Positions 1-64,000 of a stretch of 64,000 bases of DNA are shown piece by piece. This DNA comes from Niabella agricola (GTDB lineage: Bacteria > Bacteroidota > Bacteroidia > Chitinophagales > Chitinophagaceae): positions 3,286,001-3,350,000 of the forward strand of contig NZ_JAJHIZ010000003.1 of assembly GCF_021538615.1 (NCBI RefSeq), in the 5' to 3' direction. Under the pieces are notes generated by a model, which saw nothing but the letters and a program-made list of their open reading frames with translations, was not told the origin of the DNA and ran no database searches. A program made the translations under genes and the position numbers. The stretch's first letter is position 1; the number at the start of each line of letters is the position of its first letter.

Positions 1-637
1 AAACTGAGAAGCAATTTTTGTCTAACTGGTTATAGGTTGGTTTTTCTATTGAGGCAAACTTAGCAATCAATGCTCGTGCTTCACTTTTGAGGCGTTTAAT
101 AATTTTCTTCTGTTCTTTTAAATCGTCAATATCATTTAAAAAAGCGTTGTTATCAGTAATATGCCAACGAATCGAAAAATGCCAAAAATTCCATTTAGTC
201 GGTGTATGTACAACTTTACATATTGCCTTAAATATACCATCCCTATCACCAAAAGAATATTCTGCTACCTGATCTTGTATTGCATTGATTAAAACTGTCC
301 AAAATCCTCTTTCATTGTTTGGGATAAAGTGAGTGCTGTATACAGGTGGAGCAACTTCAATATCCGGGGCACAATAGGCGGCATATTTATCCTTTCCTGC
401 TGGAGTTAGTTCTATTGGAATGTGCTTAATCTCAAAAATACTTAATAAACTTGTTGATAGATCATTAACGTGTTCAGATGGTGAACACACAGCCTCCTGA
501 CGAATCTGATTTAATTCTTTATTCCATATTGTTTCTGGATCAGAAGAGTTAGTGTATCGAATCAAAAAGTATTCTGATAGATCGCAATCTATTAATTTGT
601 AGTTTGGGTTTGGTAAAATCTCAACAGGATAGTTCAT
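1..637 (-). CDS. Hypothetical protein, 3' end cut by the window edge
   Basis: An open frame runs on the minus strand from an ATG at 637-635 to the window edge without a stop, giving about 212 residues beginning MNYPVEILPN. I do not recognise a family. The visible part is soluble, has no signal peptide or membrane segment, and has an aromatic patch (WNFWHFSIRW) followed by a charged, probably coiled helix (EQKKIIKRLK). It starts 11 bp after the stop of the preceding minus-strand gene, so it is probably the third gene of an operon with the TIGR04255-type protein. The base composition is AT-rich like its two operon neighbours and unlike the rest of the window, which suggests acquisition as a block. 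Confidence 0.75.
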   Translation of the reverse strand, partial: MNYPVEILPNPNYKLIDCDLSEYFLIRYTNSSDPETIWNKELNQIRQEAVCSPSEHVNDLSTSLLSIFEIKHIPIELTPAGKDKYAAYCAPDIEVAPPVYSTHFIPNNERGFWTVLINAIQDQVAEYSFGDRDGIFKAICKVVHTPTKWNFWHFSIRWHITDNNAFLNDIDDLKEQKKIIKRLKSEARALIAKFASIEKPTYNQLDKNCFSV

Positions 638-648
638 CAATCAACAGA

Positions 649-1227
649 TCAAACAGCAAAGGCTTCAATTAAAAAAATAGTATTCATCTTCTGTTTTACT
701 GATTCAATGTTTCCTGCAAAACTTGGTAGTTTCGTGTTTCCTTCAAAAATTGTAAGGGTTAATTCTGCATCCTCTTCTTCTAAATCAGCAAAGTGATTTA
801 TATAAATAATATAATTATCCTTTTTGAAGGTATAAAATATTGTTTTGTCAGAAGTTAGTTCTAGGCCTAACATATCCGGTTCTAATTCCAATAAAAAACT
901 CAATGAGTTATTCATTAATCCCTTAATTTCCTCCTGGGAAATTTCATTAAAATGATGCTTCAGTTGCTCAAATTGGGCAAGAAATGACTTTTCGTATTTT
1001 ATGAATTTCTTGTTGATTGCATTCCGTTCAATATCAAAATATTCCTGTTGGTTGGTAGTATAATATTCTTTCAGTGCGCTATGAAAAAAATCATCTCCAA
1101 TTTTAGAGGGCAAATAATTGTATAGGCCTTCACCTGTTGCTTGTTTAGGTCTATCCTTTACTTCTGCATTCCATTGATAATGGAATGGTTGCTTTTGTAA
1201 TTCTATTGCTTCTGCAGGAACTGGCAT
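649..1227 (-). CDS. Hypothetical protein in the TIGR04255-containing cluster
   Basis: A 192-residue soluble protein with no signal peptide or membrane helix. The middle (about residues 55-110) is rich in Lys, Glu and Gln and looks helical or coiled; the C-terminal part alternates short strands (TIFYTFKKDNYIIYI) with acidic loops. I do not recognise the family. It starts 10 bp after the stop of the TIGR04255-type gene and ends 11 bp before the next start, so the three genes are almost certainly cotranscribed. Its function can only be guessed from that association. Composition is AT-rich, as in the whole left 2 kb. Confidence 0.7.
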   Translation of the reverse strand: MPVPAEAIELQKQPFHYQWNAEVKDRPKQATGEGLYNYLPSKIGDDFFHSALKEYYTTNQQEYFDIERNAINKKFIKYEKSFLAQFEQLKHHFNEISQEEIKGLMNNSLSFLLELEPDMLGLELTSDKTIFYTFKKDNYIIYINHFADLEEEDAELTLTIFEGNTKLPSFAGNIESVKQKMNTIFLIEAFAV

Positions 1228-1237
1228 AAAAAAAGAT

Positions 1238-1933
1238 TTAATAAACAGGGTTCAGAGTATCTAAAAAATCTTCTTTCAAGATACTAAAAAAAACTGTCTT
1301 TTGATACAAATGAGCATCACCAATTAATTTAAGCACTTCATCAACTTCCTTGATACTTATTTTATCTTTAATAACATCAATATCAATTGTTGTTATCGTT
1401 GAAGCTTCAGTTGAATTTGGGAGTACTATCGGAAACCCATTGACAAGAGTCAAGATAGTCCGAAATTCACTTGTACTAAACTCAGACCTGAAACTATAAT
1501 TATCTGATTTTACATCAGGTAAACCAAATTTAAAGTCGAACTTGGTAATTGTTGTTAAGTCAGTATTATTATACTGGCTGATATATCTGATCCCTATCCT
1601 GTTAAAAGTCTCTATATTGTTTGTTGTAGTAAGCTGTTCTAATACTTTTTTAATTTCGATGTGATATGCATCCCATCCAATATATTTGTCTAAACAATTA
1701 AAAACGATAGTATTAGGTAATATCTCAAATTTAATTGTCTTATTATAAAACAGCGGACTATTACTAATGTTTATTCTATCAGCACTAACCTGCCTAACAG
1801 TGTATGTATACGAGTCATCTAACGATTGAAAAAATATTCCCAGTAATACTTCAAAAGGAAGTTTAGAGGCATACCTTATCTCAACTATAGAATCTTTTAT
1901 GCTGTCGGGAGATATTTCTTTCGGCAGTCTCAT
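1238..1933 (-). CDS. TIGR04255 family protein
   Basis: A 231-residue protein whose N-terminus (LPKEISPDSIKDSIVEIRY) matches the characteristic opening of TIGR04255-type proteins, in which a short proline-containing leader precedes a strand ending in E-I-R-[FY]. The rest is mixed alpha/beta with no signal peptide and no obvious catalytic motif. Members of this family are patchily distributed and functionally uncharacterised as far as I know. It is the first gene of a three-gene minus-strand cluster. The XRE-type regulator lies 174 bp upstream on the same strand. A role in defence or another accessory function is inference from patchy distribution, AT-rich composition and the adjacent regulator. 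Confidence 0.65.
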   Translation of the reverse strand: MRLPKEISPDSIKDSIVEIRYASKLPFEVLLGIFFQSLDDSYTYTVRQVSADRINISNSPLFYNKTIKFEILPNTIVFNCLDKYIGWDAYHIEIKKVLEQLTTTNNIETFNRIGIRYISQYNNTDLTTITKFDFKFGLPDVKSDNYSFRSEFSTSEFRTILTLVNGFPIVLPNSTEASTITTIDIDVIKDKISIKEVDEVLKLIGDAHLYQKTVFFSILKEDFLDTLNPVY

Positions 1934-2107
1934 ATAGTGAACGTGTACATAAATATAAGCCTTGTTATTTTAATAACGGCTGCAAAGGTATGCAAAAGAT
2001 TTTTAAAGAGATCGTTTTAATGAATAATAGGCTATTTTCCAATAATTTAAGCAGAATGTTAATAACTCGTTTTATGGTTTATAATGCACTATTTCTCGCA
2101 TAAATAC

Positions 2108-2329
2108 TTATTTCTGCTCCACCAGCTTCACCCCCTCGCATACATATTCCAACAATTCACCCGGCTTTACACCAATCGCCAATGCAATAAGATAAAGTTC
2201 CTCCGCTCTTAATTTGGCTGTTGGGTTAATGGTTAATTCACTCAAACGAGGTTTGCTTAAACCGGTTTTTCGGGACACTTCTGACTTATTAGTCGATCGG
2301 GCCTGTAAATATTCTCCAAGTCTTGTCAT
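2108..2329 (-). CDS. XRE-family helix-turn-helix regulator
   Basis: A 73-residue protein consisting of a single Cro/C1-type HTH domain. The HTH is visible at about residues 14-35 (NKSEVSRKTGLSKPRLSE), followed by the usual stabilising helices (LRAEELYLIALAIGVKPGEL). There is no partner domain. It lies upstream of, and in the same direction as, the TIGR04255 cluster. Its own upstream region (2340-2436) contains two inverted repeats that could be operators, so autoregulation is likely but inferred. The size and position are typical of small regulators of acquired gene cassettes. Confidence 0.85.
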   Translation of the reverse strand: MTRLGEYLQARSTNKSEVSRKTGLSKPRLSELTINPTAKLRAEELYLIALAIGVKPGELLEYVCEGVKLVEQK

Positions 2330-2342
2330 TGGATTTCAATAG

Positions 2343-2385
2343 TTTCTGGAAATAATTAATGATTTAATGTAAATAATTCCAGAAA
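2343..2385. promoter_or_regulatory. Inverted repeat upstream of the XRE gene, candidate operator
   Basis: TTTCTGGAA at 2343-2351 is the perfect reverse complement of TTCCAGAAA at 2377-2385. The pair lies 14-56 bp upstream of the XRE start codon (2329, minus strand), where an autoregulatory operator would be expected. A second palindrome (CTGTA, 6 bp, TACAG) lies at 2420-2435. Assignment as operators is inference from position and symmetry. Confidence 0.45.
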
Positions 2386-2530
2386 ATCGAAAAATTATTT
2401 GGAAATATTGTCAGACTTACTGTAAATTCGTACAGAAAGTCTTTAAAAAATAAATAAGCCATGAAACACTTTTGGATAAATAGTACTTAGCAATAGACTG
2501 CAAAATACTTAGCGTATTTGCTTTATTTCC

Positions 2531-2695
2531 GTTCCTAAATTCTACGACTTTTTACGACGACGGGATGATAAGGTAAATCGCTCATGTTTTTCTTTATTGT
2601 ATATAGCATATATTTAAAGATTAAAGCGTGGGCGTTCTTATTTCGTTGTCGGGGTGTCGTAGCCCTTTAGGAACAATAAGGACTAACCCACGCTT
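2531..2695. repeat. Nested inverted repeat element, REP-like
   Basis: Three blocks at 2531-2562 (GTTCCTAAA, CTACGAC, GACGACG) recur in inverted order and orientation at 2644-2674. Overlapping this, an outer stem pairs AAGCGTGGG (2624-2632) with CCCACGCTT (2687-2695) and continues with CTTATT/AATAAG (2637-2642 with 2675-2680). The structure fills most of the 2330-2751 gap and contains no ORF. It could be a dispersed palindromic element or a structured RNA. No second copy is visible in this window, so I cannot tell. Confidence 0.5.
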
Positions 2696-2751
2696 CTTTT
2701 TGCGTGTGGTGGTCCGGCTTAAAAAATTATCAGTTGCTAAAACCAATCGCT

Positions 2752-3213
2752 ATGCACGCCGTTCCTACACCTACACAAAACACCCACCCCTTTAATGAAG
2801 AGCAATGGCTGCCCGTGCTCTTTTTACTGGCAGATATCCAAACCTGGCTGCAACAATTGCAGGGGGAGCATCTGCGTCAGCTACCCGTAAAAAACCGTAA
2901 AAAGCTGCTGCGCAAAAGCTGGTACCTCAGCGCAAAGGCCCTGGCGCATATCTTAGAGCGCCACTACCACAAAGTGCCCCGCCACCCCCTGGCCGGCAAA
3001 TTTACCATACCCATACCCGCCATTGTAGCCGCTATAAAAGATGCCGCCCAGCAAACGCAGCAGCCGCAACCCGGTGGCCATTGCCAGCGCGTATATGATA
3101 CCGGGGCCACCATCGGGTATAACAACCGCGGCCAGCCGGTTAGTACTATAACCGTAATTACGGATGCCGCGGGAGAGATCATAACCGCCTTTCCCGGCAC
3201 GCCAGACCTGTGA
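2752..3213 (+). CDS. Small protein resembling a BECR-type nuclease toxin domain
   Basis: About 153 residues if translation starts at the ATG at 2752; an in-frame GTG at 2704 would add 16 residues with no support. The second half has the layout I associate with C-terminal nuclease domains of polymorphic toxins: a helix with HILERH, a GKF/proline turn, a helix IPAIVAAIKDA, then beta strands with VYDTGATIGY and ITDAAGEIITAFPGTP. There is no signal peptide and no long delivery domain, so it would be a free-standing domain. The next gene downstream (3438) would be the positional candidate for an immunity partner, but nothing in its sequence proves that. The stop codon lies inside a perfect inverted repeat (3204-3249). 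Confidence 0.5.
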   Translation: MHAVPTPTQNTHPFNEEQWLPVLFLLADIQTWLQQLQGEHLRQLPVKNRKKLLRKSWYLSAKALAHILERHYHKVPRHPLAGKFTIPIPAIVAAIKDAAQQTQQPQPGGHCQRVYDTGATIGYNNRGQPVSTITVITDAAGEIITAFPGTPDL

Positions 3214-3249
3214 GGTCTGTACACGGTAGGCGTTAGACCTCACAGGTCT
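3204..3249. repeat. Perfect 15-bp inverted repeat overlapping a stop codon
   Basis: AGACCTGTGAGGTCT (3204-3218) is exactly complementary to AGACCTCACAGGTCT (3235-3249) with a 16-bp loop. The TGA stop of the preceding gene (3211-3213) is inside the left arm. It is not followed by a T-run, so it is less likely to be a simple terminator than a dispersed palindromic repeat, possibly inserted at the 3' end of the gene. Confidence 0.6.
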
Positions 3250-3365
3250 TCCCCTTCCAAAGAGCCGGCCGCTACTACAGCAACGGCCGGCATCGGCCTG
3301 CCCGTCCCCCAAGTCTGCATGTCCCCCCAAAGAGCAGCAGCTTGCGCTGGCGCTAATAATACTTC

Positions 3366-3405
3366 AGAGATTTCTCCACTACGCTGCGCTCCGGTCGAAA
3401 TGACG
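3366..3405. repeat. Right half of the dispersed palindromic repeat
   Basis: This contains a GAGATTTCTCCAC...CGGTCGAAATGACG pattern, the right arm of the repeat family described at 11968-13436, without a recognisable left arm. It lies between the toxin-like gene and the gene at 3438. Confidence 0.55.
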
Positions 3406-3437
3406 AAAGAAAAACCTTCACCCCAAAACAACAACAT

Positions 3438-4082
3438 ATGAAAAACCCCAGAACCCCTGATCCCTTCCACACCCAATTCTGGTGCAATGAAGCCACCACC
3501 AATCCCTACCGCGCGTTTTACCTCTGCTTTAGCCATGCGGGTAAAATTCATGAGCTGCGCAAAATACTGCAGCATGTATTGCTGTTTATGGAACGGGAAC
3601 AGCCGCAAACGGATATACCCGTGTACCGCGTGTGCTGCGCCTTTATGGCCATTAACTCCGTAATAACCGCAGCGCATTATATTTATACCCATCCGGAGCC
3701 GGAACCCGTGGCCGGGCTGCCCGCCTACCTGTCCGTACTCAAAAGCAATCTGCCCTATGAACAAACCAGTTATACCTCCTACTTTATATCCGAAGCGGAA
3801 CATGCCAACCTGCAGGAAGTACTAAAAACATTTTTCGGTTACCAAAGCTGTGACGACTGGAACTCCGAACTGCACCTGGTACTGTACCATGCCCTCACCC
3901 ATTGGAGCCTGCCGGTGGTGGTGGACCTGTTCTCGCATTGGTTTTATCTCACTAAACTGCTGGAAGCGGCCTGGCTCTTGCGGCGTGGGAGGTGGAGTAG
4001 GTTGCGTGCTACATGCTGGTGCGTGTCTTCACGCACCGGGACGCGCTTGCGTCATCCCGACCGAATCCGCTATGGCGGATGA
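3438..4082 (+). CDS. Hypothetical protein whose 3' end runs into a dispersed repeat
   Basis: A 214-residue ORF, soluble, rich in aromatic residues and histidine, largely helical (HELRKILQHVLLFMERE; NLQEVLKTFFGYQ). I do not recognise the family with confidence. The last roughly 11 codons (RHPDRIRYGG) and the TGA stop are encoded by a copy of the dispersed palindromic repeat that begins at 4050, and the preceding 30 or so residues are arginine/cysteine-rich and unlike the rest. The original 3' end has therefore probably been replaced by repeat insertion. The body (residues about 1-180) looks like normal coding sequence. It follows the toxin-like gene by 224 bp, so an immunity role is possible but unsupported. 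Confidence 0.6.
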   Translation: MKNPRTPDPFHTQFWCNEATTNPYRAFYLCFSHAGKIHELRKILQHVLLFMEREQPQTDIPVYRVCCAFMAINSVITAAHYIYTHPEPEPVAGLPAYLSVLKSNLPYEQTSYTSYFISEAEHANLQEVLKTFFGYQSCDDWNSELHLVLYHALTHWSLPVVVDLFSHWFYLTKLLEAAWLLRRGRWSRLRATCWCVSSRTGTRLRHPDRIRYGG

Positions 4083-4146
4083 GTGGGGGGATCTGCCTCA
4101 GGTGGAAGAGATGCCTCGGCTCCACTTTGTTGCGCTCGGCATGACG
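4050..4146. repeat. Dispersed imperfect palindromic repeat, full copy
   Basis: The left arm starts CGTCATCCCGACCGAATCC and the right arm ends CGGCATGACGG; the two arms are imperfect reverse complements about a centre near GCCTCAGGTGGAAGAG. The left arm supplies the stop codon of the ORF at 3438. The sequence following it (about 4165-4198, containing TATAATCACAATCAGCAACC) recurs after copies at 6351 and 6498. Confidence 0.8.
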
Positions 4147-4202
4147 GAACAAAGTGGCGGGGCGTTATCGTATAATCACAATCAGCAACCGGAGCCTTCT
4201 TG

Positions 4203-4247
4203 CGTCATCCCGACCGGATCCGCCGTGGCGGATGAGCGGAGGGATCT
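4203..4247. repeat. Dispersed palindromic repeat, left half only
   Basis: The left arm CGTCATCCCGACCGGATCC...GGAGGGATCTC is present, then the sequence diverges and no right arm follows. The remaining interval to 4445 has no convincing gene; ORFs there are in repeat-derived sequence. Confidence 0.65.
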
Positions 4248-4445
4248 CGTGCGTTGGCGCGATGTTGCTATTCCGGCCGGCACGACCATAATCGCCTTTT
4301 ACCAAAGGGAATCCGCGAACTGGAAGGCCCTGCCTGTTGCGCCAGCCTGCCCACACCCCGGAAACACTCCAGAAATTCACCCATTCCTAAAATACAATCA
4401 CCCATTTTGAAAGCCCCGGCCTTAGATATGGATTATTTTAGATAC

Positions 4446-4468
4446 CGGGTTGCCTGATACCCGTTTTT
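4446..4468 (+). terminator. Hairpin with T-run
   Basis: CGGGT (4446-4450) pairs with ACCCG (4459-4463) and is followed directly by TTTTT. There is no clear gene just upstream, so it may be the terminator of a transcript now disrupted by the repeats at 4050-4247. Confidence 0.4.
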
Positions 4469-4551
4469 GAAAAAACGATAACGATCTCCTGTCATTTTAC
4501 CGGACCTGGAAGGTCTTTCATTCATATTTCTAAACCTAAAAAATCAAAACA

Positions 4552-5412
4552 ATGAACAAACAATTCCGCTGTGTTACAGCGCGCGGCGCTGCCGCCATGC
4601 TTCTCCTTGCCGCTTCCTGCACCCGTACCGGCAACACCATTGTTACGGCTGGGCCGGAAAACGGCAACCCGGGAAAAAGTATGGTAACGGGCAGCACGTT
4701 TTTTTCCGTGGGAGATACCCTGCTCAACGCTACGTATGAGGATGGTACTACCAACTCGGGCATTACCGGTCTTACCGCAACGGATGCACCGGCCGCCGAT
4801 GCCGCCTATATGGTATCGCCCGGGGCTGGCGGCACGTATGCCGTTGCCCATAAGGTGGTGTTTGGCGACAGTGCCTATATGTCTGACGGGGCCTACCGCA
4901 GTGAAACCACCGCAAGACTGGTAACGGCTGCCAATTTTGTACCGGGCCAGGAACGCCGTTATGAATTCAGTGTATTGCTGAAAGACTGGCCGGATTGGAA
5001 CGGCATGAATCCTGTAGACGGGGGCAACCTGTTTCAGTGCCGGGTAAGCGGCGACTACTATGTACCGGTTATGATACGGGTGCGCAGGAACGGGATTATT
5101 ATACGCGAGGCGGATGCGCAAACCTTTGCCGTAGTATCCGACTACCGGCCCTATGTAAACCAGTGGATCCACTTCCGCATTGATGTACTATGGACCACAG
5201 ACAGTACCGGTTATATAAAGGTATATACCCAGTTGCCCGGAGAAACGGGTTATACGTTGCGCAGGGAACGTACCAATTTGAGAACCTATACCGGAACGGG
5301 CACATCGGGTGGCGGCGCCTTCGGCTATCCCAAATGGGGCTTGTATGGCGGACCCGATACCGGTACCCGTATTGCCTATCATGATAATGTACGGATTATT
5401 GCGTTGAACTAA
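4552..5412 (+). CDS. Lipoprotein resembling polysaccharide lyase / heparin-lyase-like beta-jelly-roll proteins
   Basis: A 286-residue protein with a lipoprotein signal (LLLAASC, Cys23), so it is expected in the outer membrane or periplasm. Residues about 110-286 follow the pattern of polysaccharide-lyase (PF14099-like) jelly rolls: an early YRSE with Arg/Glu, a strand ending in VLLKDWPDW, a central W-[IV]-H-F-R-[IVL]-D-V-L-W core strand (about residues 205-215), and a final FGYPKWGLYGG that resembles the K-x-G-[IL]-Y closing motif of the family. The catalytic residues cannot be assigned by eye. It stands alone between repeats, with a hairpin terminator just after it, so it is probably monocistronic. 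The family call is inference from motif layout. Confidence 0.6.
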   Translation: MNKQFRCVTARGAAAMLLLAASCTRTGNTIVTAGPENGNPGKSMVTGSTFFSVGDTLLNATYEDGTTNSGITGLTATDAPAADAAYMVSPGAGGTYAVAHKVVFGDSAYMSDGAYRSETTARLVTAANFVPGQERRYEFSVLLKDWPDWNGMNPVDGGNLFQCRVSGDYYVPVMIRVRRNGIIIREADAQTFAVVSDYRPYVNQWIHFRIDVLWTTDSTGYIKVYTQLPGETGYTLRRERTNLRTYTGTGTSGGGAFGYPKWGLYGGPDTGTRIAYHDNVRIIALN

Positions 5413-5435
5413 GCAAGCGGGCATTATATAAAAAG

Positions 5436-5467
5436 GAAGGTCGTCCGGGCAACAGGACGGCTTTCTT
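5436..5467 (+). terminator. Rho-independent terminator after the lyase-like lipoprotein
   Basis: GTCGTCC (5440-5446) pairs, with one wobble, with GGACGGC (5455-5461), followed by TTTCTT. It lies 24 bp downstream of the stop codon at 5412. Confidence 0.6.
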
Positions 5468-5577
5468 ATTGAAGCTTAAAAGGTAACTGCTCCCGGTTTA
5501 TTCAGATTTGCTTTAAATTGATTTACTTTAGTGCCGGAACGCTATTAAAAACAATCAACAAAACGTAAGACTATCTT

Positions 5578-6180
5578 ATGAGCAAAGGACTGGATACCGA
5601 ACAGGTGCAGGAATACTATCAGCACCTGGATAATGATGAACTGATGCGCATTGCCCTGCACGATGCAGCCGGGCTGACACCGGAAGCTCAGCAAATTGTA
5701 CAACAGGAATTGGAAAAACGTAAGCTGGGCACAGCCGCCGCAGATGCGGTACAGGCACAAAATAAGCAGCACAGCCTGGAAGAAATTGATGCCTATTGTA
5801 ACCTGGTACGTCGTTTACACTGCCCGGAGTGGGGGAGCACCGCTACTCCGCTAAACGCCGGGTTTATTAGCAGTACCATCAGTATTCTTGTGGTAACCAT
5901 TCAAAATAGGAAATTAAAGATCGCCTGTCCGGATTGCCTGGATAAAGCCAATGGCAAAGCGATCACCATAACCTTATTGCTGGGTTGGTGGGGCTTTCCC
6001 TGGGGTCCTATAAGAACGATACAGTCGCTGGGGCATAATAACAAAAGCAAAACCACCAACCATGAAGAAGGGCCCAATGATTATTTACGCAGTTTTGTGG
6101 TGGCCAACATCGGCGCTTTTGAAATGTATAAAAACGATAAGACAATACTACAGGAACTGATTGCGGTTGAAAGCGAGTGA
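5578..6180 (+). CDS. Hypothetical membrane-associated protein
   Basis: A 200-residue protein. The N-terminal 60 residues are helical and charged (LTPEAQQIVQQELEKRK), followed by a stretch with cysteines (YCNLVRRLHCPEW, then IACPDCLDKANGK) that could form a zinc-ribbon-like site around a hydrophobic segment (residues about 96-107). A second hydrophobic segment (ITITLLLGWWGFPWGP, about 128-143) is probably membrane-associated. I recognise similar small Bacteroidota proteins with an N-terminal LTPEAQ helix but no assigned function. It is followed directly by dispersed repeats and has no operon partner. Confidence 0.65.
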   Translation: MSKGLDTEQVQEYYQHLDNDELMRIALHDAAGLTPEAQQIVQQELEKRKLGTAAADAVQAQNKQHSLEEIDAYCNLVRRLHCPEWGSTATPLNAGFISSTISILVVTIQNRKLKIACPDCLDKANGKAITITLLLGWWGFPWGPIRTIQSLGHNNKSKTTNHEEGPNDYLRSFVVANIGAFEMYKNDKTILQELIAVESE

Positions 6181-6195
6181 TCACAGTCCCGCTCT

Positions 6196-6691
6196 CGTCA
6201 TCCCGGTCGAATCCGCCGTGGCGGATGAACGGAGGGATCCGCTCCATGCGGAAGAGATGCCTCCACTCCGCTGCGCTGCGGTCGGCATGACGAAACCAAG
6301 GGAATAGACATTACAGCGGGATCCTGGTTGTAAAGCCAACACACACTTTTGTCATCCCGACCAAGTCCGCAGGACGCGCGGAGGGATCTGCCTCAGGCGG
6401 AAGAGATGCCTCGGCTCCACTTTGTTGCGCTCGGCATGACGGAACAAAGAGGAGAGGCTTTATCGTATAATCACAATCAGCAACCGGAGCCTTCTTCCGT
6501 CATCCCGACCGAATCAGCTGTGGCGGATGAGCGGAGGGATCTGCCTTAGGCGGAAGAGATGCCTCGGCTCCACTTTGTTGCGCTCGGCATGACGGAACAA
6601 AGAGGCTTTATCGTATAATCACAATCAGCAACCGGAGCCTTCTTCCGTCATCCCGACCGAATCCGCGGTGGCGGATGAGTGGAGGGATCTG
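6196..6691. repeat. Cluster of four dispersed palindromic repeats
   Basis: Copies lie at 6196-6292, 6351-6441 and 6498-6594 (full) and 6646-6691 (left half only). They are separated by two kinds of conserved spacer: one containing CCTGGTTGTAAAGCCAACAC (also at about 12345-12385) and one containing TATAATCACAATCAGCAACC (also after the copy at 4050). Spacer and repeat therefore move or duplicate together. No gene is present between 6181 and the ATG at 6844. Confidence 0.8.
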
Positions 6692-6843
6692 TTCACTTAT
6701 TGAAGAGAAGCCACTACTTCCTTCAGCTTCCATTTCCATACGCTTCAATACACGGTTTCAGCACTTCATTCTAATAGATTTGTCAAAAGCCACGCGGGAT
6801 AAGAGTTTTGTGTCATCAAACAAAAACAGATAAAACAAACGAT

Positions 6844-7590
6844 ATGAACCCGCTGCTGAAGAGGCCCCTGCTTCGATTTTTAAAGGCTACATTTTTAAAA
6901 AGCCTGGTATTTTCACTACCTGTTTACGGGGCGCTGCGCCTGGTGTTTTATGGTATGGATTTTAGTCCGCTGGAAGACCTGCGCATTTTATGCAACTACA
7001 TCGGCACCGGCTGGCTGCTGACCACCTTGCCGGCGCTTGCCGGCGTACCCTTCGTGAAATGGGCAAGGCTGTTTATGAAAAGCCGGGTGCAAACAAGCCG
7101 CCGCGGCTGGCTGCAAACGGCATTGGTGGCGATACTGTTGGCTGGCTTTCTGTATAGCTGCCAGGCACAGCCCACGGGCATGCAACCCGGCACCGGGCTG
7201 GTTACGCAATGGAAGGGCATCACCACTGCCAAAAGCCGCGTGATCATGAACAAGGAGGTACTGGGGCATCATGATATTCCGCTGGGGGCATCTTTCGAAA
7301 TCATCAATACCGGTGTAAAAGGACTGGTGGCAAAGGGCGGCAAGGTATCCGTTGGTTGTGCCCTTACCATCAGCGATTCCAAAGGAAAAGTACTGATGAA
7401 CGAACCGGACCTGTTTGCCGGTGCCGATATTTTTGATGCCCGCCAGCTGGATTACCTGCGTTGTACCGTTAATACCGGCAAGCCCATGGACTGGGAACAG
7501 GAATATAAAGTACGGGTACGCTTCTGGGATAAATTTGGCAAAGGTGTACTCACCAATACGATGACCATCCGGATCATTGACTTGCCTTAA
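6844..7590 (+). CDS. Hypothetical membrane-anchored protein with an internal lipobox-like segment
   Basis: The frame from the ATG at 6844 gives 248 residues. The first 80 contain two hydrophobic segments (SLVFSLPVYGALRLVFYG and GTGWLLTTLPALAGVPF). They are followed by a segment that by itself looks like a lipoprotein signal: an internal Met (ATG at 7075), Arg-rich start, TALVAILLAGFLYSC. The remaining 140 residues are soluble beta-rich sequence ending in MTIRIIDLP. Two readings are possible: a three-helix membrane protein with an exported domain, or a 171-residue lipoprotein starting at 7075 preceded by another reading frame segment fused in frame. I do not recognise the exported domain. The gene stands alone. 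Confidence 0.6.
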   Translation: MNPLLKRPLLRFLKATFLKSLVFSLPVYGALRLVFYGMDFSPLEDLRILCNYIGTGWLLTTLPALAGVPFVKWARLFMKSRVQTSRRGWLQTALVAILLAGFLYSCQAQPTGMQPGTGLVTQWKGITTAKSRVIMNKEVLGHHDIPLGASFEIINTGVKGLVAKGGKVSVGCALTISDSKGKVLMNEPDLFAGADIFDARQLDYLRCTVNTGKPMDWEQEYKVRVRFWDKFGKGVLTNTMTIRIIDLP

Positions 7591-7763
7591 GCGTTTATAA
7601 TGTTATACTGTTTGTGCATCTATTGCCAGGAATGGATGAACAGCCGGGTATAAAATTTCATCAACAATTTTTAACATCCGGAGCAATGTTTTTTACAGTT
7701 CATGCACATGCATTCCTGGAGGGCGCAACTTAATTGTTGTTTTGCGCAAAAATTTACCAGGAG

Positions 7764-9050
7764 ATGAAAAAATGGACGCACCCCCTTTATACCGGGCTAA
7801 TAGCTTTTGCAGGTTTGGCACTGTTGCTGACTGCATGTAAAAAGAACCCCGTAACAGAACAAGAAGAAAGTAAAGTAATCGTAGTACCTGCGGTACAGCC
7901 CAAAGGTACCAGCACCGGTGCTGCCGTAACCAAAACCATTGGCCCGGCGGGCGGCAGCTTGCAATCGGCCAATGGAGAGCTGACCATTACCATTCCCCAG
8001 GGAGCCTTGAGTGCCGAAACCCTGATCGGTATGGAGCCGGTGACGAATACAAACCTGGCCGGTATTGGCGGTGCTTACCGCTTAACACCACACGGGCAGC
8101 AATTTGCAAAACCGGTTACACTTACCTGCTCCTGGGCAGCGCACGCCGATTCAGCGGGGCTTTTACAAACCCTGGGCATGGCCTTCCAGGAAGATAATGG
8201 TATTTGGAAATTTGTGGGTGCCAGCAGCTCAAACCTGGCTCAGAAAACGGTAAGTTTTAATACCATGCATTTCAGCGACTGGTCGATGATGAACCGCATA
8301 TCTTTAGCGCCGTACTATGCAGAACTGGAGATGGGACAAAAACAAACCATCAAGGCACTGGTGTTTACAGATATCATAACAGACGACCTGCTGGCGCCGC
8401 TTTCCAACGATCCCAACGGGCCTTATTATGATCGGGGTTACCCGGTTGGCAACCCGGTGCCGCTACCATCTAAGTTTATTAAAAGCTGGGAGCTGAACGG
8501 CCCGGGTAAAATAACCAATGCCTCCTCCGGCACCATAGAATACCAGGCGCCGCAATCGGTAAACGGAACGGCAACGGCTACGGTTACCCTGGAGCTGAAT
8601 GCACCGGTTACCGGCAAGTTTATGTTGCTATCTACACTAAAGATCAGCAGCGATGAATGGATTGAGCTCAGCATTGGCGGCGGTGCGGTTACCCGCTTTC
8701 CGGGTATGGCGATAAAAGCCGGCAATTCATATATGCTCTCCAACGAAGAAGACGAAGGCGGAGGATATTTTTTATTGACCTGGCCCGGTGGCGTAGGCAG
8801 TTATACCTGGGACCTGGAAGCTCAGGGCACACATTTCCATTTTCAGACGCCGCAAACCACTTATATGAGCCGGTATATTGATGATAAAAACAGTCCCCTG
8901 AAACCCAGTGGCGGAAACGTAACCATTACCAAGCTAGCCAACGGCAGGGTAGAGGGGAGTTTTACGGTAACCAATGCGGGTTATGGCCCCACGCTGATGC
9001 AAAAGACCAGTGCCCAGGGCCGGTTTAAAACAAAAGTATTTATTCCTTAA
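7764..9050 (+). CDS. Lipoprotein with an N-terminal ZU5-like domain
   Basis: A 428-residue protein beginning MKKWTHP, with a lipobox LLLTAC (Cys25). Residues about 50-85 read GPAGGSLQSANGELTITIPQ followed by GALS, the typical start of a ZU5 domain (G-G-x-[LV] ... L-x-[IV]-P-x-G-A[LV]). The remaining 300 residues are beta-rich with no catalytic motif I can name. The ATG at 7764 follows a good CAGGAG ribosome site, whereas the longer frame from 7734 has none. It is probably a surface or periplasmic structural or binding protein. A strong hairpin terminator follows. Confidence 0.7.
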   Translation: MKKWTHPLYTGLIAFAGLALLLTACKKNPVTEQEESKVIVVPAVQPKGTSTGAAVTKTIGPAGGSLQSANGELTITIPQGALSAETLIGMEPVTNTNLAGIGGAYRLTPHGQQFAKPVTLTCSWAAHADSAGLLQTLGMAFQEDNGIWKFVGASSSNLAQKTVSFNTMHFSDWSMMNRISLAPYYAELEMGQKQTIKALVFTDIITDDLLAPLSNDPNGPYYDRGYPVGNPVPLPSKFIKSWELNGPGKITNASSGTIEYQAPQSVNGTATATVTLELNAPVTGKFMLLSTLKISSDEWIELSIGGGAVTRFPGMAIKAGNSYMLSNEEDEGGGYFLLTWPGGVGSYTWDLEAQGTHFHFQTPQTTYMSRYIDDKNSPLKPSGGNVTITKLANGRVEGSFTVTNAGYGPTLMQKTSAQGRFKTKVFIP

Positions 9051-9082
9051 TGATAACAGAACCTTGCTAATTGCTTATTACG

Positions 9083-9108
9083 GCCGCCCTAAGGGGCGGC
9101 TTTTTTTT
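9083..9108 (+). terminator. Strong Rho-independent terminator
   Basis: GCCGCCC (9083-9089), loop TAAG, GGGCGGC (9094-9100), then eight Ts. It ends the ZU5 lipoprotein transcript. Confidence 0.9.
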
Positions 9109-9307
9109 ATATGCTTTTACGCAGGAAAAGCAAGATGCCATCATCCGCTTGTTACGGTTGCCCCCAATCATTGATTGGCTGTAAAATTTGTAGTGCCCCT
9201 GTAAATTTTGTGTTACCAAACGGATGTTTGTAACAGAGCCGGGTTTCCGGCTTGTTTGTTGATGTGGCTTAGGGAATCGTCTTAACCACAAAATTAAAAC
9301 TACAAAA

Positions 9308-10384
9308 ATGAAAACTAAAACGCTGGGGGTCTTCCTCCTGGGCTTGCTGCTGACAGCATGCAAACAAAACGTAAAAGATACCGAACTAACAGCGGCCAGG
9401 GCGGCCAACCGCCAGTCGACGCTTTCGGCACTGGCATCGGTTTACCAAAACCCGGTTATACCCAATTCGCAGGATCCTAAAGACCCGCAGGTATTTAAGG
9501 CTGCAGACGGCAAGTTTTACCTCGTGCACCCGGATGACAATAAATACAAGATCTATTCTTCTCCCGACCTGGTAAACTGGAACCTGAGAACCATATCGGG
9601 CTTTAGCAAGGCCACCGGCTCCTTCTGGTCGGCCGGCAGTTTTAAATACGGGAGCACCTACAACCTGTACTATACCTATGTACAGGGCGCCAATAACAAA
9701 CGGATCGGCGTAGCCACGTCCACTACGCCGGAAGGTCCGTATACAGATGCCAATGCCAACCTGGTGGTAAAAACGGATGCCTCCGGCGGCTATATTCCGG
9801 TCATCGATCCATCGGTGTTTAAGGACCCTGCAAATGGCAAGGTATACCTGTACTATGCGCGGAACGTAGGCACAGGTACCCTGCCGGACCTGCGTTGTGT
9901 GGAGCTTACAGCCGATGGGTTAAACACGGTGGCGGGTACGGATAAGCAGGTGCTTACGATTACGCAGGATTGGGAAAAGATCAATATAGAGCACCCGCTG
10001 GTATACTATGCGCCCAATGCACAAGCCAGTCACCGCTACTATATGTTGTACAACGGTGCGGGTGGCGCGTTGCCCCGTTATGCCATCGGCTATGCCTATG
10101 CGGCTTCCCCCACGGGGCCGTTTACCAAGGCCGTGGCGGGTACCAGTACGGGCAATAACCCCCTGGTGGCACAGGACCCGGCCAAAGGCATCTATGGCCC
10201 GGGGGCGCCTAATACCGTGGTGGATAATGCCGGTGAGCGCTGGCTCATCTACCGTATTAAAACCACCAATACCGAGGCCTGGAACGACCGTGCCATTTGT
10301 ATTGATGTGCTGTTCCGCAACAGTGCAGACCAGTTGATCTGTACCCCTACCAAGGGTACCAATCAAACGGCACCTACTTTTTAA
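9308..10384 (+). CDS. Glycoside hydrolase family 43-like lipoprotein
   Basis: A 358-residue protein with a lipobox LLLTAC (Cys18), so it is expected at the outer membrane or in the periplasm. It has the five-bladed beta-propeller pattern of GH43: KDPQVFKAADGKFYLV (Asp59, candidate general base), SPDLVNW, IDPSVFKDPANGKVYLYY (Asp167, candidate pKa modulator) and INIEHPLVYY (Glu228, candidate general acid), followed by PNTVVDNAGERWLIY. The three acidic residues are spaced as in arabinan- or xylan-active members. The exact substrate cannot be read from sequence. It is not linked to the SusC/SusD locus at 46 kb. Confidence 0.85.
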   Translation: MKTKTLGVFLLGLLLTACKQNVKDTELTAARAANRQSTLSALASVYQNPVIPNSQDPKDPQVFKAADGKFYLVHPDDNKYKIYSSPDLVNWNLRTISGFSKATGSFWSAGSFKYGSTYNLYYTYVQGANNKRIGVATSTTPEGPYTDANANLVVKTDASGGYIPVIDPSVFKDPANGKVYLYYARNVGTGTLPDLRCVELTADGLNTVAGTDKQVLTITQDWEKINIEHPLVYYAPNAQASHRYYMLYNGAGGALPRYAIGYAYAASPTGPFTKAVAGTSTGNNPLVAQDPAKGIYGPGAPNTVVDNAGERWLIYRIKTTNTEAWNDRAICIDVLFRNSADQLICTPTKGTNQTAPTF

Positions 10385-10398
10385 GCAATATGTAAAAG

Positions 10399-10765
10399 GC
10401 AGGAAGCTGTTTCAAAAGTCCGAAACCGTTATTTCGGTCCCGCCCTTGCAGGACGAAGCGGTCCCGATAGCTGCTATCGGGAGGAGCAATCTCATTACCT
10501 GGAAATTAGATACAGGAGATTTCCCAGCTTCACTATGTTACGCTGTTAATGACCAGTATTTTTATGATGTTGAAATCAACACTATATAGCTTCGTCATTT
10601 CGACCGGATACCGCGATAGCGGATGTGGAGAAATTTCTGTGAAAGTAGAGAATCTTTGGTTTCGCTGTGCTTCACCTCGGGTGACGGGAAAAAGTTGGCC
10701 ATTTCAAAGAACTTCATTCCCTTTATTTGGGCCTCAAAGTAACAGATTTTGAAACAGCTTCTTGC
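10399..10765. mobile_element. MITE-like composite element with 19-bp terminal inverted repeats
   Basis: The ends at 10399-10417 (GCAGGAAGCTGTTTCAAAA) and 10747-10765 are reverse complements with one mismatch. The 367-bp interior encodes nothing convincing, contains a CCCGATAG/CTATCGGG hairpin at 10463-10481, and carries a full copy of the dispersed palindromic repeat at 10593-10686. The structure resembles a non-autonomous element into which the repeat family has inserted, or a nested composite. No target-site duplication could be confirmed. Confidence 0.5.
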
Positions 10766-10840
10766 TTTTATAAAGCTTATGCTAACTATTTCAGGCATAT
10801 TGTTTGTGCCCGTTACAGGGATCCTAAAAAAACATTCAAT

Positions 10841-11167
10841 ATGAAAACATACGAACATCCTTTGGCGGAACTGCTCAATCGTTGTGCGGCAACCTGCGAT
10901 TATTGTGCAGCGGCCTGTTTGAAGGAAGAAGAGGTAGCCCACCTGGCCACCTGTATCCGCACAGATATGGCCTGTGCTTCGGTTTGCCGGACCACGGCTC
11001 AATTGCTGGAACTGGGTATTGGTGAGCAGAATGCCTTATTGCTTTGTGCAGAAGTGTGTAAACTTTGTGCGGATGAATGCAGCCGGCATGAACATGATCA
11101 TTGCCGGGCCTGTGCGGAAATCTGCAACGAATGTGCCGTTGAATGCGGTCAATCTGCTGTAGCTTAA
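10841..11167 (+). CDS. Csp-family four-helix bundle copper-storage protein
   Basis: A 108-residue protein with 16 cysteines (15, 19, 22, 26, 38, 45, 49, 69, 73, 76, 80, 88, 91, 95, 98, 102) at helical spacing (CxxxC and CxxC), the hallmark of DUF326/Csp proteins whose four-helix bundle is lined by Cys thiolates binding Cu(I). There is no signal peptide, so it is a cytosolic Csp3-like form rather than an exported Csp1. The start is the ATG at 10841; the longer frame upstream runs into the MITE-like element. It is probably monocistronic and serves copper buffering or detoxification. Confidence 0.88.
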   Translation: MKTYEHPLAELLNRCAATCDYCAAACLKEEEVAHLATCIRTDMACASVCRTTAQLLELGIGEQNALLLCAEVCKLCADECSRHEHDHCRACAEICNECAVECGQSAVA

Positions 11168-11219
11168 ATCTTGTTGAAAACCTTCCCCAATCTGTGTATC
11201 TTTCTGCCCAAAAACAGCT

Positions 11220-11918
11220 ATGAAAGGGTGGACAAGAGTTATCGTTATGATCATTATGATGACCATGCTATACAGTTGCACCGAACCCACCGGTGGCGGT
11301 TATCCGCTTACCGCGCCCGAACAGGCGATATGCGATAGCCTGCACCTGGATCCGGCAATCATACAGGACCTGCGGCGGCACAGCCAGGCGCCCATAGAAG
11401 CCTTTCATTATTCCCTGGGTAAAATGTACTCGGGCGATACGGTCAAGGAGATGGATCCCATTCGTCTGCCGGGGATCATTTTTAATGAAACGGAAGACAA
11501 TGCCTACGAACTGATCTATAAATTAAAAGACAGCCTGCGCCACAAAGGGTATACGATTTTTAAGGTGGAACTGACCGGCGACACCGGCAACTGGCAGTAC
11601 AGCGTAGGCATTGTTAAAGAAACTGATCCGTACCGCATCCTGAAGCAGATGGAAACAAACGGTATCAACTATGATATTACCAACGACAGCTTGTTAACGA
11701 TTGTCAAAGGCCTGGATCAGAAATACCAGCTGGAGTTGATTGGCGCCTCTGGCGATTACTGCGAGTTTATCATTCACCGCCCGCCGGCCGACTGGAACCA
11801 GCTGGCAAAGGAAGTTTATGCTATTTGTCCGGACACCGTGGAACAGGGCGTAGGTTCTCTGGAAGCACTGGCCCGGGAGCTGAAGCAGAACCGGCGTTTG
11901 TACTTCTGGTGGGACTAA
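11220..11918 (+). CDS. DUF4253 domain lipoprotein
   Basis: A 232-residue protein with a hydrophobic N-terminus and lipobox-like MLYSC (Cys20). The C-terminal half matches DUF4253: a DSLRHKGYTIFKVE block, ILKQMETNGINYDIT, and the closing CPDTVEQGVGSLEAL ... LYFWWD motif characteristic of the family. The function is unknown. The DUF is usually cytosolic, so the lipoprotein signal is a variation found in Bacteroidota. A TATCTTTC sequence about 20 bp upstream resembles a -7 box. The stop is followed immediately by the dispersed repeat array. Confidence 0.8.
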   Translation: MKGWTRVIVMIIMMTMLYSCTEPTGGGYPLTAPEQAICDSLHLDPAIIQDLRRHSQAPIEAFHYSLGKMYSGDTVKEMDPIRLPGIIFNETEDNAYELIYKLKDSLRHKGYTIFKVELTGDTGNWQYSVGIVKETDPYRILKQMETNGINYDITNDSLLTIVKGLDQKYQLELIGASGDYCEFIIHRPPADWNQLAKEVYAICPDTVEQGVGSLEALARELKQNRRLYFWWD

Positions 11919-11967
11919 GATTGGGGCTTCGCCATTCGTCATCCCGGCCAAGCCGGCGTTCCGCGCT

Positions 11968-12434
11968 CGTCATCCCGACCAAGTCCGCAGGACGCGCGGA
12001 GGGATTTGCTTCCATTGCCGAAGAGATGCCTCCACTGCGGTCAGCATGACGAAACAAGGGGCATACGCATTATAGTCAGATCACAGTCGCAGTGACAACA
12101 CCTTCTTCCGTCATCCCGACCAAGTCCGCAGGACGCGCGGAGGGATCTGCTTCCATTACAGAGGAGATGCCTCCACTGCATCGGCATGACGAAACAAGGG
12201 GCATACGCATTATAGTCAGATCACAGTCGCAGTGACAACACCTTCTTCCGTCATCCCGACCAAGTCCGCAGGACGCATGGAGGGGTCTGCTTCCATTGCA
12301 GCAGAGATGCCTCCGCTGCATCGGCATGACGGAACAAAGGGAATACGCGTTACAGTGGAATCCTGGTTGCAAAGCCAACACACACTTTCGTCACCTCGAC
12401 CAAGTCCGCGCTAGCGGACGCATGGAGAGGTCTC
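11968..12434. repeat. Tandem array of palindromic repeats, left part
   Basis: Units start at 11968, 12109, 12249 and 12389, a period of 140-141 bp; a degenerate partial unit starts at 11937. Each unit is a roughly 90-bp imperfect palindrome (left arm CGTCATCCCGACCAAGTCC, right arm ending CGGCATGACG) plus a roughly 50-bp spacer, mostly of the class GGGGCATACGCATTATAGTC. The fourth unit has only its left arm (12389-12434, ending GGAGAGGTCTC), after which the GIY-YIG gene begins. Confidence 0.85.
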
Positions 12435-12449
12435 TTAATAAATAAATAT

Positions 12450-12457
12450 TATCTTTA
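12450..12457 (+). promoter_or_regulatory. Candidate -7 promoter box of the GIY-YIG gene
   Basis: TATCTTTA fits the Bacteroidota -7 consensus TAnnTTTG except for the last base, and lies 20 bp upstream of the ATG at 12478. It is inside the gene-bearing unit, so the gene appears to carry its own promoter. Confidence 0.4.
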
Positions 12458-12477
12458 GGGATAATAAGTGATAACCT

Positions 12478-12795
12478 ATGAAAAAAGGCGGCTTTGTTTA
12501 TATGATGACAAACCAGCACAAGACTGTTTTATATATCGGCGTAACCTCGAATCTTAAAGCAAGAGTATGGGAGCATGCGCATCATGCGGTGCCTGGTAGT
12601 TTTACGGATCGATACAAGGTTACTTTTTTGATCTATTATGAGTGGTTCGATACGATTGACAGCGCCATAGAACGGGAAAAGCAATTAAAATGTTGGTCAA
12701 GGAAAAAGAAGGAGTTTCTGATCCGGCTTAAAAATCCTGAGTGGCGGTTCCTGAATGAGGATGTTTATGATGAAATGTATAGCCTTTTGTATTAA
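12478..12795 (+). CDS. Single-domain GIY-YIG nuclease embedded in the palindromic repeat
   Basis: A 105-residue protein of the small GIY-YIG family. It has FVYMMT (GIY strand), VLYIGVTSNLKARVWEH (YIG strand and the conserved catalytic Arg followed by EH), and AIEREKQLKCWSR with the catalytic Glu on the downstream helix. There is no DNA-binding domain beyond the nuclease core. The gene lies 43 bp after a left half-arm (12389-12434) and 19 bp before a right half-arm (12815-12861) of the dispersed palindrome. It therefore occupies the position that the short central loop has in the other copies. Whether the protein acts on the repeats is inference. Confidence 0.9.
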   Translation: MKKGGFVYMMTNQHKTVLYIGVTSNLKARVWEHAHHAVPGSFTDRYKVTFLIYYEWFDTIDSAIEREKQLKCWSRKKKEFLIRLKNPEWRFLNEDVYDEMYSLLY

Positions 12796-12814
12796 GCGTT
12801 ACCAGGCTGTTATT

Positions 12815-13436
12815 GAGATTTCTCTGTTCGCTTCACGTTGTTACGCTCAGTCGAAATGACGAAAATAGAGACATGTACGATAGTTAAATTATAGTCGTAA
12901 CGGAAACACGCGCTTCCGTCATCCTGACCAAGTCCGCGTAGCGGATGTGCAAAGGGGTCTGCTTCCATTGCAGCAGAGATGCCTCCGCTGCGGTCGGCAT
13001 GACGAAACAAGGGGCATACGCATTATAGCCAGATCACAGTCGCAATGACAACACCTTCTTCCGTTATCCCGACCAAGTCCGCAGGACGCGCGGAGGGATC
13101 TGCTTCCATGCAAAGGAGATGCCTCAACTGCGGTCGGCATGACGAAACATGGGGGCATACGCATTATAGCCAGATCACAGTCGCAATGACAATACCTTCT
13201 TTCGTCATCTCGACTAAGTCCGCTGTGACGGACGCGCGGAGGGATCTGAATCCATGCAAAGGAGATGCCTCCGCTACGGTCGGCATGACGAAACATGGGG
13301 CATACGCATTATAGCCAGATCACAGTCGCAATGACAACACCTTCTTCCGTCATCCCGACCAAATCCGCGTTAGCGGATGCGCGGAGGGATCTGCTTCCAT
13401 TGCCGAAGAGATGCCTCCGCTGCGGTCGGCATGACG
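12815..13436. repeat. Tandem array of palindromic repeats, right part
   Basis: A right half-arm at 12815-12861 (GAGATTTCTC ... CAGTCGAAATGACG) directly follows the GIY-YIG gene. Full units then start at 12917, 13062, 13203 and 13348 (periods 145, 141, 145 bp), with spacers of the CATACGCATTATAGCCAGAT class. The last unit ends at 13436 and the sequence to 13568 is unique, with no gene. Confidence 0.85.
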
Positions 13437-13568
13437 AAAGAAAAGAAGCACCATTCATCTTTCCGGTAAAAGAACATTTAAAACGCTTTAACGCAGTTTT
13501 GGTACACTCCGTGCGAATAAATTTCAGCGGACCTGCCCGCCGCGCCATATTTGTATGAAACAAAAGGT

Positions 13569-13913
13569 ATGTTACCACAATGGCTTTGCAGGAGCATTCA
13601 TAATAACAGTCGCCGGAAGATCTATGAGCAGTTGCAATGGCAACGCTTCCTGCTGCGCACCGGTGTGCCTGCTACCATACGGGTGCTGGACCTGGTGGAG
13701 GAAACGGACCGTTTACCGGATTATATACAGCTGCGCCTGTGGGTGTTGCTCCGGCGAAAAGGTATGCTGACCTACCAGCATATGCAAACCCTGGTACGGA
13801 AAGAACAAATACCGGGTATCGGAGACCTGCTCCGGATCCGCTATTGTCCGGATGATCCTTCACGTATTCTTATCCTCAGCACCCTCCAACCAACGAAGGG
13901 CACTGTTTCATAA
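13569..13913 (+). CDS. Hypothetical protein, about 114 residues
   Basis: A small basic, helical protein starting MLPQWLCRSIH at the ATG at 13569; the longer frame from a TTG at 13551 is less likely. It is rich in Leu and Arg (KIYEQLQWQRFLL, YIQLRLWVLLRRK), with no signal peptide or membrane helix and no recognised family. Arginine-rich helices could suggest nucleic-acid or protein binding, but nothing specific is visible. It is followed 58 bp later by an acetyltransferase gene in the same direction, possibly cotranscribed. Confidence 0.55.
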   Translation: MLPQWLCRSIHNNSRRKIYEQLQWQRFLLRTGVPATIRVLDLVEETDRLPDYIQLRLWVLLRRKGMLTYQHMQTLVRKEQIPGIGDLLRIRYCPDDPSRILILSTLQPTKGTVS

Positions 13914-13971
13914 AAACCGTTGTTGCACATCATTGTTTTTTTAACGAGTATTGCAGTTTAAGAAAACAAGT

Positions 13972-14508
13972 ATGGAACCGGCACAACATCAGGATATGGA
14001 ACTACGAAAGGCAACGGCCGCGGATGCCGCTGGCATCTGGCAGCTATTGCAGCAGGCGATTGAAAAAAGAAAGCAGGAGGGCAGCGCCCAGTGGCAGGAT
14101 GGTTATCCCAATCCGGAAATAGTGGCGAAGGACATTGAAAAAGGATATGGATATGTATGTACAGATACCGCCGGCGCCATTGTGGGTTATACCGCGTTGA
14201 TCTTTGACGGCGAGCCGGCCTATGAAGCGCTGGAAGGCGAGTGGCTTACAGCGCGGCCCTATGGTGTAATTCACCGCCTGGCCACTGCCACCGGCCAAAA
14301 CGCCATAAAAGGGCTGGGTACCCGGATCATGCAGGCGGTGGAGCGCATTTGCCGGCAACAAGGCATCTTCAGTATTAAAGCCGACACCAACTTTGATAAT
14401 ACCGGCATGCTGCGCGTATTTGAAAAGCTGGGATATACCTATTGCGGGGAAGTGTATTTCCGGGGCGCTGCCCGGAAAGCCTTTGAAAAACGGCTGGACG
14501 CAGCGTAG
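13972..14508 (+). CDS. GNAT-family N-acetyltransferase
   Basis: A 178-residue protein with the GNAT layout: N-terminal MELRKATAADAAGIWQLL, the strand GYVCTDTAGAIVGYTALI, the core strand GVIHRLATAT, the acetyl-CoA-binding region after it (KGLGTRIMQAVERICRQQG), and the C-terminal NTGMLRVFEKLGYTYCG. The usual Q/RxxGxG/A loop is represented by KGLGTR. Start sites at 13972 or 13996 are both possible; I chose the first because the upstream AAGT precedes ATG and both are in frame. The substrate is unknown. Confidence 0.85.
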   Translation: MEPAQHQDMELRKATAADAAGIWQLLQQAIEKRKQEGSAQWQDGYPNPEIVAKDIEKGYGYVCTDTAGAIVGYTALIFDGEPAYEALEGEWLTARPYGVIHRLATATGQNAIKGLGTRIMQAVERICRQQGIFSIKADTNFDNTGMLRVFEKLGYTYCGEVYFRGAARKAFEKRLDAA

Positions 14509-14589
14509 ACGACCATTTACATGCTTCAATTGATCCGATCAGTAACGGCCGGCCCTTTGGGGTTTTGGTAAATGGAATGCTGTTCACTA

Positions 14590-15015
14590 TTAATACTGGT
14601 ACAACAGCGGTTGATTCCATCCATTCAGGTTAAACGCAACTTTGCTGGTGCCGGTTACCCGGAGCGGCCGGATGTTTACCGCGATCTTTCTTGAAAATGC
14701 AGCGGCGCATAATTCGTTATTGATAAGACGTAGTTTCAGGTACCGCTGTACCGGGTGGGATTCTGCAACACGATCTGCATCAACAATGCTGGTTTCCCAG
14801 CTGCCGCCGCTGCAACCGCTGGCGCCAAACGTAACAAAAAGAGAATCACCTGCAATCGTTGCATTCGAGATGTGATAATTATTGGTAACAGTAGCCTGGT
14901 ATTGCTGTTCACTTATAACCAGCTCCTTTTGTACGCTGTCGCCAACAGGAACGGAGGTCTTCCGGTTGCAGCCCACAAACACAAGGGGAAGTAACAGCAG
15001 CATGATCGGTTTCAT
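14590..15015 (-). CDS. Small lipoprotein of unknown function
   Basis: A 141-residue protein with a lipoprotein signal (LLLPLVFVGC, Cys16) starting at the ATG 15015-15013; the longer frame to 15099 has no such signal. The mature part is beta-rich, with GASGCSGGSWE and LRVTGTSKVAFNLNGWN. The pattern of a secreted Gly/Cys-containing beta domain is common in Bacteroidota but has no assigned function that I know. It is convergent with the acetyltransferase gene (81 bp between stops). Confidence 0.65.
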   Translation of the reverse strand: MKPIMLLLLPLVFVGCNRKTSVPVGDSVQKELVISEQQYQATVTNNYHISNATIAGDSLFVTFGASGCSGGSWETSIVDADRVAESHPVQRYLKLRLINNELCAAAFSRKIAVNIRPLRVTGTSKVAFNLNGWNQPLLYQY

Positions 15016-15569
15016 ATGGATTGTTTTAAGGTAGAACGTAGAGGGATTGCTTTTCGCAACAGGGCGTTTTGCTCTGATGCTATATAATTCCGGCTGCATT
15101 GGTCCGGTTCAACCTGCCGGGCTTTTTTTTATGCTATCTTCTGAATGCTGACGCATTGAAATGTGCTTTATTAAAGGAAAACTGTGTTTCAGTGGCTATT
15201 ACAGGCCCGTTAAGTTTTTCCCGATCCCGAAACTTCTTTTCCTGATTTCGGAAATAAATGTCTGCCGCAGGGCCCAACTTTGCTTCTTTGTTAAAGGATA
15301 AATGTATTGCAAACCAGGAACACCGGTCCGGGGAATGAACAAGCATCTTCGGAACCCTTCTCAATGATAAGCAATCAAGCGGCCGCACGGATCTTTATCG
15401 GTGCGGTCTTTTTATTGCCCGCTGGGTAGGCTACCGTTATAAATTGAATTGTTTTTTGCGCATACTGGCTTATATTTATGAAAGGATAATTTTATATGTC
15501 GTCGAAACGCTCTTCGACACTTTAAGTCTCGAAGAACAATGCAATACAAAACGACTAAAACATACAAGT
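15016..15569. other. Intergenic region upstream of the encapsulin operon
   Basis: There is no convincing gene here. A minus-strand frame at 15134-15388 lacks coding character. The region holds a hairpin with T-run on the plus strand: CCGCAC (15383-15388) pairs with GTGCGG (15401-15406), followed by TCTTTTT. The last 150 bp should contain the encapsulin promoter, but I see no clean TAnnTTTG box there. Confidence 0.5.
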
Positions 15570-16490
15570 ATGGCAGAAGCAAAACATCAACAAACCGCAT
15601 TGGGCGATGTGGCTGCACGGCAGCTCGCCATTGCCACCCGTACCGTTCCGCAAATGGTCACTATTTCGCCCCGCTGGTTAACGCAATTGATGAGCTGGGT
15701 GCCGGTAGAGTCGGGTGTATACCGTTTAAATAAAGTAAAGAATGCTACCAGGATCGAAGTAGATTGTTCGGCGCGGGATGAACGGGTATTGCCGCAAACC
15801 TTTGTGGATTATATCGAAAACCCACGCGAGTATAACCTGGCAGCAGTGCAAACCATTGTGGATGTGCACACCCGCGTATCCGACCTGTACAGCAAACCTT
15901 ATAACCAGATCTCAGAGCAATTGCGGCTGGCTATAGAAACCATCAAGGAACGGCAGGAAAGCGAACTGATCAATAACGCCGGATACGGACTGTTGCACAG
16001 TGTGGTGGATGGACAGCGGATCAAGACCCGTACAGGTGCGCCTACTCCGGATGACCTGGATGAGCTGATTGCCAAAGTATGGAAGGAGCCAGGCTTCTTT
16101 TTACTGCATCCCAGGGCCATTGCAGCCTTTGGCCGGGAATGTACCCGCAGGGGGGTGCCTCCGCCCACTGTATCGCTTTTTGGCTCGCAGTTTTTAACCT
16201 GGAGGGGCATCCCGCTAATCCCTTCGGATAAACTGCCGATTACAGATGGAAAAACCAAAATCATTCTGATGCGTACCGGTGAAAGCCGCCAGGGCGTGGT
16301 AGGTCTGTTTCAGCCGGGTTTACAAGGGGAACAAACACCCGGCTTATCCGTACGCTTTATGGGCATTAACGATCGTGCCATTGCATCCTATTTGGTTTCA
16401 TTATATTGTTCGCTGGCGGTGCTGGTAGATGATGCCATTGCCGTACTGGACGATGTGGAAATTGATAAATACCATGAGTATAAATATTGA
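15570..16490 (+). CDS. Family 2A encapsulin shell protein (SrpI-like)
   Basis: A 306-residue HK97-fold shell protein, beginning MAEAKHQQTALGDVAARQLA. It matches Family 2A (SrpI-type) encapsulins: the extended N-terminal arm with ATRTVPQM and SPRWLTQLMSWVPVE, the E-loop region with VDCSARDERVLPQTFVDYIE, the long spine helix YNQISEQLRLAIETIKE, and the C-terminal A-domain FGSQFLTWRGIPLIPSDKLP ... GIN. The length is normal for the family. It assembles into a protein nanocompartment in the cytosol. The gene overlaps the downstream cysteine desulfurase by 17 bp, the conserved Family 2A operon in which the desulfurase is the encapsulated cargo. The frame upstream of 15570 has no coding support. Confidence 0.93.
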   Translation: MAEAKHQQTALGDVAARQLAIATRTVPQMVTISPRWLTQLMSWVPVESGVYRLNKVKNATRIEVDCSARDERVLPQTFVDYIENPREYNLAAVQTIVDVHTRVSDLYSKPYNQISEQLRLAIETIKERQESELINNAGYGLLHSVVDGQRIKTRTGAPTPDDLDELIAKVWKEPGFFLLHPRAIAAFGRECTRRGVPPPTVSLFGSQFLTWRGIPLIPSDKLPITDGKTKIILMRTGESRQGVVGLFQPGLQGEQTPGLSVRFMGINDRAIASYLVSLYCSLAVLVDDAIAVLDDVEIDKYHEYKY

Positions 16491-18405
16491 TGAGCAAACG
16501 GGGCTGCCGGATCTGGATCAATTGCAGCAGCTGGCCAATGCGTTTTTCAGGGCATTGCCCGGTGATGCGCAACCGTCGGCATCGCTGAATCCGGAAGACC
16601 ACCCGAATGCCACCGCCATAGCCGGAAAAATGACCGGTGGCCTCCCGGATCTGACTGTTGCCCGTCATGATACCCTTGCCGGGCAATCAGGAATGGCACC
16701 ACAGCAAACGCCCGTCGTACCCCAACATCCTTTCAGTGGTTTGCAAACGCCACCCTCTGCTGGCGGGTTGGGTGCTTCCTCGTCGGTAATAAGCTATGTA
16801 CCGCTTAAGGATCTGCCTAAAGCAGAGGAAGACCGGTCCGGCCCGCAGCATACCAGTACCCACGGTGGGAGGATCCCGGCTTCCGTAGCTGGCAGCGGCG
16901 CATCGCCATCCCACCTGGAGCAGGGACAGCATTTTGATATCAGGGATCCGGAAACCGGTTTCCCCGATGCCAATCTTACCGGTGGATCCCAACCCGTAAA
17001 ATCAGCAACGATATCGCCTTTGGAGACGGAACAGCCTTACTGGGCCGATGTGGAGGCTCTGTTAAAGCACATTACGATTCCTTCCTTTGCCCCGCAATTG
17101 CCGGGCTTTGATGCAGCGGTGCCTTCGTACTATTTTGGAACAGCACCGCAGGTGAACAGCACATCACTCAAACAACAAGCGGGACTATCATCTTTTAACG
17201 CCCATTTGTATAAAAAAGATTTTCCGATCCTGAATGAAACGGTGAACGGGAAGCCGCTGGTATGGTTTGACAATGCCGCTACCACGCAAAAACCAAAAGC
17301 GGTCATGGATCGCATTACCTGGTTTTATGAGCATGAAAACTCCAATATTCACCGCGCGGCACATGAGCTGGCTGCCCGGGCCACGGATGCTTACGAAGCG
17401 GCAAGGGAAAAAGTGCGGGTTTTTTTAGGCGCACGTTCGGCCAACGAGATCATTTTTGTACGTGGTGCCACAGAGGCGATCAATCTGGTGGCCCAAAGCT
17501 GGGGCGAACAATACCTGCAGAGCGGGGATGAAATTGTGGTGAGCCACCTGGAGCATCATGCCAACATTGTACCCTGGAAACGGCTGGCGGATAAAAAGGG
17601 ATTGAAGCTGCGGGTGATACCGGTAGATGATGACGGGCAGATCCTGCTGGACGAATACGCCAGGCTGCTCAACGCGCATACCAAACTGGTGGCGTTTACC
17701 CAGGTATCCAATGCCCTGGGAACCGTTACGCCGGCACAGCAAATGGTGGCCATGGCCCACGCGGTAGGCGCCAAAGTACTGGTAGACGGTGCGCAGTCGG
17801 TATCACACATGACGGTCAATATGCAGGTGCTGGATGCCGACTGGTTTGTATTTTCCGGCCATAAGGTATTTGGGCCAACCGGTATCGGCGTGGTTTATGG
17901 CAAAGAAGGATTGCTGAATGCCACCCAACCCTGGCAGGGAGGTGGCAATATGATACAGGATGTAACCTTTGAAGAGATCCGGTACCACAACGCGCCCGCC
18001 CGTTTTGAAGCCGGAACCGGTAATATTGCGGATGCAGTTGGGTTGGGGGCCGCCCTTGATTATATCAGCCGGATCGGGATGGAAAACATTGGTCAGTATG
18101 AGCATTTCCTGCTGGAATATGCCACCGGACTCATTAAACAGATACCCGGCGTACGACGGATTGGCACCGCGGCACATAAAGCAAGTGTACTGTCTTTTAC
18201 AATGGACGGGTATAGCAACGATGAAGTAGGAAAAGCGCTGAACGAAGAGGGCATTGAGGTAAGAACGGGGCACCATTGCGCGCAACCCATCCTCCGGCGT
18301 ATGGGCGTGGAAAGCACGGTACGTCCATCCCTGGCCTTTTATAACACCTGCGAAGATGTAGACCGGTTCATAGAGGTGCTTTGGAGGTTGCGGAAGAAAA
18401 AGTAG
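16474..18405 (+). CDS. Encapsulated SufS-type cysteine desulfurase with cargo-loading N-terminal extension
   Basis: A 643-residue protein. Residues about 240-643 are a class-V aminotransferase-fold, SufS-like cysteine desulfurase: VWFDNAATTQKPKAV, FVRGATEAINLVA, SHLEHHANIVPW, DGAQSVSHM, the PLP Schiff-base Lys464 in FSGHKVFGPTG, and the persulfide Cys602 in RTGHHCAQP. Residues 1-235 are a Pro/Gly/Ser-rich, low-complexity extension with no fold, which is the encapsulation domain of Family 2A cargo desulfurases. SufS itself is about 400 residues and lacks it. Start at the ATG at 16474, inside the shell gene, implies translational coupling. The enzyme releases sulfur from cysteine inside the shell, possibly for sulfur storage. 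Confidence 0.93.
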   Translation: MSINIDEQTGLPDLDQLQQLANAFFRALPGDAQPSASLNPEDHPNATAIAGKMTGGLPDLTVARHDTLAGQSGMAPQQTPVVPQHPFSGLQTPPSAGGLGASSSVISYVPLKDLPKAEEDRSGPQHTSTHGGRIPASVAGSGASPSHLEQGQHFDIRDPETGFPDANLTGGSQPVKSATISPLETEQPYWADVEALLKHITIPSFAPQLPGFDAAVPSYYFGTAPQVNSTSLKQQAGLSSFNAHLYKKDFPILNETVNGKPLVWFDNAATTQKPKAVMDRITWFYEHENSNIHRAAHELAARATDAYEAAREKVRVFLGARSANEIIFVRGATEAINLVAQSWGEQYLQSGDEIVVSHLEHHANIVPWKRLADKKGLKLRVIPVDDDGQILLDEYARLLNAHTKLVAFTQVSNALGTVTPAQQMVAMAHAVGAKVLVDGAQSVSHMTVNMQVLDADWFVFSGHKVFGPTGIGVVYGKEGLLNATQPWQGGGNMIQDVTFEEIRYHNAPARFEAGTGNIADAVGLGAALDYISRIGMENIGQYEHFLLEYATGLIKQIPGVRRIGTAAHKASVLSFTMDGYSNDEVGKALNEEGIEVRTGHHCAQPILRRMGVESTVRPSLAFYNTCEDVDRFIEVLWRLRKKK

Positions 18406-18417
18406 GGCATTATTTCG

Positions 18418-18425
18418 TACCTTTG
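18418..18425 (+). promoter_or_regulatory. Candidate -7 promoter box of ileS
   Basis: TACCTTTG fits the Bacteroidota -7 consensus TAnnTTTG and lies 19 bp before the ileS start at 18445. A clear -33 TTTG at the usual spacing was not found. Confidence 0.5.
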
Positions 18426-18444
18426 CACTCATTTTTTACCTACT

Positions 18445-21400
18445 ATGAGTGTGAAATACAGAGAATATTCGGGTTTGAACCTGCCCTCTATAGAGCAGGA
18501 GATATTAGCGAAATGGAATGAGCAACAGGCGTTTGAGAAAAGCGTATCCCTGCGGGATGGCGCTGAATCATTCGTTTTTTACGAAGGTCCGCCCAGTGCC
18601 AACGGCATGCCCGGTATTCATCATGTGATCTCACGTACGCTTAAAGACCTGGTTTGCCGGTATAAGACCATGCAGGGCTTTCAGGTAAAACGCAAAGGTG
18701 GCTGGGATACACACGGCCTGCCCGTGGAACTGGGTGTTGAAAAAGAACTGGGTATTACCAAGGAAGACATTGGAAAGAAGATCTCCATAGAAGAATACAA
18801 CCAGAAATGCCGGGAAGCGGTGCTACGGTTTAAAGACAAATGGGATGATCTCACCCGGAAAATGGGATATTGGGTCGATCTGAATGATCCATACATCACG
18901 TTTAAGAACGAATACATTGAAACCCTTTGGTACCTGCTGAAGCAGTTGTTCAACCGGGGGTTACTGTATAAAAGTGTCAGCATTCAGCCCTATTCACCGG
19001 CAGCCGGTACGGGCTTAAGCTCGCATGAGCTGAACCAGCCGGGAACTTATAAAGATGTAAAAGACACAAGTGCCACCGTATTGTTCAAAGCCGTGCGTAA
19101 TGAAAAAAGTGCGTTTCTGTTTAAGCTGGCAGCAGACAGCGGCCATCAGCCTTCAGACCTGTTTTTTATGGCCTGGACCACCACACCCTGGACCCTCCCT
19201 TCCAACCTGGGGCTGACCGTAGGCGGCAATATCGACTATGCATTGGTGCAGACCTTCAATCCCTATACGCATATCCCGGTAAATGTGGTGATCGCCAAGG
19301 CATTGATACCTAAATATTTTAAGACGGAGGGAGAGAACGGAGACTTTGAAAACTATACCGCCGAAACCAAGCTGTTGCCCTGGAAGATCCTTGGCGAATT
19401 TAAAGGCAGCCAGCTGGATGGACTGGAATACGAACAACTACTGCCCTTTGAATCAAACTCCCTGGAAAAAATACAGGAGATCACGCCGGGGGCGACGCCG
19501 TTTAAAGTAATGGTGGGCGATTTTGTGACCACCGAAGATGGAACGGGTATCGTACATACAGCACCGGCCTTTGGTGCGGATGACTATAAGGTAGGAAAGA
19601 AGAACAATATTGGTATCCTGACCTTGGTAGACCGTGAAGGAAAATTTATTGAAGGTACCGGTGAATTCAGCGGCCGTTATGTAAAAGACTATAAAGACGA
19701 GAAGGATTATGTGGATGTGAATGTGGATATCAGCGTGAAGCTGAAAAAAGAGAACCGTGCCTTCAAAGTTGAAAAATACGAGCACAACTATCCCCATTGC
19801 TGGCGTACGGACAAACCTGTTCTGTATTACCCGCTGGACGCCTGGTTCATTAAGACCACGGCGCTGCGCGACCGGATGGTGGAACTCAACAAAACCATCC
19901 ACTGGAAACCTAAATCAACCGGCGAAGGCCGCTTTGGCAACTGGCTGGAGAATATGGTAGACTGGAATCTAAGCCGCAGCCGCTTCTGGGGAACGCCGCT
20001 GCCGATCTGGGCAACAGAAGATGGTGCGGAAATGAAATGCATCGGCTCCGTGGAAGAGCTGAATGACGAAATACGGAAAGCGAATGAAGTGTTGGGAGGC
20101 GATGTAAATAAACATTACCTGCACGACGGCATCCTGGACCTGCACAAACCCTATGTAGACGAGGTGGTGCTGGTAAGTGATTCCGGCAAACCCATGCACC
20201 GGGAGCCGGACCTGATCGATGTATGGTTCGACAGTGGTGCCATGCCCTATGCCCAGTGGGGGTTGAATTATGAAAAATTAAAGGCCGGAGATCCCTATCC
20301 GTTCAACCAGCCCTTTGATACCAATTTCCCCGCAGACTTTATCTGCGAAGGTGTGGATCAGACCCGCGGATGGTTCTATACCCTGCACGCCATTGCAGGT
20401 CTGTTGTTTGACAGCGTAGCCTTTAAAACCGTGGTAAGCAATGGCCTGGTGCTGGATAAAAACGGCAACAAGATGAGCAAACGCCTGGGCAATGTGGTGG
20501 ATCCCTTTGCTACCATTGAAACCTTTGGGGCGGATGCAACACGCTGGTACTTAATCACCAACGCTTCACCCTGGGATAATTTGAAGTTTGATATCGATGG
20601 CATCAAAGAAGTGCAGCGCAAATTCTTTGGTACCTTATATAATACCTACCAGTTTTTTGCCCTGTACGCCAATGTAGACGGCTTTACCTACAGCGAAGCA
20701 AAGATCCCGGTAGCAGACCGCCCGGAGATCGACCGCTGGATCATCTCTTCCCTCAATACCCTGGTAAAGGAAGTGACCGCAGCTATGGACGACTACGAGC
20801 CTACGCAGGCCGGCCGCCTGATCGAAGATTTTGTAGACGAACATTTAAGTAACTGGTATGTACGGCTTTGTCGTCGCCGTTTCTGGAAAGGGGAATATGA
20901 AGCCGATAAGATCGCTGCTTATCAAACCTTATTTGAATGCCTGGAAACGGTGGTACGTCTGATGGCCCCTGTGGCGCCTTTCTTCAGTGATGCGGTATTC
21001 CGTAACCTGAACGAAGTGGCGGGGCGCTATGATGTACAATCGGTACACCACGCGCTGTTCCCGAAGGCGGACGAAGCGCTTATTGACCAGCAGCTGGAAG
21101 AACGGATGCAGCTGGCGCAGGATGTTTCCTCGCTCATCCTCTCCCTGCGTAAAAAAGTGAACATTAAGGTGCGTCAACCGTTACATAAGGTATTGATCCC
21201 TGTTTTAAACCCGCGGATGAAGGAACAGCTGGAAAAGGTAGCCGAGCTGATCAAATCGGAGGTGAATATCAAGGATGTGGAGTACCTGGTTGATACCGAA
21301 GGATTTATTAAAAAGAAGATCAAGCCGAACTTCATCGCACTGGGTAAAAAGCTGGGTGCAAAAATGAAGGCGGTTTCTGCAACACTGGCAGCCTTTACCC

Positions 21401-21834
21401 AGGAAGATATCAGCAGCCTGGAAAGGAATGGTCTGGTGGAACTGGACATCAATGGTGAAAAAGTGCCCATCCAGCTGAACGAGGTGGATATCAGCAGCGA
21501 AGACATTCCGGGCTGGACCGTGGCCAACAAAGGAGCCTTGACCGTAGCCCTGGATATTACCATTACCGAAGACCTGAAACAGGAAGGAGACGCGCGTGAA
21601 TTTGTAAACAGGATCCAGAAAATCCGCAAAGACAGCGATTTCGATGTTACGGACCGGATCAACGTACAAATTGACACAAATCCTACATTAAAAAATTCGT
21701 TAACCACGTATAAAGACTATATTTGCGCAGAAATTTTGGCAGATGAGCTGGAATTTAGTCCAATTTCAGCAGGCGGAACCGAAATTGAAGTGAACGAACA
21801 TCAGTTATATACGATTGTAACAAAAAAAGGGTAA
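18445..21834 (+). CDS. ileS: Isoleucyl-tRNA synthetase
   Basis: A 1129-residue class I aminoacyl-tRNA synthetase that charges tRNA-Ile. It has the HIGH-type signature in the N-terminal Rossmann part (PGIHHVISRTL), the editing (CP1) domain with the characteristic TTPWTLPSNLGL and HTAPAFGADDY motifs, a DVWFDSGAMPYAQW block, and KMSKR at residues 676-680. The C-terminal anticodon-binding and extra domains follow (WYVRLCRRRFWKGE). The length fits the long eukaryote-like IleS form found in Bacteroidota. The next gene starts 5 bp after the stop and is probably cotranscribed. Confidence 0.98.
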   Translation: MSVKYREYSGLNLPSIEQEILAKWNEQQAFEKSVSLRDGAESFVFYEGPPSANGMPGIHHVISRTLKDLVCRYKTMQGFQVKRKGGWDTHGLPVELGVEKELGITKEDIGKKISIEEYNQKCREAVLRFKDKWDDLTRKMGYWVDLNDPYITFKNEYIETLWYLLKQLFNRGLLYKSVSIQPYSPAAGTGLSSHELNQPGTYKDVKDTSATVLFKAVRNEKSAFLFKLAADSGHQPSDLFFMAWTTTPWTLPSNLGLTVGGNIDYALVQTFNPYTHIPVNVVIAKALIPKYFKTEGENGDFENYTAETKLLPWKILGEFKGSQLDGLEYEQLLPFESNSLEKIQEITPGATPFKVMVGDFVTTEDGTGIVHTAPAFGADDYKVGKKNNIGILTLVDREGKFIEGTGEFSGRYVKDYKDEKDYVDVNVDISVKLKKENRAFKVEKYEHNYPHCWRTDKPVLYYPLDAWFIKTTALRDRMVELNKTIHWKPKSTGEGRFGNWLENMVDWNLSRSRFWGTPLPIWATEDGAEMKCIGSVEELNDEIRKANEVLGGDVNKHYLHDGILDLHKPYVDEVVLVSDSGKPMHREPDLIDVWFDSGAMPYAQWGLNYEKLKAGDPYPFNQPFDTNFPADFICEGVDQTRGWFYTLHAIAGLLFDSVAFKTVVSNGLVLDKNGNKMSKRLGNVVDPFATIETFGADATRWYLITNASPWDNLKFDIDGIKEVQRKFFGTLYNTYQFFALYANVDGFTYSEAKIPVADRPEIDRWIISSLNTLVKEVTAAMDDYEPTQAGRLIEDFVDEHLSNWYVRLCRRRFWKGEYEADKIAAYQTLFECLETVVRLMAPVAPFFSDAVFRNLNEVAGRYDVQSVHHALFPKADEALIDQQLEERMQLAQDVSSLILSLRKKVNIKVRQPLHKVLIPVLNPRMKEQLEKVAELIKSEVNIKDVEYLVDTEGFIKKKIKPNFIALGKKLGAKMKAVSATLAAFTQEDISSLERNGLVELDINGEKVPIQLNEVDISSEDIPGWTVANKGALTVALDITITEDLKQEGDAREFVNRIQKIRKDSDFDVTDRINVQIDTNPTLKNSLTTYKDYICAEILADELEFSPISAGGTEIEVNEHQLYTIVTKKG

Positions 21835-21839
21835 CAACA

Positions 21840-22796
21840 ATGGCTACAAAGAAGAAAACCGCAGCAAAGCCTGCCCGCGCTACCAGCACTAAAGCTGCTC
21901 CCGCAAAAGCTGCAAAAGCAGCCGGAGGGAAAGCAGCAAAAGCCCCTGTAAAGGCTGCAAGCGCCGCAAGTGGGAAAGCCAGCAAACCTAAAACTCCGGC
22001 AAAGGCGGCAGCTAAACCCGCCGGCAGCAGTAAAACAACGCAGAAAGCAACACCTGCACGTAGTAGTAAAGCAACCGTGCGCACCGCTGGCAGTAAAACA
22101 ACAAAAACACCTGTAAAACCGGCAAGCGTAAAAGCGTCGAAACCCGCGGCAAAAGTTCCGGTAAAGGCAACAGCTAAACCGGCAGGAAAAGTAGCTCCGG
22201 CTCCGGTAAACGAAAAAAAGGCAGCGGCAAAAAAACCGGCTGTTAAAGAATTGGTACCTGTAATTGAAAAAAGCGTGGCAAAAAAAGAAATAAAAGAAGA
22301 TAAAAAGACAGCAAAAGCGCCCAAAAAAGTAGTAGTTCCCAAACTGTCTACTAAAAGTTCGGTAAAATATCAGCCGGATTTTACCAAGAGCGTACTGGAT
22401 ACTCCGGCGGTTGAAAAGGCCAGTTCGGTAATCCGTTATTCAGACAATGATCTGGCAGAATTTAAAGAGATCATCCTGCGGAAGCTGGATGCTGCCAAAA
22501 AAGAACTGGCCTATTTGCAAGGGCTGATCACCCGCAGAGATGAAGGTGGTGATATGGATGAAGGCCGCTACATGACCATGGAAGACGGTAGTGTAAGTAT
22601 GGAACGGGAGCAGTTGAGCCAGTTGGCCAGCCGCCAGATCACATTTATCGATCACCTGGAAAAAGCCTTGATGCGGGTAGAGAACAAAACCTACGGCATC
22701 TGCCGGGTAACCGGTCACCTGATCGATAAGGCCCGCCTGCGTGCCGTGCCACATGCTACCCTAAGCATTGAAGCGAAATCGATGATGAACCGTTGA
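21840..22796 (+). CDS. Histone-H1-like Lys/Ala/Pro tail fused to a degenerate DksA/TraR domain
   Basis: A 318-residue protein in two parts. Residues 1 to about 165 are a low-complexity Lys/Ala/Pro tail of the KPA/KAA type typical of histone H1-like bacterial DNA-binding tails. Residues about 195-318 are a DksA/TraR-like domain: a coiled-coil helix (FKEIILRKLDAAKKELAYL), a second helix (FIDHLEKALMRVENKTYG) and a zinc-finger region ICRVTGHLIDKARLRAVPHA. Only the first of the four zinc-finger cysteines remains, so zinc binding is unlikely. The protein probably acts at DNA or RNA polymerase. It follows ileS by 5 bp, and a perfect 10-bp-stem terminator follows it. Confidence 0.85.
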   Translation: MATKKKTAAKPARATSTKAAPAKAAKAAGGKAAKAPVKAASAASGKASKPKTPAKAAAKPAGSSKTTQKATPARSSKATVRTAGSKTTKTPVKPASVKASKPAAKVPVKATAKPAGKVAPAPVNEKKAAAKKPAVKELVPVIEKSVAKKEIKEDKKTAKAPKKVVVPKLSTKSSVKYQPDFTKSVLDTPAVEKASSVIRYSDNDLAEFKEIILRKLDAAKKELAYLQGLITRRDEGGDMDEGRYMTMEDGSVSMEREQLSQLASRQITFIDHLEKALMRVENKTYGICRVTGHLIDKARLRAVPHATLSIEAKSMMNR

Positions 22797-22822
22797 GTTC
22801 AATCAGCGTAAAATAAATTCCG

Positions 22823-22851
22823 GAAGCGAACCTGTATTGCGGGTTCGCTTC
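22823..22851 (+). terminator. Rho-independent terminator
   Basis: GAAGCGAACC (22823-22832) pairs perfectly with GGTTCGCTTC (22842-22851), followed by a T-rich stretch. It ends the ileS operon. Confidence 0.85.
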
Positions 22852-22935
22852 TTAATTTTAAACAGTGGGTGCCCCCGGGGCAGGTTTTCCGTTTTACGCT
22901 TATCTTTAGCCCGGCAAATGCCCAAAAAGTACACA

Positions 22936-23415
22936 ATGACGATCCATTTCGGTTACGATAAAAAACAGGTAATTCAGGCCTTACGCTATCATTTCATTTC
23001 CAAAAAGGAGATCCGGATCATGATCATCCTGGTAAATGTATTCGCCATCCTTTCGCTGGTATTGTATGCCCTGCACAAGATCACCCCAGTAGCGTTCCTG
23101 ATCAACTCTTTTTTATGGTTGCTGCTGATGATCAGTCTCTGGTTCATCTTGCCCGGCGTGGTGTACCGCCGTGCAGAAACCTTCCGGCATGCGTTTACCA
23201 TGTACTTCAGCGATGTTGATTTTACCCTGGAGCATACAAAGGGCAAACGGAGCTGGCCATACACCGCTCTGCATTCCTACCGCGAAAGCCCGCATTTCTT
23301 TCACCTGTATTTTGACGAACGATCGTTCCTGCTGGTGCCTAAATCGGCCTTTGCAGACAGTGATGAGGTGTCGAAATTCCGGAACCTGCTGATCGATAAG
23401 ATACGGCGGAAATAA
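22936..23415 (+). CDS. YcxB-like membrane protein
   Basis: A 159-residue protein if it starts at the ATG at 22936 (MTIHFGYDKKQ); an in-frame ATG at 22918 is possible. It has the YcxB architecture: a short N-terminal cytosolic segment with YHFISKKEIRIM, two adjacent membrane helices (MIILVNVFAILSLVLYAL and FLINSFLWLLLMISLWFILP), and a C-terminal PH-like beta domain (HSYRESPHFFHLYFDERSFL followed by VPKSAF). The function is unknown. Its stop lies 7 bp from that of a convergent acetyltransferase gene. Confidence 0.75.
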   Translation: MTIHFGYDKKQVIQALRYHFISKKEIRIMIILVNVFAILSLVLYALHKITPVAFLINSFLWLLLMISLWFILPGVVYRRAETFRHAFTMYFSDVDFTLEHTKGKRSWPYTALHSYRESPHFFHLYFDERSFLLVPKSAFADSDEVSKFRNLLIDKIRRK

Positions 23416-23422
23416 CCGTTTC

Positions 23423-23851
23423 CTAAATATATTTCTTCATTACAATATGGGGAATGGTCAGATTGGTAAATTCATTGCTTGATTCGCGATACCCCATCTT
23501 TTCGTAAAAACCTGCCGCGTTTTTGCGGGCATGCATCGAAATTTCACGGTAGCCCATGTCCCGGGCAATGTTTTCGGCAAACTGCATCAGCGCCCGGCCG
23601 ATGCCTTTGCCCTGGAGGTCGAAGATCACGGCCATTTGCCGCAGTAACACTATCTGCCCCGGCTGTTTCACCAGCATGCAACAACCCAGCATTTTTTCAT
23701 CTTCAAAAGCCCCGATCAGGATATTGTTTTTGTCGGCATTAATATCTTCCTCCGTTAGCAGCAGCCCCAATGGTTTTCGTAATATTTCATTACGAAGATC
23801 AACCATTTGCTGGTATTCTTTTGAACCATGATCTATAATTTTTAATGCCAT
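23423..23851 (-). CDS. GNAT-family N-acetyltransferase
   Basis: A 142-residue GNAT enzyme with a clear acetyl-CoA loop: LRQMAVIFDLQGKGIGRALM (the QGKGIG matches Q/RxxGxG/A), then FAENIARDMGYREISMHARK and the C-terminal AAGFYEKMGYRE. The N-terminal VDLRNEILRKPLGL resembles the ElaA/YjcF-like subgroup. The substrate cannot be read from sequence. It is convergent with the YcxB-like gene. Confidence 0.88.
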   Translation of the reverse strand: MALKIIDHGSKEYQQMVDLRNEILRKPLGLLLTEEDINADKNNILIGAFEDEKMLGCCMLVKQPGQIVLLRQMAVIFDLQGKGIGRALMQFAENIARDMGYREISMHARKNAAGFYEKMGYRESSNEFTNLTIPHIVMKKYI

Positions 23852-23984
23852 AAAACGGTTTAAGATTTGATAAAGATCATAGGTGGTAAAAGCTGCAAAT
23901 CCTATCGTAAATTAAGGATTTTTAGGTGTTCCGGAGCATTTTTAGTTTTTTTTTTCTTTCCGATGCAATTTTGGTCAAAAACTC

Positions 23985-23992
23985 TATTTTTG
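23985..23992 (+). promoter_or_regulatory. Candidate -7 promoter box of acpP
   Basis: TATTTTTG matches TAnnTTTG and lies 24 bp before the acpP start at 24017. Confidence 0.5.
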
Positions 23993-24016
23993 CACCAATA
24001 ACTAAATTAATAAGAT

Positions 24017-24253
24017 ATGTCAGACATTGCATCAAGAGTTAAAAAAATCATCGTTGACAAACTGGGCGTTGACGAAGCAGAAGTAACGAATGAAGCTTCT
24101 TTTACAAATGATCTGGGTGCGGATTCTTTGGATACCGTAGAACTGATCATGGAATTTGAAAAAGAATTCAATATTTCTATTCCGGATGAGCAAGCCGAAA
24201 CAATTACTACTGTTGGTCAGGCTGTATCTTATTTGGAAGAGCACGCCAAGTAG
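24017..24253 (+). CDS. acpP: Acyl carrier protein
   Basis: A 78-residue acidic four-helix protein that carries growing fatty-acyl chains as thioesters in the type II synthase. The phosphopantetheine attachment motif [12 protein letters not shown] is present, with Ser37 as the modified residue. The length and the following acidic helix II are standard. It is followed by a hairpin (24301-24338) and then by fabF, so acpP may be expressed partly independently of fabF-rnc. Confidence 0.98.
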
Positions 24254-24300
24254 TTTATTGGCTAGCCAACTTGGCTTTGGTAAAGTAAAACAACTTATAC

Positions 24301-24341
24301 ACCGCCTTTGACTGTGGTCATCCATATACAAAGGCGGTTTT
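24301..24341 (+). terminator. Hairpin between acpP and fabF
   Basis: ACCGCCTTTG (24301-24310) pairs perfectly with CAAAGGCGGT (24329-24338), followed by TTTATC. The long stem and the short T-run suggest a partial terminator that would lower fabF-rnc relative to acpP. Confidence 0.7.
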
Positions 24342-24368
24342 ATCATAAAAAATAAGGACAACCAGTTT

Positions 24369-25619
24369 ATGGAATTTAAAAGGATTGTTGTAACCGGGAT
24401 GGGTGCATTAACACCGTTGGGAAATACAGTGGACGACTACTGGAACGGGTTGATTAATGGAGTTTCTGGTGCAGCGCCGATCACCTTATTTGATGCCAGT
24501 AAGTTCAGAACACGATTTGCATGCGAAGTAAAGCATTTTGACCCTACGCATTTCCTTGATAAAAAGGAAGCCCGTAAGGTAGACCGGTTCACCCAGTTTG
24601 CTTTGGTAGCCAGTGATCAGGCTGTTAAAGATGCCGGTCTTACAAAAGAAAATATCAACCCGGACCGTATCGGTGTGGTACTGGGTAGTGGTATCGGAGG
24701 GCTGATCACCTTCCAGCACGAGGTAATGGACTTTGCAAAAGGCGACGGCACCCCCCGTTTTAATCCCTTTTTTATTCCAAAAATGATCCTGGATATTGCG
24801 GCGGGACAAATCAGCATGCGCCATAACTTCCGTGGACCCAACTATTCGGTGGTAAGTGCCTGCGCCAGCAGTACCAATGCCATGATCGATGCCATCAACC
24901 TGATCCGCCTGGGTAAGGCCGATATTATTGTAACCGGGGGCAGTGAGGCGGTGATCAGTGAAGCCGGGGTAGGCGGGTTTAATGCCATGAAGGCCATGAG
25001 TGAGCGCAACGATGATCCAACAACCGCCAGTCGCCCTTACGATAAAGACCGGGATGGTTTTGTAATGGGTGAAGGCGCCGGAGTCCTGATCTTTGAAGAA
25101 CTGGAACATGCACAAAAGCGCGGTGCCCGCATTTATTGTGAAGTGATTGGCGGCGGCGCCACGGCGGACGCCCATCATATAACCGCCCCGCACCCCGAAG
25201 GGCTGGGTGCCAAGAATGTAATGATCGAGGCCATGAAAGATGCCAATATTCAGCCCGCCGATGTGGACTATATTAATACACACGGTACCTCTACACCCCT
25301 GGGTGATATTGCGGAAACAAAGGCCATACTGGAAGTATTTGGTGCCCATGCATATGAGCTTAACATCAGCTCTACCAAAAGTATGACTGGCCATTGTTTA
25401 GGCGCGGCGGGTGTCATTGAAGCCATTGCCTGTATCAAAAGCGTGATACATAATATTGTACCGCCGACGATTAACCATTTTACCGACGACCCTGAACTGG
25501 ACCCAAAATTGAACTTTACGTTTAACAAGGCGCAGGAGCGCACCATCAATGTGGCACTGAGCAATACCTTTGGGTTTGGCGGTCATAATGCCTGTGTCAT
25601 TGTAAAAAAATATTCATAG
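24369..25619 (+). CDS. fabF: Beta-ketoacyl-ACP synthase II
   Basis: A 416-residue thiolase-fold condensing enzyme that elongates acyl-ACP with malonyl-ACP. The catalytic triad motifs are complete: nucleophile Cys165 in VVSACASSTNAM, first His in INTHGTSTPLGD and second His in KSMTGHCLGAAG. The N-terminal RIVVTGMGALTPLGN is typical of FabF. The neighbours acpP and rnc reproduce the common acpP-fabF-rnc order, and rnc starts 6 bp after the fabF stop. Confidence 0.98.
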   Translation: MEFKRIVVTGMGALTPLGNTVDDYWNGLINGVSGAAPITLFDASKFRTRFACEVKHFDPTHFLDKKEARKVDRFTQFALVASDQAVKDAGLTKENINPDRIGVVLGSGIGGLITFQHEVMDFAKGDGTPRFNPFFIPKMILDIAAGQISMRHNFRGPNYSVVSACASSTNAMIDAINLIRLGKADIIVTGGSEAVISEAGVGGFNAMKAMSERNDDPTTASRPYDKDRDGFVMGEGAGVLIFEELEHAQKRGARIYCEVIGGGATADAHHITAPHPEGLGAKNVMIEAMKDANIQPADVDYINTHGTSTPLGDIAETKAILEVFGAHAYELNISSTKSMTGHCLGAAGVIEAIACIKSVIHNIVPPTINHFTDDPELDPKLNFTFNKAQERTINVALSNTFGFGGHNACVIVKKYS

Positions 25620-25625
25620 TCATCT

Positions 25626-26354
25626 GTGAATTTTATAAGAGGGATTTTTAAGGAAAAAAATGATGCCGCCTTAAAAAGGCAGTTGCGAAACATATTGGGA
25701 TTTGCACCCGATAATATTTCTTTATACAAAACAGCACTGACCCATCGCTCGCTTGGAGAAAACGTAGATGAAAATAACGAGCGGCTGGAATACCTGGGCG
25801 ATGCCGTGTTAAGTGCCCTGGTGGCCGATTATCTTTTTAAACGATATCCTTACCAGGGGGAGGGCTTTTTAACCGAAATGCGCAGCAAAATGGTGAACCG
25901 CCAGCAGCTGAACGAAGTAGCCCTGAAAATGGATCTGAAAAAAATCGCCCATTTTAACAAACAGGACCATACATTAAGAGGCAGTCATATTTTCGGAAAC
26001 ACCCTGGAAGCCCTCGTGGGGGCTATCTACCTGGATCTTGGCTATAAAAAAACCAGCAAATGGGTGTATAATTACATTATTGCTCCGCATATGTTCATGG
26101 ATGAACTGGAATTGCGGGAAATCAATCACAAAAACAAGTTATACGGCTGGGCAAACAAGCAGGGAAAAACACTGGAATTTGTAACCATTGAAGAAAAACT
26201 GGAAAATGGACGACGGTTGTTTACAATTGGTGCAGTTGTTGATGGAGAAATTATAGCACAGGGAAAAGCATTTAATAAAAAAGATGCTTCCCAGATAGCG
26301 GCCAGTCTCGCCGTAAATTCTCTTGGAATTAATAATAACGAGGAGGGCCTTTAA
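25626..26354 (+). CDS. rnc: Ribonuclease III
   Basis: A 242-residue dsRNA endonuclease that processes rRNA and other structured transcripts. The family signature NERLEYLGDAVLSALVADYL is present, with the catalytic acidic residues and the downstream DxxEALVGAIYLDLG equivalent (NTLEALVGAIYLDLG). The C-terminal 75 residues form the dsRNA-binding domain (NKLYGWANKQGK ... KKDASQIAASLAVNSL). It starts with GTG, 6 bp after the fabF stop. Confidence 0.97.
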   Translation: MNFIRGIFKEKNDAALKRQLRNILGFAPDNISLYKTALTHRSLGENVDENNERLEYLGDAVLSALVADYLFKRYPYQGEGFLTEMRSKMVNRQQLNEVALKMDLKKIAHFNKQDHTLRGSHIFGNTLEALVGAIYLDLGYKKTSKWVYNYIIAPHMFMDELELREINHKNKLYGWANKQGKTLEFVTIEEKLENGRRLFTIGAVVDGEIIAQGKAFNKKDASQIAASLAVNSLGINNNEEGL

Positions 26355-26489
26355 ACCGTTAATCCGTACAAACCGGAACAGCCGGCATATCCTGTTTTAT
26401 GCGGAAGGGCTGCACCGGTACATTTATGGTCCGCCTGATTACCTGAGCCCATGCATCGTCGGGGGATCCGTTCATTTAAAATGACAATT

Positions 26490-27008
26490 ATGCAAAAGAA
26501 ATCATTTTTTACGATGGCCATCGCCTTTACCGTGTTTGCTGTGGGCCTTGCAGCCTGTGGCGCCTCCGGCAAAAAAGGCTTTGCCAAAGCAGGAGATTAT
26601 GATCAGTATATCATCTCCCGCATCAACCAGATGCAACAAACGTTATTTGCAGCTCAGAAGGCAACCGGCAATGAAGACTCGGCCGTTAACCTCGGAAAAT
26701 TTGTACAGCAGATCGACTCGCTTACAAAAAGTCTCAAAGAGCTTCCGGACTATAAGGGAAATACCAGCTACCGCGATGCAGCCATCCGGCTGGCCGATTT
26801 TTACAAGCGATCGATCAGCGGATCTTATACAGAAATTGCAAGGGTTTATAAAGAAGTAAAAGACTCCACCCTGGCAGATAATAGAGTGAATGAACTGATC
26901 ATTAAACTCCAGGAAGAAGAAACCCTGGCGGATGACGCCTTTGTGAAAGAGCGGGAAGCTTTTGCAGCAAAGAATCAGATTCAGCCAGACGGCGAGCTTG
27001 CAAAATAA
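26490..27008 (+). CDS. Lipoprotein of unknown function, helical
   Basis: A 172-residue protein with a lipoprotein signal VFAVGLAAC (Cys23), starting at the ATG at 26490; in-frame starts at 26451 and 26481 would precede the signal less well. The mature part is entirely helical and charged (DQYIISRINQMQQTL, KFVQQIDSLTKSLKEL, IIKLQEEETLADDAF), suggesting a small helical-bundle surface protein. I cannot assign a function. A strong 12-bp-stem terminator follows and reaches to 8 bp before the next start codon. Confidence 0.7.
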   Translation: MQKKSFFTMAIAFTVFAVGLAACGASGKKGFAKAGDYDQYIISRINQMQQTLFAAQKATGNEDSAVNLGKFVQQIDSLTKSLKELPDYKGNTSYRDAAIRLADFYKRSISGSYTEIARVYKEVKDSTLADNRVNELIIKLQEEETLADDAFVKEREAFAAKNQIQPDGELAK

Positions 27009-27022
27009 TTTTCCTTAATTTA

Positions 27023-27064
27023 GCAAAAGCGCTGTTGAAAGAACCCGGCAGCGCTTTTGCTTTG
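27023..27064 (+). terminator. Rho-independent terminator
   Basis: GCAAAAGCGCTG (27023-27034) pairs perfectly with CAGCGCTTTTGC (27049-27060), followed by TTTG. It lies directly in front of the iscS start codon at 27069, so the iscS ribosome-binding region abuts the hairpin. Confidence 0.8.
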
Positions 27065-27068
27065 AGGC

Positions 27069-28247
27069 ATGCTCCAGTTTCCGATATATCTTGATAACTG
27101 CGCCACAACCGCCTGTGATACCCGGGTAGTGGAGGCCATGCTGCCCTATTTTACGCAGTATTATGGCAATGCTTCCAGCAGGAGCCATGCTTTTGGCTGG
27201 AAGGCGCAGGCCGCCGTAGAAACGGCGCAGCAACAGGTGGCCGCGCTGATTGGTGCCGAACCTGGCGAAATAATATTTACTTCCGGAGCTACCGAAAGCT
27301 GCAACCTGGCATTACGGGGCATTTGTGATTTATATGCCGGAACCGGGCGGCATATCATTACGGTTAAAACGGAACACAAAGCCGTGCTGGACACCTGCAG
27401 GGCTTTGGAAAAAAAAGGAACGGAAATTACCTATCTGGATGTAGATGTAAACGGGCAGATAAGTTTACCGGCACTTGAGGCCGCTATCAAATCCACCACC
27501 ATTCTTATAGCAGTTATGTGGGCCAATAATGAAACCGGTGTCATCCTGCCCATCAATGAGATCGGTGCTATTGCCCGGAAACACCAGGTATTGTTTTTTT
27601 CGGATGCCACACAAGCCGCTGGTAAGGTTCCTGTAAACGTTAAAACCGCGGGATTGGGTCTGATGGCGTTCAGCAGTCATAAATTGTATGGTCCTAAAGG
27701 AGCGGGTGCCTTATATGTGAGCCGTAAAAATCCGCGTGCAAGACTGATTGCCCAAATCACCGGTGGCGGACAACAGGAGCAAATCCGGAGCGGCACCCTG
27801 AATGTACCGGGCATTGTGGGTTTTGGAAAAGCCGCGGCCCTTTGCAGGGAAGCCATGCCGGAAGAAGCCCTGCGTCTCGGCGCCTTTAGAGATCAGCTGG
27901 AAACGGCCTTGCTTACCATTCCGGATGTAGCTATCAACGGGGCTGCATCCGAACGGTTGCCACAGATATGCAATGCCTCCTTCGGTTACCTGAACAGCAA
28001 CGAAATGCTGTCGACATTCAATAAAGACCTGGCTGTTTCTTCCGGATCGGCCTGTACCTCCGGGTCACTGGATCCTTCCTATGTTTTAAAGGCGATGCAG
28101 TTACCGGATGCCCGTGCAAAAGCCGCCATCCGCTTTAGCTGCGGTCGTTATACTACCGCCGAAGAAATAGACCATGCCATCCGCTTTGTAAGAGAAGCCA
28201 TCCACACATTAAGAATGAACAGCCCCGCCTGGCAGCTTCGTGACTGA
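27069..28247 (+). CDS. iscS: Cysteine desulfurase, IscS/NifS type
   Basis: A 392-residue PLP enzyme that removes sulfur from cysteine for iron-sulfur cluster and tRNA-thiolation pathways. Motifs: YLDNCATTACDTRVVEAM, FTSGATESCNLAL, KTEHKAVLDTCRALE, WANNETGVILPI, FSDATQAAGK, the PLP lysine in FSSHKLYGPKGAGALYV, and the active-site loop Cys in VSSGSACTSGSLDPSYVL (the IscS/NifS GSACTS form rather than the SufS HHCAQ form). It is distinct from the encapsulated SufS-type enzyme at 16474. No iscU or other Isc genes adjoin it. Confidence 0.93.
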   Translation: MLQFPIYLDNCATTACDTRVVEAMLPYFTQYYGNASSRSHAFGWKAQAAVETAQQQVAALIGAEPGEIIFTSGATESCNLALRGICDLYAGTGRHIITVKTEHKAVLDTCRALEKKGTEITYLDVDVNGQISLPALEAAIKSTTILIAVMWANNETGVILPINEIGAIARKHQVLFFSDATQAAGKVPVNVKTAGLGLMAFSSHKLYGPKGAGALYVSRKNPRARLIAQITGGGQQEQIRSGTLNVPGIVGFGKAAALCREAMPEEALRLGAFRDQLETALLTIPDVAINGAASERLPQICNASFGYLNSNEMLSTFNKDLAVSSGSACTSGSLDPSYVLKAMQLPDARAKAAIRFSCGRYTTAEEIDHAIRFVREAIHTLRMNSPAWQLRD

Positions 28248-28289
28248 TTTTTTGCTAACTTTAATAACGGGCTGGTTAATCATGAATGA

Positions 28290-29489
28290 ATGGTACGATT
28301 GCGTTTACTCTGCACACTCCTTTTTTGCTGCTGCTTTTTACAAACAAAAGCACAGGAAGAATTTATAGACCCGCCCAGCAAACACCTGGTCACCATTCCC
28401 TTTGTACAATTCACCGGAGGCGTAATCGTATTTAAAGCCCTGCTGGATAATTTTAAAGATTCACTCAATTTTATACTGGATACGGGAAGCGGTGGTATTT
28501 CGCTCGACTCTACAACCGTGGAAAGCCTGGGGCTCAAACCGGGTCCGCCGGAACGGATCATCCGCGGTATTGGCGGTGTGCGCAAAGTGGGCTTTTTAAA
28601 AAACCGGAGCCTGCACCTGGGCGACTATGAGATCGATAGTCTGGATTTTCATATCATCGATTATGAAGTGCTTACATCCCTGTACGGGCAAAAGATCGAT
28701 GGTATTATCGGGTATTCTGTGTTGAGCCGGCATATCCTGAAGATCAACTATGAACAGCAGGAAATTGGTTTTTACACCAGGGGTACCCTGAAGTATCCCA
28801 AGGGCGGATACCTGCTGCGGCCCTATATACGGATGCTTCCCTACCTGAAATCTACGATCAGCGATAACCGCAAAAGCGGATTTAACTATTTGTTTGACCT
28901 GGGAGCGGGGCTGACCGTTTTATTTTCCGACGATTTTGTAAACGACAGCGCTTTCCTGAAGACGAGGCGGAAACGGTATCTGAAGCAGGGCGAGGGCCTG
29001 GGAGGGAGAGTGGATATGTACCTGACGGTAATGAAATCCCTGCGTATCGGTCCGTACAGGTTCCGGAACGTGCCAGTAAATATCTTTAATGACGATTATA
29101 ATGTAACCTCGTACCCTTCATTGGGTGGATTGATCGGGAACGAGATTTTCCGGAGGTTCAACGTGATCCTGAATTATGAAAAACAGCAGATCCATCTCAC
29201 CCCTAACCGCTTTTTTACATCGCCTTTTGATTATGCGTACTCCGGTATTGAACTGTATCTGATAGATGGCATGGCCGTTACCGGTAAAATACCTCCCGGC
29301 TCTCCGGCAGAGAAAGCAGGGTTAAAAGAAGGCGATGAGATTCTTGCCATCAATAATAAGTTTGGATTACAACTGGATGATCTCAAACAGGCGCTCCAGT
29401 CAACCTACGGAAAAGTAAAGATCATTTACCGCAGAAACGGAGAACTGCTGTCAACCGTGATGAATGTGATCAATATTTCGAAGAAATAA
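28290..29489 (+). CDS. Retropepsin-like aspartyl protease with C-terminal PDZ domain
   Basis: A 399-residue secreted protein with a signal peptide (MVRLRLLCTLLFCCCFLQTKAQ). The first aspartyl-protease half has FILDTGSGGISLD (catalytic DTG) and a flap-like region GVRKVGFLKNRSLHLGDYE, with IDGIIGYSVLSRH. The second half has FNYLFDLGAGLTVLF, where the DTG is replaced by DLG but the Asp is kept. A PDZ domain follows (GKIPPGSPAEKAGLKEGDEI). This architecture (aspartyl protease plus PDZ) is common in Bacteroidota periplasmic proteins. Substrates are unknown. A TAACTTTA box lies about 30 bp upstream. It is convergent with the next gene. Confidence 0.88.
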   Translation: MVRLRLLCTLLFCCCFLQTKAQEEFIDPPSKHLVTIPFVQFTGGVIVFKALLDNFKDSLNFILDTGSGGISLDSTTVESLGLKPGPPERIIRGIGGVRKVGFLKNRSLHLGDYEIDSLDFHIIDYEVLTSLYGQKIDGIIGYSVLSRHILKINYEQQEIGFYTRGTLKYPKGGYLLRPYIRMLPYLKSTISDNRKSGFNYLFDLGAGLTVLFSDDFVNDSAFLKTRRKRYLKQGEGLGGRVDMYLTVMKSLRIGPYRFRNVPVNIFNDDYNVTSYPSLGGLIGNEIFRRFNVILNYEKQQIHLTPNRFFTSPFDYAYSGIELYLIDGMAVTGKIPPGSPAEKAGLKEGDEILAINNKFGLQLDDLKQALQSTYGKVKIIYRRNGELLSTVMNVINISKK

Positions 29490-29494
29490 GCGTC

Positions 29495-29989
29495 TTATAA
29501 GGAAATTCTTAAAAGATATCCGCCCGTAATTTTTTCAAAAGTGGAACTGTGATTTGTTACTTTTACCTGACTGATTTCATAGATCCCGGAGCTGTTAAGT
29601 GCAGAATTATAGGATACCTCAAGGAACATGGTTTTGATCTTAAGATAAAACCGCGTTCTGTCCGGCATGGGAAAGATAATCACATTTTTCAGGTTACCCG
29701 GAGAAGCCACAGAAATATTAGAGCTGATCGCCTGGTTGGAAGCACTCCGGAGTTCGATATCCGTAACAGTAATATTATTGACAGTGATATAATTGGCGCC
29801 GGTAGTTTTATCCGTAAGTTCCACAAAAAACTGCACAGAAGTACAATTCGGTCCCGGGCAGGCACCTGTAGCGCCTGCTGCCCCGGAGGGACCTTTGATG
29901 TCACTGCTATACTGCAACTGACCGGTATAGGTCTTTTTGCACTGAGTTAGTGATAAAAGTAAAACAGATAAATAAAAAAAGAGTCGCAT
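29495..29989 (-). CDS. Lipoprotein with a short collagen-like tract
   Basis: A 164-residue protein with a signal peptide and lipobox-like SLTQC (Cys17). Near the N-terminus it has a short Gly-X-Y tract (GPSGAAGATGACPGPNC) resembling collagen-like sequences used as spacers in Bacteroidota surface lipoproteins. The rest is beta-rich with no recognised domain. It is monocistronic and convergent with the protease gene (stops 5 bp apart). Confidence 0.65.
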   Translation of the reverse strand: MRLFFYLSVLLLSLTQCKKTYTGQLQYSSDIKGPSGAAGATGACPGPNCTSVQFFVELTDKTTGANYITVNNITVTDIELRSASNQAISSNISVASPGNLKNVIIFPMPDRTRFYLKIKTMFLEVSYNSALNSSGIYEISQVKVTNHSSTFEKITGGYLLRISL

Positions 29990-30312
29990 AGCTGCTTTTT
30001 GTACTATAGACGGCCAAAATACAAAAAACGAAACAGATCCGGTTGCTTTTCCGGAAAACGATTGCGTTTAAGCGGAGTAACCTATTGGGTACTAATTATT
30101 TATTTTGCAATTTAATTGTCCGGTAATACGGTCCCACAGTATAAGGACCGAAGCAACGATACTGTTACGGGAGCGCAGAATCGCACGCTTCTTTCATTGC
30201 TGCAAATACAATACAGGGGGGTGAAAGTATTCAATATTTCCTGTGAAAAAAACCGGTTGTTCCTGCATCGGACCTCTGCTTCCATTTTTATTTATGATAT
30301 CTTTGGACTACA
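29990..30312. other. Divergent intergenic region upstream of ruvB
   Basis: There is no gene here. A TATCTTTG -7-type box at 30298-30305 lies only 7 bp before the ruvB ATG at 30313, implying a very short or absent leader. The minus-strand promoter for the lipoprotein at 29989 must lie in the left part, but I see no clear box. Confidence 0.45.
30298..30305 (+). promoter_or_regulatory. Candidate -7 promoter box of ruvB
   Basis: TATCTTTG fits TAnnTTTG exactly and is 7 bp from the ruvB ATG at 30313, which would make a nearly leaderless transcript if used. Confidence 0.4.
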
Positions 30313-31350
30313 ATGAGTAACCCCAATTTAAATAAAGAGAAGCAGGGATTGAGCGCTTTGGAAAGTGATTTTGAGAACACGATCCGGCCGGGGCAGATAA
30401 AAGATTTTGCAGGTCAGCCGCAATTGGTGGAGAACCTGGTGATTTTTATACGGGCCGCAAAGATGCGGGGAGAGGCACTGGATCATATCCTTTTTCATGG
30501 CCCACCGGGGTTGGGAAAAACCACGCTGTCGCGGATCGTGGCCAATGAACTGGGGGTAAATATCAAAGAAACCAGCGGCCCGGTGATTGAAAAACCGGGT
30601 GATCTGGCGGGATTGCTGACCTCGCTGGAACCCAATGACGTATTATTCATTGACGAAATTCATCGGCTGAGCACAGTGGTGGAAGAATATTTATATGCAG
30701 CCATGGAAGATTACCGGCTGGATATTTTGCTGGATAGCGGACCCAATGCCCGGAGCATCCAGCTTTCCCTGAACCCGTTTACATTGGTAGGTGCCACTAC
30801 CCGGAGCGGGTTACTGACTGCCCCGCTGCTGTCGCGCTTTGCCATAAAATCACGCTTGGAATACTATAATGCAGATACGTTAAAGAAGATCCTTATGCGT
30901 TCCGCCCAGATCCTGGGGGTTACCATTTCAAAAGATGCTGCGGCGGAAATCGCCCGCAGAAGCCGGGCCACACCGCGGATCGCCAATGGGCTTTTAAGAA
31001 GGGTGCGTGACTTTGCCCAGGTATTGAATGACGGGATCATCGATATCGGCATTACGCAACACGCGCTGAAAGCGTTGAGTGTAGATGAATACGGGTTGGA
31101 TGAGATGGATAACCGCATCCTGCTGGCCATTATCGAAAAATTTAAAGGCGGACCAGTGGGCATTACAACGATTGCCACTGCAGTGGGCGAAGAACCCGGC
31201 ACCATTGAGGAAGTATACGAGCCTTTTTTAATACAGGAAGGATTTTTGCAGCGCACACCACGGGGAAGGGAAGTAACGCATAAAGCCTATGAGCATTTGG
31301 GGAAGAGACCGGGAGGCCGTGGTGGAATGAACCTGGAGCTGGGCCTGTAA
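30313..31350 (+). CDS. ruvB: Holliday junction branch-migration helicase subunit RuvB
   Basis: A 345-residue AAA+ ATPase that drives branch migration of Holliday junctions with RuvA. Walker [14 protein letters not shown], Walker B with [10 protein letters not shown], sensor 1 [10 protein letters not shown] and arginine-finger region [15 protein letters not shown] are present. The C-terminal winged-helix domain is present ([22 protein letters not shown]). The N-terminal [20 protein letters not shown] is typical. ruvA and ruvC are not adjacent, as usual in Bacteroidota. Confidence 0.98.
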
Positions 31351-31418
31351 ACACTATTTAAACAGACCGTATTGAAACTGCAGGAAAACAAGTGGTGGGA
31401 TGTTATCTGAAGCCGTTG

Positions 31419-31870
31419 CTATGATGGGGAATTTGCTGACTCATTTCCAAAACCATAAAGTTTTAGAAACTGATCAAACTCCTGCTGGAATGATTGTTTC
31501 GCATGATGTGCTTTTTGATTGCGGATATATTCAAAAACTTTGTCTTTTACAGACTCGCTTTTGGAAAGTGCCGCATAACCTGTTTGCCATGCAAATTTTC
31601 CGGGTATAAAATTTTGCTGGTTGATATAATGCGATGTGCTTCCCTTTACCTGTTTCACGACCTCCGTAATATTCTTACCCGGATTTAATAAAAAAAGACA
31701 ATGCAATGATCGGGCATACCATTAATGATCAACACGTAACAGCCAAGGTCTGTTAGCTGTTGTTTCATGAAACCATGTATCTCCGGTTCGGATTTGGGCA
31801 AAATAAGCGGTTGCCGCTCTTTCGTGCTCCATCTTGCATAGATTAATATTTTGTTGAAGGAGTGTGACAT
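31419..31870 (-). pseudogene. Frameshifted IS200-like (Y1) REP-associated transposase
   Basis: Two minus-strand pieces join into one Y1_Tnp protein: the first begins MSHSFNKILIYARWSTK and ends at the HUH motif, and the second begins MHCLFLL, the expected continuation. One base has been lost inside the codons for D-H-x-H (GATCATTGCATTG instead of a sequence encoding DHVHC), so the catalytic HUH histidine pair is split between frames. The catalytic Tyr region YIRNQKAHH is present. The length (about 145 residues when joined) fits single-domain RAYT-type transposases. Two perfect palindromes lie immediately upstream (31892-31969), as expected for a REP-RAYT unit. A sequencing indel cannot be excluded. 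Confidence 0.85.
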
Positions 31871-31891
31871 AGGTACTGTGAATATACAAAG

Positions 31892-31969
31892 AAACCGTTA
31901 AAACGGTTTGAATCGATCGTTTCATTTTTTTAGCCCGTGGTTTAAACCGCGGGCTAAAAAAAATGAAAC
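31892..31969. repeat. REP-like palindromes upstream of the transposase
   Basis: AAACCGTTAAAACGGTTT at 31892-31909 is a perfect 18-bp palindrome. At 31919-31969 a 51-bp near-perfect palindrome has GTTTCAT outer arms, T/A runs, and a core AGCCCG...GGTTTAAACC...CGGGCT. These flank the 5' end of the Y1 transposase and are likely its cognate REP sequences. Confidence 0.75.
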
Positions 31970-32009
31970 CAGGAATCCCTAATGGTTTTGCTCATCAGTC
32001 CTAATAAAA

Positions 32010-32036
32010 AAGGTGCCTCAAGTCTTGAGGCACCTT
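32010..32036 (-). terminator. Terminator of the response-regulator gene
   Basis: AAGGTGCCTCAA (32010-32021) pairs perfectly with TTGAGGCACCTT (32025-32036) with a 3-base loop. On the minus strand it is followed by a T-run, 25 bp after the regulator stop. Confidence 0.85.
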
Positions 32037-32060
32037 GTGAAATGTTTTTTATTCAGAGGC

Positions 32061-32759
32061 CTAATCCTGCACCACCAAACGGAAACCATTTCCGTGAATG
32101 TTTACGATCTCGATCTTTTCATCGTCTTTCAGATACTTGCGGAGTTTGGCAATATACACATCCATGCTCCGGCCGTTAAAATAGGTATCGCTGCCCCAGA
32201 TCTTTTTTAAGGCCTGTTCGCGGGGAAGCAGGTCATTTAAATGTTCAGCCAGCATCTTCAGCAATTCATTCTCTTTTGGAGAAAGTGTTTGCGTATTGTC
32301 GTTATGGGTCAGCTGCCGCAGCTTGGGATTAAAATGGTAACTGGCCAGCTGGTATTCTTTGTTCTCCGTTTCCTTATTCAGCTCTTCGTTCCGTTTCAGG
32401 ATGGCTTTGATTTTTAACAGCAATACCTCGCTGTCAAAAGGCTTGGTAATATAATCATCCGCACCCAGTTTATATCCCTGGATAATGTCTTCTTTCATCG
32501 TTTTAGCGCTCAGGAAAAACAACGGAATATCGGGATCTACATTACGTACCTCTTCTGCAAGGGTAAAGCCGTCCATATGTGGCATCATAACATCCAGCAG
32601 GCAGAGATCAAATTTTTCACGCTGAAAAGCCGCCAGTCCCAGGCGTCCATCCCGCTCCAGGGTTACATCATAATCATTCAGTTCCAGATAATTTTTCAGC
32701 ACATTGCCAAGGTTCGGATCATCTTCGCACAATAATATTCTGGGTTTTTTTGTTTCCAT
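32061..32759 (-). CDS. OmpR-family response regulator, RprY-like
   Basis: A 232-residue two-component regulator. The receiver domain has the acidic pocket (LLCEDD), the phospho-acceptor Asp56 in LCLLDVMMPHMDGFT, the Ser of FFLSAKT and the Lys of DDYITKPFDSE. The C-terminal winged-helix DNA-binding domain has TLSPKENELLKMLAEH and NGRSMDVYIAKLRKYL. The overall match, including the GADDYITKP and IEIVNIHGNGFRL segments, is to RprY of Bacteroides. There is no histidine kinase gene beside it, so its partner is encoded elsewhere. A perfect terminator follows. Confidence 0.92.
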   Translation of the reverse strand: METKKPRILLCEDDPNLGNVLKNYLELNDYDVTLERDGRLGLAAFQREKFDLCLLDVMMPHMDGFTLAEEVRNVDPDIPLFFLSAKTMKEDIIQGYKLGADDYITKPFDSEVLLLKIKAILKRNEELNKETENKEYQLASYHFNPKLRQLTHNDNTQTLSPKENELLKMLAEHLNDLLPREQALKKIWGSDTYFNGRSMDVYIAKLRKYLKDDEKIEIVNIHGNGFRLVVQD

Positions 32760-33006
32760 GTTGCTGTGTTTATGTTATTAGATGGCAAATAAAGTTAATG
32801 CTTTTTAATACACTAACAAATGGAAACGAATATTTTGTTAAAAAGCAGGCGGTATCCTGTACCAGTTGTTACAAGGAATACCGCCCTGGTTACAGGCGCG
32901 GCCTGTTTTATAAATGAGCGTACCGGAAAAAAGAGGCGGTTATCAGGAAGCAGGGCATCAACGGAAGGCAGCGTGGCAATAGGCCGGTAATGACAGGGCT
33001 TTTATA

Positions 33007-34050
33007 TCAGGCAGATGCCTGGAACGGGGACCGGCTGCTGTAAACCCATACTTCATTCCAGTTAATGATGTCCTGTTCCTTATTTTGAAAGATACCGGAA
33101 AGTGTATGCTGCAGCATGTGTTCAATTTTTTGCGCGTTATGTGCCAGGTACCGGTCGAACAAGGTATCATCAAAATCATTGATTGTGCCAATGGAGAACT
33201 GCGGATCAAAACCATAGGCAAATGGGGTGATGTCTCCTTTTTCGTCGATCACAATCGTATCGATCACATGCGCGAGCCGGTTTTTATCGTTGCAGCTTCT
33301 TGCAAAGCCGTTTACGATCTGCGGAAAGGATTCGAGGTAATCCCGGTGCAACAGGTCTGCCTGTACCACCATACGTCCCTGGTATTTGCTGCTGAGATAA
33401 TTGGCCAGGATATAGGTACGATGTAGTTGCAGATCGCCGTTCATCCATTGTGGCAGCTCCAGCCGGGCTCTTCCAAACATTTCCAGGGGATGCAGTTGCA
33501 GTAATTTCGCACCCATGTCGGCCGCAAATGTCCCCAGCCATATCAGTTCCTTCCAGCTTTCGGGCGTAACGGTATGAATGAACCCAAAGGGTTTGTTGTG
33601 TTGTTGCAGCACATCGATCCCCTGCAGCATTTTTTCAAAAGCTCCTTTTTGTCCGCGTATATAGTCATGAAGCACCGGTGGCCCGTCCACACTCACCGCA
33701 ACCAGGTCCAGGTATTGCAACAGCGCCTGGTTGCGGTGGGAGCCCAGCAGCATACCATTAGTGGCCATAGTGTTGTTATAACCCAGCTCTTTCGTAAACT
33801 GCAGCAACGCTTCAAGGTCTTTGTATAATAATGGTTCGCCTCCGGATAAGGAAATATTGTTAAAACCCTGCTTATACGCATAGGTTAAAAAATCCTTTAG
33901 CGCACCAAGGTCCAGCTGTTCTTTCAGCAAAGGCGAAGAGCTGGAGTAGCAATGCTTACAGCAGAGGTTGCACCTCCGGGTAGGATGCAGCTGAATCGTT
34001 CGGAAGGGAGCTGCCGTTGCAGTGCTCCTTTTTCCTGAACAGGCATTCAT
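33007..34050 (-). CDS. Radical SAM enzyme coupled to a small protein
   Basis: A 347-residue radical S-adenosylmethionine protein. The CX3CX2C cluster motif is Cys27, Cys31 and Cys34 (TRRCNLCCKHCYSS), followed by LSGGEPLLY (SAM-binding GGE) and ATNGMLL. It resembles the SPASM/peptide-maturase and PqqE-like subgroup in layout, but the C-terminal region has almost no cysteines, so auxiliary iron-sulfur clusters are unlikely. The ATG at 34050 overlaps the TGA stop of the upstream 101-residue gene (TGATG), indicating translational coupling. The obvious hypothesis is that the small protein is the substrate or a recognition partner. Confidence 0.88.
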   Translation of the reverse strand: MNACSGKRSTATAAPFRTIQLHPTRRCNLCCKHCYSSSSPLLKEQLDLGALKDFLTYAYKQGFNNISLSGGEPLLYKDLEALLQFTKELGYNNTMATNGMLLGSHRNQALLQYLDLVAVSVDGPPVLHDYIRGQKGAFEKMLQGIDVLQQHNKPFGFIHTVTPESWKELIWLGTFAADMGAKLLQLHPLEMFGRARLELPQWMNGDLQLHRTYILANYLSSKYQGRMVVQADLLHRDYLESFPQIVNGFARSCNDKNRLAHVIDTIVIDEKGDITPFAYGFDPQFSIGTINDFDDTLFDRYLAHNAQKIEHMLQHTLSGIFQNKEQDIINWNEVWVYSSRSPFQASA

Positions 34051-34355
34051 CACCGTTCAATTTCTGCGGTGAATTTAAAACTCTGGTGGGCAATGACACC
34101 ATAGGGGAACACTTCAAACCGGGAAAAGATTCCTCCTACGTTGTTGAACTTGCTCCAGAACTCAGGATCAACAATACCGTTGATGATGTAGCGGTCCAGC
34201 CGGGGTATGCCTTTTACAAAAACCTGATCGATCAGCAGGCCGTTCTTTTTAAGATTGACGATCTCTTTTGAAATGTTTCGGACTGCATTTTTGTCGATGT
34301 CTTTTACATCCAGCTTTTTCAGCAATCCGGCTTCAAATTCTTTAATGTTGTCCAT
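34050..34355 (-). CDS. Small protein translationally coupled to a radical SAM enzyme
   Basis: About 101 residues from the ATG at 34355 (MDNIKEFEAGLLKK); an in-frame ATG at 34373 would add six. The N-terminal half is helical and charged; the second half (RLDRYIINGIVDPEFWSKF, VGGIFSRFEVFPYG) is aromatic and Gly-containing. No family recognised. Its stop codon overlaps the start of the radical SAM gene. It could be a RiPP-type precursor, a leader-binding partner or an unrelated protein; 101 residues without a Gly-Gly leader site does not favour a classical precursor. Confidence 0.65.
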   Translation of the reverse strand: MDNIKEFEAGLLKKLDVKDIDKNAVRNISKEIVNLKKNGLLIDQVFVKGIPRLDRYIINGIVDPEFWSKFNNVGGIFSRFEVFPYGVIAHQSFKFTAEIER

Positions 34356-34468
34356 GATTTGTGTTTTAATCAATGATGCCTACTCTTGTCGTTTTTCAGC
34401 GTCCACGTCTTACTCTGTTTGGGATTTTCGGAGTACTCCTCTATGTATCAAAAAATGGCTTTGAGTGC

Positions 34469-34864
34469 TCACTTTTTGAAAATACGGAAGGTTCCATTAC
34501 CGCTGGTGTTGGCACCGGAGCCCCAGGTTCCGTCCATAGTGGTAAAACCGGCATCAACAGCGGCTGTTGTTGAATAAGAAGTACTGGGCGGATAAGTGTA
34601 GGTTGTTTTTATGGTATTACCGGTAACAATATACGTGCCTTCTGCCTTGCCTGCTGTAGCAGTATCACTGGCATCTGCGTATACGCGCACCGTGCCGTTG
34701 GAACGGTACAGGAAAAAATAGGGCATATTGGGTACAGCACTGCCGGAACCATACTTGCCTTCCCAAAAACCTACTACCGAAGGAGCGGGCGTATCTTCTT
34801 TCTTTTTTTTACAGCCGGCGATGCTTAATACAATTACTGCCGCAAAGAATAATGTTGATTTCAT
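34469..34864 (-). CDS. Small lipoprotein, lipocalin-like domain possible
   Basis: A 131-residue protein with signal and lipobox VLSIAGC (Cys18), then a Lys/Glu linker. The mature part has VVGFWEGKYG at its start, FFLYRSNGTVRVYAD and GTYIVTGNTIKTTYTY, the strand pattern of small lipocalin-like Bacteroidota domains that begin with a G-x-W motif. The function is unknown. It is upstream of the radical SAM pair on the same strand (95 bp gap), so cotranscription is possible. Confidence 0.65.
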   Translation of the reverse strand: MKSTLFFAAVIVLSIAGCKKKKEDTPAPSVVGFWEGKYGSGSAVPNMPYFFLYRSNGTVRVYADASDTATAGKAEGTYIVTGNTIKTTYTYPPSTSYSTTAAVDAGFTTMDGTWGSGANTSGNGTFRIFKK

Positions 34865-35088
34865 AATACTGCGTTTTAATGAATATGTTTATAACTCAAA
34901 ATTACCAGCTGCCTCCAGGCCCAACCAGGGTATATCTGCGCATTTTTCTACCGTATTTCTACGTATTTTATGGCTTTAGCGGTGTTACAGGCAGGTTTAA
35001 CAAGAATAGGTTCTAATTTCCGGGGGTATGGAATTTTATTCTTTTTTTCAAAAAACTTAAGGAATATTGCACTACCAAATATTTATTT

Positions 35089-36621
35089 ATGGCGGATACA
35101 GCTCAATTTTTGCAGGCCGTTAAAGACGGCTACACCTTTAAAGGAGAAAGTTATAAAATAGGCCGGGCCATTTTGAATGGTGAAGTGGTGCCGGAGGCCG
35201 ATGTAAACATTCCCTTTAAAACCTTGAACCGGCATGGGTTGATTGCGGGTGCTACGGGAACCGGTAAGACCAAAACCCTGCAGGTGCTGGCAGAAGGGCT
35301 GAGTGATGCAAGCATACCGGTATTGTTGATGGATATTAAAGGTGATCTGAGTGGTATTGGTGCCACCGGTACGGTGAATGATAAAATTACAGAGCGTTGC
35401 CAGAAGCTTGATATTACGTTTAAACCGGAAGCATACCCGGTTGAATTCCTTACACTGAGTAAAGAAAAAGGGACACGATTGCGGGCTACGGTAAGCGAAT
35501 TCGGGCCGGTGTTGTTTTCGAAGATCCTGGACCTGAATGATACCCAGGGCGGCTTTGTGGCCCTTATCTTTAAATATTGTGATGATAACAAATTACCGCT
35601 GCTGGATCTTAAAGATTTTATCAAGGTGTTGCAATATGTGAGCGATGAAGGAAAAGCCGAGCTTGAAAAAACCTATGGAAAAATTTCGACCACCTCTACA
35701 GGAACGATCCTCAGGAAAGTAATCGAACTGCAGCAACAGGGCGCCGACCTGTTTTTTGGCGAGCGCAGCTTTGACGTAGACGACCTGATGCGGGTCAGCA
35801 ATGATGGGCGGGGCATGATCTCCATTGTACGGGTTACGGATCTGCAGGACCGGCCAAAGCTGTTCTCTACGTTTATGCTGCAACTGCTGGCGGAATTATA
35901 TGCCACCCTTCCTGAAGCGGGCGATCTTGATAAGCCCAAACTGGTGCTCTTTATTGATGAGGCCCACCTGATTTTTAATGAAGCGAGTACAGCCTTGCTG
36001 AACCAGCTGGAAACGATCGTGAAGCTGATCCGTTCCAAGGGGATCGGGGTATTTTTCTGTACACAGAACCCTATGGATGTACCGGCTTCTATACTGGCGC
36101 AACTGGGATTGAAGGTGCAGCATGCATTGCGGGCGTTTACGGCAGCAGATCGTAAGGTGATTAAACAAACAGCGGAAAACTATCCCATCAGCAGTTTTTA
36201 TCAAACGGATGAACTGCTGACACAGGTGGGTATTGGAGAAGCGCTGATTACGATGCTGAATGAAAAAGGCGTGCCTACACCATTGGTACATTGTATGCTG
36301 CGGGCACCGCAAAGCCGTATGGATGTATTAACAGATGCCGAAATTACTGCCATTACTGCCGCGTCAAAAATTGCTGCACATTATAACGAGGAAATCGACA
36401 ATGAAAGCGCTTACGAGATCCTGTCGCAGAAACTCAATGATGCGGCAGAAAAGGCGGCACAGCAGGATGAGGAAGCAAAGCCTGCAAGAGCGGCTGAAGA
36501 AAAAGGTTTTTTTGATAACCCGATCGTAAAGAGTATGGCCCGCACAGCGGGTAATACCATCGTACGTTCATTACTGGGAGCTATCGGCTTGGGCGGCAGG
36601 AGGAAAAAGGGCTTCTTTTGA
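35089..36621 (+). CDS. HerA-like (DUF853, YjgR-type) ATPase
   Basis: A 510-residue P-loop ATPase of the DUF853 branch of HerA/FtsK-like helicases. Walker A GATGTGKTKTLQVLAE, Walker B VLFIDEAHLIF, and MDIKGDLSGIGATG, GVFFCTQNPMDVPASILAQLG and HALRAFTAADRKVIKQTA, all typical of YjgR. The C-terminal 60 residues are Ala/Glu/Lys-rich and end in a short basic segment (GLGGRRKKGFF). The cellular role is uncharacterised; DNA handling is inferred from the superfamily. Confidence 0.93.
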   Translation: MADTAQFLQAVKDGYTFKGESYKIGRAILNGEVVPEADVNIPFKTLNRHGLIAGATGTGKTKTLQVLAEGLSDASIPVLLMDIKGDLSGIGATGTVNDKITERCQKLDITFKPEAYPVEFLTLSKEKGTRLRATVSEFGPVLFSKILDLNDTQGGFVALIFKYCDDNKLPLLDLKDFIKVLQYVSDEGKAELEKTYGKISTTSTGTILRKVIELQQQGADLFFGERSFDVDDLMRVSNDGRGMISIVRVTDLQDRPKLFSTFMLQLLAELYATLPEAGDLDKPKLVLFIDEAHLIFNEASTALLNQLETIVKLIRSKGIGVFFCTQNPMDVPASILAQLGLKVQHALRAFTAADRKVIKQTAENYPISSFYQTDELLTQVGIGEALITMLNEKGVPTPLVHCMLRAPQSRMDVLTDAEITAITAASKIAAHYNEEIDNESAYEILSQKLNDAAEKAAQQDEEAKPARAAEEKGFFDNPIVKSMARTAGNTIVRSLLGAIGLGGRRKKGFF

Positions 36622-37013
36622 TGTAGCATATTGAATAGTCAATGTAGTATCCCTGGTACAGCGACCGTTGTGAATGGGTAAGTCTTTCCCGAATATTTGG
36701 TAAAACGTTTCCGGTAAATAGCCAGGGGCGCCGAAAGACAAAAATCATCCCGTTGAGCATGCAGATCGGCGGTTGTCAGTGTATCCAAAAGCGCTAGTAC
36801 AACTATTTTTATTTTCATGGCAATCAACAACACAGGTTGTTGCAGATTATAAAAACAGTCAAATACGATTGGGAGACAAATTTTCCGGATAAAGATCATC
36901 GCTTGGAATTGCTCAACCGATTGAACAAATGGCCGGAAACCCTTCTTTTGTAAGTCTTTTTTCAACACCTTTGCGGAGTGCCCCATTATGCTGCACAGTT
37001 AAATTAATGTTAT
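36622..37013. other. Intergenic region before kbl
   Basis: A weak minus-strand ORF at 36639-36821 (61 residues, beginning MKIKIVVLALLDTLTTADLHAQ) reads as a signal peptide followed by about 37 residues with no domain. It may be a remnant of a secreted protein gene or chance. Nothing else was seen. Confidence 0.35.
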
Positions 37014-38201
37014 ATGAACGAGAATTTTACAAAACGTATCGGCGCCGAAGTTGAAGAGATCAAGGCTTCCGGTTTGTATAAAACAGAGCGCATCATTGAA
37101 AGTGAACAGGGCGCGGAAATACTGGTGAATGGTAAAACAGTGATCAATTTCTGTGCAAACAATTACCTGGGGCTTTCTTCCCATCCGGAAGTGATCAAAG
37201 CAGCACATGCTACTATTGATGCCCGTGGATACGGGATGAGTAGTGTACGCTTTATCTGCGGCACGCAGGATATCCATAAAGAACTAGAACAAAAGATCTC
37301 TGAATTCCTGGGTACAGAGGATACCATCTTATATGCGGCAGCCTTTGATGCGAATGGTGGTGTTTTTGAGCCGCTGTTCAACGAACAGGATGCAATCATT
37401 TCCGATGCTCTGAATCATGCTAGTATTATTGATGGGGTGCGGCTTTGCAAAGCACAGCGCTTCCGGTACGAGCACAATAATATGGAAGACCTGGAGGCGA
37501 AGCTGAAAGAGGCTTCCGGGGCCCGCAGCCGCATCATTGTTACCGATGGTTCATTCAGTATGGACGGAACCATTGCCCAGTTGGACAAAATTGTGGAGCT
37601 GGCCGAAAAATATGACGCCGTGATCATGATCGATGAGTGTCATTCCTCCGGTTTTTTAGGAAAAACTGGCAGGGGTACGCATGAATACCGTGGGGTAATG
37701 GGAAAGATCGACATCATTACCGGTACACTGGGCAAGGCTCTGGGCGGTGCTTCGGGCGGATTTACTTCGGGGAGGAAGGAGATCATTGATATGCTGCGCC
37801 AGAAATCAAGACCGTATTTGTTCAGCAATACCCTGGCGCCCTCTATTGTAGGCGGCTCCATTGCCGTGCTGGATATGCTTTCTTCTTCTACGCAGTTAAG
37901 GGATAAACTGGAATACAACACAAAATATTTCCGTGAAAAAATGACGGCAGCGGGCTTTGATATCAAGCCGGGTGATCATCCCATTGTACCCATCATGCTG
38001 TATGATGCGGTACTGGCGGCCGATTTTGCGGCGAAGCTGCTGGAGGAAGGTATTTATGTGATCGGCTTCTTTTTCCCTGTAGTGCCGAAAGGCCAGGCGC
38101 GGATACGGGTGCAGTTGAGCGCCGGCCATGAGCAGAAACATCTGGATAAAGCCATTGCTGCTTTTACCAAGGTGGGCAAAGAGCTGGGCGTGCTGAAATA
38201 A
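37014..38201 (+). CDS. kbl: Glycine C-acetyltransferase (2-amino-3-ketobutyrate CoA ligase)
   Basis: A 395-residue PLP enzyme of the alpha-oxoamine synthase family that cleaves 2-amino-3-ketobutyrate with CoA to glycine and acetyl-CoA in threonine degradation. Diagnostic motifs are [13 protein letters not shown], the PLP pocket [34 protein letters not shown], and the Schiff-base lysine in [14 protein letters not shown]. The FDANGG form and the length favour Kbl over serine palmitoyltransferase or BioF. tdh is not adjacent. A hairpin terminator follows. Confidence 0.95.
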
Positions 38202-38220
38202 AAAAAGTGATTGCTGATAA

Positions 38221-38264
38221 TAAAAGGTTCACCGAGGCCACGCAGGGCTTTTGTGAACCTTTTT
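38221..38264 (+). terminator. Terminator after kbl
   Basis: GGTTCAC (38225-38231) pairs with GTGAACC (38252-38258), flanked by AAAA on the left and TTTTTT on the right. It lies 20 bp after the kbl stop. Confidence 0.8.
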
Positions 38265-38276
38265 TAAAAATACGAT

Positions 38277-39188
38277 ATGAAATACTTGTCTGTTGGAATT
38301 GTACTGTTTGCTCAGGTGGCCGCTGCCCAGTCTGTAAAAATACCCGATCAGTATCCCTCACCGATGCAGGAAACCGTACGCAAACATGAGCGGATCTCCT
38401 TTGATCTGCAAAAAGGGATTGACTATACATTGGACAGTATTTTAACCAAACCGGTATCTGTGCATATTCCAGAACGCTTAAAAAAAGCTGCCTGGGCCGA
38501 TCTGTTGGTCCACTTTCATGGAATGCACTATGTGCCGGCCTACGCTGCTGAAACATCCAAGACGAACCTCATTGCCGTATCGGTAAACCTGGGGTCGGGG
38601 TCCGGTGCTTATGCCCGGCCTTTTCAAAATGATACAGTATTCAAAAAGCTGGTAACAGCGGTATGGCATTCTGTTCAGGAGCAGCTGGGAAGCCAGATCC
38701 GCCGGCACAGGATCATCCTAAGCGGGTTTAGCGCCGGCTATGGTGCCATCAGAAGTATTCTGTCTGACCCGGGTAATTTTGAATCGGTAAACACGGTAGT
38801 GCTGCTGGATGGCCTGCACACCAGTTATATACCGGAACGAAAAGTACTGGCCGAGGGCGGTTTGATTGATACAACCGGTTTTGTGCCCTTTCTGGCTTTT
38901 GCCCGGGAAGCGGTGCGGCCGGCTACCGGTAAGCGAATGCTCTTTACGCATTCTGAAATCTTCCCCGGAACCTTTGTAAGCACGACCGAAGCAGCGGACT
39001 ATCTGTTGCGGCAGTTGCAGCTAAAAGCCCGGCCCGTTTTGAAAAATGGTCCGGGAGGCATGCAGCAGATCAGTGAGGCTGGCAGGGGAAACTTTAAAGT
39101 ACTGGGCTTTGCCGGGAATGCTGCTCCGGATCATGTAGATCATTTTCATGGATTGTCTTATTTCTTAAACCAGCTACTGAAACCATAA
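38277..39188 (+). CDS. Secreted alpha/beta-hydrolase-like protein
   Basis: A 303-residue protein with a signal peptide (MKYLSVGIVLFAQVAAAQ). The nucleophile elbow IILSGFSAGYGAIRSI has the G-x-S-x-G Ser, preceded by the oxyanion-region LLVHFHGMHY, and the late acid/base pair can be read in VVLLDGLHTSY and DHVDHFHGLSYF. The order fits an alpha/beta-hydrolase. The substrate is unknown. It follows kbl after a terminator and precedes an S10 peptidase gene by 87 bp, so the two secreted enzymes may be expressed together. Confidence 0.75.
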   Translation: MKYLSVGIVLFAQVAAAQSVKIPDQYPSPMQETVRKHERISFDLQKGIDYTLDSILTKPVSVHIPERLKKAAWADLLVHFHGMHYVPAYAAETSKTNLIAVSVNLGSGSGAYARPFQNDTVFKKLVTAVWHSVQEQLGSQIRRHRIILSGFSAGYGAIRSILSDPGNFESVNTVVLLDGLHTSYIPERKVLAEGGLIDTTGFVPFLAFAREAVRPATGKRMLFTHSEIFPGTFVSTTEAADYLLRQLQLKARPVLKNGPGGMQQISEAGRGNFKVLGFAGNAAPDHVDHFHGLSYFLNQLLKP

Positions 39189-39275
39189 ACCGGTTTCACC
39201 GCTGGTATAAATGACAGCTGTTCCTTTAAAAAAAATCTGTAGGTTTGATCCATTCTTTCGCATTAAAAAATCATC

Positions 39276-40811
39276 ATGAACAAGTTTCTTTCCTGCTGCT
39301 TTGCTACGCTTTCAGTACTTCACATGGCTGCCCAGGCTCCCAAATCGGCACCGGCACCAGTAAAGCAGGAAGCGCCTGCGGATGCCCGGAAGAATGCTTC
39401 CCCGGATCTGAGCTTTAACCCGGATGCCGTGGTGACCACCAATCATACGGTGACCATTAAAGGTCAGAAAGTGGCATATAAAGCGGTTGCCGGTACCCTT
39501 CCGGTTTGGGATGAGGAAGGGAAAGCCATTGCTGGTTTATTCTTTACCTACTACGAACGCAGCGATATTGGTAAAGCAGGTCGCCCGTTGGTGATTTCTT
39601 TTAACGGCGGGCCCGGTTCTGCCTCTGTTTGGATGCATATCGGCTATACCGGTCCTGTGTTGTTAAATATCGATGATGAAGGCTACCCGGTACAACCCTA
39701 TGGTTACAAGGAGAACCCATATTCAATATTGGATGTTGCGGATATCGTATACGTCGATCCGGTCAATACCGGTTATTCCCGGATTGTAGGCAAAGATGTA
39801 CCGAAGACGAAATTCTTTGGCGTCAATGCGGATATCAAATACCTGGCCGACTGGATCAATACCTTTGTTACCCGTTATGACCGCTGGGGATCGCCCAAAT
39901 ACCTGATCGGGGAAAGCTATGGTACTACCCGGGTTTCGGGCTTGGCACTGGAGCTGCAGCAGGCACACTGGATGTACCTGAATGGAGTCGTCCTGGTATC
40001 GCCCACCACACTGGGTATTGAGCGTGGAACCGCCACCGATGCAGCCTTACGGCTGCCCTATTTTGCAGCAACAGCCTGGTATCATAAAAAGCTGGCCGCA
40101 ACCTTTCAGCAAAAAGAACTGGAGGCTTTTCTGCCGGAAGTAGAAGACTTTACCATGAACCAATTGCTGCCTGCTTTAAATAAGGGCAGCCTGCTGGAAG
40201 ATGCCACCAAAAGGTCCATCGCAGAAAAAATGGCTGCCTATTCGGGCTTATCGCAACAGGTGATCCTGCAGAATAATCTTGATATTTCACCCAACCTGTT
40301 CTGGAAGGAATTGCTGCGTAATGAAGGATTCACCATTGGCCGGCTGGATTCGCGCTACAAGGGCATTGATAAAAAGGATGCCGGTGAGCGGCCGGATTTT
40401 AATGCCGAGCTTACCGCCTGGCTGCATGCCTTTACACCACCGGTCAATATGTACCTGCGGAATGAACTGGATTATAAAACGGATTATCCATACAATGTTT
40501 TCGGACCGGTATATCCCTGGGATGACAACAACGACCGTACCGGCGAGAACCTGCGCAGCGCGATGTCCAGCAACCCTTATCTGCACCTGCTGGTACAATC
40601 CGGGTACTATGACGGCGCCTGTGATTATTTTAATGCTAAATACAACCTGTGGCAGATGGACCCCTCCGGCCGGTTAAAAGACCGGATTCAATGGGCCGGG
40701 TTCCGCAGCGGGCATATGATGTACCTGCGCAAGGAAGATCTGAAAACGAGCACGGAACAGATCCGGCAGTTTATCAAAGCATCCATCCCCAGCAAGGCCG
40801 CAAAGTATTAA
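39276..40811 (+). CDS. S10-family serine carboxypeptidase-like peptidase
   Basis: A 511-residue secreted protein with a signal peptide (FLSCCFATLSVLHMAAQ). It has the S10 signatures: FNGGPGSASVWMH (oxyanion region), the catalytic Ser in LIGESYGTTRVSG, Asp in YYDGACDYFNAKYN and His in RSGHMMYLRKED. The alpha/beta-hydrolase fold with these three residues in this order is characteristic of carboxypeptidase Y-like enzymes. It probably trims peptides in the periplasm. It is the last gene before the carbohydrate locus. Confidence 0.92.
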   Translation: MNKFLSCCFATLSVLHMAAQAPKSAPAPVKQEAPADARKNASPDLSFNPDAVVTTNHTVTIKGQKVAYKAVAGTLPVWDEEGKAIAGLFFTYYERSDIGKAGRPLVISFNGGPGSASVWMHIGYTGPVLLNIDDEGYPVQPYGYKENPYSILDVADIVYVDPVNTGYSRIVGKDVPKTKFFGVNADIKYLADWINTFVTRYDRWGSPKYLIGESYGTTRVSGLALELQQAHWMYLNGVVLVSPTTLGIERGTATDAALRLPYFAATAWYHKKLAATFQQKELEAFLPEVEDFTMNQLLPALNKGSLLEDATKRSIAEKMAAYSGLSQQVILQNNLDISPNLFWKELLRNEGFTIGRLDSRYKGIDKKDAGERPDFNAELTAWLHAFTPPVNMYLRNELDYKTDYPYNVFGPVYPWDDNNDRTGENLRSAMSSNPYLHLLVQSGYYDGACDYFNAKYNLWQMDPSGRLKDRIQWAGFRSGHMMYLRKEDLKTSTEQIRQFIKASIPSKAAKY

Positions 40812-40819
40812 GCAGGTTT

Positions 40820-40931
40820 TCGCTACCAAGACTCCAAGGCACTGAGACACGCTAAGGTATTGGGTCCGCATACTCCCTTCGTGACATTTTCCTACTAAAG
40901 CTTCAAGGTACTGAGAATACACAAAATACAC
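40820..40931. repeat. Imperfect direct repeat pair
   Basis: CTACCAAGACTCCAAGGCACTGAG... (from 40833) and CTACTAAAGCTTCAAGGTACTGAG... (from 40892) are two degenerate copies of a roughly 28-bp motif about 60 bp apart, between the S10 peptidase and the convergent gene. The significance is unknown. Confidence 0.35.
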
Positions 40932-41048
40932 AGGGCTATACCTCGTATAGCGTTGCTGCAGCCTCCCATGTTGCGTCACCTGTAAGATAGCCGGCGCCGT
41001 CCGTCCCGTACTGTGCCCTCACTGCACGGGCAGGAACTGTTTTATGAT

Positions 41049-42107
41049 CTATCGACCCGATAAAAAATCACTCACAAAGGCATCATCATTCAATTCCGGG
41101 TAATCCCGGTATATCCGGTCAATTTCTTCTTTTTGGCCCGGTGAAAGCACTTCATTCGGGTTGAGGCACCAGATCCCTTTTAGCAATCCCTGCCGCCGGA
41201 GTACTTCATGAATGCCGGGAATGCAGCCATGGAACTGATGTGCGGGGTCAAAGAAAGCTGCATTGCTGTCGGTAACTTTTATCGCCTTTGATAATAATGC
41301 ATCCGCCTGATCAGGATTAGGATTTTGTTTGTATTGTTTGATTTCTTCCAGCAGCTGTACAGCCTTTTGCGTCCATACCGCCCAGTGGCCCAGCAGGCCG
41401 CCTTTAAAGTCCACCTCAACCGTTTCTCCGTTTACCGGAAACCGGTAAGTGGTCATCAGGTCATTTACGATATTGTCGTCATTACCGGTATACATGGCTA
41501 CCTCGTTACTCCGCCCGGAATTAGCCAGGGCACGCATTACATCCAATGTCTGGTAGCGGTTGAAGGAGGCGCATTTGATCGCCATTACGTTTTCGATTTC
41601 CACAAACTGCCGCCAGAAATCATAAGAAAAGACCCGGCCGCCCACAGAGGGTTGCAGGTAAAACCCGAACACGGGTAGGATGCGGGCGACAATTCTGGTG
41701 CGTTCCAGGATCTGTTCCTCCGTCCAGTTTTGCAAACCGCCCATGCTCAGCAATCCCATATCATACCCGTATTGAACCGCCAGCCGGGCTTCTTTTTCTG
41801 CCTGGGCGGTGAAACCACAGATCCCGGCGATCTTTATAAAGGGCCTGGTCAGTTTTGCCCGGGCCACTTCTTCGGAAGCCCATTGCAATACGGTTTCAAA
41901 CAGGTTGATTGCCGGATCCCGGATTTCGAATTGCGTGGAATGAACGGCAACGGCAATACCGCCGGCGCCGCTGGCCAGGTAATATTTGGTGAGCAGGCGC
42001 TGACGTTCCTCGTCAATAGTGCGGTTTTCAAACAATGCCAGGGGATGAGCGGGAATCACCACGCCGGTATGGAGATGGGCCTTCAGTTCGGCTGTTAATG
42101 TATTCAT
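41049..42107 (-). CDS. Dihydrodipicolinate synthase/aldolase-family protein
   Basis: A 352-residue TIM-barrel protein of the DHDPS/N-acetylneuraminate lyase superfamily. The start TGVVIPAHPLALFENRTID fits the family opening, with GAGGIAVAVHSTQF and a candidate Schiff-base lysine in VMAIKCASFNRY on strand beta6, plus FGFYLQPSVGGRVFSYDFW. It is about 50 residues longer than usual. In this sugar locus the likely role is cleavage of a 2-keto-3-deoxy acid. It is the last gene of a tight minus-strand operon (1 bp after the NAD-dependent enzyme). Confidence 0.8.
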   Translation of the reverse strand: MNTLTAELKAHLHTGVVIPAHPLALFENRTIDEERQRLLTKYYLASGAGGIAVAVHSTQFEIRDPAINLFETVLQWASEEVARAKLTRPFIKIAGICGFTAQAEKEARLAVQYGYDMGLLSMGGLQNWTEEQILERTRIVARILPVFGFYLQPSVGGRVFSYDFWRQFVEIENVMAIKCASFNRYQTLDVMRALANSGRSNEVAMYTGNDDNIVNDLMTTYRFPVNGETVEVDFKGGLLGHWAVWTQKAVQLLEEIKQYKQNPNPDQADALLSKAIKVTDSNAAFFDPAHQFHGCIPGIHEVLRRQGLLKGIWCLNPNEVLSPGQKEEIDRIYRDYPELNDDAFVSDFLSGR

Positions 42108-42108
42108 T

Positions 42109-43128
42109 TTAAAAATTTCCTTTTCGTTCCTGAAAATGAGTGTCTTTATTCCATAATTCGCCGCCTTCGAGCAACCATCTGGCCGTGATGTCTATGGCCT
42201 CCCGGATCGAAGTGCGGGGGTATCCAAACAGTTTGTGACAGGCAGAAGCATTGTTCAGCAGGGCCGTTGGGGCGGGCTGGTTGATGAATTGCGGCACTTT
42301 GTTGAACCGTTCACCAAAACGCTGCGCGATCCATCGAACGGATAAGATCTCCGGACCGGTAACGTTTAACACGGTAGCCGGTGATGTACAGTGCCGTAAT
42401 GATCTTAACGCAATTTCATTGGCATCGCCCTGCCAGATCACATTGACGTTCTCCGTGGTGAGGTCGATTGCTTTTTCCGCCAGTACGGATTTTGCGATCT
42501 CCACCAGCACCCCGTACCGGAAATCAACGGCATAATTCAACCGGTAGATCAGCACCGGTGTGCCGTTCTTCTTTGAAAAATACTGGAAAATGCGTTCCCG
42601 GCCCAGGCAGGACTGCGCATATTCCCCAATGGGTGCCGGTGCCGTTTCCTCCGAAACGCCCCCATCTGTTACCGGAACGAACGGGAGCACATTACCGGAG
42701 GAAAAGGCCACGATCCGCGCATCTTTAAAATGCATAGCCACTCGTCCGGGAAGGAACGTATTCATCGCCCAGGTAAAATCTTCATTACCGCTGGTGCCAA
42801 ATTTATATCCCGCCAGGTAAATGATATTGGGCACCCGGGGCAGTTGCTGCAGGGCCGCATCATCCAGCAGGTCGCAGGCGATGGTTTCCACGCCGATGGC
42901 CTCAAGCTCCTGCTGCAAGGTTCCGGATGAAAAGCGCGAAACGCCGATCACTTTTTTTGTGAGCCCGGCTTCGCGGATGGCCCTTAACGCCAGGCGGGCC
43001 ATGCTGGGCCCCATTTTGCCGCCCACACCCAGCAGCATCAGGTCGCCCTCTATGTGCTTCAGATCTTCAATCAATGCGGCGGAAGGAGCCAAAAGGGCCT
43101 CTTCCAGTTGTTGTAAATTCGATTGCAT
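42109..43128 (-). CDS. NAD-dependent epimerase/dehydratase-like protein
   Basis: A 339-residue Rossmann protein. The nucleotide-binding Gly motif LLGVGGKMGPSMARLA is at about residues 32-47, after an N-terminal helix. VIGVSRFSS, then IACDLLDDAAL, IIYLAGYKFG and IVAFSSGNVLP follow the extended-SDR order, though the usual YxxxK is not obvious (EYAQSCLGRERIF may hold the Tyr). It probably oxidises or epimerises a sugar-derived intermediate. It is in the operon with the aldolase-family gene and the Nramp-like gene (7 bp gap). Confidence 0.75.
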   Translation of the reverse strand: MQSNLQQLEEALLAPSAALIEDLKHIEGDLMLLGVGGKMGPSMARLALRAIREAGLTKKVIGVSRFSSGTLQQELEAIGVETIACDLLDDAALQQLPRVPNIIYLAGYKFGTSGNEDFTWAMNTFLPGRVAMHFKDARIVAFSSGNVLPFVPVTDGGVSEETAPAPIGEYAQSCLGRERIFQYFSKKNGTPVLIYRLNYAVDFRYGVLVEIAKSVLAEKAIDLTTENVNVIWQGDANEIALRSLRHCTSPATVLNVTGPEILSVRWIAQRFGERFNKVPQFINQPAPTALLNNASACHKLFGYPRTSIREAIDITARWLLEGGELWNKDTHFQERKGNF

Positions 43129-43135
43129 AAACGGA

Positions 43136-44368
43136 TTACTTTACGAGTTTAATAAAATTGCTAACGGCCAGGATTAGCAGTATGGCCAGGCCTATAATCG
43201 CCCAAACCTTTGTTAAGGGTTTGTTTTTTTGCTCCTTCATGATTACCGGATCGTTGGCCACCAGGAAAAGGATAATGCCGATAAACGGTACCAGGAAGAT
43301 GGTGATGCTTTGGGCAAATACGATCAGCTCCAGCGGAAGACTGCCGAATACATAAGCGATGACCGAGCCGAAGATCATTACCAGCGAAATAAATAGTTTT
43401 ACTGTTGTATTGTTCAGGTTGTTGCCAAAGCCAAATGTGTCACCCAACAGGGAACCACCCAGTACGGCATTGCCAATCAGCGAAGAAAAAGAAGCACCGA
43501 ACAAACCGGCAAAAAAGAGATGGGAAGCATAACTACCCAGCAGAGGTTCCAGGGCTTTTCCCATTTCTGCAGCGGAGTTGATCTTGATGCCTTGGGGGTG
43601 CAGGATATTACCGGCACAGATCAATACGGCGGTACTCATTAACCCCAGGATGATGATGCCCACGCGGCTGCCCAGGATCTCATTGCCGGAAAGTTGCCCG
43701 CCGGGCGACAGCTTGCGGCGTGCTTGTACCAGGTAACTTTGATATAAAGCGCCCACGATGGAAAAGCAGGAAGCGGTAAATGCGATTACCAGTCCCAGTG
43801 CTCCATCCGGAATGCGGGGCACCAGGCCTGCGGCAATCTCAGCAAGAGATGGACGCAACATGACGGCGGTAGATAAAAATGCAAACAGCATGATAATGAT
43901 CAGCGCCAGCATCAGCTTTTCCAGTACCAGGAAAAAAGAGCGGAAAAACAGAAGTAGAATGCCGATCAGGGTAAAAATAAGGATGCTTATTTTGGGAGGA
44001 ATACCCATCGATTCGGAAAGCGACAGCGCTACGCCGGTAGCGTTACCAGATTGAAAACAGACGGCTACGAGGAAAATGCCGATACCGATGATGGCAGCCG
44101 TGGCTTTACCGAATTTATTGCGGATCAGTGTTAACAGCGAAACATCGCTTTGCGCTCCGATACGGGCGGCCATATTGGTAAAAACCATCATAAAAAAAAT
44201 GGCGGCTACAATCACCCAGATAAGGCTGAAGCCATAATCGGCGCCCATTTTAGAAGTAATGGTCATTTTGCTGGGACCAAATACCAGCGCGGCCGTGATG
44301 ATCCCCGGCCCCAGGATGGAGATCCATTTTTTAAAAAAGGAGGGTTTGTTGGAAGGAGCGGTCTGCAT
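43136..44368 (-). CDS. Nramp-family transporter lacking the canonical metal-binding motifs
   Basis: A 410-residue membrane protein with about 11 helices and clear Nramp-family similarity (ILGPGIITAALVFGPSKMT in the first helix). The TM1 motif that binds divalent metal in classical Nramp, DPGN, is here GPSK, and the TM6 MPH motif is absent (helix reads SIVGALYQSYLVQ). Canonical Mn2+/Fe2+ transport is therefore doubtful. In this operon, between the sugar dehydrogenase gene (6 bp upstream) and catabolic genes, transport of a locus-specific compound is an inference. Confidence 0.88.
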   Translation of the reverse strand: MQTAPSNKPSFFKKWISILGPGIITAALVFGPSKMTITSKMGADYGFSLIWVIVAAIFFMMVFTNMAARIGAQSDVSLLTLIRNKFGKATAAIIGIGIFLVAVCFQSGNATGVALSLSESMGIPPKISILIFTLIGILLLFFRSFFLVLEKLMLALIIIMLFAFLSTAVMLRPSLAEIAAGLVPRIPDGALGLVIAFTASCFSIVGALYQSYLVQARRKLSPGGQLSGNEILGSRVGIIILGLMSTAVLICAGNILHPQGIKINSAAEMGKALEPLLGSYASHLFFAGLFGASFSSLIGNAVLGGSLLGDTFGFGNNLNNTTVKLFISLVMIFGSVIAYVFGSLPLELIVFAQSITIFLVPFIGIILFLVANDPVIMKEQKNKPLTKVWAIIGLAILLILAVSNFIKLVK

Positions 44369-44374
44369 ATAGAT

Positions 44375-45886
44375 TTACCGGTTGTTTTTTACTGTTTCCA
44401 ATGAGATGTGGCTGGCTGCGTTACCAAAGCTGCTTCGGATATAGTTGGTAAGCACCCGGATCTCTTCGTCTTTCAGAAATGCAAAAGCGGGCATCGAAGC
44501 TTCGTAGGAAATGCCGTCGGATGCTTTTCCGCCTGCTCCGTGCAGCAGCACCTGCAGTAATTTATTTGCATCGCCGTTTACCAGCCGGGAACCGGCAAGG
44601 GATGGAAACGTATTCAACAGCCCCTTGCCATCTGTTTTATGGCAGGAGGCACAGTAGGATTCGTATAAGGCTTTGCCAGACTGTTCCTGCAGGACCGGGG
44701 ACTTTTGGGGCCGTAATACGGGGGCCGTAGTATCGGTTGTTTTTTGCAAACGATAAATGCCATCATCAGTGGGTTTGGGAAATCCTTTTTGCGGATTCCA
44801 GTCCCGGTTGCTCGAACAAAAATAGATGGTACCATCCGGTAATACCAATACGGAACGCAAGCGTCCCAGGTAATTGGCAAAAAGAATGGCTTCATCCGTG
44901 ATCTGCAGTCCGTTGGCAGAAAGATGAAGGATCCGCAGCGACTGGCTTTTCAAGGTGGTCAATAGTAAACTATTCTTCCATTCGGGAATGGCATCTGAAC
45001 CATACCAGGCCAGGCCCGCGGGTGCAATAACCGGTGTCCAGGACCGCACCGGTTCTGTGCGGGGCGATCTTTTTGCAATCGCGATCTCTTTTTCGGTGTC
45101 GTGTTTCCCTTCGATCTGCGGCCAACCGTAGTTTTGCAGCGGGCGGATCAGGTTGATCTCGTCTTCAATGGCATCTCCATGTTCAGAAGTATAAATGGCG
45201 CCGCTTTCCGATTGGGTGAGTCCCTGCATATTGCGGAACCCCCAGGCGTATACATAACTGCTGGGAATGGGGTTATCTTTTGGAATACTGCCATCCAGGT
45301 TTAAACGCAGGATCTTTCCATTCAACGCAGTACTGTCCTGCGCAAAGCTATCGCTGGCAGCATCGCCGGTGGCCCAGTATACTTTTTGATCCTTAGCTAC
45401 CAGCACGCGGGAGCCGTTGTGCCCGGTGTTACCCGGGATGCGCAGTAAGCGCAGCGGCGCCTCTAGTTTTCCATTATTATATGTATAACGTAATAGGTTT
45501 GAATAAATGCGGTCACCCGTTTTGCTGGTGTAGGACAAAAACAGGTAATCCGGCCCTTGTTCTGGCTGATACAGGGCCATACCCAGCAGACCTGTCGTGC
45601 GCTGATGGTATACATCAGTTATACGTGCAACAGGAGACACTTTATAAGTGTTGAGGTCCAGCCGCTTGATCACACCGGCGATCTCGGAAAACAGGATGGC
45701 ATGCGCTTTCCGGTCGTATTGCAGATCCCAGGGAACATTCAGATGGTTTGCTACCCGGGTAAGAGACAAGGTTGTTTGCCCCAACTGGATTGTATTCAGT
45801 ACCGGCGGTTCTTTTTTCTTTTCGTTGTGGCAGGATACAAAAAGAGCTGCCATTGATAATAAAACAGGTAGTGCTGCAAGCCGCAT
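44375..45886 (-). CDS. Soluble PQQ-dependent sugar dehydrogenase with C-terminal cytochrome c
   Basis: A 503-residue lipoprotein (lipobox FVSC, Cys19). Residues about 40-390 form a soluble-glucose/sorbosone dehydrogenase (GSDH) beta-propeller: LNVPWDLQYD, GLLGMALYQPE, GNTGHNGSRVLV, WATGDAASDSFAQ, GKILRLNLDGSIPKDNP, WGFRNMQGLT and SEHGDAIEDEIN. The C-terminal 90 residues are a c-type cytochrome (YCASCHKTDG haem site, with a later Met ligand in ASMPAF). The enzyme would oxidise a sugar at the outer face or in the periplasm and pass electrons to the cytochrome. First gene of the minus-strand operon. Confidence 0.9.
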   Translation of the reverse strand: MRLAALPVLLSMAALFVSCHNEKKKEPPVLNTIQLGQTTLSLTRVANHLNVPWDLQYDRKAHAILFSEIAGVIKRLDLNTYKVSPVARITDVYHQRTTGLLGMALYQPEQGPDYLFLSYTSKTGDRIYSNLLRYTYNNGKLEAPLRLLRIPGNTGHNGSRVLVAKDQKVYWATGDAASDSFAQDSTALNGKILRLNLDGSIPKDNPIPSSYVYAWGFRNMQGLTQSESGAIYTSEHGDAIEDEINLIRPLQNYGWPQIEGKHDTEKEIAIAKRSPRTEPVRSWTPVIAPAGLAWYGSDAIPEWKNSLLLTTLKSQSLRILHLSANGLQITDEAILFANYLGRLRSVLVLPDGTIYFCSSNRDWNPQKGFPKPTDDGIYRLQKTTDTTAPVLRPQKSPVLQEQSGKALYESYCASCHKTDGKGLLNTFPSLAGSRLVNGDANKLLQVLLHGAGGKASDGISYEASMPAFAFLKDEEIRVLTNYIRSSFGNAASHISLETVKNNR

Positions 45887-45966
45887 AAAGTCGAATTTTA
45901 AGCGTTGTTTTATGATTCTAAACCAAATCTAATTATTTAATTTTATATACAAAAATCTAATTATTT

Positions 45967-45974
45967 TGTATACA
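45967..45974. promoter_or_regulatory. Candidate GntR/FCD operator
   Basis: TGTATACA, a perfect 8-bp palindrome, here within TTTTGTATACATTTT. TTGTATACAA-like sites are typical of FadR/UxuR-type GntR regulators. It is on the side of the minus-strand operon. Confidence 0.5.
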
Positions 45975-46125
45975 TTTTACTGATTGCTTTATGACTTTTA
46001 AAAGAGTGTATTCTTAATATGTTGATAATAAATATATTATATTGTTTTTATTACATAGCTTAGCCGATAAAAAAAGTAACAAAAAAATAAAATAAATTTT
46101 GTTTGTTTACAAAAAATGATTAATA

Positions 46126-46133
46126 TTGTATAC
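46126..46133. promoter_or_regulatory. Candidate GntR/FCD operator
   Basis: TGTATACA again, within ATTGTATACAGT, on the susC side of the same intergenic region and 144 bp before the susC start. Confidence 0.5.
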
Positions 46134-46276
46134 AGTATTATTGACTACTTGATTGCGATTTTCTTGTTTATTGTTTTTCTGAAACCTGTATTTTGAACAG
46201 CCGGATGATGGCTGATGCTAAGGAATGAAAACCTAAAATTAATTTGTTTGGAAAATTATTTTTAACACGATTATTC

Positions 46277-49200
46277 ATGAACCCAAACTCACGCAGCATC
46301 AGGAACATGCTTTTAGGAACGTACGTTTTATTGGCCTTGCCCCTTGTTCCTTTAGCGGGCAACGCTTCTTCCGGTTTACCGTTGTTTTCAAAAGCCACAC
46401 GAAGCAAAGCAGCAGGCACACACGCAGTTTTCCTCAGGCCGGCCGCTGAACTGGTGACAGGCCGGATAACCGATGGTAATAAAGAACCGCTGGCGGGTGT
46501 GGAAGTAACCAACCTTTCGAGCAGGGAAACGGTCGTTTCCGGTAAGAACGGGGAATACCGTATTAACGCAGCTCCGGAAGATCAGCTACAATTCCGTCTG
46601 GTAGGATTTAAAACGGTAACCATGCAGGCAAGCGCCGCCCGCGAAGTATCGCTGGAGCCACAAACCAATGAAATGAATGAAGTGGTGGTAGTGGGTTACG
46701 GTACACAAAAAAAGGTAAACCTTACCGGAGCAGTGTCGGTGGTTAAGTTTGATGAATCCCTGGCCAGCCGGCCTAATCTGAACCTGGCATCCGCATTGGT
46801 AGGCGCTGCTTCAGGACTTAATATTGCACAAACCTCTGCCGCTCCCGGAGCCGAAGGATTTAATCTGCTGGTACGCGGCAAAGGAACGATGAATGATGCT
46901 TCACCATTGGTGGTCATTGATGGGGTGCCCGGAGCTTTAAATGATGTGAATCCAAACGATGTGGAAAGCGTGTCGATACTTAAAGACGCTGCATCTTCAG
47001 CCATCTATGGTTCGCGGGCGGCCAACGGCGTACTGCTCGTTACAACGAAGCGGGGCAAGGGCGATAAGTTCACCTTTAATTATAACGGGTATACGGGCAT
47101 GCAGGATGTGGCGAAACACATTGATTTTATAACGGATATGGCTACGCATATGGAGCTGGTGAATGAATCGGAAGGGCGTGAGAAATATGCGAAAACGCTG
47201 ATTGATACCTGGAGAACAGAATCTGCCGCCGGAAACCCGCTGTACCCCAATACCGATTGGTATAACGAGATGCTGAAAAAAGGCTTACTTACCGAGCATA
47301 ACCTGTCTGTGCGGGGAGGCGGAGAAAAAGGAAACATCGCCCTGTCATTAGGCTATTTAAAGAACCAGGGTATTATCGACCATTCCGACTATACCAAATA
47401 CAGTTTCCGGATCAATGCAGACATGAAAATAAAGAAGATACTGACCATTGGAGGCAATGTGTTTGGGTACTGGGCAAACAGGGACCCCCTGGATGTAGCC
47501 AGCTTTTTTTCAACGATACGGAACACCACACCGGGCGTCATACCAAAGTATGAAGACGGGCGCTATGGCGGTGAAATGTTCAATGGCTTGCCGGCGGGCG
47601 CCAATCCAAGGGCTTATGTGGATAACATCCGGGGACAATATGAACGGCAACGGCTGGGTCTGAAATTTTATGGTATCGTGAACCTGCTGAAGAACCTGGA
47701 ATGGGAAAGCAGCTTTGGCTTCAATTATAATAACGACCGGAATTGGGAATATGCGCGGCCCTATTCGCTCTGGAACCTACAGACAAATTTTGAGTATCCC
47801 AAAAAACCAAGCATCAACAGCTTGTTTAACGGCAGCAGAAGGGATTATACCACCGTGCTCAATACACAGCTGCGGTTCAGGGAATCTATCAAAGAAATGC
47901 ATCACTTCACAGCATTGCTGGGTTTCGATCAGCAGTACAACCGCATGGATAAATTCGATGCAAAGAAGAACGATATCCTCGGGGACGATGCCATTTACAT
48001 TCTGGATGCCGGAACCAACATGGAAGCTATAAACGGATCCGGAACCGATGATGCGCTTCAGTCTTACTTCGGACGGCTGAATTACGACTATAAAAGCAAA
48101 TACCTGTTTGAAGCCAATGCACGGTATGACGGATCATCGCGGTTTGCCCGGGAGAACCGGTGGGGCTTCTTCCCTTCGTTTTCGGCAGGATGGAGAGTGT
48201 TAGAGGAACCTTTTGCACAGCCGTTAAAAGCAGTATTTGATGATATAAAAATCAGGGGCTCCTGGGGACGGCTGGGTAACAACCGGATCGGAGATTATAC
48301 CTACCAGGTAGTATACGGTTCTTACCTGTACCCGTTTGGCGGACAGATGCAGCAAGGGGTAGCGCCAAAAGAGATCGCTAACAGCCGCATCAAATGGGAA
48401 ACCACAACGGCTACAAACATCGGACTGGATATCACCATGCTGAAAAACCGGTTGTTGCTGAGTGCCGAATACTTCGACAAAATCACAACAGACATCCTGA
48501 CCAAGATCCCCATTCCATTGGTGATGGGAAACTTCCTTCCGCCCTGGCAGAATATTGCAGCCATGAAGAACCGGGGAATGGAGTTCCAGTTAACCTACCG
48601 GAATGCCCCGGGAAAAGACTGGTCCTACCAGGTAAATGCAAATCTGTCTACCGTCACCAACAGCGTGAGCCGGTTTAACGGAGATACTTCGATTGATGGT
48701 ACAACGATCACCCTCGAAGGCAAACCCTTTACCAGTTTTTATGTGCTGGAGTTCGACCGGATTATCCAGGATCAGTCCGAAATTGACCGCCTGGTTGCCG
48801 ATGGCTATACCTTTGGTACCTATGTAGGGGGTACTCCAAAGCCGGGCGATATGCTTTATAAAGATGCCAATGGCGATAAAGTATTTAATGAAAAGGACCG
48901 GGTGGTTAAAAATTACTCATCGCTGCCCAAGTATACGTATGGACTGAATGTTAGCATTGCTTATAAAGGCATCGACCTGAATATAGTGGGGCAGGGTGTT
49001 GGCGGTGTAAAGCAATACTGGGGTAATGACGGGTTTAATACCTTTAACCTGAACGAAGGCTATCTGCAACGAACGGAGATACTGAATCGCTGGACCCCGG
49101 AAAACAAATCGACGGTTTATCCGCGGCTGCTTACTTCGGGCTCGGCGCTGAACACGGCTTACAGTGATTACTGGCTCTACAATACTTCCTACTTCCGGGT

Positions 49201-49393
49201 AAAGTCACTGCAATTGGGATATGCGTTTGCTAGACAGATGACCAACAGGCTTAAAATAGACCGGCTAAGGGTATATGCCGACCTGGAAAACTATTTTACA
49301 TTCACCGATTTTAAAGGATACAATCCGGAAAACTCCGGGATCTCCTATCCGTTGATGAAACAATGGATCATTGGTTTAAACATTGCATTTTAA
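46277..49393 (+). CDS. susC: SusC/RagA-family TonB-dependent outer-membrane receptor
   Basis: A 1038-residue receptor if it starts at the ATG at 46277. It has an exported N-terminus, then a carboxypeptidase-regulatory-like domain (VTGRITDGNKEPLAGVEVTN ... GEYRI), a TonB-box-like EVVVVGYGTQKK, the plug domain (LLVRGKGTMNDASPLVVIDG, VSILKDAASSAIYGSRAANG) and a long beta-barrel. Together with SusD it imports oligosaccharides across the outer membrane. It heads the operon susC-susD-lyase-gntR. The start upstream at 46244 (TTG) has no signal peptide before it. Confidence 0.95.
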   Translation: MNPNSRSIRNMLLGTYVLLALPLVPLAGNASSGLPLFSKATRSKAAGTHAVFLRPAAELVTGRITDGNKEPLAGVEVTNLSSRETVVSGKNGEYRINAAPEDQLQFRLVGFKTVTMQASAAREVSLEPQTNEMNEVVVVGYGTQKKVNLTGAVSVVKFDESLASRPNLNLASALVGAASGLNIAQTSAAPGAEGFNLLVRGKGTMNDASPLVVIDGVPGALNDVNPNDVESVSILKDAASSAIYGSRAANGVLLVTTKRGKGDKFTFNYNGYTGMQDVAKHIDFITDMATHMELVNESEGREKYAKTLIDTWRTESAAGNPLYPNTDWYNEMLKKGLLTEHNLSVRGGGEKGNIALSLGYLKNQGIIDHSDYTKYSFRINADMKIKKILTIGGNVFGYWANRDPLDVASFFSTIRNTTPGVIPKYEDGRYGGEMFNGLPAGANPRAYVDNIRGQYERQRLGLKFYGIVNLLKNLEWESSFGFNYNNDRNWEYARPYSLWNLQTNFEYPKKPSINSLFNGSRRDYTTVLNTQLRFRESIKEMHHFTALLGFDQQYNRMDKFDAKKNDILGDDAIYILDAGTNMEAINGSGTDDALQSYFGRLNYDYKSKYLFEANARYDGSSRFARENRWGFFPSFSAGWRVLEEPFAQPLKAVFDDIKIRGSWGRLGNNRIGDYTYQVVYGSYLYPFGGQMQQGVAPKEIANSRIKWETTTATNIGLDITMLKNRLLLSAEYFDKITTDILTKIPIPLVMGNFLPPWQNIAAMKNRGMEFQLTYRNAPGKDWSYQVNANLSTVTNSVSRFNGDTSIDGTTITLEGKPFTSFYVLEFDRIIQDQSEIDRLVADGYTFGTYVGGTPKPGDMLYKDANGDKVFNEKDRVVKNYSSLPKYTYGLNVSIAYKGIDLNIVGQGVGGVKQYWGNDGFNTFNLNEGYLQRTEILNRWTPENKSTVYPRLLTSGSALNTAYSDYWLYNTSYFRVKSLQLGYAFARQMTNRLKIDRLRVYADLENYFTFTDFKGYNPENSGISYPLMKQWIIGLNIAF

Positions 49394-49403
49394 AGAAGAA
49401 GCC

Positions 49404-51008
49404 ATGATAAAGAAAATAATGATCGCAACACTCTCCGTACTTGTACTGGGGTCTTGCAATAAATTCCTTGATAGAAATTCGTTGGTTGGATTATCGGAAG
49501 GCGATTTTTGGAAATCCGAGCAGGATGCGGTAACGGGCATCAATGCGATTTATAACGCCAACCGCGAATTTACCAACAGCATCGTCATCTATGGTATGAT
49601 GGACGACTTTACCGATATTTCTTACCAGTCGTTCGCAACCGGGCTCACAACAGGGGTATTCCCTGCCAATGCCTCGTTTTACTCAACCTCCTGGGGGATT
49701 TTCTATAAAGGTATCTACAGGGCGAATACCGCGCTGAAGAAAGTGCCGGAGATACAAATGAGCGAAACTGTCAAGAACCGTACCCTGGGGGAAGCCAAGT
49801 TTTTCAGAGGGTATTTCTATTTTAAACTCTGGGATTATTTTGGCGGGGTACCACTTTATGATTACCCCATGAATGTGGATGAATCGTTTAAGCCGCGGAA
49901 TACGGAAAAAGAGGTGTATGATTTTATTGTGAAGGATATGACGGAGGCCTATGCATTGTTGCCGGGTAGTTATGATGCAGCGAATAAAGGCCGTGTTACC
50001 AAATGGGCGGCGCTGGCCATGCGGGGGAAAGCACATCTCTGGGCAAAGGAATATGAAAAGGCGGCTGCAGATTTTAAAGAACTGATGGAGAAAAGCGACC
50101 GGACCTTAGTGGCCGATTATCATACTTTGTTCCGTGTGGCCGGGAATAACAACAGTGAGGTTATTTTTGATGTGCAGTATGTGGCACAGCAGGGAAATGG
50201 GCTGGCCACTGACCGTAATTATGGCAATGCCAGGGGTGCCACAACCGGCTCCCAGCGTACACGCCCCACACCGAAGCTGGTAAATGAATATGAAATGAAG
50301 GACGGCACCCCGTTCGATTTTGCGAACTTCAAAAATGCACAGGGCGGAGTATTTAACCCCGATAATGTGAATGACTGGAAGGATGAAACTTCCGTGCGGA
50401 AGCTGTTTGAGAACCGCGATCCCCGTTTGCAAAAGGGCATTGTCGTACCCTGGTCTACCTTTAACGGAAAGGGCGGTATTGATTATTTGTACCGGTTTCC
50501 GGTAGTGACTTCCGATCCGGCAGCCTATGTACCGGTATGGACCAATGGAAGTTATGCCTGGCGAAAATTTGTAGAAACCGGATCCGTTTATACCTTACAG
50601 GATAATATGCCACAAAACTTTCCCCTCATCCGGCTGGCGGATGTGCTATTAATGTATGCGGAAGCAAAGAATGAATCGGCGGGCGTGCCGGACCAGAGTG
50701 TATACGATGCTGTAAATGCTGTACGGACGCGGGCTGGTATGCCAGGGCTGACGGGCGGATTAAATAAAGAACAGATGCGTGAGCGGATACGCCATGAACG
50801 GATGGTGGAGTTATGCGGGGAAGGACAACGTTATTCAGATATCCGGAGATGGCGAATTGCCAGGGACGTAGTAGATGGGGTATGGATGACGGAGTTTACA
50901 GGGGTGAAAATCCGGCAAAGAGGCTTCCCGGATAACTATTACCTGTGGCCGATACCACAGTCGGAAAGAGATGTGAATCCCAACCTTACACAAAACCCGG
51001 GTTGGTAA
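49404..51008 (+). CDS. susD: SusD/RagB-family glycan-binding lipoprotein
   Basis: A 534-residue surface lipoprotein (lipobox LVLGSC, Cys18) that caps SusC and binds the glycan. It has the SusD layout: N-terminal EGDFWKSEQDAVTGINAIY, the TPR-type core AKFFRGYFYFKLWDYFGGVP, WAALAMRGKAHLWAKEYEK, and the C-terminal FPLIRLADVLLMYAEAKNE and ERIRHERMVELCGEGQRY. It starts 10 bp after susC. The longer frame from 49383 would put charged residues before the signal. Confidence 0.95.
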   Translation: MIKKIMIATLSVLVLGSCNKFLDRNSLVGLSEGDFWKSEQDAVTGINAIYNANREFTNSIVIYGMMDDFTDISYQSFATGLTTGVFPANASFYSTSWGIFYKGIYRANTALKKVPEIQMSETVKNRTLGEAKFFRGYFYFKLWDYFGGVPLYDYPMNVDESFKPRNTEKEVYDFIVKDMTEAYALLPGSYDAANKGRVTKWAALAMRGKAHLWAKEYEKAAADFKELMEKSDRTLVADYHTLFRVAGNNNSEVIFDVQYVAQQGNGLATDRNYGNARGATTGSQRTRPTPKLVNEYEMKDGTPFDFANFKNAQGGVFNPDNVNDWKDETSVRKLFENRDPRLQKGIVVPWSTFNGKGGIDYLYRFPVVTSDPAAYVPVWTNGSYAWRKFVETGSVYTLQDNMPQNFPLIRLADVLLMYAEAKNESAGVPDQSVYDAVNAVRTRAGMPGLTGGLNKEQMRERIRHERMVELCGEGQRYSDIRRWRIARDVVDGVWMTEFTGVKIRQRGFPDNYYLWPIPQSERDVNPNLTQNPGW

Positions 51009-51064
51009 CAGGATCATTTTTGTAACGAAAAAAACAGGCATCTTTAAGATGCTGATATAGGAAG

Positions 51065-53836
51065 ATGTTTAAAAAGTTTGTTGGAATCATCTCTTTTGTT
51101 TTTTACGGGTTGTTTGCCATGGGGCAGCGCCCTGCTGTGATTTTTCTGCAACAGGGGAAGATCAATAAAGACGTTGTAGTACTGCACAAAACCAGGGAGG
51201 GAGGGTTAATGAAGCAAGGCCTCACTCTGAAGGAATCGGTTACAGATGGATATCCGGATCGTAAAGCGGATGTAGAACTGGAACTTGAAGTGCCTGAAAC
51301 GGGTTGGTACGTGCTGGAAGCGGAAACCATGCCCCTGGATCCGGAACAACTAAGAAAAGAAGACACCACAGGTGTATTATCACGTATTGCCCATTTTCAG
51401 CTGGGCATGGAGCGGATCACAAAACGCATCGTTTATGATAGCTATAAAGGCGGAAAACAGGAGCTGGGCAAGTTTGAATTTGGGAAGAAAAAAGAAAAGC
51501 TGAAGATCTGGCTGCCCGAGAACCTGGTTTTTTATACCATCTCCGTGAAGCCGTACATACCTCCGGTGCCGCCCAAAGAAGCGGAAGCTTATATTCCCAG
51601 GATATTGCCACCGGCATCCCATCCCCGCCTTTGGGTAAACAATGAAACCCTGCCGGTGATCCGTCAGCGCCTGGAGGATACTGCACACCAGGCGGCCTGG
51701 AGCAAAGTGAAACACGCGGCATTGCAGCAGTTTGCCTTTGAATATGATCCGCTGCAGGAGATTAGTTACAACGAAAAGCTGGAACAGGCAATAGAAAGCA
51801 AGGCCTTTTATTACTTGTTGGAAAAAGACCAGGTTGTGGGGAATGAGGCGGTGAAGCTAATGACGCAATACCTTTCAGTGCTGGAATTTGGCAATGTTAC
51901 TTATGGTGATATTTCCCGGGAAATGGGCCGTGCTATTTATACGGCGGCACTGGTGTACGACTGGTGTTACGAACTGCTGAGCGCAGCACAGAAGACGGAG
52001 TTGCGCAGGAACATGCAGCGCCTGGCCCGGGATATGGAGATCGGCTGGCCCCCCTTCTTTGGTGCAGAAAGCATTATCAACGGGCATGGAAATGAAGCCC
52101 AGATCTGCCGCGATCTGCTGGCCATGAGCATCGCCGTTTATGACGAAGACCCTGTGCCCTATAAGTACACCGCCTATACCGTATTGGAGCAGCTGGTGCC
52201 CATGCGGAAATTTGAATACCAGTCGCCCCGGCACAACCAGGGTATTGATTACGGCGGTTACCGGTTTGGCTGGGAAATGCACGCTGCATGGCTGTTTTAC
52301 CGCATGACCGGGTTTCCTGTATTTGATGATAATATTAAAAACCTGCCCTATTACTGGCTCTACATGCGGACCCCGGATGGAAAGATGTTGCGGGACGGCG
52401 ATATGTTCAGTGTAAAATATGCGCAAAGCGATAGCTTTTACTGGAAGAACCCGCAAACCATGCTGTTGAGTTATGCATACTCGGGCAACGCTTTGTTTAA
52501 AGGGCAGTTCCTCCGGCAGGGAGGCCTGCCCGATAACCCCGTCTTGTTTTTACTGCTGGACGACCCGGCACTAAAACCGGACTTTGATCTGAACCGCCTG
52601 CCGCGCACCATCGACTTCGGACCGGTACTGGGTTCCATGGTAGCGCGTACCGGCTGGGAGGAACAAAAAGAAAGCAGCAATGTGGTGGCCGAGATCAAAG
52701 GCGGCGGTTTTCATTTTGGCAATCACCAGCATGCGGATGCCGGTGCCATACAAATTTACCATCACGGCATGCAGGTGGGTGACCTGGGTTTGTACCTGTC
52801 CTACGGTTCGCCCTATGATTTTAATTTCAATAAGCGGTCGGTGGCCCACAGCATGCTGCTGGTGCGGGATCCGGCCGAACCCTTACTGTTCCGTACGAAG
52901 ACAAACGACGGTGGCACCCGTTTCAGTCAACGTTTTCCCAGAACGGTAGCGGAAGTACTGAATGACTCCTGGTTCCATACCGGCTTTGTACGTTCCTGCG
53001 ATTACGGTCCGGATCCTGTGACGCCCGCTTACAGTTATTTCAATGCGGATCTTACCGCGGCCTATACTTCCAAGTTGGAACAATACTCCCGGAGTTTTTT
53101 ATTCCTGGATATGAAGCGACCCGATGTGCCGGCGGTGATTATCCTGCTGGATGAAGTAACCAGTACAGATCCTTCGTTTAAAAAAACATGGCAGATCAAT
53201 ACCCTGAACCGGCCACAGGTTTCGGCCAGCCGGTTTATACTCAACAGCAGTCTGAAAGGAAAGGGGGGCACCACCTATGTTAACATGCTGTTGCCGGCCG
53301 CCGATGATCGTAAGCACCAGGTCTTCAGCGGTGATTCATCGGCCTTTGTATCGGGCGATCTGTATGCTGCCCGCTCTGTGTGGCCCGAGGCAAAGGGTTC
53401 CCGTATCCTGGTGTCGCCATTAAAGCAAACCAACAAAACAGACTTTGTTACTGTATTCCAGATGGCAGAGGAAACACATGCCGAACTGCCCCTTCAGTTT
53501 ATGGAAAAGAACGACTACTACCAGTTCCGGGTGGGCGACAGGCTGGTGGTTCTAGCCCGGCCCGGAAGGTTATTGCGGGAAGCATTCGACCTGGAAGTAC
53601 CCGATGATCAGGAATACGAAGTGATCGTGGCGGGTTTACAGGAAGGCTTCTGGAATCTTTCCGGTGCAGATGGAAAACTGAATTTTAATGCGGCGGTATT
53701 AAAAAGCAAGCATACCCTTTCTGTAAAAATGAAAGGGGGGCGGCTTCATTTAAAGCCCCGGAGAATATACAGAGCGCAGGAAGGTGTGCTGAAAAATAGT
53801 GCAGGGCTTTCCGGCGGTTTAGGCAGAAATAATTAA
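51065..53836 (+). CDS. Heparinase II/III-family polysaccharide lyase-like protein
   Basis: A 923-residue secreted protein (signal FKKFVGIISFVFYGLFAMGQ). After an N-terminal beta domain, residues about 190-520 form the alpha/alpha-toroid of heparinase II/III-type proteins (HPRLWVNNETLPVIRQRL, AALVYDWCYELLS, FFGAESIINGHGNEAQ), and the C-terminal part is the beta-sandwich. The family's catalytic/metal region is visible at FGNHQHADAGAIQIYHHG (His554 and His556), and SVAHSMLLV follows. It would cleave a uronic-acid-containing polysaccharide; which one is not decidable. It is third in the susC operon. Confidence 0.87.
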   Translation: MFKKFVGIISFVFYGLFAMGQRPAVIFLQQGKINKDVVVLHKTREGGLMKQGLTLKESVTDGYPDRKADVELELEVPETGWYVLEAETMPLDPEQLRKEDTTGVLSRIAHFQLGMERITKRIVYDSYKGGKQELGKFEFGKKKEKLKIWLPENLVFYTISVKPYIPPVPPKEAEAYIPRILPPASHPRLWVNNETLPVIRQRLEDTAHQAAWSKVKHAALQQFAFEYDPLQEISYNEKLEQAIESKAFYYLLEKDQVVGNEAVKLMTQYLSVLEFGNVTYGDISREMGRAIYTAALVYDWCYELLSAAQKTELRRNMQRLARDMEIGWPPFFGAESIINGHGNEAQICRDLLAMSIAVYDEDPVPYKYTAYTVLEQLVPMRKFEYQSPRHNQGIDYGGYRFGWEMHAAWLFYRMTGFPVFDDNIKNLPYYWLYMRTPDGKMLRDGDMFSVKYAQSDSFYWKNPQTMLLSYAYSGNALFKGQFLRQGGLPDNPVLFLLLDDPALKPDFDLNRLPRTIDFGPVLGSMVARTGWEEQKESSNVVAEIKGGGFHFGNHQHADAGAIQIYHHGMQVGDLGLYLSYGSPYDFNFNKRSVAHSMLLVRDPAEPLLFRTKTNDGGTRFSQRFPRTVAEVLNDSWFHTGFVRSCDYGPDPVTPAYSYFNADLTAAYTSKLEQYSRSFLFLDMKRPDVPAVIILLDEVTSTDPSFKKTWQINTLNRPQVSASRFILNSSLKGKGGTTYVNMLLPAADDRKHQVFSGDSSAFVSGDLYAARSVWPEAKGSRILVSPLKQTNKTDFVTVFQMAEETHAELPLQFMEKNDYYQFRVGDRLVVLARPGRLLREAFDLEVPDDQEYEVIVAGLQEGFWNLSGADGKLNFNAAVLKSKHTLSVKMKGGRLHLKPRRIYRAQEGVLKNSAGLSGGLGRNN

Positions 53837-53881
53837 ATTGTGCAACTTAAAAGCGGGTTCGCTTTTAAAAACAGAATAGGA

Positions 53882-54520
53882 ATGAAAGAAGATTCGTTAG
53901 CTTATAAAGTATACCTGGAAGTCCGAAAAAAAATATTGTCAAACCAGCTCGTGGGTGGCGTACGGTTGGTGGAAAGCAATTGGGCTGCTAAGCTCAATGC
54001 CAGCCGGGTGGCGGTTCGTGAGGCATTCATGCGCCTGGCGGGCGAAAACCTGGTAGAGTTTGGCGAAAAAGGCGGATGCTTTGTAAAACGGATGACCCTG
54101 AAGGATGTGAAAGACATTCGTGAACTGCGCGAACTGCTGGAGGTGGGTGCATTAAAGATCCTTTTTTCAAAAAAGAACGAGGCGCTGATCAAAGAGCTGG
54201 AACTGATCTGTGATGATTTTAATGCAATGGTGAGCAAGGAGTACTACGGTGGCGCCTGCGAAGCAGATATTAAATTTCATGAAAAGATCATTGAAGGCAC
54301 CGGTAATTCCCGCCTGATCGCCATGTACAACAACAGCAATATTCCCCTCTTTCATATGAAGCTGGGTACCATGATCCGGCAAATGGAAGATTACCAGGAT
54401 ACGGGTAAGGAGCACCGGGAAATTGTAAATGCATTGAAGCAGGATGATTGGCAGAAGGCTTATGACACCCTGGTAAAACACCTGGACCGGGGTGAGCATG
54501 AAGCCCTGGAAATGGTTTAA
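53882..54520 (+). CDS. GntR-family regulator with FCD domain
   Basis: A 212-residue transcription factor. The winged helix is at residues about 5-70 (SLAYKVYLEVRKKILSNQLV, LNASRVAVREAFMRLAGENL). The C-terminal FCD effector domain follows (VKDIRELRELLEVGALKIL, KFHEKIIEGTGNSRLIAMYN, and EHREIVNALKQDDW with the metal-binding His). FCD regulators typically bind sugar acids and repress catabolic operons. It is the last gene of the susC operon (45 bp after the lyase) and probably controls the four units of the locus through the TGTATACA sites. Start at the ATG at 53882. Confidence 0.93.
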   Translation: MKEDSLAYKVYLEVRKKILSNQLVGGVRLVESNWAAKLNASRVAVREAFMRLAGENLVEFGEKGGCFVKRMTLKDVKDIRELRELLEVGALKILFSKKNEALIKELELICDDFNAMVSKEYYGGACEADIKFHEKIIEGTGNSRLIAMYNNSNIPLFHMKLGTMIRQMEDYQDTGKEHREIVNALKQDDWQKAYDTLVKHLDRGEHEALEMV

Positions 54521-54588
54521 GGCAACCTGTTTTATAACCAAAGACGTTTGCGGTAATTTCGTTTCTTAATGGGATGCACATTTCCTGC

Positions 54589-55386
54589 TTAAAGCAAACC
54601 CTTTACACTCATATCTGTTTGTAATAACCATCCTTTTTCTGCTTCTGTAATGATCAATCCCTGGCTGCCCCGGGGATCCAGGGCACAATTGGTGGGATTT
54701 GCTCCCGGTAAACGGATGGCTTCTATTTCGCATCCATCCGGGCTTATTTTTTGAATAACCCCTGCACCATACACGGCTATATAAATATTTCCGGCTTCGT
54801 CCAGCGCCATCCCATCCGGCCCCACGGCGCCGCCTGTGTTGGCCAGGATCCCGGGGTGTGAAAGCGTTGCGGTTCCGGCATCCCAGTCAAATTTCCAGAT
54901 CAGCCGGGTACCCGTCTCCGCAATATATAAACAGGTACCTTCCCGGTTAAATGCCAGTCCGTTCGGATAGTACATGCCGGTTCTGATTTTCACTACCTGC
55001 CTGCCTCCCGTTAAACAACATACATAACCTCCGCCATCGGTAAGCCGGTCGCCGGGGCAAGTAAATAAAAGTTGGCCGTTTCGGTCAAACGCAAGATCAT
55101 TCGGCATTTTCAGCGTATGGCCATCCACCTGGTCTGTCACCGTATCCGTTGTACCGGTTGCGGGATCAAACGTACGGATACTGTGCTGTTTGGAATCGCA
55201 AAACCACAGCAGGTTGTTTGTGTCAATGGCAATGCCGTTGGGCGCCCCGTCCACAAAATACCGGTACCATTGGTTGTCCTTATAGCAAATCAGGTTACCG
55301 GCTTCTTTCTCAACAAGCCAGATGGATCCGTTGCTGTCAAAAGCCGGCCCCTCGGGAAATGCAATGTCTTTGACGAGTGTGCGCAT
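54589..55386 (-). CDS. SMP-30/gluconolactonase-family lactonase
   Basis: A 265-residue six-bladed beta-propeller of the SMP-30/gluconolaconase/LRE family. The metal-binding Glu at the start (FPEGPAFDSNGSIWLVE), Asn in APNGIAIDTNNLLWFCD, PNDLAFDRNGQLLFTCPG, YYPNGLAFNREGTCLYIAE, and the Asp in GPDGMALDEAGNIYIAVYG reproduce the conserved ligand pattern. No signal peptide, so cytosolic. The likely role is hydrolysis of an aldonolactone made by the sugar dehydrogenase. It is transcribed away from the aminotransferase gene, sharing the 55387-55573 control region. Confidence 0.92.
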   Translation of the reverse strand: MRTLVKDIAFPEGPAFDSNGSIWLVEKEAGNLICYKDNQWYRYFVDGAPNGIAIDTNNLLWFCDSKQHSIRTFDPATGTTDTVTDQVDGHTLKMPNDLAFDRNGQLLFTCPGDRLTDGGGYVCCLTGGRQVVKIRTGMYYPNGLAFNREGTCLYIAETGTRLIWKFDWDAGTATLSHPGILANTGGAVGPDGMALDEAGNIYIAVYGAGVIQKISPDGCEIEAIRLPGANPTNCALDPRGSQGLIITEAEKGWLLQTDMSVKGLL

Positions 55387-55418
55387 AAATTTTTATAAAA
55401 AAACTAGGATAATAGCAT

Positions 55419-55432
55419 AAATGTATACATTT
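55419..55432. promoter_or_regulatory. Candidate GntR/FCD operator
   Basis: AAATGTATACATTT, a perfect 14-bp palindrome with the same TGTATACA core as the sites at 45967 and 46126. It lies between the lactonase and aminotransferase genes. Confidence 0.6.
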
Positions 55433-55444
55433 TTGCACTAAATT

Positions 55445-55452
55445 AGTATACA
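55445..55452. promoter_or_regulatory. Second candidate operator, one mismatch
   Basis: AGTATACA differs from TGTATACA at one position and lies 15 bp from the site at 55419-55432, consistent with a double operator. Confidence 0.35.
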
Positions 55453-55573
55453 CAAAAGTGCATAAACCGTAAACCTAATTGATGTGATTGCCTAATATGT
55501 TTATAACCAGTAATATATATTTAAAATACAGATTGTTTGCTTAAACGCAATACAATTTAATCATTTGTTATTT

Positions 55574-56896
55574 ATGCAAGAAAATGTCAACTCTGCTCAG
55601 ATCCTGAGAGAAAATCAACAATGGATACCGGGAGGTATCGTTTCATTAAACCGGAAGTCGGACCCGAATATCTGTTTTGTGAAAGGCAAAGGCAGCCGCG
55701 TACAGGATGCTGACGGAAATGAATACATCGATTATCAGGCCGGGTTTGCAGCTTCCTTTTTAGGCCACAATGACGCGGATGTAAATCAGGCGGTGGCTGA
55801 AACCCTGCGGGAAGAGCAGGTATTGATGGGCGCGGGCCCTACATTACTGGAGGGCGCCTTTGCACGTTTATTTTGTGAATGTGTGCCCACAGCAGAAAGT
55901 ATCCAGATTACCACTACCGGGTCAGAAGCCACCTATCATGCCATCCGGATTGCACGCGCGGTTACCAAACGGGACCACGTGATTGTAATGCAGGGCGGTT
56001 ATAACGGGTGGCATAACGATGTGGCCTGCAACGTGATCAGCTCAAAAGAAGCAGTAGGACCATTTCAAAGTCCGGATGAATATCCTTTTGACGGGTTGAG
56101 TGCGGGCGTACCGGAAGCGCACAAGGCGCTGGTGCATGTAGTAAACTTTAATGACCTGGCAAGTGTGGAGCTGATGGTGCGTCAATATCCCGTTGCCTGC
56201 ATATTGCTGGAGCCCATCCTGCAGAACATCGGGATTGTAAAACCACAGGAGGGATATCTGGAGGGCCTGCGCGCGCTGGCAGACAAGCACGGATTCCTGC
56301 TCATCTTTGATGAAGTGAAGACCGGTTTTCGCCATGCATTGGGCGGTTATCAGGCGATCTGCAATATTGTTCCCGATCTGTCTACATTTGGAAAGGCCGT
56401 TGCGAACGGATATCCCCTGGGGGTGATCGCCGGCAAAAAGCAATACATGGATTATTTTGTACATCCTGATAAAGAAGAACGGGTAATGATTGCCGGAACC
56501 TTTAATGCGTTTCCGCTGACGACTGCAGCGGCTATTGCCACGCTGAAAAAACTGGCGGATCCTGCATTTGGTGTGTATGGGCATGTGGAGCAACTGGGAG
56601 CCCTGCTGGAAAAAGGATATAATGAAATTTTCCCTAAATTGGGCATACCGTTTTATGTGGCACGACAGGGCTCTGCTTTCTGTACCTATTTTATGGATCA
56701 TGCGCCGGTGCATTTTCATGATATCCTGGAGCATCACAACTTTGAGCTGGATACCCGGTACCGTAAACAACTGATCAAAAAAGGAATTTTTAACTTCCCG
56801 GCGGCGATCAAACAGGGCAGCATTTCTTATGCACACACAGCATCTGATATTGAGCAAACACTGGAAGCAACCGAAAAAGTGGTGAAAAATTTATAA
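55574..56896 (+). CDS. Class III PLP aminotransferase
   Basis: A 440-residue protein of the class III aminotransferase family, close in layout to glutamate-1-semialdehyde aminomutases: WIPGGIVSLNRKSDPN, DADGNEYIDYQAGFAASFLG, TTTGSEATYHAIRIARAVT, QGGYNGWHND, LIFDEVKTGFRHALGGYQ, and the Schiff-base lysine in STFGKAVANGYPLGVIAG. The ATG at 55574 is preferred to the frame start at 55565. It would transfer an amino group to a ketone or aldehyde, perhaps an amino-sugar or keto-acid intermediate. First gene of a five-gene operon ending at 61797. Confidence 0.9.
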   Translation: MQENVNSAQILRENQQWIPGGIVSLNRKSDPNICFVKGKGSRVQDADGNEYIDYQAGFAASFLGHNDADVNQAVAETLREEQVLMGAGPTLLEGAFARLFCECVPTAESIQITTTGSEATYHAIRIARAVTKRDHVIVMQGGYNGWHNDVACNVISSKEAVGPFQSPDEYPFDGLSAGVPEAHKALVHVVNFNDLASVELMVRQYPVACILLEPILQNIGIVKPQEGYLEGLRALADKHGFLLIFDEVKTGFRHALGGYQAICNIVPDLSTFGKAVANGYPLGVIAGKKQYMDYFVHPDKEERVMIAGTFNAFPLTTAAAIATLKKLADPAFGVYGHVEQLGALLEKGYNEIFPKLGIPFYVARQGSAFCTYFMDHAPVHFHDILEHHNFELDTRYRKQLIKKGIFNFPAAIKQGSISYAHTASDIEQTLEATEKVVKNL

Positions 56897-56905
56897 TAAA
56901 AGACA

Positions 56906-58084
56906 ATGAAGATAACTGCAATTGAAACCTTTGTATGCCATGCACGCATGCGCAACTGGATTTTTGTAAAAGTAGTTACCGATCAGCCGGGGCTCTGGGG
57001 CTGGGGCGAAGCCACGCTGGAATGGCATACGCAAGGAGTTGTAGGTGCCATTAAAGACCTGAGCGAGCTCCTGGTCGGTGAAGATCCGCGGCGGATCGAA
57101 TACCTCTGGCAAATGATGTACCGCCAGCACTTCTGGCACGGCAACGGCGTGGTACGGGGTACGGCGATCAGCGGCATTGATATTGCTCTTTGGGATATTG
57201 CGGGTAAAATTCACAACGTGCCCTGCCATGAGCTTTGGGGTGGCCGCGTACGCGATTATATCCGCTTGTATTGTCACCTGGGTGGCGGACGTATGGAAGA
57301 CTTTTATGAAACGGCCCCTGACGATGCAAAGCGTTTTGGCGAACTGGCGCAGAAAGCCGTGGAAGAAGGATTCACCGCTTTTAAATCGATGGCGGTGCCG
57401 GAAACCATGCCGCTGGAGGGTCTGCGGCCGGTGAAGTATGCGGAGGCCTGCGTAAAAGCCATGCGGGAAGCCGTGGGGGATGATATCGATATTATGGTCG
57501 ATTGTCACGCCCGGCCCAGCCCGCGGATGGGCATGCAGTTTGCCAAAGCGCTGGAACCTTATGGCCTTTATTTTTTTGAAGAACCCTGCTGGCCCGAAAC
57601 AATGGAAGATATTGCACTGATCCAGCGGGCGGTTGCCACACCCATTGCAACGGGCGAGCGGCTGATTGGGGTGCATGCGTTCCGTGAACTGCTGGAAAAG
57701 CGGGCGGTGAGCGTGATCCAGCCGGATATTACCCACTGCGGCGGGCTCTCGGAAGTACGCAAGATTGCGGCGCTGGCGGAAGCCTACCGGGTGTCGATGG
57801 CGCCGCACAATCCGCAGGGACCGGTAAGTACCGCGGCTTCGATTGAGTTTGGATTTGCCACGCCTTCCTATATCATTTGTGAAAGCGTGCACAAAGATGT
57901 GGAATGGCGCAATGAGGTGGTGTCGGAAGGATTTACGGTACAGGAAAAAGGAAGGATCGTATTGCCCAATAATAAACCAGGACTCGGCATTGAGATCAAT
58001 GAGGCCGTTGTAAAAGAACATCCGTTTCAACAGGAGATCCTGCAACGTACTTTTTATAAGGACGGCAGCGTAGGTGACTGGTAA
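56906..58084 (+). CDS. Enolase-superfamily dehydratase, galactonate-dehydratase-like
   Basis: A 392-residue mandelate racemase/muconate lactonizing family enzyme. The N-terminal capping domain and barrel carry the metal ligands Asp (MVDCHARPS), Glu ([10 protein letters not shown]) and Glu (ATGERLIG), followed by ILQPDI-type [14 protein letters not shown] and the catalytic His in [11 protein letters not shown]. Order and spacing closely follow D-galactonate dehydratase (DgoD), including a second His adjacent to the first Asp. The likely reaction is dehydration of an aldonate to a 2-keto-3-deoxy acid. The gene starts 9 bp after the aminotransferase stop. Confidence 0.92.
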
Positions 58085-58094
58085 ATTTTAAAGC

Positions 58095-58853
58095 ATGCAG
58101 CAGTTAAAAGAAAAAGTGGTCCTCATCAGCGGGGGACTGGGCGATATCGGGATGGCCATAGCAACGACATACCTGCGTGCAGGGCATACCATTTCTTTAT
58201 GCGATATGGAGCCGGAAGAAAATGCCTTACAACGGTTAAAGGAGCTGCCCGGAACTGTTGATTATCACAAAGTGGATGTTTCCGATGCAATGGCGGTAGC
58301 CAACTGGATTGCCGCCGTACTGGAGCGTTTTGGCCGGATCGATGATTGTATTGTAAATGCGGCGCGGGTAACCCTGAAAGATTATAGAAGCATTACGCCG
58401 GAAGAATGGAAACGGGAGCTGGAAGTAAACCTGGATGGGGCGTTTTACCTGGCCAACGGGGTAGCCCGCTATTTTAGTGAGGCACAGGTGGCCGGCAATA
58501 TTGTGTTTCTTGGAAGCTGGGCGGCCCATGCCGTGCATAAAAACCTGCCGGCGTACAGCGTATCCAAAGCCGGTCTGCGGATGCTTTGCCAGTCGATGGC
58601 CCTGGAATATGCCCCTTATAGCATCCGGGTCAACGAGCTGGCGCCGGGCTATGTAAATGCCGGGCTGAGTAAGGAGGTATGGAGCACGGCTCCTGAGCTG
58701 CAGGAAGCGGCACGCAACCAGGTACCGTTAAAAAAGATCATCGAAGCCGGTGAGGTTGCCGACCAGGTGCTGTGGATCACAGCCCCGGAAAACCGACATC
58801 TGACGGGTGCCACTATTTTACTGGATGGCGGACTTTCATTAATCAGGCCATAA
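58095..58853 (+). CDS. SDR-family oxidoreductase
   Basis: A 252-residue classical short-chain dehydrogenase. The cofactor motif is SGGLGDIGMAIA (TGxxxGIG form), followed by the acidic residue of CDMEPEE, suggesting NAD preference. NAAR replaces the usual NNAG (IVNAARVTL), the catalytic Ser-Tyr-Lys set is VFLGSWA plus YSVSKAGLRML, and the C-terminal NELAPGYVNAG and LTGATILLDGGLSL are standard. It is in the operon with the dehydratase (10 bp gap) and would oxidise or reduce a pathway intermediate. Confidence 0.93.
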   Translation: MQQLKEKVVLISGGLGDIGMAIATTYLRAGHTISLCDMEPEENALQRLKELPGTVDYHKVDVSDAMAVANWIAAVLERFGRIDDCIVNAARVTLKDYRSITPEEWKRELEVNLDGAFYLANGVARYFSEAQVAGNIVFLGSWAAHAVHKNLPAYSVSKAGLRMLCQSMALEYAPYSIRVNELAPGYVNAGLSKEVWSTAPELQEAARNQVPLKKIIEAGEVADQVLWITAPENRHLTGATILLDGGLSLIRP

Positions 58854-58859
58854 ACAGTT

Positions 58860-60251
58860 ATGAATACAACAAAAGAACGGACCGATCATACAGCACGCCT
58901 GCGGGCAAAATTTGGTATGGCGCAGGCCGATATTACGCCACCGCTGGGTATTTATGCGCGCAATTGGGGGGCTGCCACCTTCGACAATGCAAGCGGCGTT
59001 CACCGGCCGTTATGGATGCAATGCCTGGCCATTGAAACGGCTTCAGGGCAAAGGGCCCTGCTTCTTACGGCAGACCTGGGCTGGTGGAAGAACCAGGAAG
59101 ACGAACGCCGGCTGCGGCAGGCCTTGCTACAGCATTTTGATCTGCAGGAAGAACAATTGCTTTTTTGTTTATCGCATACACATGCCGGACCCAGCATCTG
59201 TTCCAATGACCTGCAGCAGCCCGGCGGTGCTTATATATTGCCGTACCTGGATACGCTGCAGGAAGCGGCAATAACCTGTATTCACGAGGCCCTCGCCGGC
59301 ATGGAGGAAAGTATACTGGTGTGGAGCAGCGGTTGCTGCAACCTGGCTACAAAGCGGGACCTGCAAGTAGGGGATTACTACCTGATCGGTTATGACCCCG
59401 ATGCCAACGCGGATCAAACCTTGCTGGTAGGACAACTCTTGAATGGAGAGGGACATATAAAGGCGGTCATTGCCAATTATGCCTGCCATCCTACCACGTT
59501 TGCGCACGAGAATCGGCTGCTTTCACCGGATTTTGTTGGTGCTATGCGGGAATTAATTACTATCCGTACATCCGCTCATTGCATGTTCTTACAGGGGGCG
59601 TCCGGTGATCTGGCGCCAAAGAGGCAATATGTAGCGGATCCGGAAATCGTGGATGCAAACGGAAGACAGCTGGGCTATGCAGTATTGTCCGTGCTGGAAA
59701 TGGATCCGGGCGCTGATACTGTCTGGGCTTTTGATCATGCACTGGTATCGGGCGCGCCGCTGGCGATCTGGAACGAAAAGCCGGTGCAACCTTCTGAATG
59801 TCTCCGGTTAAAAAAAGTGATCGTGCGGGTCCCTTACAAACAATTACCGGATGTGGAGGTTATCGAACAGGAATACCGTCAATGTGAGGACCGGGTATTA
59901 AAGGACCGTCTTTGGCGAAAGCTTAACACCCGTATTGCCATCGGAAACAATAGCCATGCAGATCTGCCGGTATGGATCTGGCGCCTGGGAAATGCCATAT
60001 TGGTGGCACAGCCCAATGAGGCCTATTCGGAATTCCAGGAAAAGCTGCGGGCTTTTTTCCCGGACATAGCAATTATCTGTATCAATATTGCCAATGGCTA
60101 TGTGGGGTACCTGCCTCCGCAGCATCTGTATGATAAGGATATTTACGCTGTATGGCAAACACCCTATGCAGCCGGTGCACTGGAATCGCTGATCGAAGAA
60201 ACCCGGAAGGAAATTGAAAAAATACTGACAGATGAAACTGCAATGGATTGA
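58860..60251 (+). CDS. Neutral/alkaline ceramidase-like (NEUCAM) family protein
   Basis: A 463-residue protein with the N-terminal signature of the neutral/alkaline non-lysosomal ceramidase fold: FGMAQADITPPLGIYARNWG, ALLLTADLGWW, CLSHTHAGPSICS (metal-binding His pair) and YACHPTTFAHENRLLSPDFV (further His), with LQGASGDLAPK. It lacks a signal peptide and is shorter than true ceramidases (about 650-750), as are many Bacteroidota and Planctomycetes members found in sugar loci whose substrate is unknown. It starts 6 bp after the SDR gene and overlaps the symporter gene by 20 bp. Confidence 0.82.
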   Translation: MNTTKERTDHTARLRAKFGMAQADITPPLGIYARNWGAATFDNASGVHRPLWMQCLAIETASGQRALLLTADLGWWKNQEDERRLRQALLQHFDLQEEQLLFCLSHTHAGPSICSNDLQQPGGAYILPYLDTLQEAAITCIHEALAGMEESILVWSSGCCNLATKRDLQVGDYYLIGYDPDANADQTLLVGQLLNGEGHIKAVIANYACHPTTFAHENRLLSPDFVGAMRELITIRTSAHCMFLQGASGDLAPKRQYVADPEIVDANGRQLGYAVLSVLEMDPGADTVWAFDHALVSGAPLAIWNEKPVQPSECLRLKKVIVRVPYKQLPDVEVIEQEYRQCEDRVLKDRLWRKLNTRIAIGNNSHADLPVWIWRLGNAILVAQPNEAYSEFQEKLRAFFPDIAIICINIANGYVGYLPPQHLYDKDIYAVWQTPYAAGALESLIEETRKEIEKILTDETAMD

Positions 60252-61797
60252 CCTGCTCATTTTCGGGATTTATATTATTGGTGTAGTGGCACTGGGATTG
60301 TATGCTACGCGGAGGAGTGCCCGTACCAAGCGGGATTATTTCCTGGCGGGAGATAAGCTGCCTTGGTGGATGATCGGCGGTAGTATTATTGCGGCCAACA
60401 TCAGCAGTCATCACCTGGTAGGCGCCATGGGAACGGCCTACAGCCGGGGCTTTGTGGCCATTACGCTGGAATGGGGCGCCATCCTTATTGGCTTTAATGC
60501 GTTACTGTGGATCTTTTTGCCTTTTTACCTACGGAATGGTTTTTATACCACGCCGGAATACCTGGAAAAACGCTTCGGTACCAAAACGCGGGTGCTGTAT
60601 GCCCTGCTGATCTTATTTACCTACGTGTTTGTAGAGATCGGTGCGGTATTGTATCTCGGTGGCCTTACACTACATGCCTTATTTGGCATTCCCATCCTCT
60701 ACAGTATTTTAGGAATGGCGCTGCTGACGGGATTGTATACAGTGCTGGGCGGCCTCCGGGCGGTGATCTGGACCGAAATGGTGCAGCTGGTGGTGTTGGT
60801 GCTGGGAGGAATCATTTTAACCTTCAGTACCATTCATGCGGCCGGTGGTTTCAGCGCTATTGCCGAATCTTCAAAAAACTGGAAGATGTTCTACCCGGCT
60901 TCGGACCCGGATTTTCCCTGGACAATGTACCTGGGCGGGCTGTTGTGCATCAGCGTTTTTTACTGTGCCACCAACCAGTTCATTGTGCAGCGGGTGCTTG
61001 CCGCAAAGAATGAATGGCACGGGCGTATGGGCGTGATCTTTGGCGATTACCTCAAATTCCTGGTACCGCTGATCATTACCGTTCCGGCATTGATCGCACC
61101 AAAATTTCTGCCGAAGCTGGAACAGCCGGACCTGCTGTTTGCTACCCTGGTGGAAACATTGCTGCCGAAGGGCTTGGTGGGATTGGTAATGGCCGGACTG
61201 ATCTCCGCGATCATGTCGCATATATCAGGAGCCATCAACTCCTGTACCACCATTTTAACGGTGGATGTATACACCCAGTTCATCAATAAAAAAGCGACTG
61301 ATGAACAGGCTGTCCGTTTTGGTAAACGCTCGGGTGTGGTCATTATCCTGCTCGGGATCCTGAGTGCGATCCTTTTGATCAGCTATTCTGACAAACCGGT
61401 GTTCCTGTACCTGATGAATCTCTATGGGTTATTTACACCCGGCATCGCCACCATGTTCCTGATGGGCATTTTCTGGAAGCGGACCACCGCTGCGGGTGCG
61501 CTGGCTGCCGGGTTGCTTACCATTCCGCTTTCGCTGCTGATGGAGTTTTGTTTTCCGCAAATGCCCTTTTTCAACCGTACGGGTATTGTTTTCTGGGTCT
61601 GTATGATCCTGTGTGCCGTGGTGAGCCTGCTTACGGCGGCATCAAAATCCACCGGGTTAAACAACCTTATATGGACCAGAGAAAGCCTGCGGATACCGGA
61701 GCCGGAAAAAAAGTATTACCGGGGTCTCCGCAATCCTGCCATCTGGTGGTTGCTGATTACGGTAATGGTATTATACTTTTTTGTGCGGTATTTTTAA
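60232..61797 (+). CDS. Sodium:solute symporter (SSS family)
   Basis: A 521-residue membrane protein with about 13 helices and the SSS/SLC5 signature sequences: SARTKRDYFLAGDKLPWWMIG, FLPFYLRNGFYTTPEYLEKRFG, YTVLGGLRAVIWTEMVQ and ISAIMSHISGAINSCTTILT. It would import the sugar acid or related breakdown product with Na+ across the inner membrane. It overlaps the preceding gene by 20 bp, consistent with coupling, and ends the operon before a strong bidirectional terminator. Confidence 0.95.
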   Translation: MKLQWIDLLIFGIYIIGVVALGLYATRRSARTKRDYFLAGDKLPWWMIGGSIIAANISSHHLVGAMGTAYSRGFVAITLEWGAILIGFNALLWIFLPFYLRNGFYTTPEYLEKRFGTKTRVLYALLILFTYVFVEIGAVLYLGGLTLHALFGIPILYSILGMALLTGLYTVLGGLRAVIWTEMVQLVVLVLGGIILTFSTIHAAGGFSAIAESSKNWKMFYPASDPDFPWTMYLGGLLCISVFYCATNQFIVQRVLAAKNEWHGRMGVIFGDYLKFLVPLIITVPALIAPKFLPKLEQPDLLFATLVETLLPKGLVGLVMAGLISAIMSHISGAINSCTTILTVDVYTQFINKKATDEQAVRFGKRSGVVIILLGILSAILLISYSDKPVFLYLMNLYGLFTPGIATMFLMGIFWKRTTAAGALAAGLLTIPLSLLMEFCFPQMPFFNRTGIVFWVCMILCAVVSLLTAASKSTGLNNLIWTRESLRIPEPEKKYYRGLRNPAIWWLLITVMVLYFFVRYF

Positions 61798-61816
61798 GAA
61801 AAGGTTGACAGAATAT

Positions 61817-61847
61817 AAAAAAAGCGATCACATGGATCGCTTTTTTT
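61817..61847. terminator. Bidirectional terminator
   Basis: AAAAAAAGCGATC (61817-61829), loop ACATG, GATCGCTTTTTTT (61835-61847). It serves the symporter operon (plus) and the YceI gene (minus), whose stops face each other. Confidence 0.92.
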
Positions 61848-61864
61848 ATAGTATTGAGAACGGA

Positions 61865-62392
61865 TTAAGCCTGTTTTACCAGTTCTGCGTTGATGTGTAA
61901 CTTTACTTCATCTGCTACTACAATGCCACCAGCTTCTGTAACGGCGCTCCAGTTCAGTCCGAAATCCTTACGATTGATCTTACCATTCAGCTCAAAACCT
62001 GCAACGGTTTGTCCGTATGCATTGGGTCCGATACCCCCCAGTTCAACATTCAGGGTAACGCTTTTCTTTACACCGCGGATGGTCAGGTCGCCGGTCATTT
62101 CAAATTCATCGCTGCCTTTGGGAGCGATGGCGGTTGATTCAAACGTTAACTTCGGGTGGTTGGCCGCATCGAAAAAGTCGGCAGATTTTAAATGTTCATC
62201 CCGCTGTGCCGGTCCGGTTGAAATGCTGTCAATGTCAGCGCTAAAGGTCACTTTTGCATCACTGAAATCTTCCTTGTCTGCAATAACAGTGCCTTCAAAG
62301 CTGGTAAACTTGCCGGATACGTTTGAAATTACCAGATGTCTTACTTTAAAACCGATTTCCGAATGCATCGGATCCATTGTCCATGTAGCCAT
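61865..62392 (-). CDS. YceI-family protein
   Basis: A 175-residue lipocalin-like protein of the YceI family that binds isoprenoid-type lipids. Start WTMDPMHSEIGFKVRHLVIS, then KFTSFEGTV, SISTGPAQRDEHLKSADFFD and LTIRGVKKSVTLNVELGG are the standard family blocks. The ATG at 62392 gives no signal peptide, so this is a cytosolic member; the longer frame to 62422 adds ten polar residues. Confidence 0.94.
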   Translation of the reverse strand: MATWTMDPMHSEIGFKVRHLVISNVSGKFTSFEGTVIADKEDFSDAKVTFSADIDSISTGPAQRDEHLKSADFFDAANHPKLTFESTAIAPKGSDEFEMTGDLTIRGVKKSVTLNVELGGIGPNAYGQTVAGFELNGKINRKDFGLNWSAVTEAGGIVVADEVKLHINAELVKQA

Positions 62393-62553
62393 AGTTGTAT
62401 TGTTTTTGTGATTTGATGACACAAAATTAGTACCGGAACAAAAGGTTGAAAATAATCTAGATTAAGATTGATGGTTAATATTTTGTAAAGTCCCCGGTTA
62501 ATCGGCATTCCTTAAAGAATACTTTTTGGGGCTGTAATCCGTAAAAAAAACGC

Positions 62554-62588
62554 TTTTAGCGGAGTGTAATCCACAAAAAGCGCTAAAA
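62554..62588 (-). terminator. Hairpin downstream of the thioredoxin-like gene
   Basis: TTTTAGCG (62554-62561) pairs with CGCTAAAA (62581-62588); on the minus strand a T-run follows the left arm. It lies 25 bp after the stop at 62613. Confidence 0.55.
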
Positions 62589-62612
62589 TCTTTAAGCAAA
62601 AGAGGATCCGGA

Positions 62613-63782
62613 TCAGGGGAGGACCGCTGCCAGCTTGTTTTCCAGGTCCATACCGCGCAATCCTTCTGCAATGATTTTTCCCTGTGGATCAATCAACACA
62701 TTAAAAGGAATTCCTCCAAATTTATACATCGGCACTACGGGCGATTCCCATTTCTTCAGATCGCTTACCTGGGTCCAGGCCAGTTTGTCATTTTGAATGG
62801 CATTCTTCCAGGCATTGGCATCATCATCCAGTGAAACGCCTAAAACGGTAAATCCTTTGGATTTATACTTATTAAAAACTGCCACCACATTGGGATTTTC
62901 AGCGCGGCAGGGGCGGCACCAACTGGCCCAGAAATCAACCAACACATATTGGCCTCTGAAAGAGTTCAGCGCTACGGACTTTCCGGAAACATCGGGCAGG
63001 GTAAAATCCGGGGCCTGCTTACCGATCCAGGTACGGTCTTCCGCGGCCTTGATCTCCTGTTGCAGGTTGAGTTTTAAGCCGGCTACTGCGATGTGGTTGG
63101 GAAATTTTTTAGACACTTCGTCGATCAGGGCCACCACCTGTTTATTGTCCAGCGGCTCCAGGGCCAATCCCTGTCCGTTAGCTGTAGACTGGTAATAACC
63201 CAGCTCAAACATGGAAAGGGCAGGGTTGATGCCTTTTTTGATTTCGCCAAGCGCATATTCCCGGAGCGCCGCGCCATCCTGTTTGATGCGCTGCATCAGG
63301 GGTGTAAGGGTACTGTCTGCTACTTTAGTGGTACGCAGGCTGTCCAGTTGATGCGTGTTATTTACCAGCTGGATCATTTTATCATTAAAGGCCAGCATAA
63401 AATCTTTCATCGCCTGACTGGCCGGCGATTTTTTCACTTCGAATTTTTCGGGCATCTGTGGGTTCCGGGTGCTCATTGTAATATTAAGATCTACCTCCGG
63501 ACCGTCGTTGATCACAGAAGCCACCGGAAACTCCAGCGCATCCAGCCGGATATTGTAAACGGCATCTTCCAGGGCTTCGGTTTTCAACGTAAATTTTCCG
63601 CTCAGTATATCTGTAGAATCTACAATTACCGGTTGCATGGAAGCTATGGGTACTTCTTCCAGGTATACTTTTTTAGCCTGTGTATTGGCAACGCTTCCGT
63701 TGATAACAAAACTTTTCTTATTGTCTTGCTTACATCCCGCAAAAATGATCGCCAGGAGTAGGATCGCAACTAATTGTTTCAT
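62613..63782 (-). CDS. TlpA-like thioredoxin-fold lipoprotein with DUF4369-type N-terminus
   Basis: A 389-residue lipoprotein (lipobox IIFAGC, Cys17). Residues about 25-125 form the DUF4369-like beta domain (FVINGSVANTQAKKVYLEE), residues 125-255 are helical, and the C-terminal 140 residues are a TlpA/ResA thioredoxin domain: QAPDFTLPDVSGKSVALNSF, VLVDFWASWCRPCRAENP with the CxxC redox pair, and cis-Pro region FGGIPFNVLIDPQGKIIAEG. It probably acts in periplasmic disulfide reduction. This architecture is common and multicopy in Bacteroidota. Confidence 0.93.
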   Translation of the reverse strand: MKQLVAILLLAIIFAGCKQDNKKSFVINGSVANTQAKKVYLEEVPIASMQPVIVDSTDILSGKFTLKTEALEDAVYNIRLDALEFPVASVINDGPEVDLNITMSTRNPQMPEKFEVKKSPASQAMKDFMLAFNDKMIQLVNNTHQLDSLRTTKVADSTLTPLMQRIKQDGAALREYALGEIKKGINPALSMFELGYYQSTANGQGLALEPLDNKQVVALIDEVSKKFPNHIAVAGLKLNLQQEIKAAEDRTWIGKQAPDFTLPDVSGKSVALNSFRGQYVLVDFWASWCRPCRAENPNVVAVFNKYKSKGFTVLGVSLDDDANAWKNAIQNDKLAWTQVSDLKKWESPVVPMYKFGGIPFNVLIDPQGKIIAEGLRGMDLENKLAAVLP

Positions 63783-63857
63783 GATCTTGAGTTTTCAAAA
63801 AAAGCTATAAGGGTTGGTCCTGTTTGTACTGGCGCAAAGCTTATAGCTCTGTTATTC

Positions 63858-64000
63858 TTATTGTAACTTTTTCAACAATATCTCGTTGGTCTTTTTCGGA
63901 TCGGCCTTGCCTTTTGTCTGTTTCATGACCTCGCCTACAAACAGTGCCAGCAGTCCCTTTTTCCCTTTTTTATATTCAGCAACCTTGGGCGCCAGCTTTT
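63858..64000 (-). CDS. gatB: Aspartyl/glutamyl-tRNA amidotransferase subunit B, C-terminal end
   Basis: The minus strand from the window edge to a TAA at 63860-63858 encodes the last 46 residues ([46 protein letters not shown]). This is the conserved GatB tail (Y-K-x-G-K-x-G-L-x-x-F-V-G-x-V-M-K-x-T-K-G-K-A-[DN]-P), part of the tRNA-binding YqeY-like tail domain of the enzyme that amidates misacylated Glu-tRNA(Gln)/Asp-tRNA(Asn). The rest of the gene lies beyond the window. Confidence 0.93.

Follow-up and report, generated by a model that had tools for sequence, protein, structure and literature searches.

Small GIY-YIG nuclease genes, such as the one encoded in the window (the whole 64,000-nucleotide stretch of Niabella agricola DNA that we analysed), stand in a real and specific partnership with CGTC REPs. 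This partnership is well supported by the evidence presented below, and the nuclease may be the missing enzyme partner of these repeats. In the reading that we favour, to which we give a probability of roughly 0.7, a REP-associated GIY-YIG nuclease recognises folded CGTC hairpins, each composed of a tag, a stem starting AT or AC and an inner tail, and acts on them in pairs; recognition, cleavage and mobilisation by the nuclease are steps that we infer from the sequence relationships. According to the available sections of the paper that defined them (PMC3733652, Di Nocera et al. 2013), CGTC REPs have a CGTC or TGTC tag and a stem that nearly always starts AT, with a stem length of 8-9 bp and a loop of 4-5 nt, and are arranged mostly as head-to-head dimers with the tags outside. 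Those sections name alpha-Proteobacteria, Neisseria (dRS3), Rickettsia, Bacteroidetes and others, from five phyla, as hosts, and put GTAG- and CGTC-type families at about 20 to thousands of units. They also describe the CGTC REPs as apparently without a dedicated transposase, linked to transposase genes in only a few, fortuitous cases, and leave open what moves them. No earlier report of a link between a GIY-YIG nuclease and REPs was found among the listed titles and abstract openings of the open-licence literature; in the part of PMC9465073 that was available, RayT and a GIY-YIG endonuclease are named as two genes of one clade, unlinked. A specific candidate enzyme with a recognition code would make the question of what moves the CGTC REPs approachable.

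The preliminary description of this DNA had reported a GIY-YIG gene bracketed by two arms of a dispersed palindrome, and we located the gene and both arms as claimed. The features of the locus, in window coordinates, are these:

12478..12795, plus strand: GIY-YIG nuclease gene, 105 aa (ORF with PF01541 match)
12389..12434, plus strand: left arm, a CGTC-tagged REP-like hairpin with stem ACCTC/GAGGT; first half of a head-to-head dimer
12815..12861, minus strand: right arm, a CGTC-tagged REP-like hairpin with stem ATTTC/GAAAT (minus-strand reading); second half of the dimer
11968..12331, no strand: upstream array of complete palindromes (11968-12051, 12109-12191, 12249-12331)
12917..13436, no strand: downstream array of complete palindromes (12917-13004, 13062-13144, 13203-13290, 13348-13436)
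4050-4146, 6196-6292, 6350-6441, 6498-6594 and 10593-10686: palindromes of the window outside the array
about 11930..13915, no strand: segment without counterpart in three same-genus relatives (array, nuclease and an ORF at 13551-13913), from orthologous-site comparison

Besides the nuclease unit there are 12 clear, complete short-loop palindromes in the window, seven of them within 11968-13436, where the palindrome units around the nuclease gene measure 83-89 bp. Both arms of the nuclease unit start with CGTC, and their stems begin AC on the left and AT on the right (the left-arm stem was taken from the array listing of the stem test described below, the right-arm stem read by eye). The left arm, CGTC-ACCTC...GAGGT, is 80-90% identical to array arms over 21-45 nt, and the right arm, CGTC-ATTTC...GAAAT, is 73-74% identical to the right halves of complete palindromes L139 and L141. 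It had been claimed that the other copies carry the same arms around a short loop. The short loops and the left-arm type are indeed shared by the array units, but their right arms are of another type, GAGATGCC..GGCATGACG, and the right-arm type of the nuclease unit is found in complete palindromes elsewhere in the same genome (L139-L141). These three palindromes are themselves enclosed by a further inverted repeat resembling TGTCTCAAAA..TTTTGAGACA.

The description of the two arms as imperfect reverse complements was borne out in part. By eye, the outer boxes correspond (CGTCACCTCGACC vs CGTCATTTCGACT), as do the inner boxes (GGAGAGGTCTC vs GAGAAATCTC), but the middles do not, and cross-gene pairing is weak, with an inverted-repeat score of 13 that lies within the control range; when the 200-bp flanks of two copies of the window locus were shuffled, 22 and 26 of 300 shuffles reached the observed score. 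Each arm does, however, have its own stem, so that each is a tagged hairpin and the pair stands head to head. We conclude that the nuclease unit of the window is a head-to-head REP dimer with its tags outside, the gene as spacer and a mixed pair of arms; that this arrangement goes beyond chance is established by the homologues described below, not by the window copy alone.

Across the homologues, arms mostly begin CGTC or TGTC. The complement of an arm's own stem was found in 610 of 1471 candidate arms, compared with 108 ± 9 expected when stems were dealt among the arms (the test required 5 bp only), and at least 40 stem spellings occur, ATTGC, ATTTC and ATGCT being the commonest; taken together, these two results point to compensatory change in the arms. 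Head-to-head dimers with the tags outside are seen in the complete palindromes of the window and of its genome, and at least one match to the complete-palindrome pattern is present in 105/296 genomes, the reversed control giving 0-2 matches per genome. The flanking repeats thus resemble CGTC REPs, as characterised in the available sections of PMC3733652, in their CGTC/TGTC tag, their mostly AT stem start and their head-to-head dimers with outward tags, and they differ from the published form in that the perfect stems of the Bacteroidota arms are shorter and their loops larger. The published stem and loop lengths fit some alpha-proteobacterial loci by eye (L227, L231); in the window arms the inner part is longer. 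The repeats are no new family; for the most part they agree with the CGTC REPs of the 2013 description.

The window ORF matches PF01541 (GIY-YIG) with 57.6 bits against a cut-off of 22.6, and this was the sole Pfam match at E<=0.001, the Y1 transposase domain PF01797 being absent. Residues Y8, Y19, G21, R29 and E67, which we take to be catalytic, are invariant in 32 aligned homologues. The predicted structure (pLDDT 90.5) finds its nearest folds in UPF0213 (Foldseek match 1zg2, E 3e-4), Slx1 (9e-3) and the UvrC N-domain (5e-2), with TM-scores of about 0.4-0.5 by query. Branched or damaged DNA is the substrate of Slx1 and UvrC, and GIY-YIG enzymes are also known as homing nucleases; their reaction is hydrolytic, and we know of no strand-joining step. 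Nor, to our knowledge, is framing by repeats a feature of UPF0213, Slx1 or the UvrC N-domain.

Homologues of the nuclease were found in 61/147 genomes of a family sample (E<=1e-6) and in 144/296 genomes of a class sample (E<=1e-12), with at most 16 first-look candidates scored per genome in the latter. Best-hit loci and 60 chosen stretches, which is not a random set, provided 122 distinct genes for a survey of flanks, 118 after four with short flanks were dropped. A CGTC-type motif within 400 bp was present on both sides of 85/118 homologues but of only 30/338 other ORFs from the same loci. The link between nuclease and repeats that had been proposed from a single locus is therefore both wide and specific, and the flanks of most of the homologous GIY-YIG genes examined do carry the arm motifs. 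The figure for the same-locus ORFs argues against a passive accumulation of repeats in gene-poor gaps. Among the 85 two-sided genes the nearest motifs are most commonly oriented as a head-to-head split (38), with 21 and 11 in the same direction and 15 pointing away, as between complete dimers. A motif was found on one side only in 17/118 homologues and on neither side, within 400 bp, in 16/118; arms of other spelling are missed by the motif, and four of the motif-free homologues (L057, L080, L117, L125) have cross-gene arms of another spelling that score 33-45. A motif-free test agrees with these counts, since 74/119 homologues, compared with 19/331 control ORFs, reach a cross-gene inverted-repeat score of at least 18.

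As a control we took 40 Y1-transposase genes from genomes with at least five palindromes, four of which were dropped for short flanks. CGTC motifs were found on both sides in 0/36 and on one side in 1/36, and 19/36 have inverted repeats of other kinds with a score of at least 18. A RAYT can accordingly be set aside as the maker of the CGTC repeats: Y1 matches are present (four in the genome of the window), but none of the 36 tested is framed by CGTC motifs. Several Bacteroidota Y1 genes (L243-L276) have their own inverted repeats, in which GCTGAAGCC or GGGCTGAAG words are frequent, and a Y1-transposase-like fragment lies in the window at 31515-31706 on the minus strand (40 bits; G000:C3:3317515-3317706).

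A plasmid search with the window protein returned 33 records, including Novosphingobium aromaticivorans, Azospirillum lipoferum, Sinorhizobium meliloti and Neisseria gonorrhoeae, four hosts whose species or genera are named as carriers of CGTC repeats in the available text of PMC3733652. Cross-gene arms scoring at least 23 were seen at 14 of the 18 plasmid loci examined, a raw count without a control set of its own, and 11 of these 14 loci are alpha-proteobacterial; four near-identical Sphingobium loci (L231, L232, L235, L236), if counted once, reduce the figure to 11/15. Several plasmid loci, for example Shinella L227 and the four Sphingobium loci, are close to the published CGTC form. At L220-L222 the score is due to complete palindromes flanking the gene on both sides, and at L226, L228, L233 and L234 it is at most 13, the gene end of L233 being misassigned. 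We conclude that the pairing of nuclease and CGTC REP is general and recurs in alpha-proteobacterial plasmids. In Azospirillum lipoferum the element lies between sufB and sufC (L220:1201-1494; annotated), and from sequence reading the same appears to hold in Shinella sp. PSBB067 (L227:1195-1536), with another REP type.

Enzyme and hairpin are most strongly tied together by a match between nuclease subtype and hairpin stem within genomes. It can be seen that arm similarity tracks protein similarity overall (Mantel r 0.45, equalled in 0/2000 permutations; 0.40 without pairs above 0.6). A GGSR motif that follows a conserved Lys (the positions of one G and of R fixed, the first residue free) distinguishes genes in which ATTGC is the commonest stem: 32/38 GGSR genes compared with 3/101 others, with 21/160 genes that lacked an arm motif set aside, or 30/37 and 2/81 with a stricter tag. 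As this association was noticed post hoc and kinship of the hosts could be its cause, we examined the 11 genomes that hold both classes, where 27/29 genes were concordant and only 1/20,000 within-genome permutations did as well. A later set of 42 genes, which tests only the negative half of the association, contained no GGSR gene with arms; ATTGC was found in 1/32 of its other genes, and 10 had no motif. Because the type of nuclease matches the type of hairpin, the nuclease may be the missing partner of the CGTC REPs.

The repeats had also been expected to occur nearly always together with the nuclease. This holds for most genomes: the nuclease was found in 50/57 genomes with at least five palindromes and in 94/239 others (hand-tallied), with an odds ratio of 11 to 16 and p from 1e-11 to 2e-17. 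The exceptions are seven palindrome-rich genomes (G183, G391, G293, G161, G169, G390, G267) in which it was not found at E<=1e-12, among them G183, which has 203 complete palindromes and in which no match to a small GIY-YIG or to Y1 was found. A general search for the GIY-YIG family returned only long proteins in G183, G293, G161, G169 and G387, small proteins near tRNAs in G267 and G391, and a 146-aa frame in G390. Conversely, 26/95 genomes with a strong nuclease match had no palindrome of the scanned pattern, which misses some families. Y1 genes are likewise commoner in palindrome-rich genomes (51/57 with at least five palindromes, 150/239 of the others; hand count), so co-occurrence alone is indecisive, and it is adjacency and specificity that decide.

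The preliminary description had further taken the unit to be an autonomous element and the palindromes to be its internally deleted derivatives. Some arm-gene-arm units do look like discrete insertions. Two copies in genome G385 align arm to arm only (77%), as do pairs in G260 (70-74%), so that arm-to-arm DNA homology is present in 2/8 multi-copy genomes; the copies of G294 align over longer stretches, and those of the other five over part of the gene or not at all. At one G385 site the unit is present in 2/30 loci of the genus. The window segment is absent from three relatives, which have about 100 bp between two flanking genes where the genome of the window has about 2 kb; what they lack is the whole array and the extra ORF, more than arm-gene-arm. 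In a fourth relative (L146) the place is taken by another gene, with no palindrome that we could see, and in a fifth (L147) the repeat is palindrome-like but of a different kind, and no counterpart of the downstream gene is present. Gene-free sites at orthologous loci, for which abutting arms had been proposed as a check, exist, but at the G385 site most are without arms by eye and five have palindromes or half arms (L150, L153, L162, L167, L168). Such empty sites can also reflect loss rather than gain. By eye there was no target-site duplication at L086, L087, L149 or L152.

Against an autonomous element stand the low copy number (1-8 nuclease matches per genome, among the matches listed), a locus common to several species of the genus, low dN/dS and the frequent position of the gene between complete palindromes; together these make a pattern nearer to RAYT/REP than to transposon and MITE. 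Matches in the genus were found in 11/17 genomes at E<1e-40 and in 16/17 at E<=1e-5, the weaker ones perhaps being other subfamilies. Of 55 genus pairs, 23 allowed dN/dS to be calculated, and it was 0.02-0.16 in these; the window copy is in none of them, and its own pairs are all saturated at silent sites (dN 0.17-0.28). The nuclease protein is therefore constrained within the genus, with the window copy itself outside the measured pairs. Copies with internal stops occur in several genomes, and the second copy in the genome of the window, L003, is disrupted by one TGA and one TAA in frame. L003 is orthologous to L181/L182, which are intact in two relatives, and its protein identity to the window copy is only 64%, which makes it unlikely that the window copy descended from it.

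These results bear on several other accounts of the partnership. A classical autonomous transposon, with the arms as terminal inverted repeats, the nuclease as transposase and the palindromes as internally deleted MITEs, could account for the absence of the element at the same locus in relatives, for the arm-to-arm copies in two of eight genomes and for the copies with internal stops; we nonetheless regard it as distinctly unlikely in view of the low copy number and dN/dS, the locus common to several species of the genus, the absence of a visible target duplication at the four loci, the stems that each arm has of its own and the many genes that lie between complete palindromes. Somewhat more room must be left for a free-standing homing-type nuclease that cuts empty CGTC dimers and is copied into the spacer by repair, a parasite of the repeats rather than their maker. 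The nearest arms are oriented as a split dimer in 38/118 genes, nuclease and stem match as cognates, and homing nucleases of the GIY-YIG family such as I-TevI and Seg share the catalytic domain and are mobile or once mobile genes. Unlike these, however, the 105-aa protein has no intron that we could see and no separate DNA-binding domain that we could find, and is tied to dispersed hairpins rather than to one conserved gene target. Sites in relatives of the window and of G385 are by eye mostly armless, so that the arms either arrived together with the gene or disappeared together with it; this, the 15/85 two-sided genes whose motifs indicate a place between complete palindromes, and the arm-to-arm copies in G385 make homing an unlikely explanation, if one to be kept in mind.

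A host repair enzyme that resolves the cruciforms formed by the repeats, and so limits rather than spreads them, would be in keeping with the nearness of the fold to UPF0213, Slx1 and the UvrC N-domain, with the constraint on the protein in the genus and with its positive co-occurrence with the repeats, but would leave unexplained why the gene is framed by cognate repeats and why units come and go, and we consider it improbable. That the association is a coincidence, the repeats gathering in gene-poor gaps beside small dispensable genes and being spread by RAYTs, is scarcely credible: Y1 genes are indeed commoner in palindrome-rich genomes, but the controls speak strongly against it, since other ORFs of the same loci are seldom framed, none of the 36 Y1 genes is framed and 19 of them carry inverted repeats of another kind, and stem and nuclease match within genomes.

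If the nuclease acts on pairs of folded hairpins, as we favour, it would nick or cut extruded hairpins at their CGTC tags or close to them, either in a cruciform or on the lagging strand, and host repair or replication would convert the cut to a new copy. The product would usually be a short dimer, and occasionally one whose spacer is the gene. Since several species in the genus of the window often have the gene at a common locus, the nuclease there probably works chiefly in trans, on dispersed REPs, much as GTAG REPs are acted on by RAYTs. The likeness to the RAYT/REPtron system, as far as it is set out in the available parts of PMC3733652 and PMC6006769, extends to a low-copy enzyme gene, inverted REP flanks, a variable arrangement of REPs and covariation of enzyme and REP; the GIY-YIG nuclease is unrelated to RAYT, an HUH Y1 transposase, and the Y1 genes examined here are not framed by CGTC motifs. 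In a wider form of this reading, for and against which we see an even balance, the entire CGTC REP superfamily would have small GIY-YIG nucleases as its dedicated enzymes. It would then be a second REP system, evolved independently and present in several phyla: a hydrolytic nuclease some 100 residues long would read the stem, perhaps via a short motif (GGSR as opposed to xWxR), and would spread the repeats and, rarely, its own gene. Were the nuclease to mobilise REPs, its units of about 400-500 bp would constitute a mobile system built on a lone GIY-YIG enzyme and containing neither a reverse transcriptase nor a recombinase.

Other small GIY-YIG genes adjoin tRNA genes, with partial tRNA copies by the ORF as judged by eye, at the following loci:

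L001 (G000:C2:66618-66821): tRNA-Pro at L001:1743-1817
L004 (G000:C3:581895-582089): three tRNA-Met-like copies within L004:1167-1461, two with an unreadable anticodon
L202 and L210 (both in G267): tRNA-Ser and tRNA-Met; the neighbours are tRNAs, not CGTC arms

Judged by their sequence, these genes resemble elements that copy a portion of the tRNA they target.
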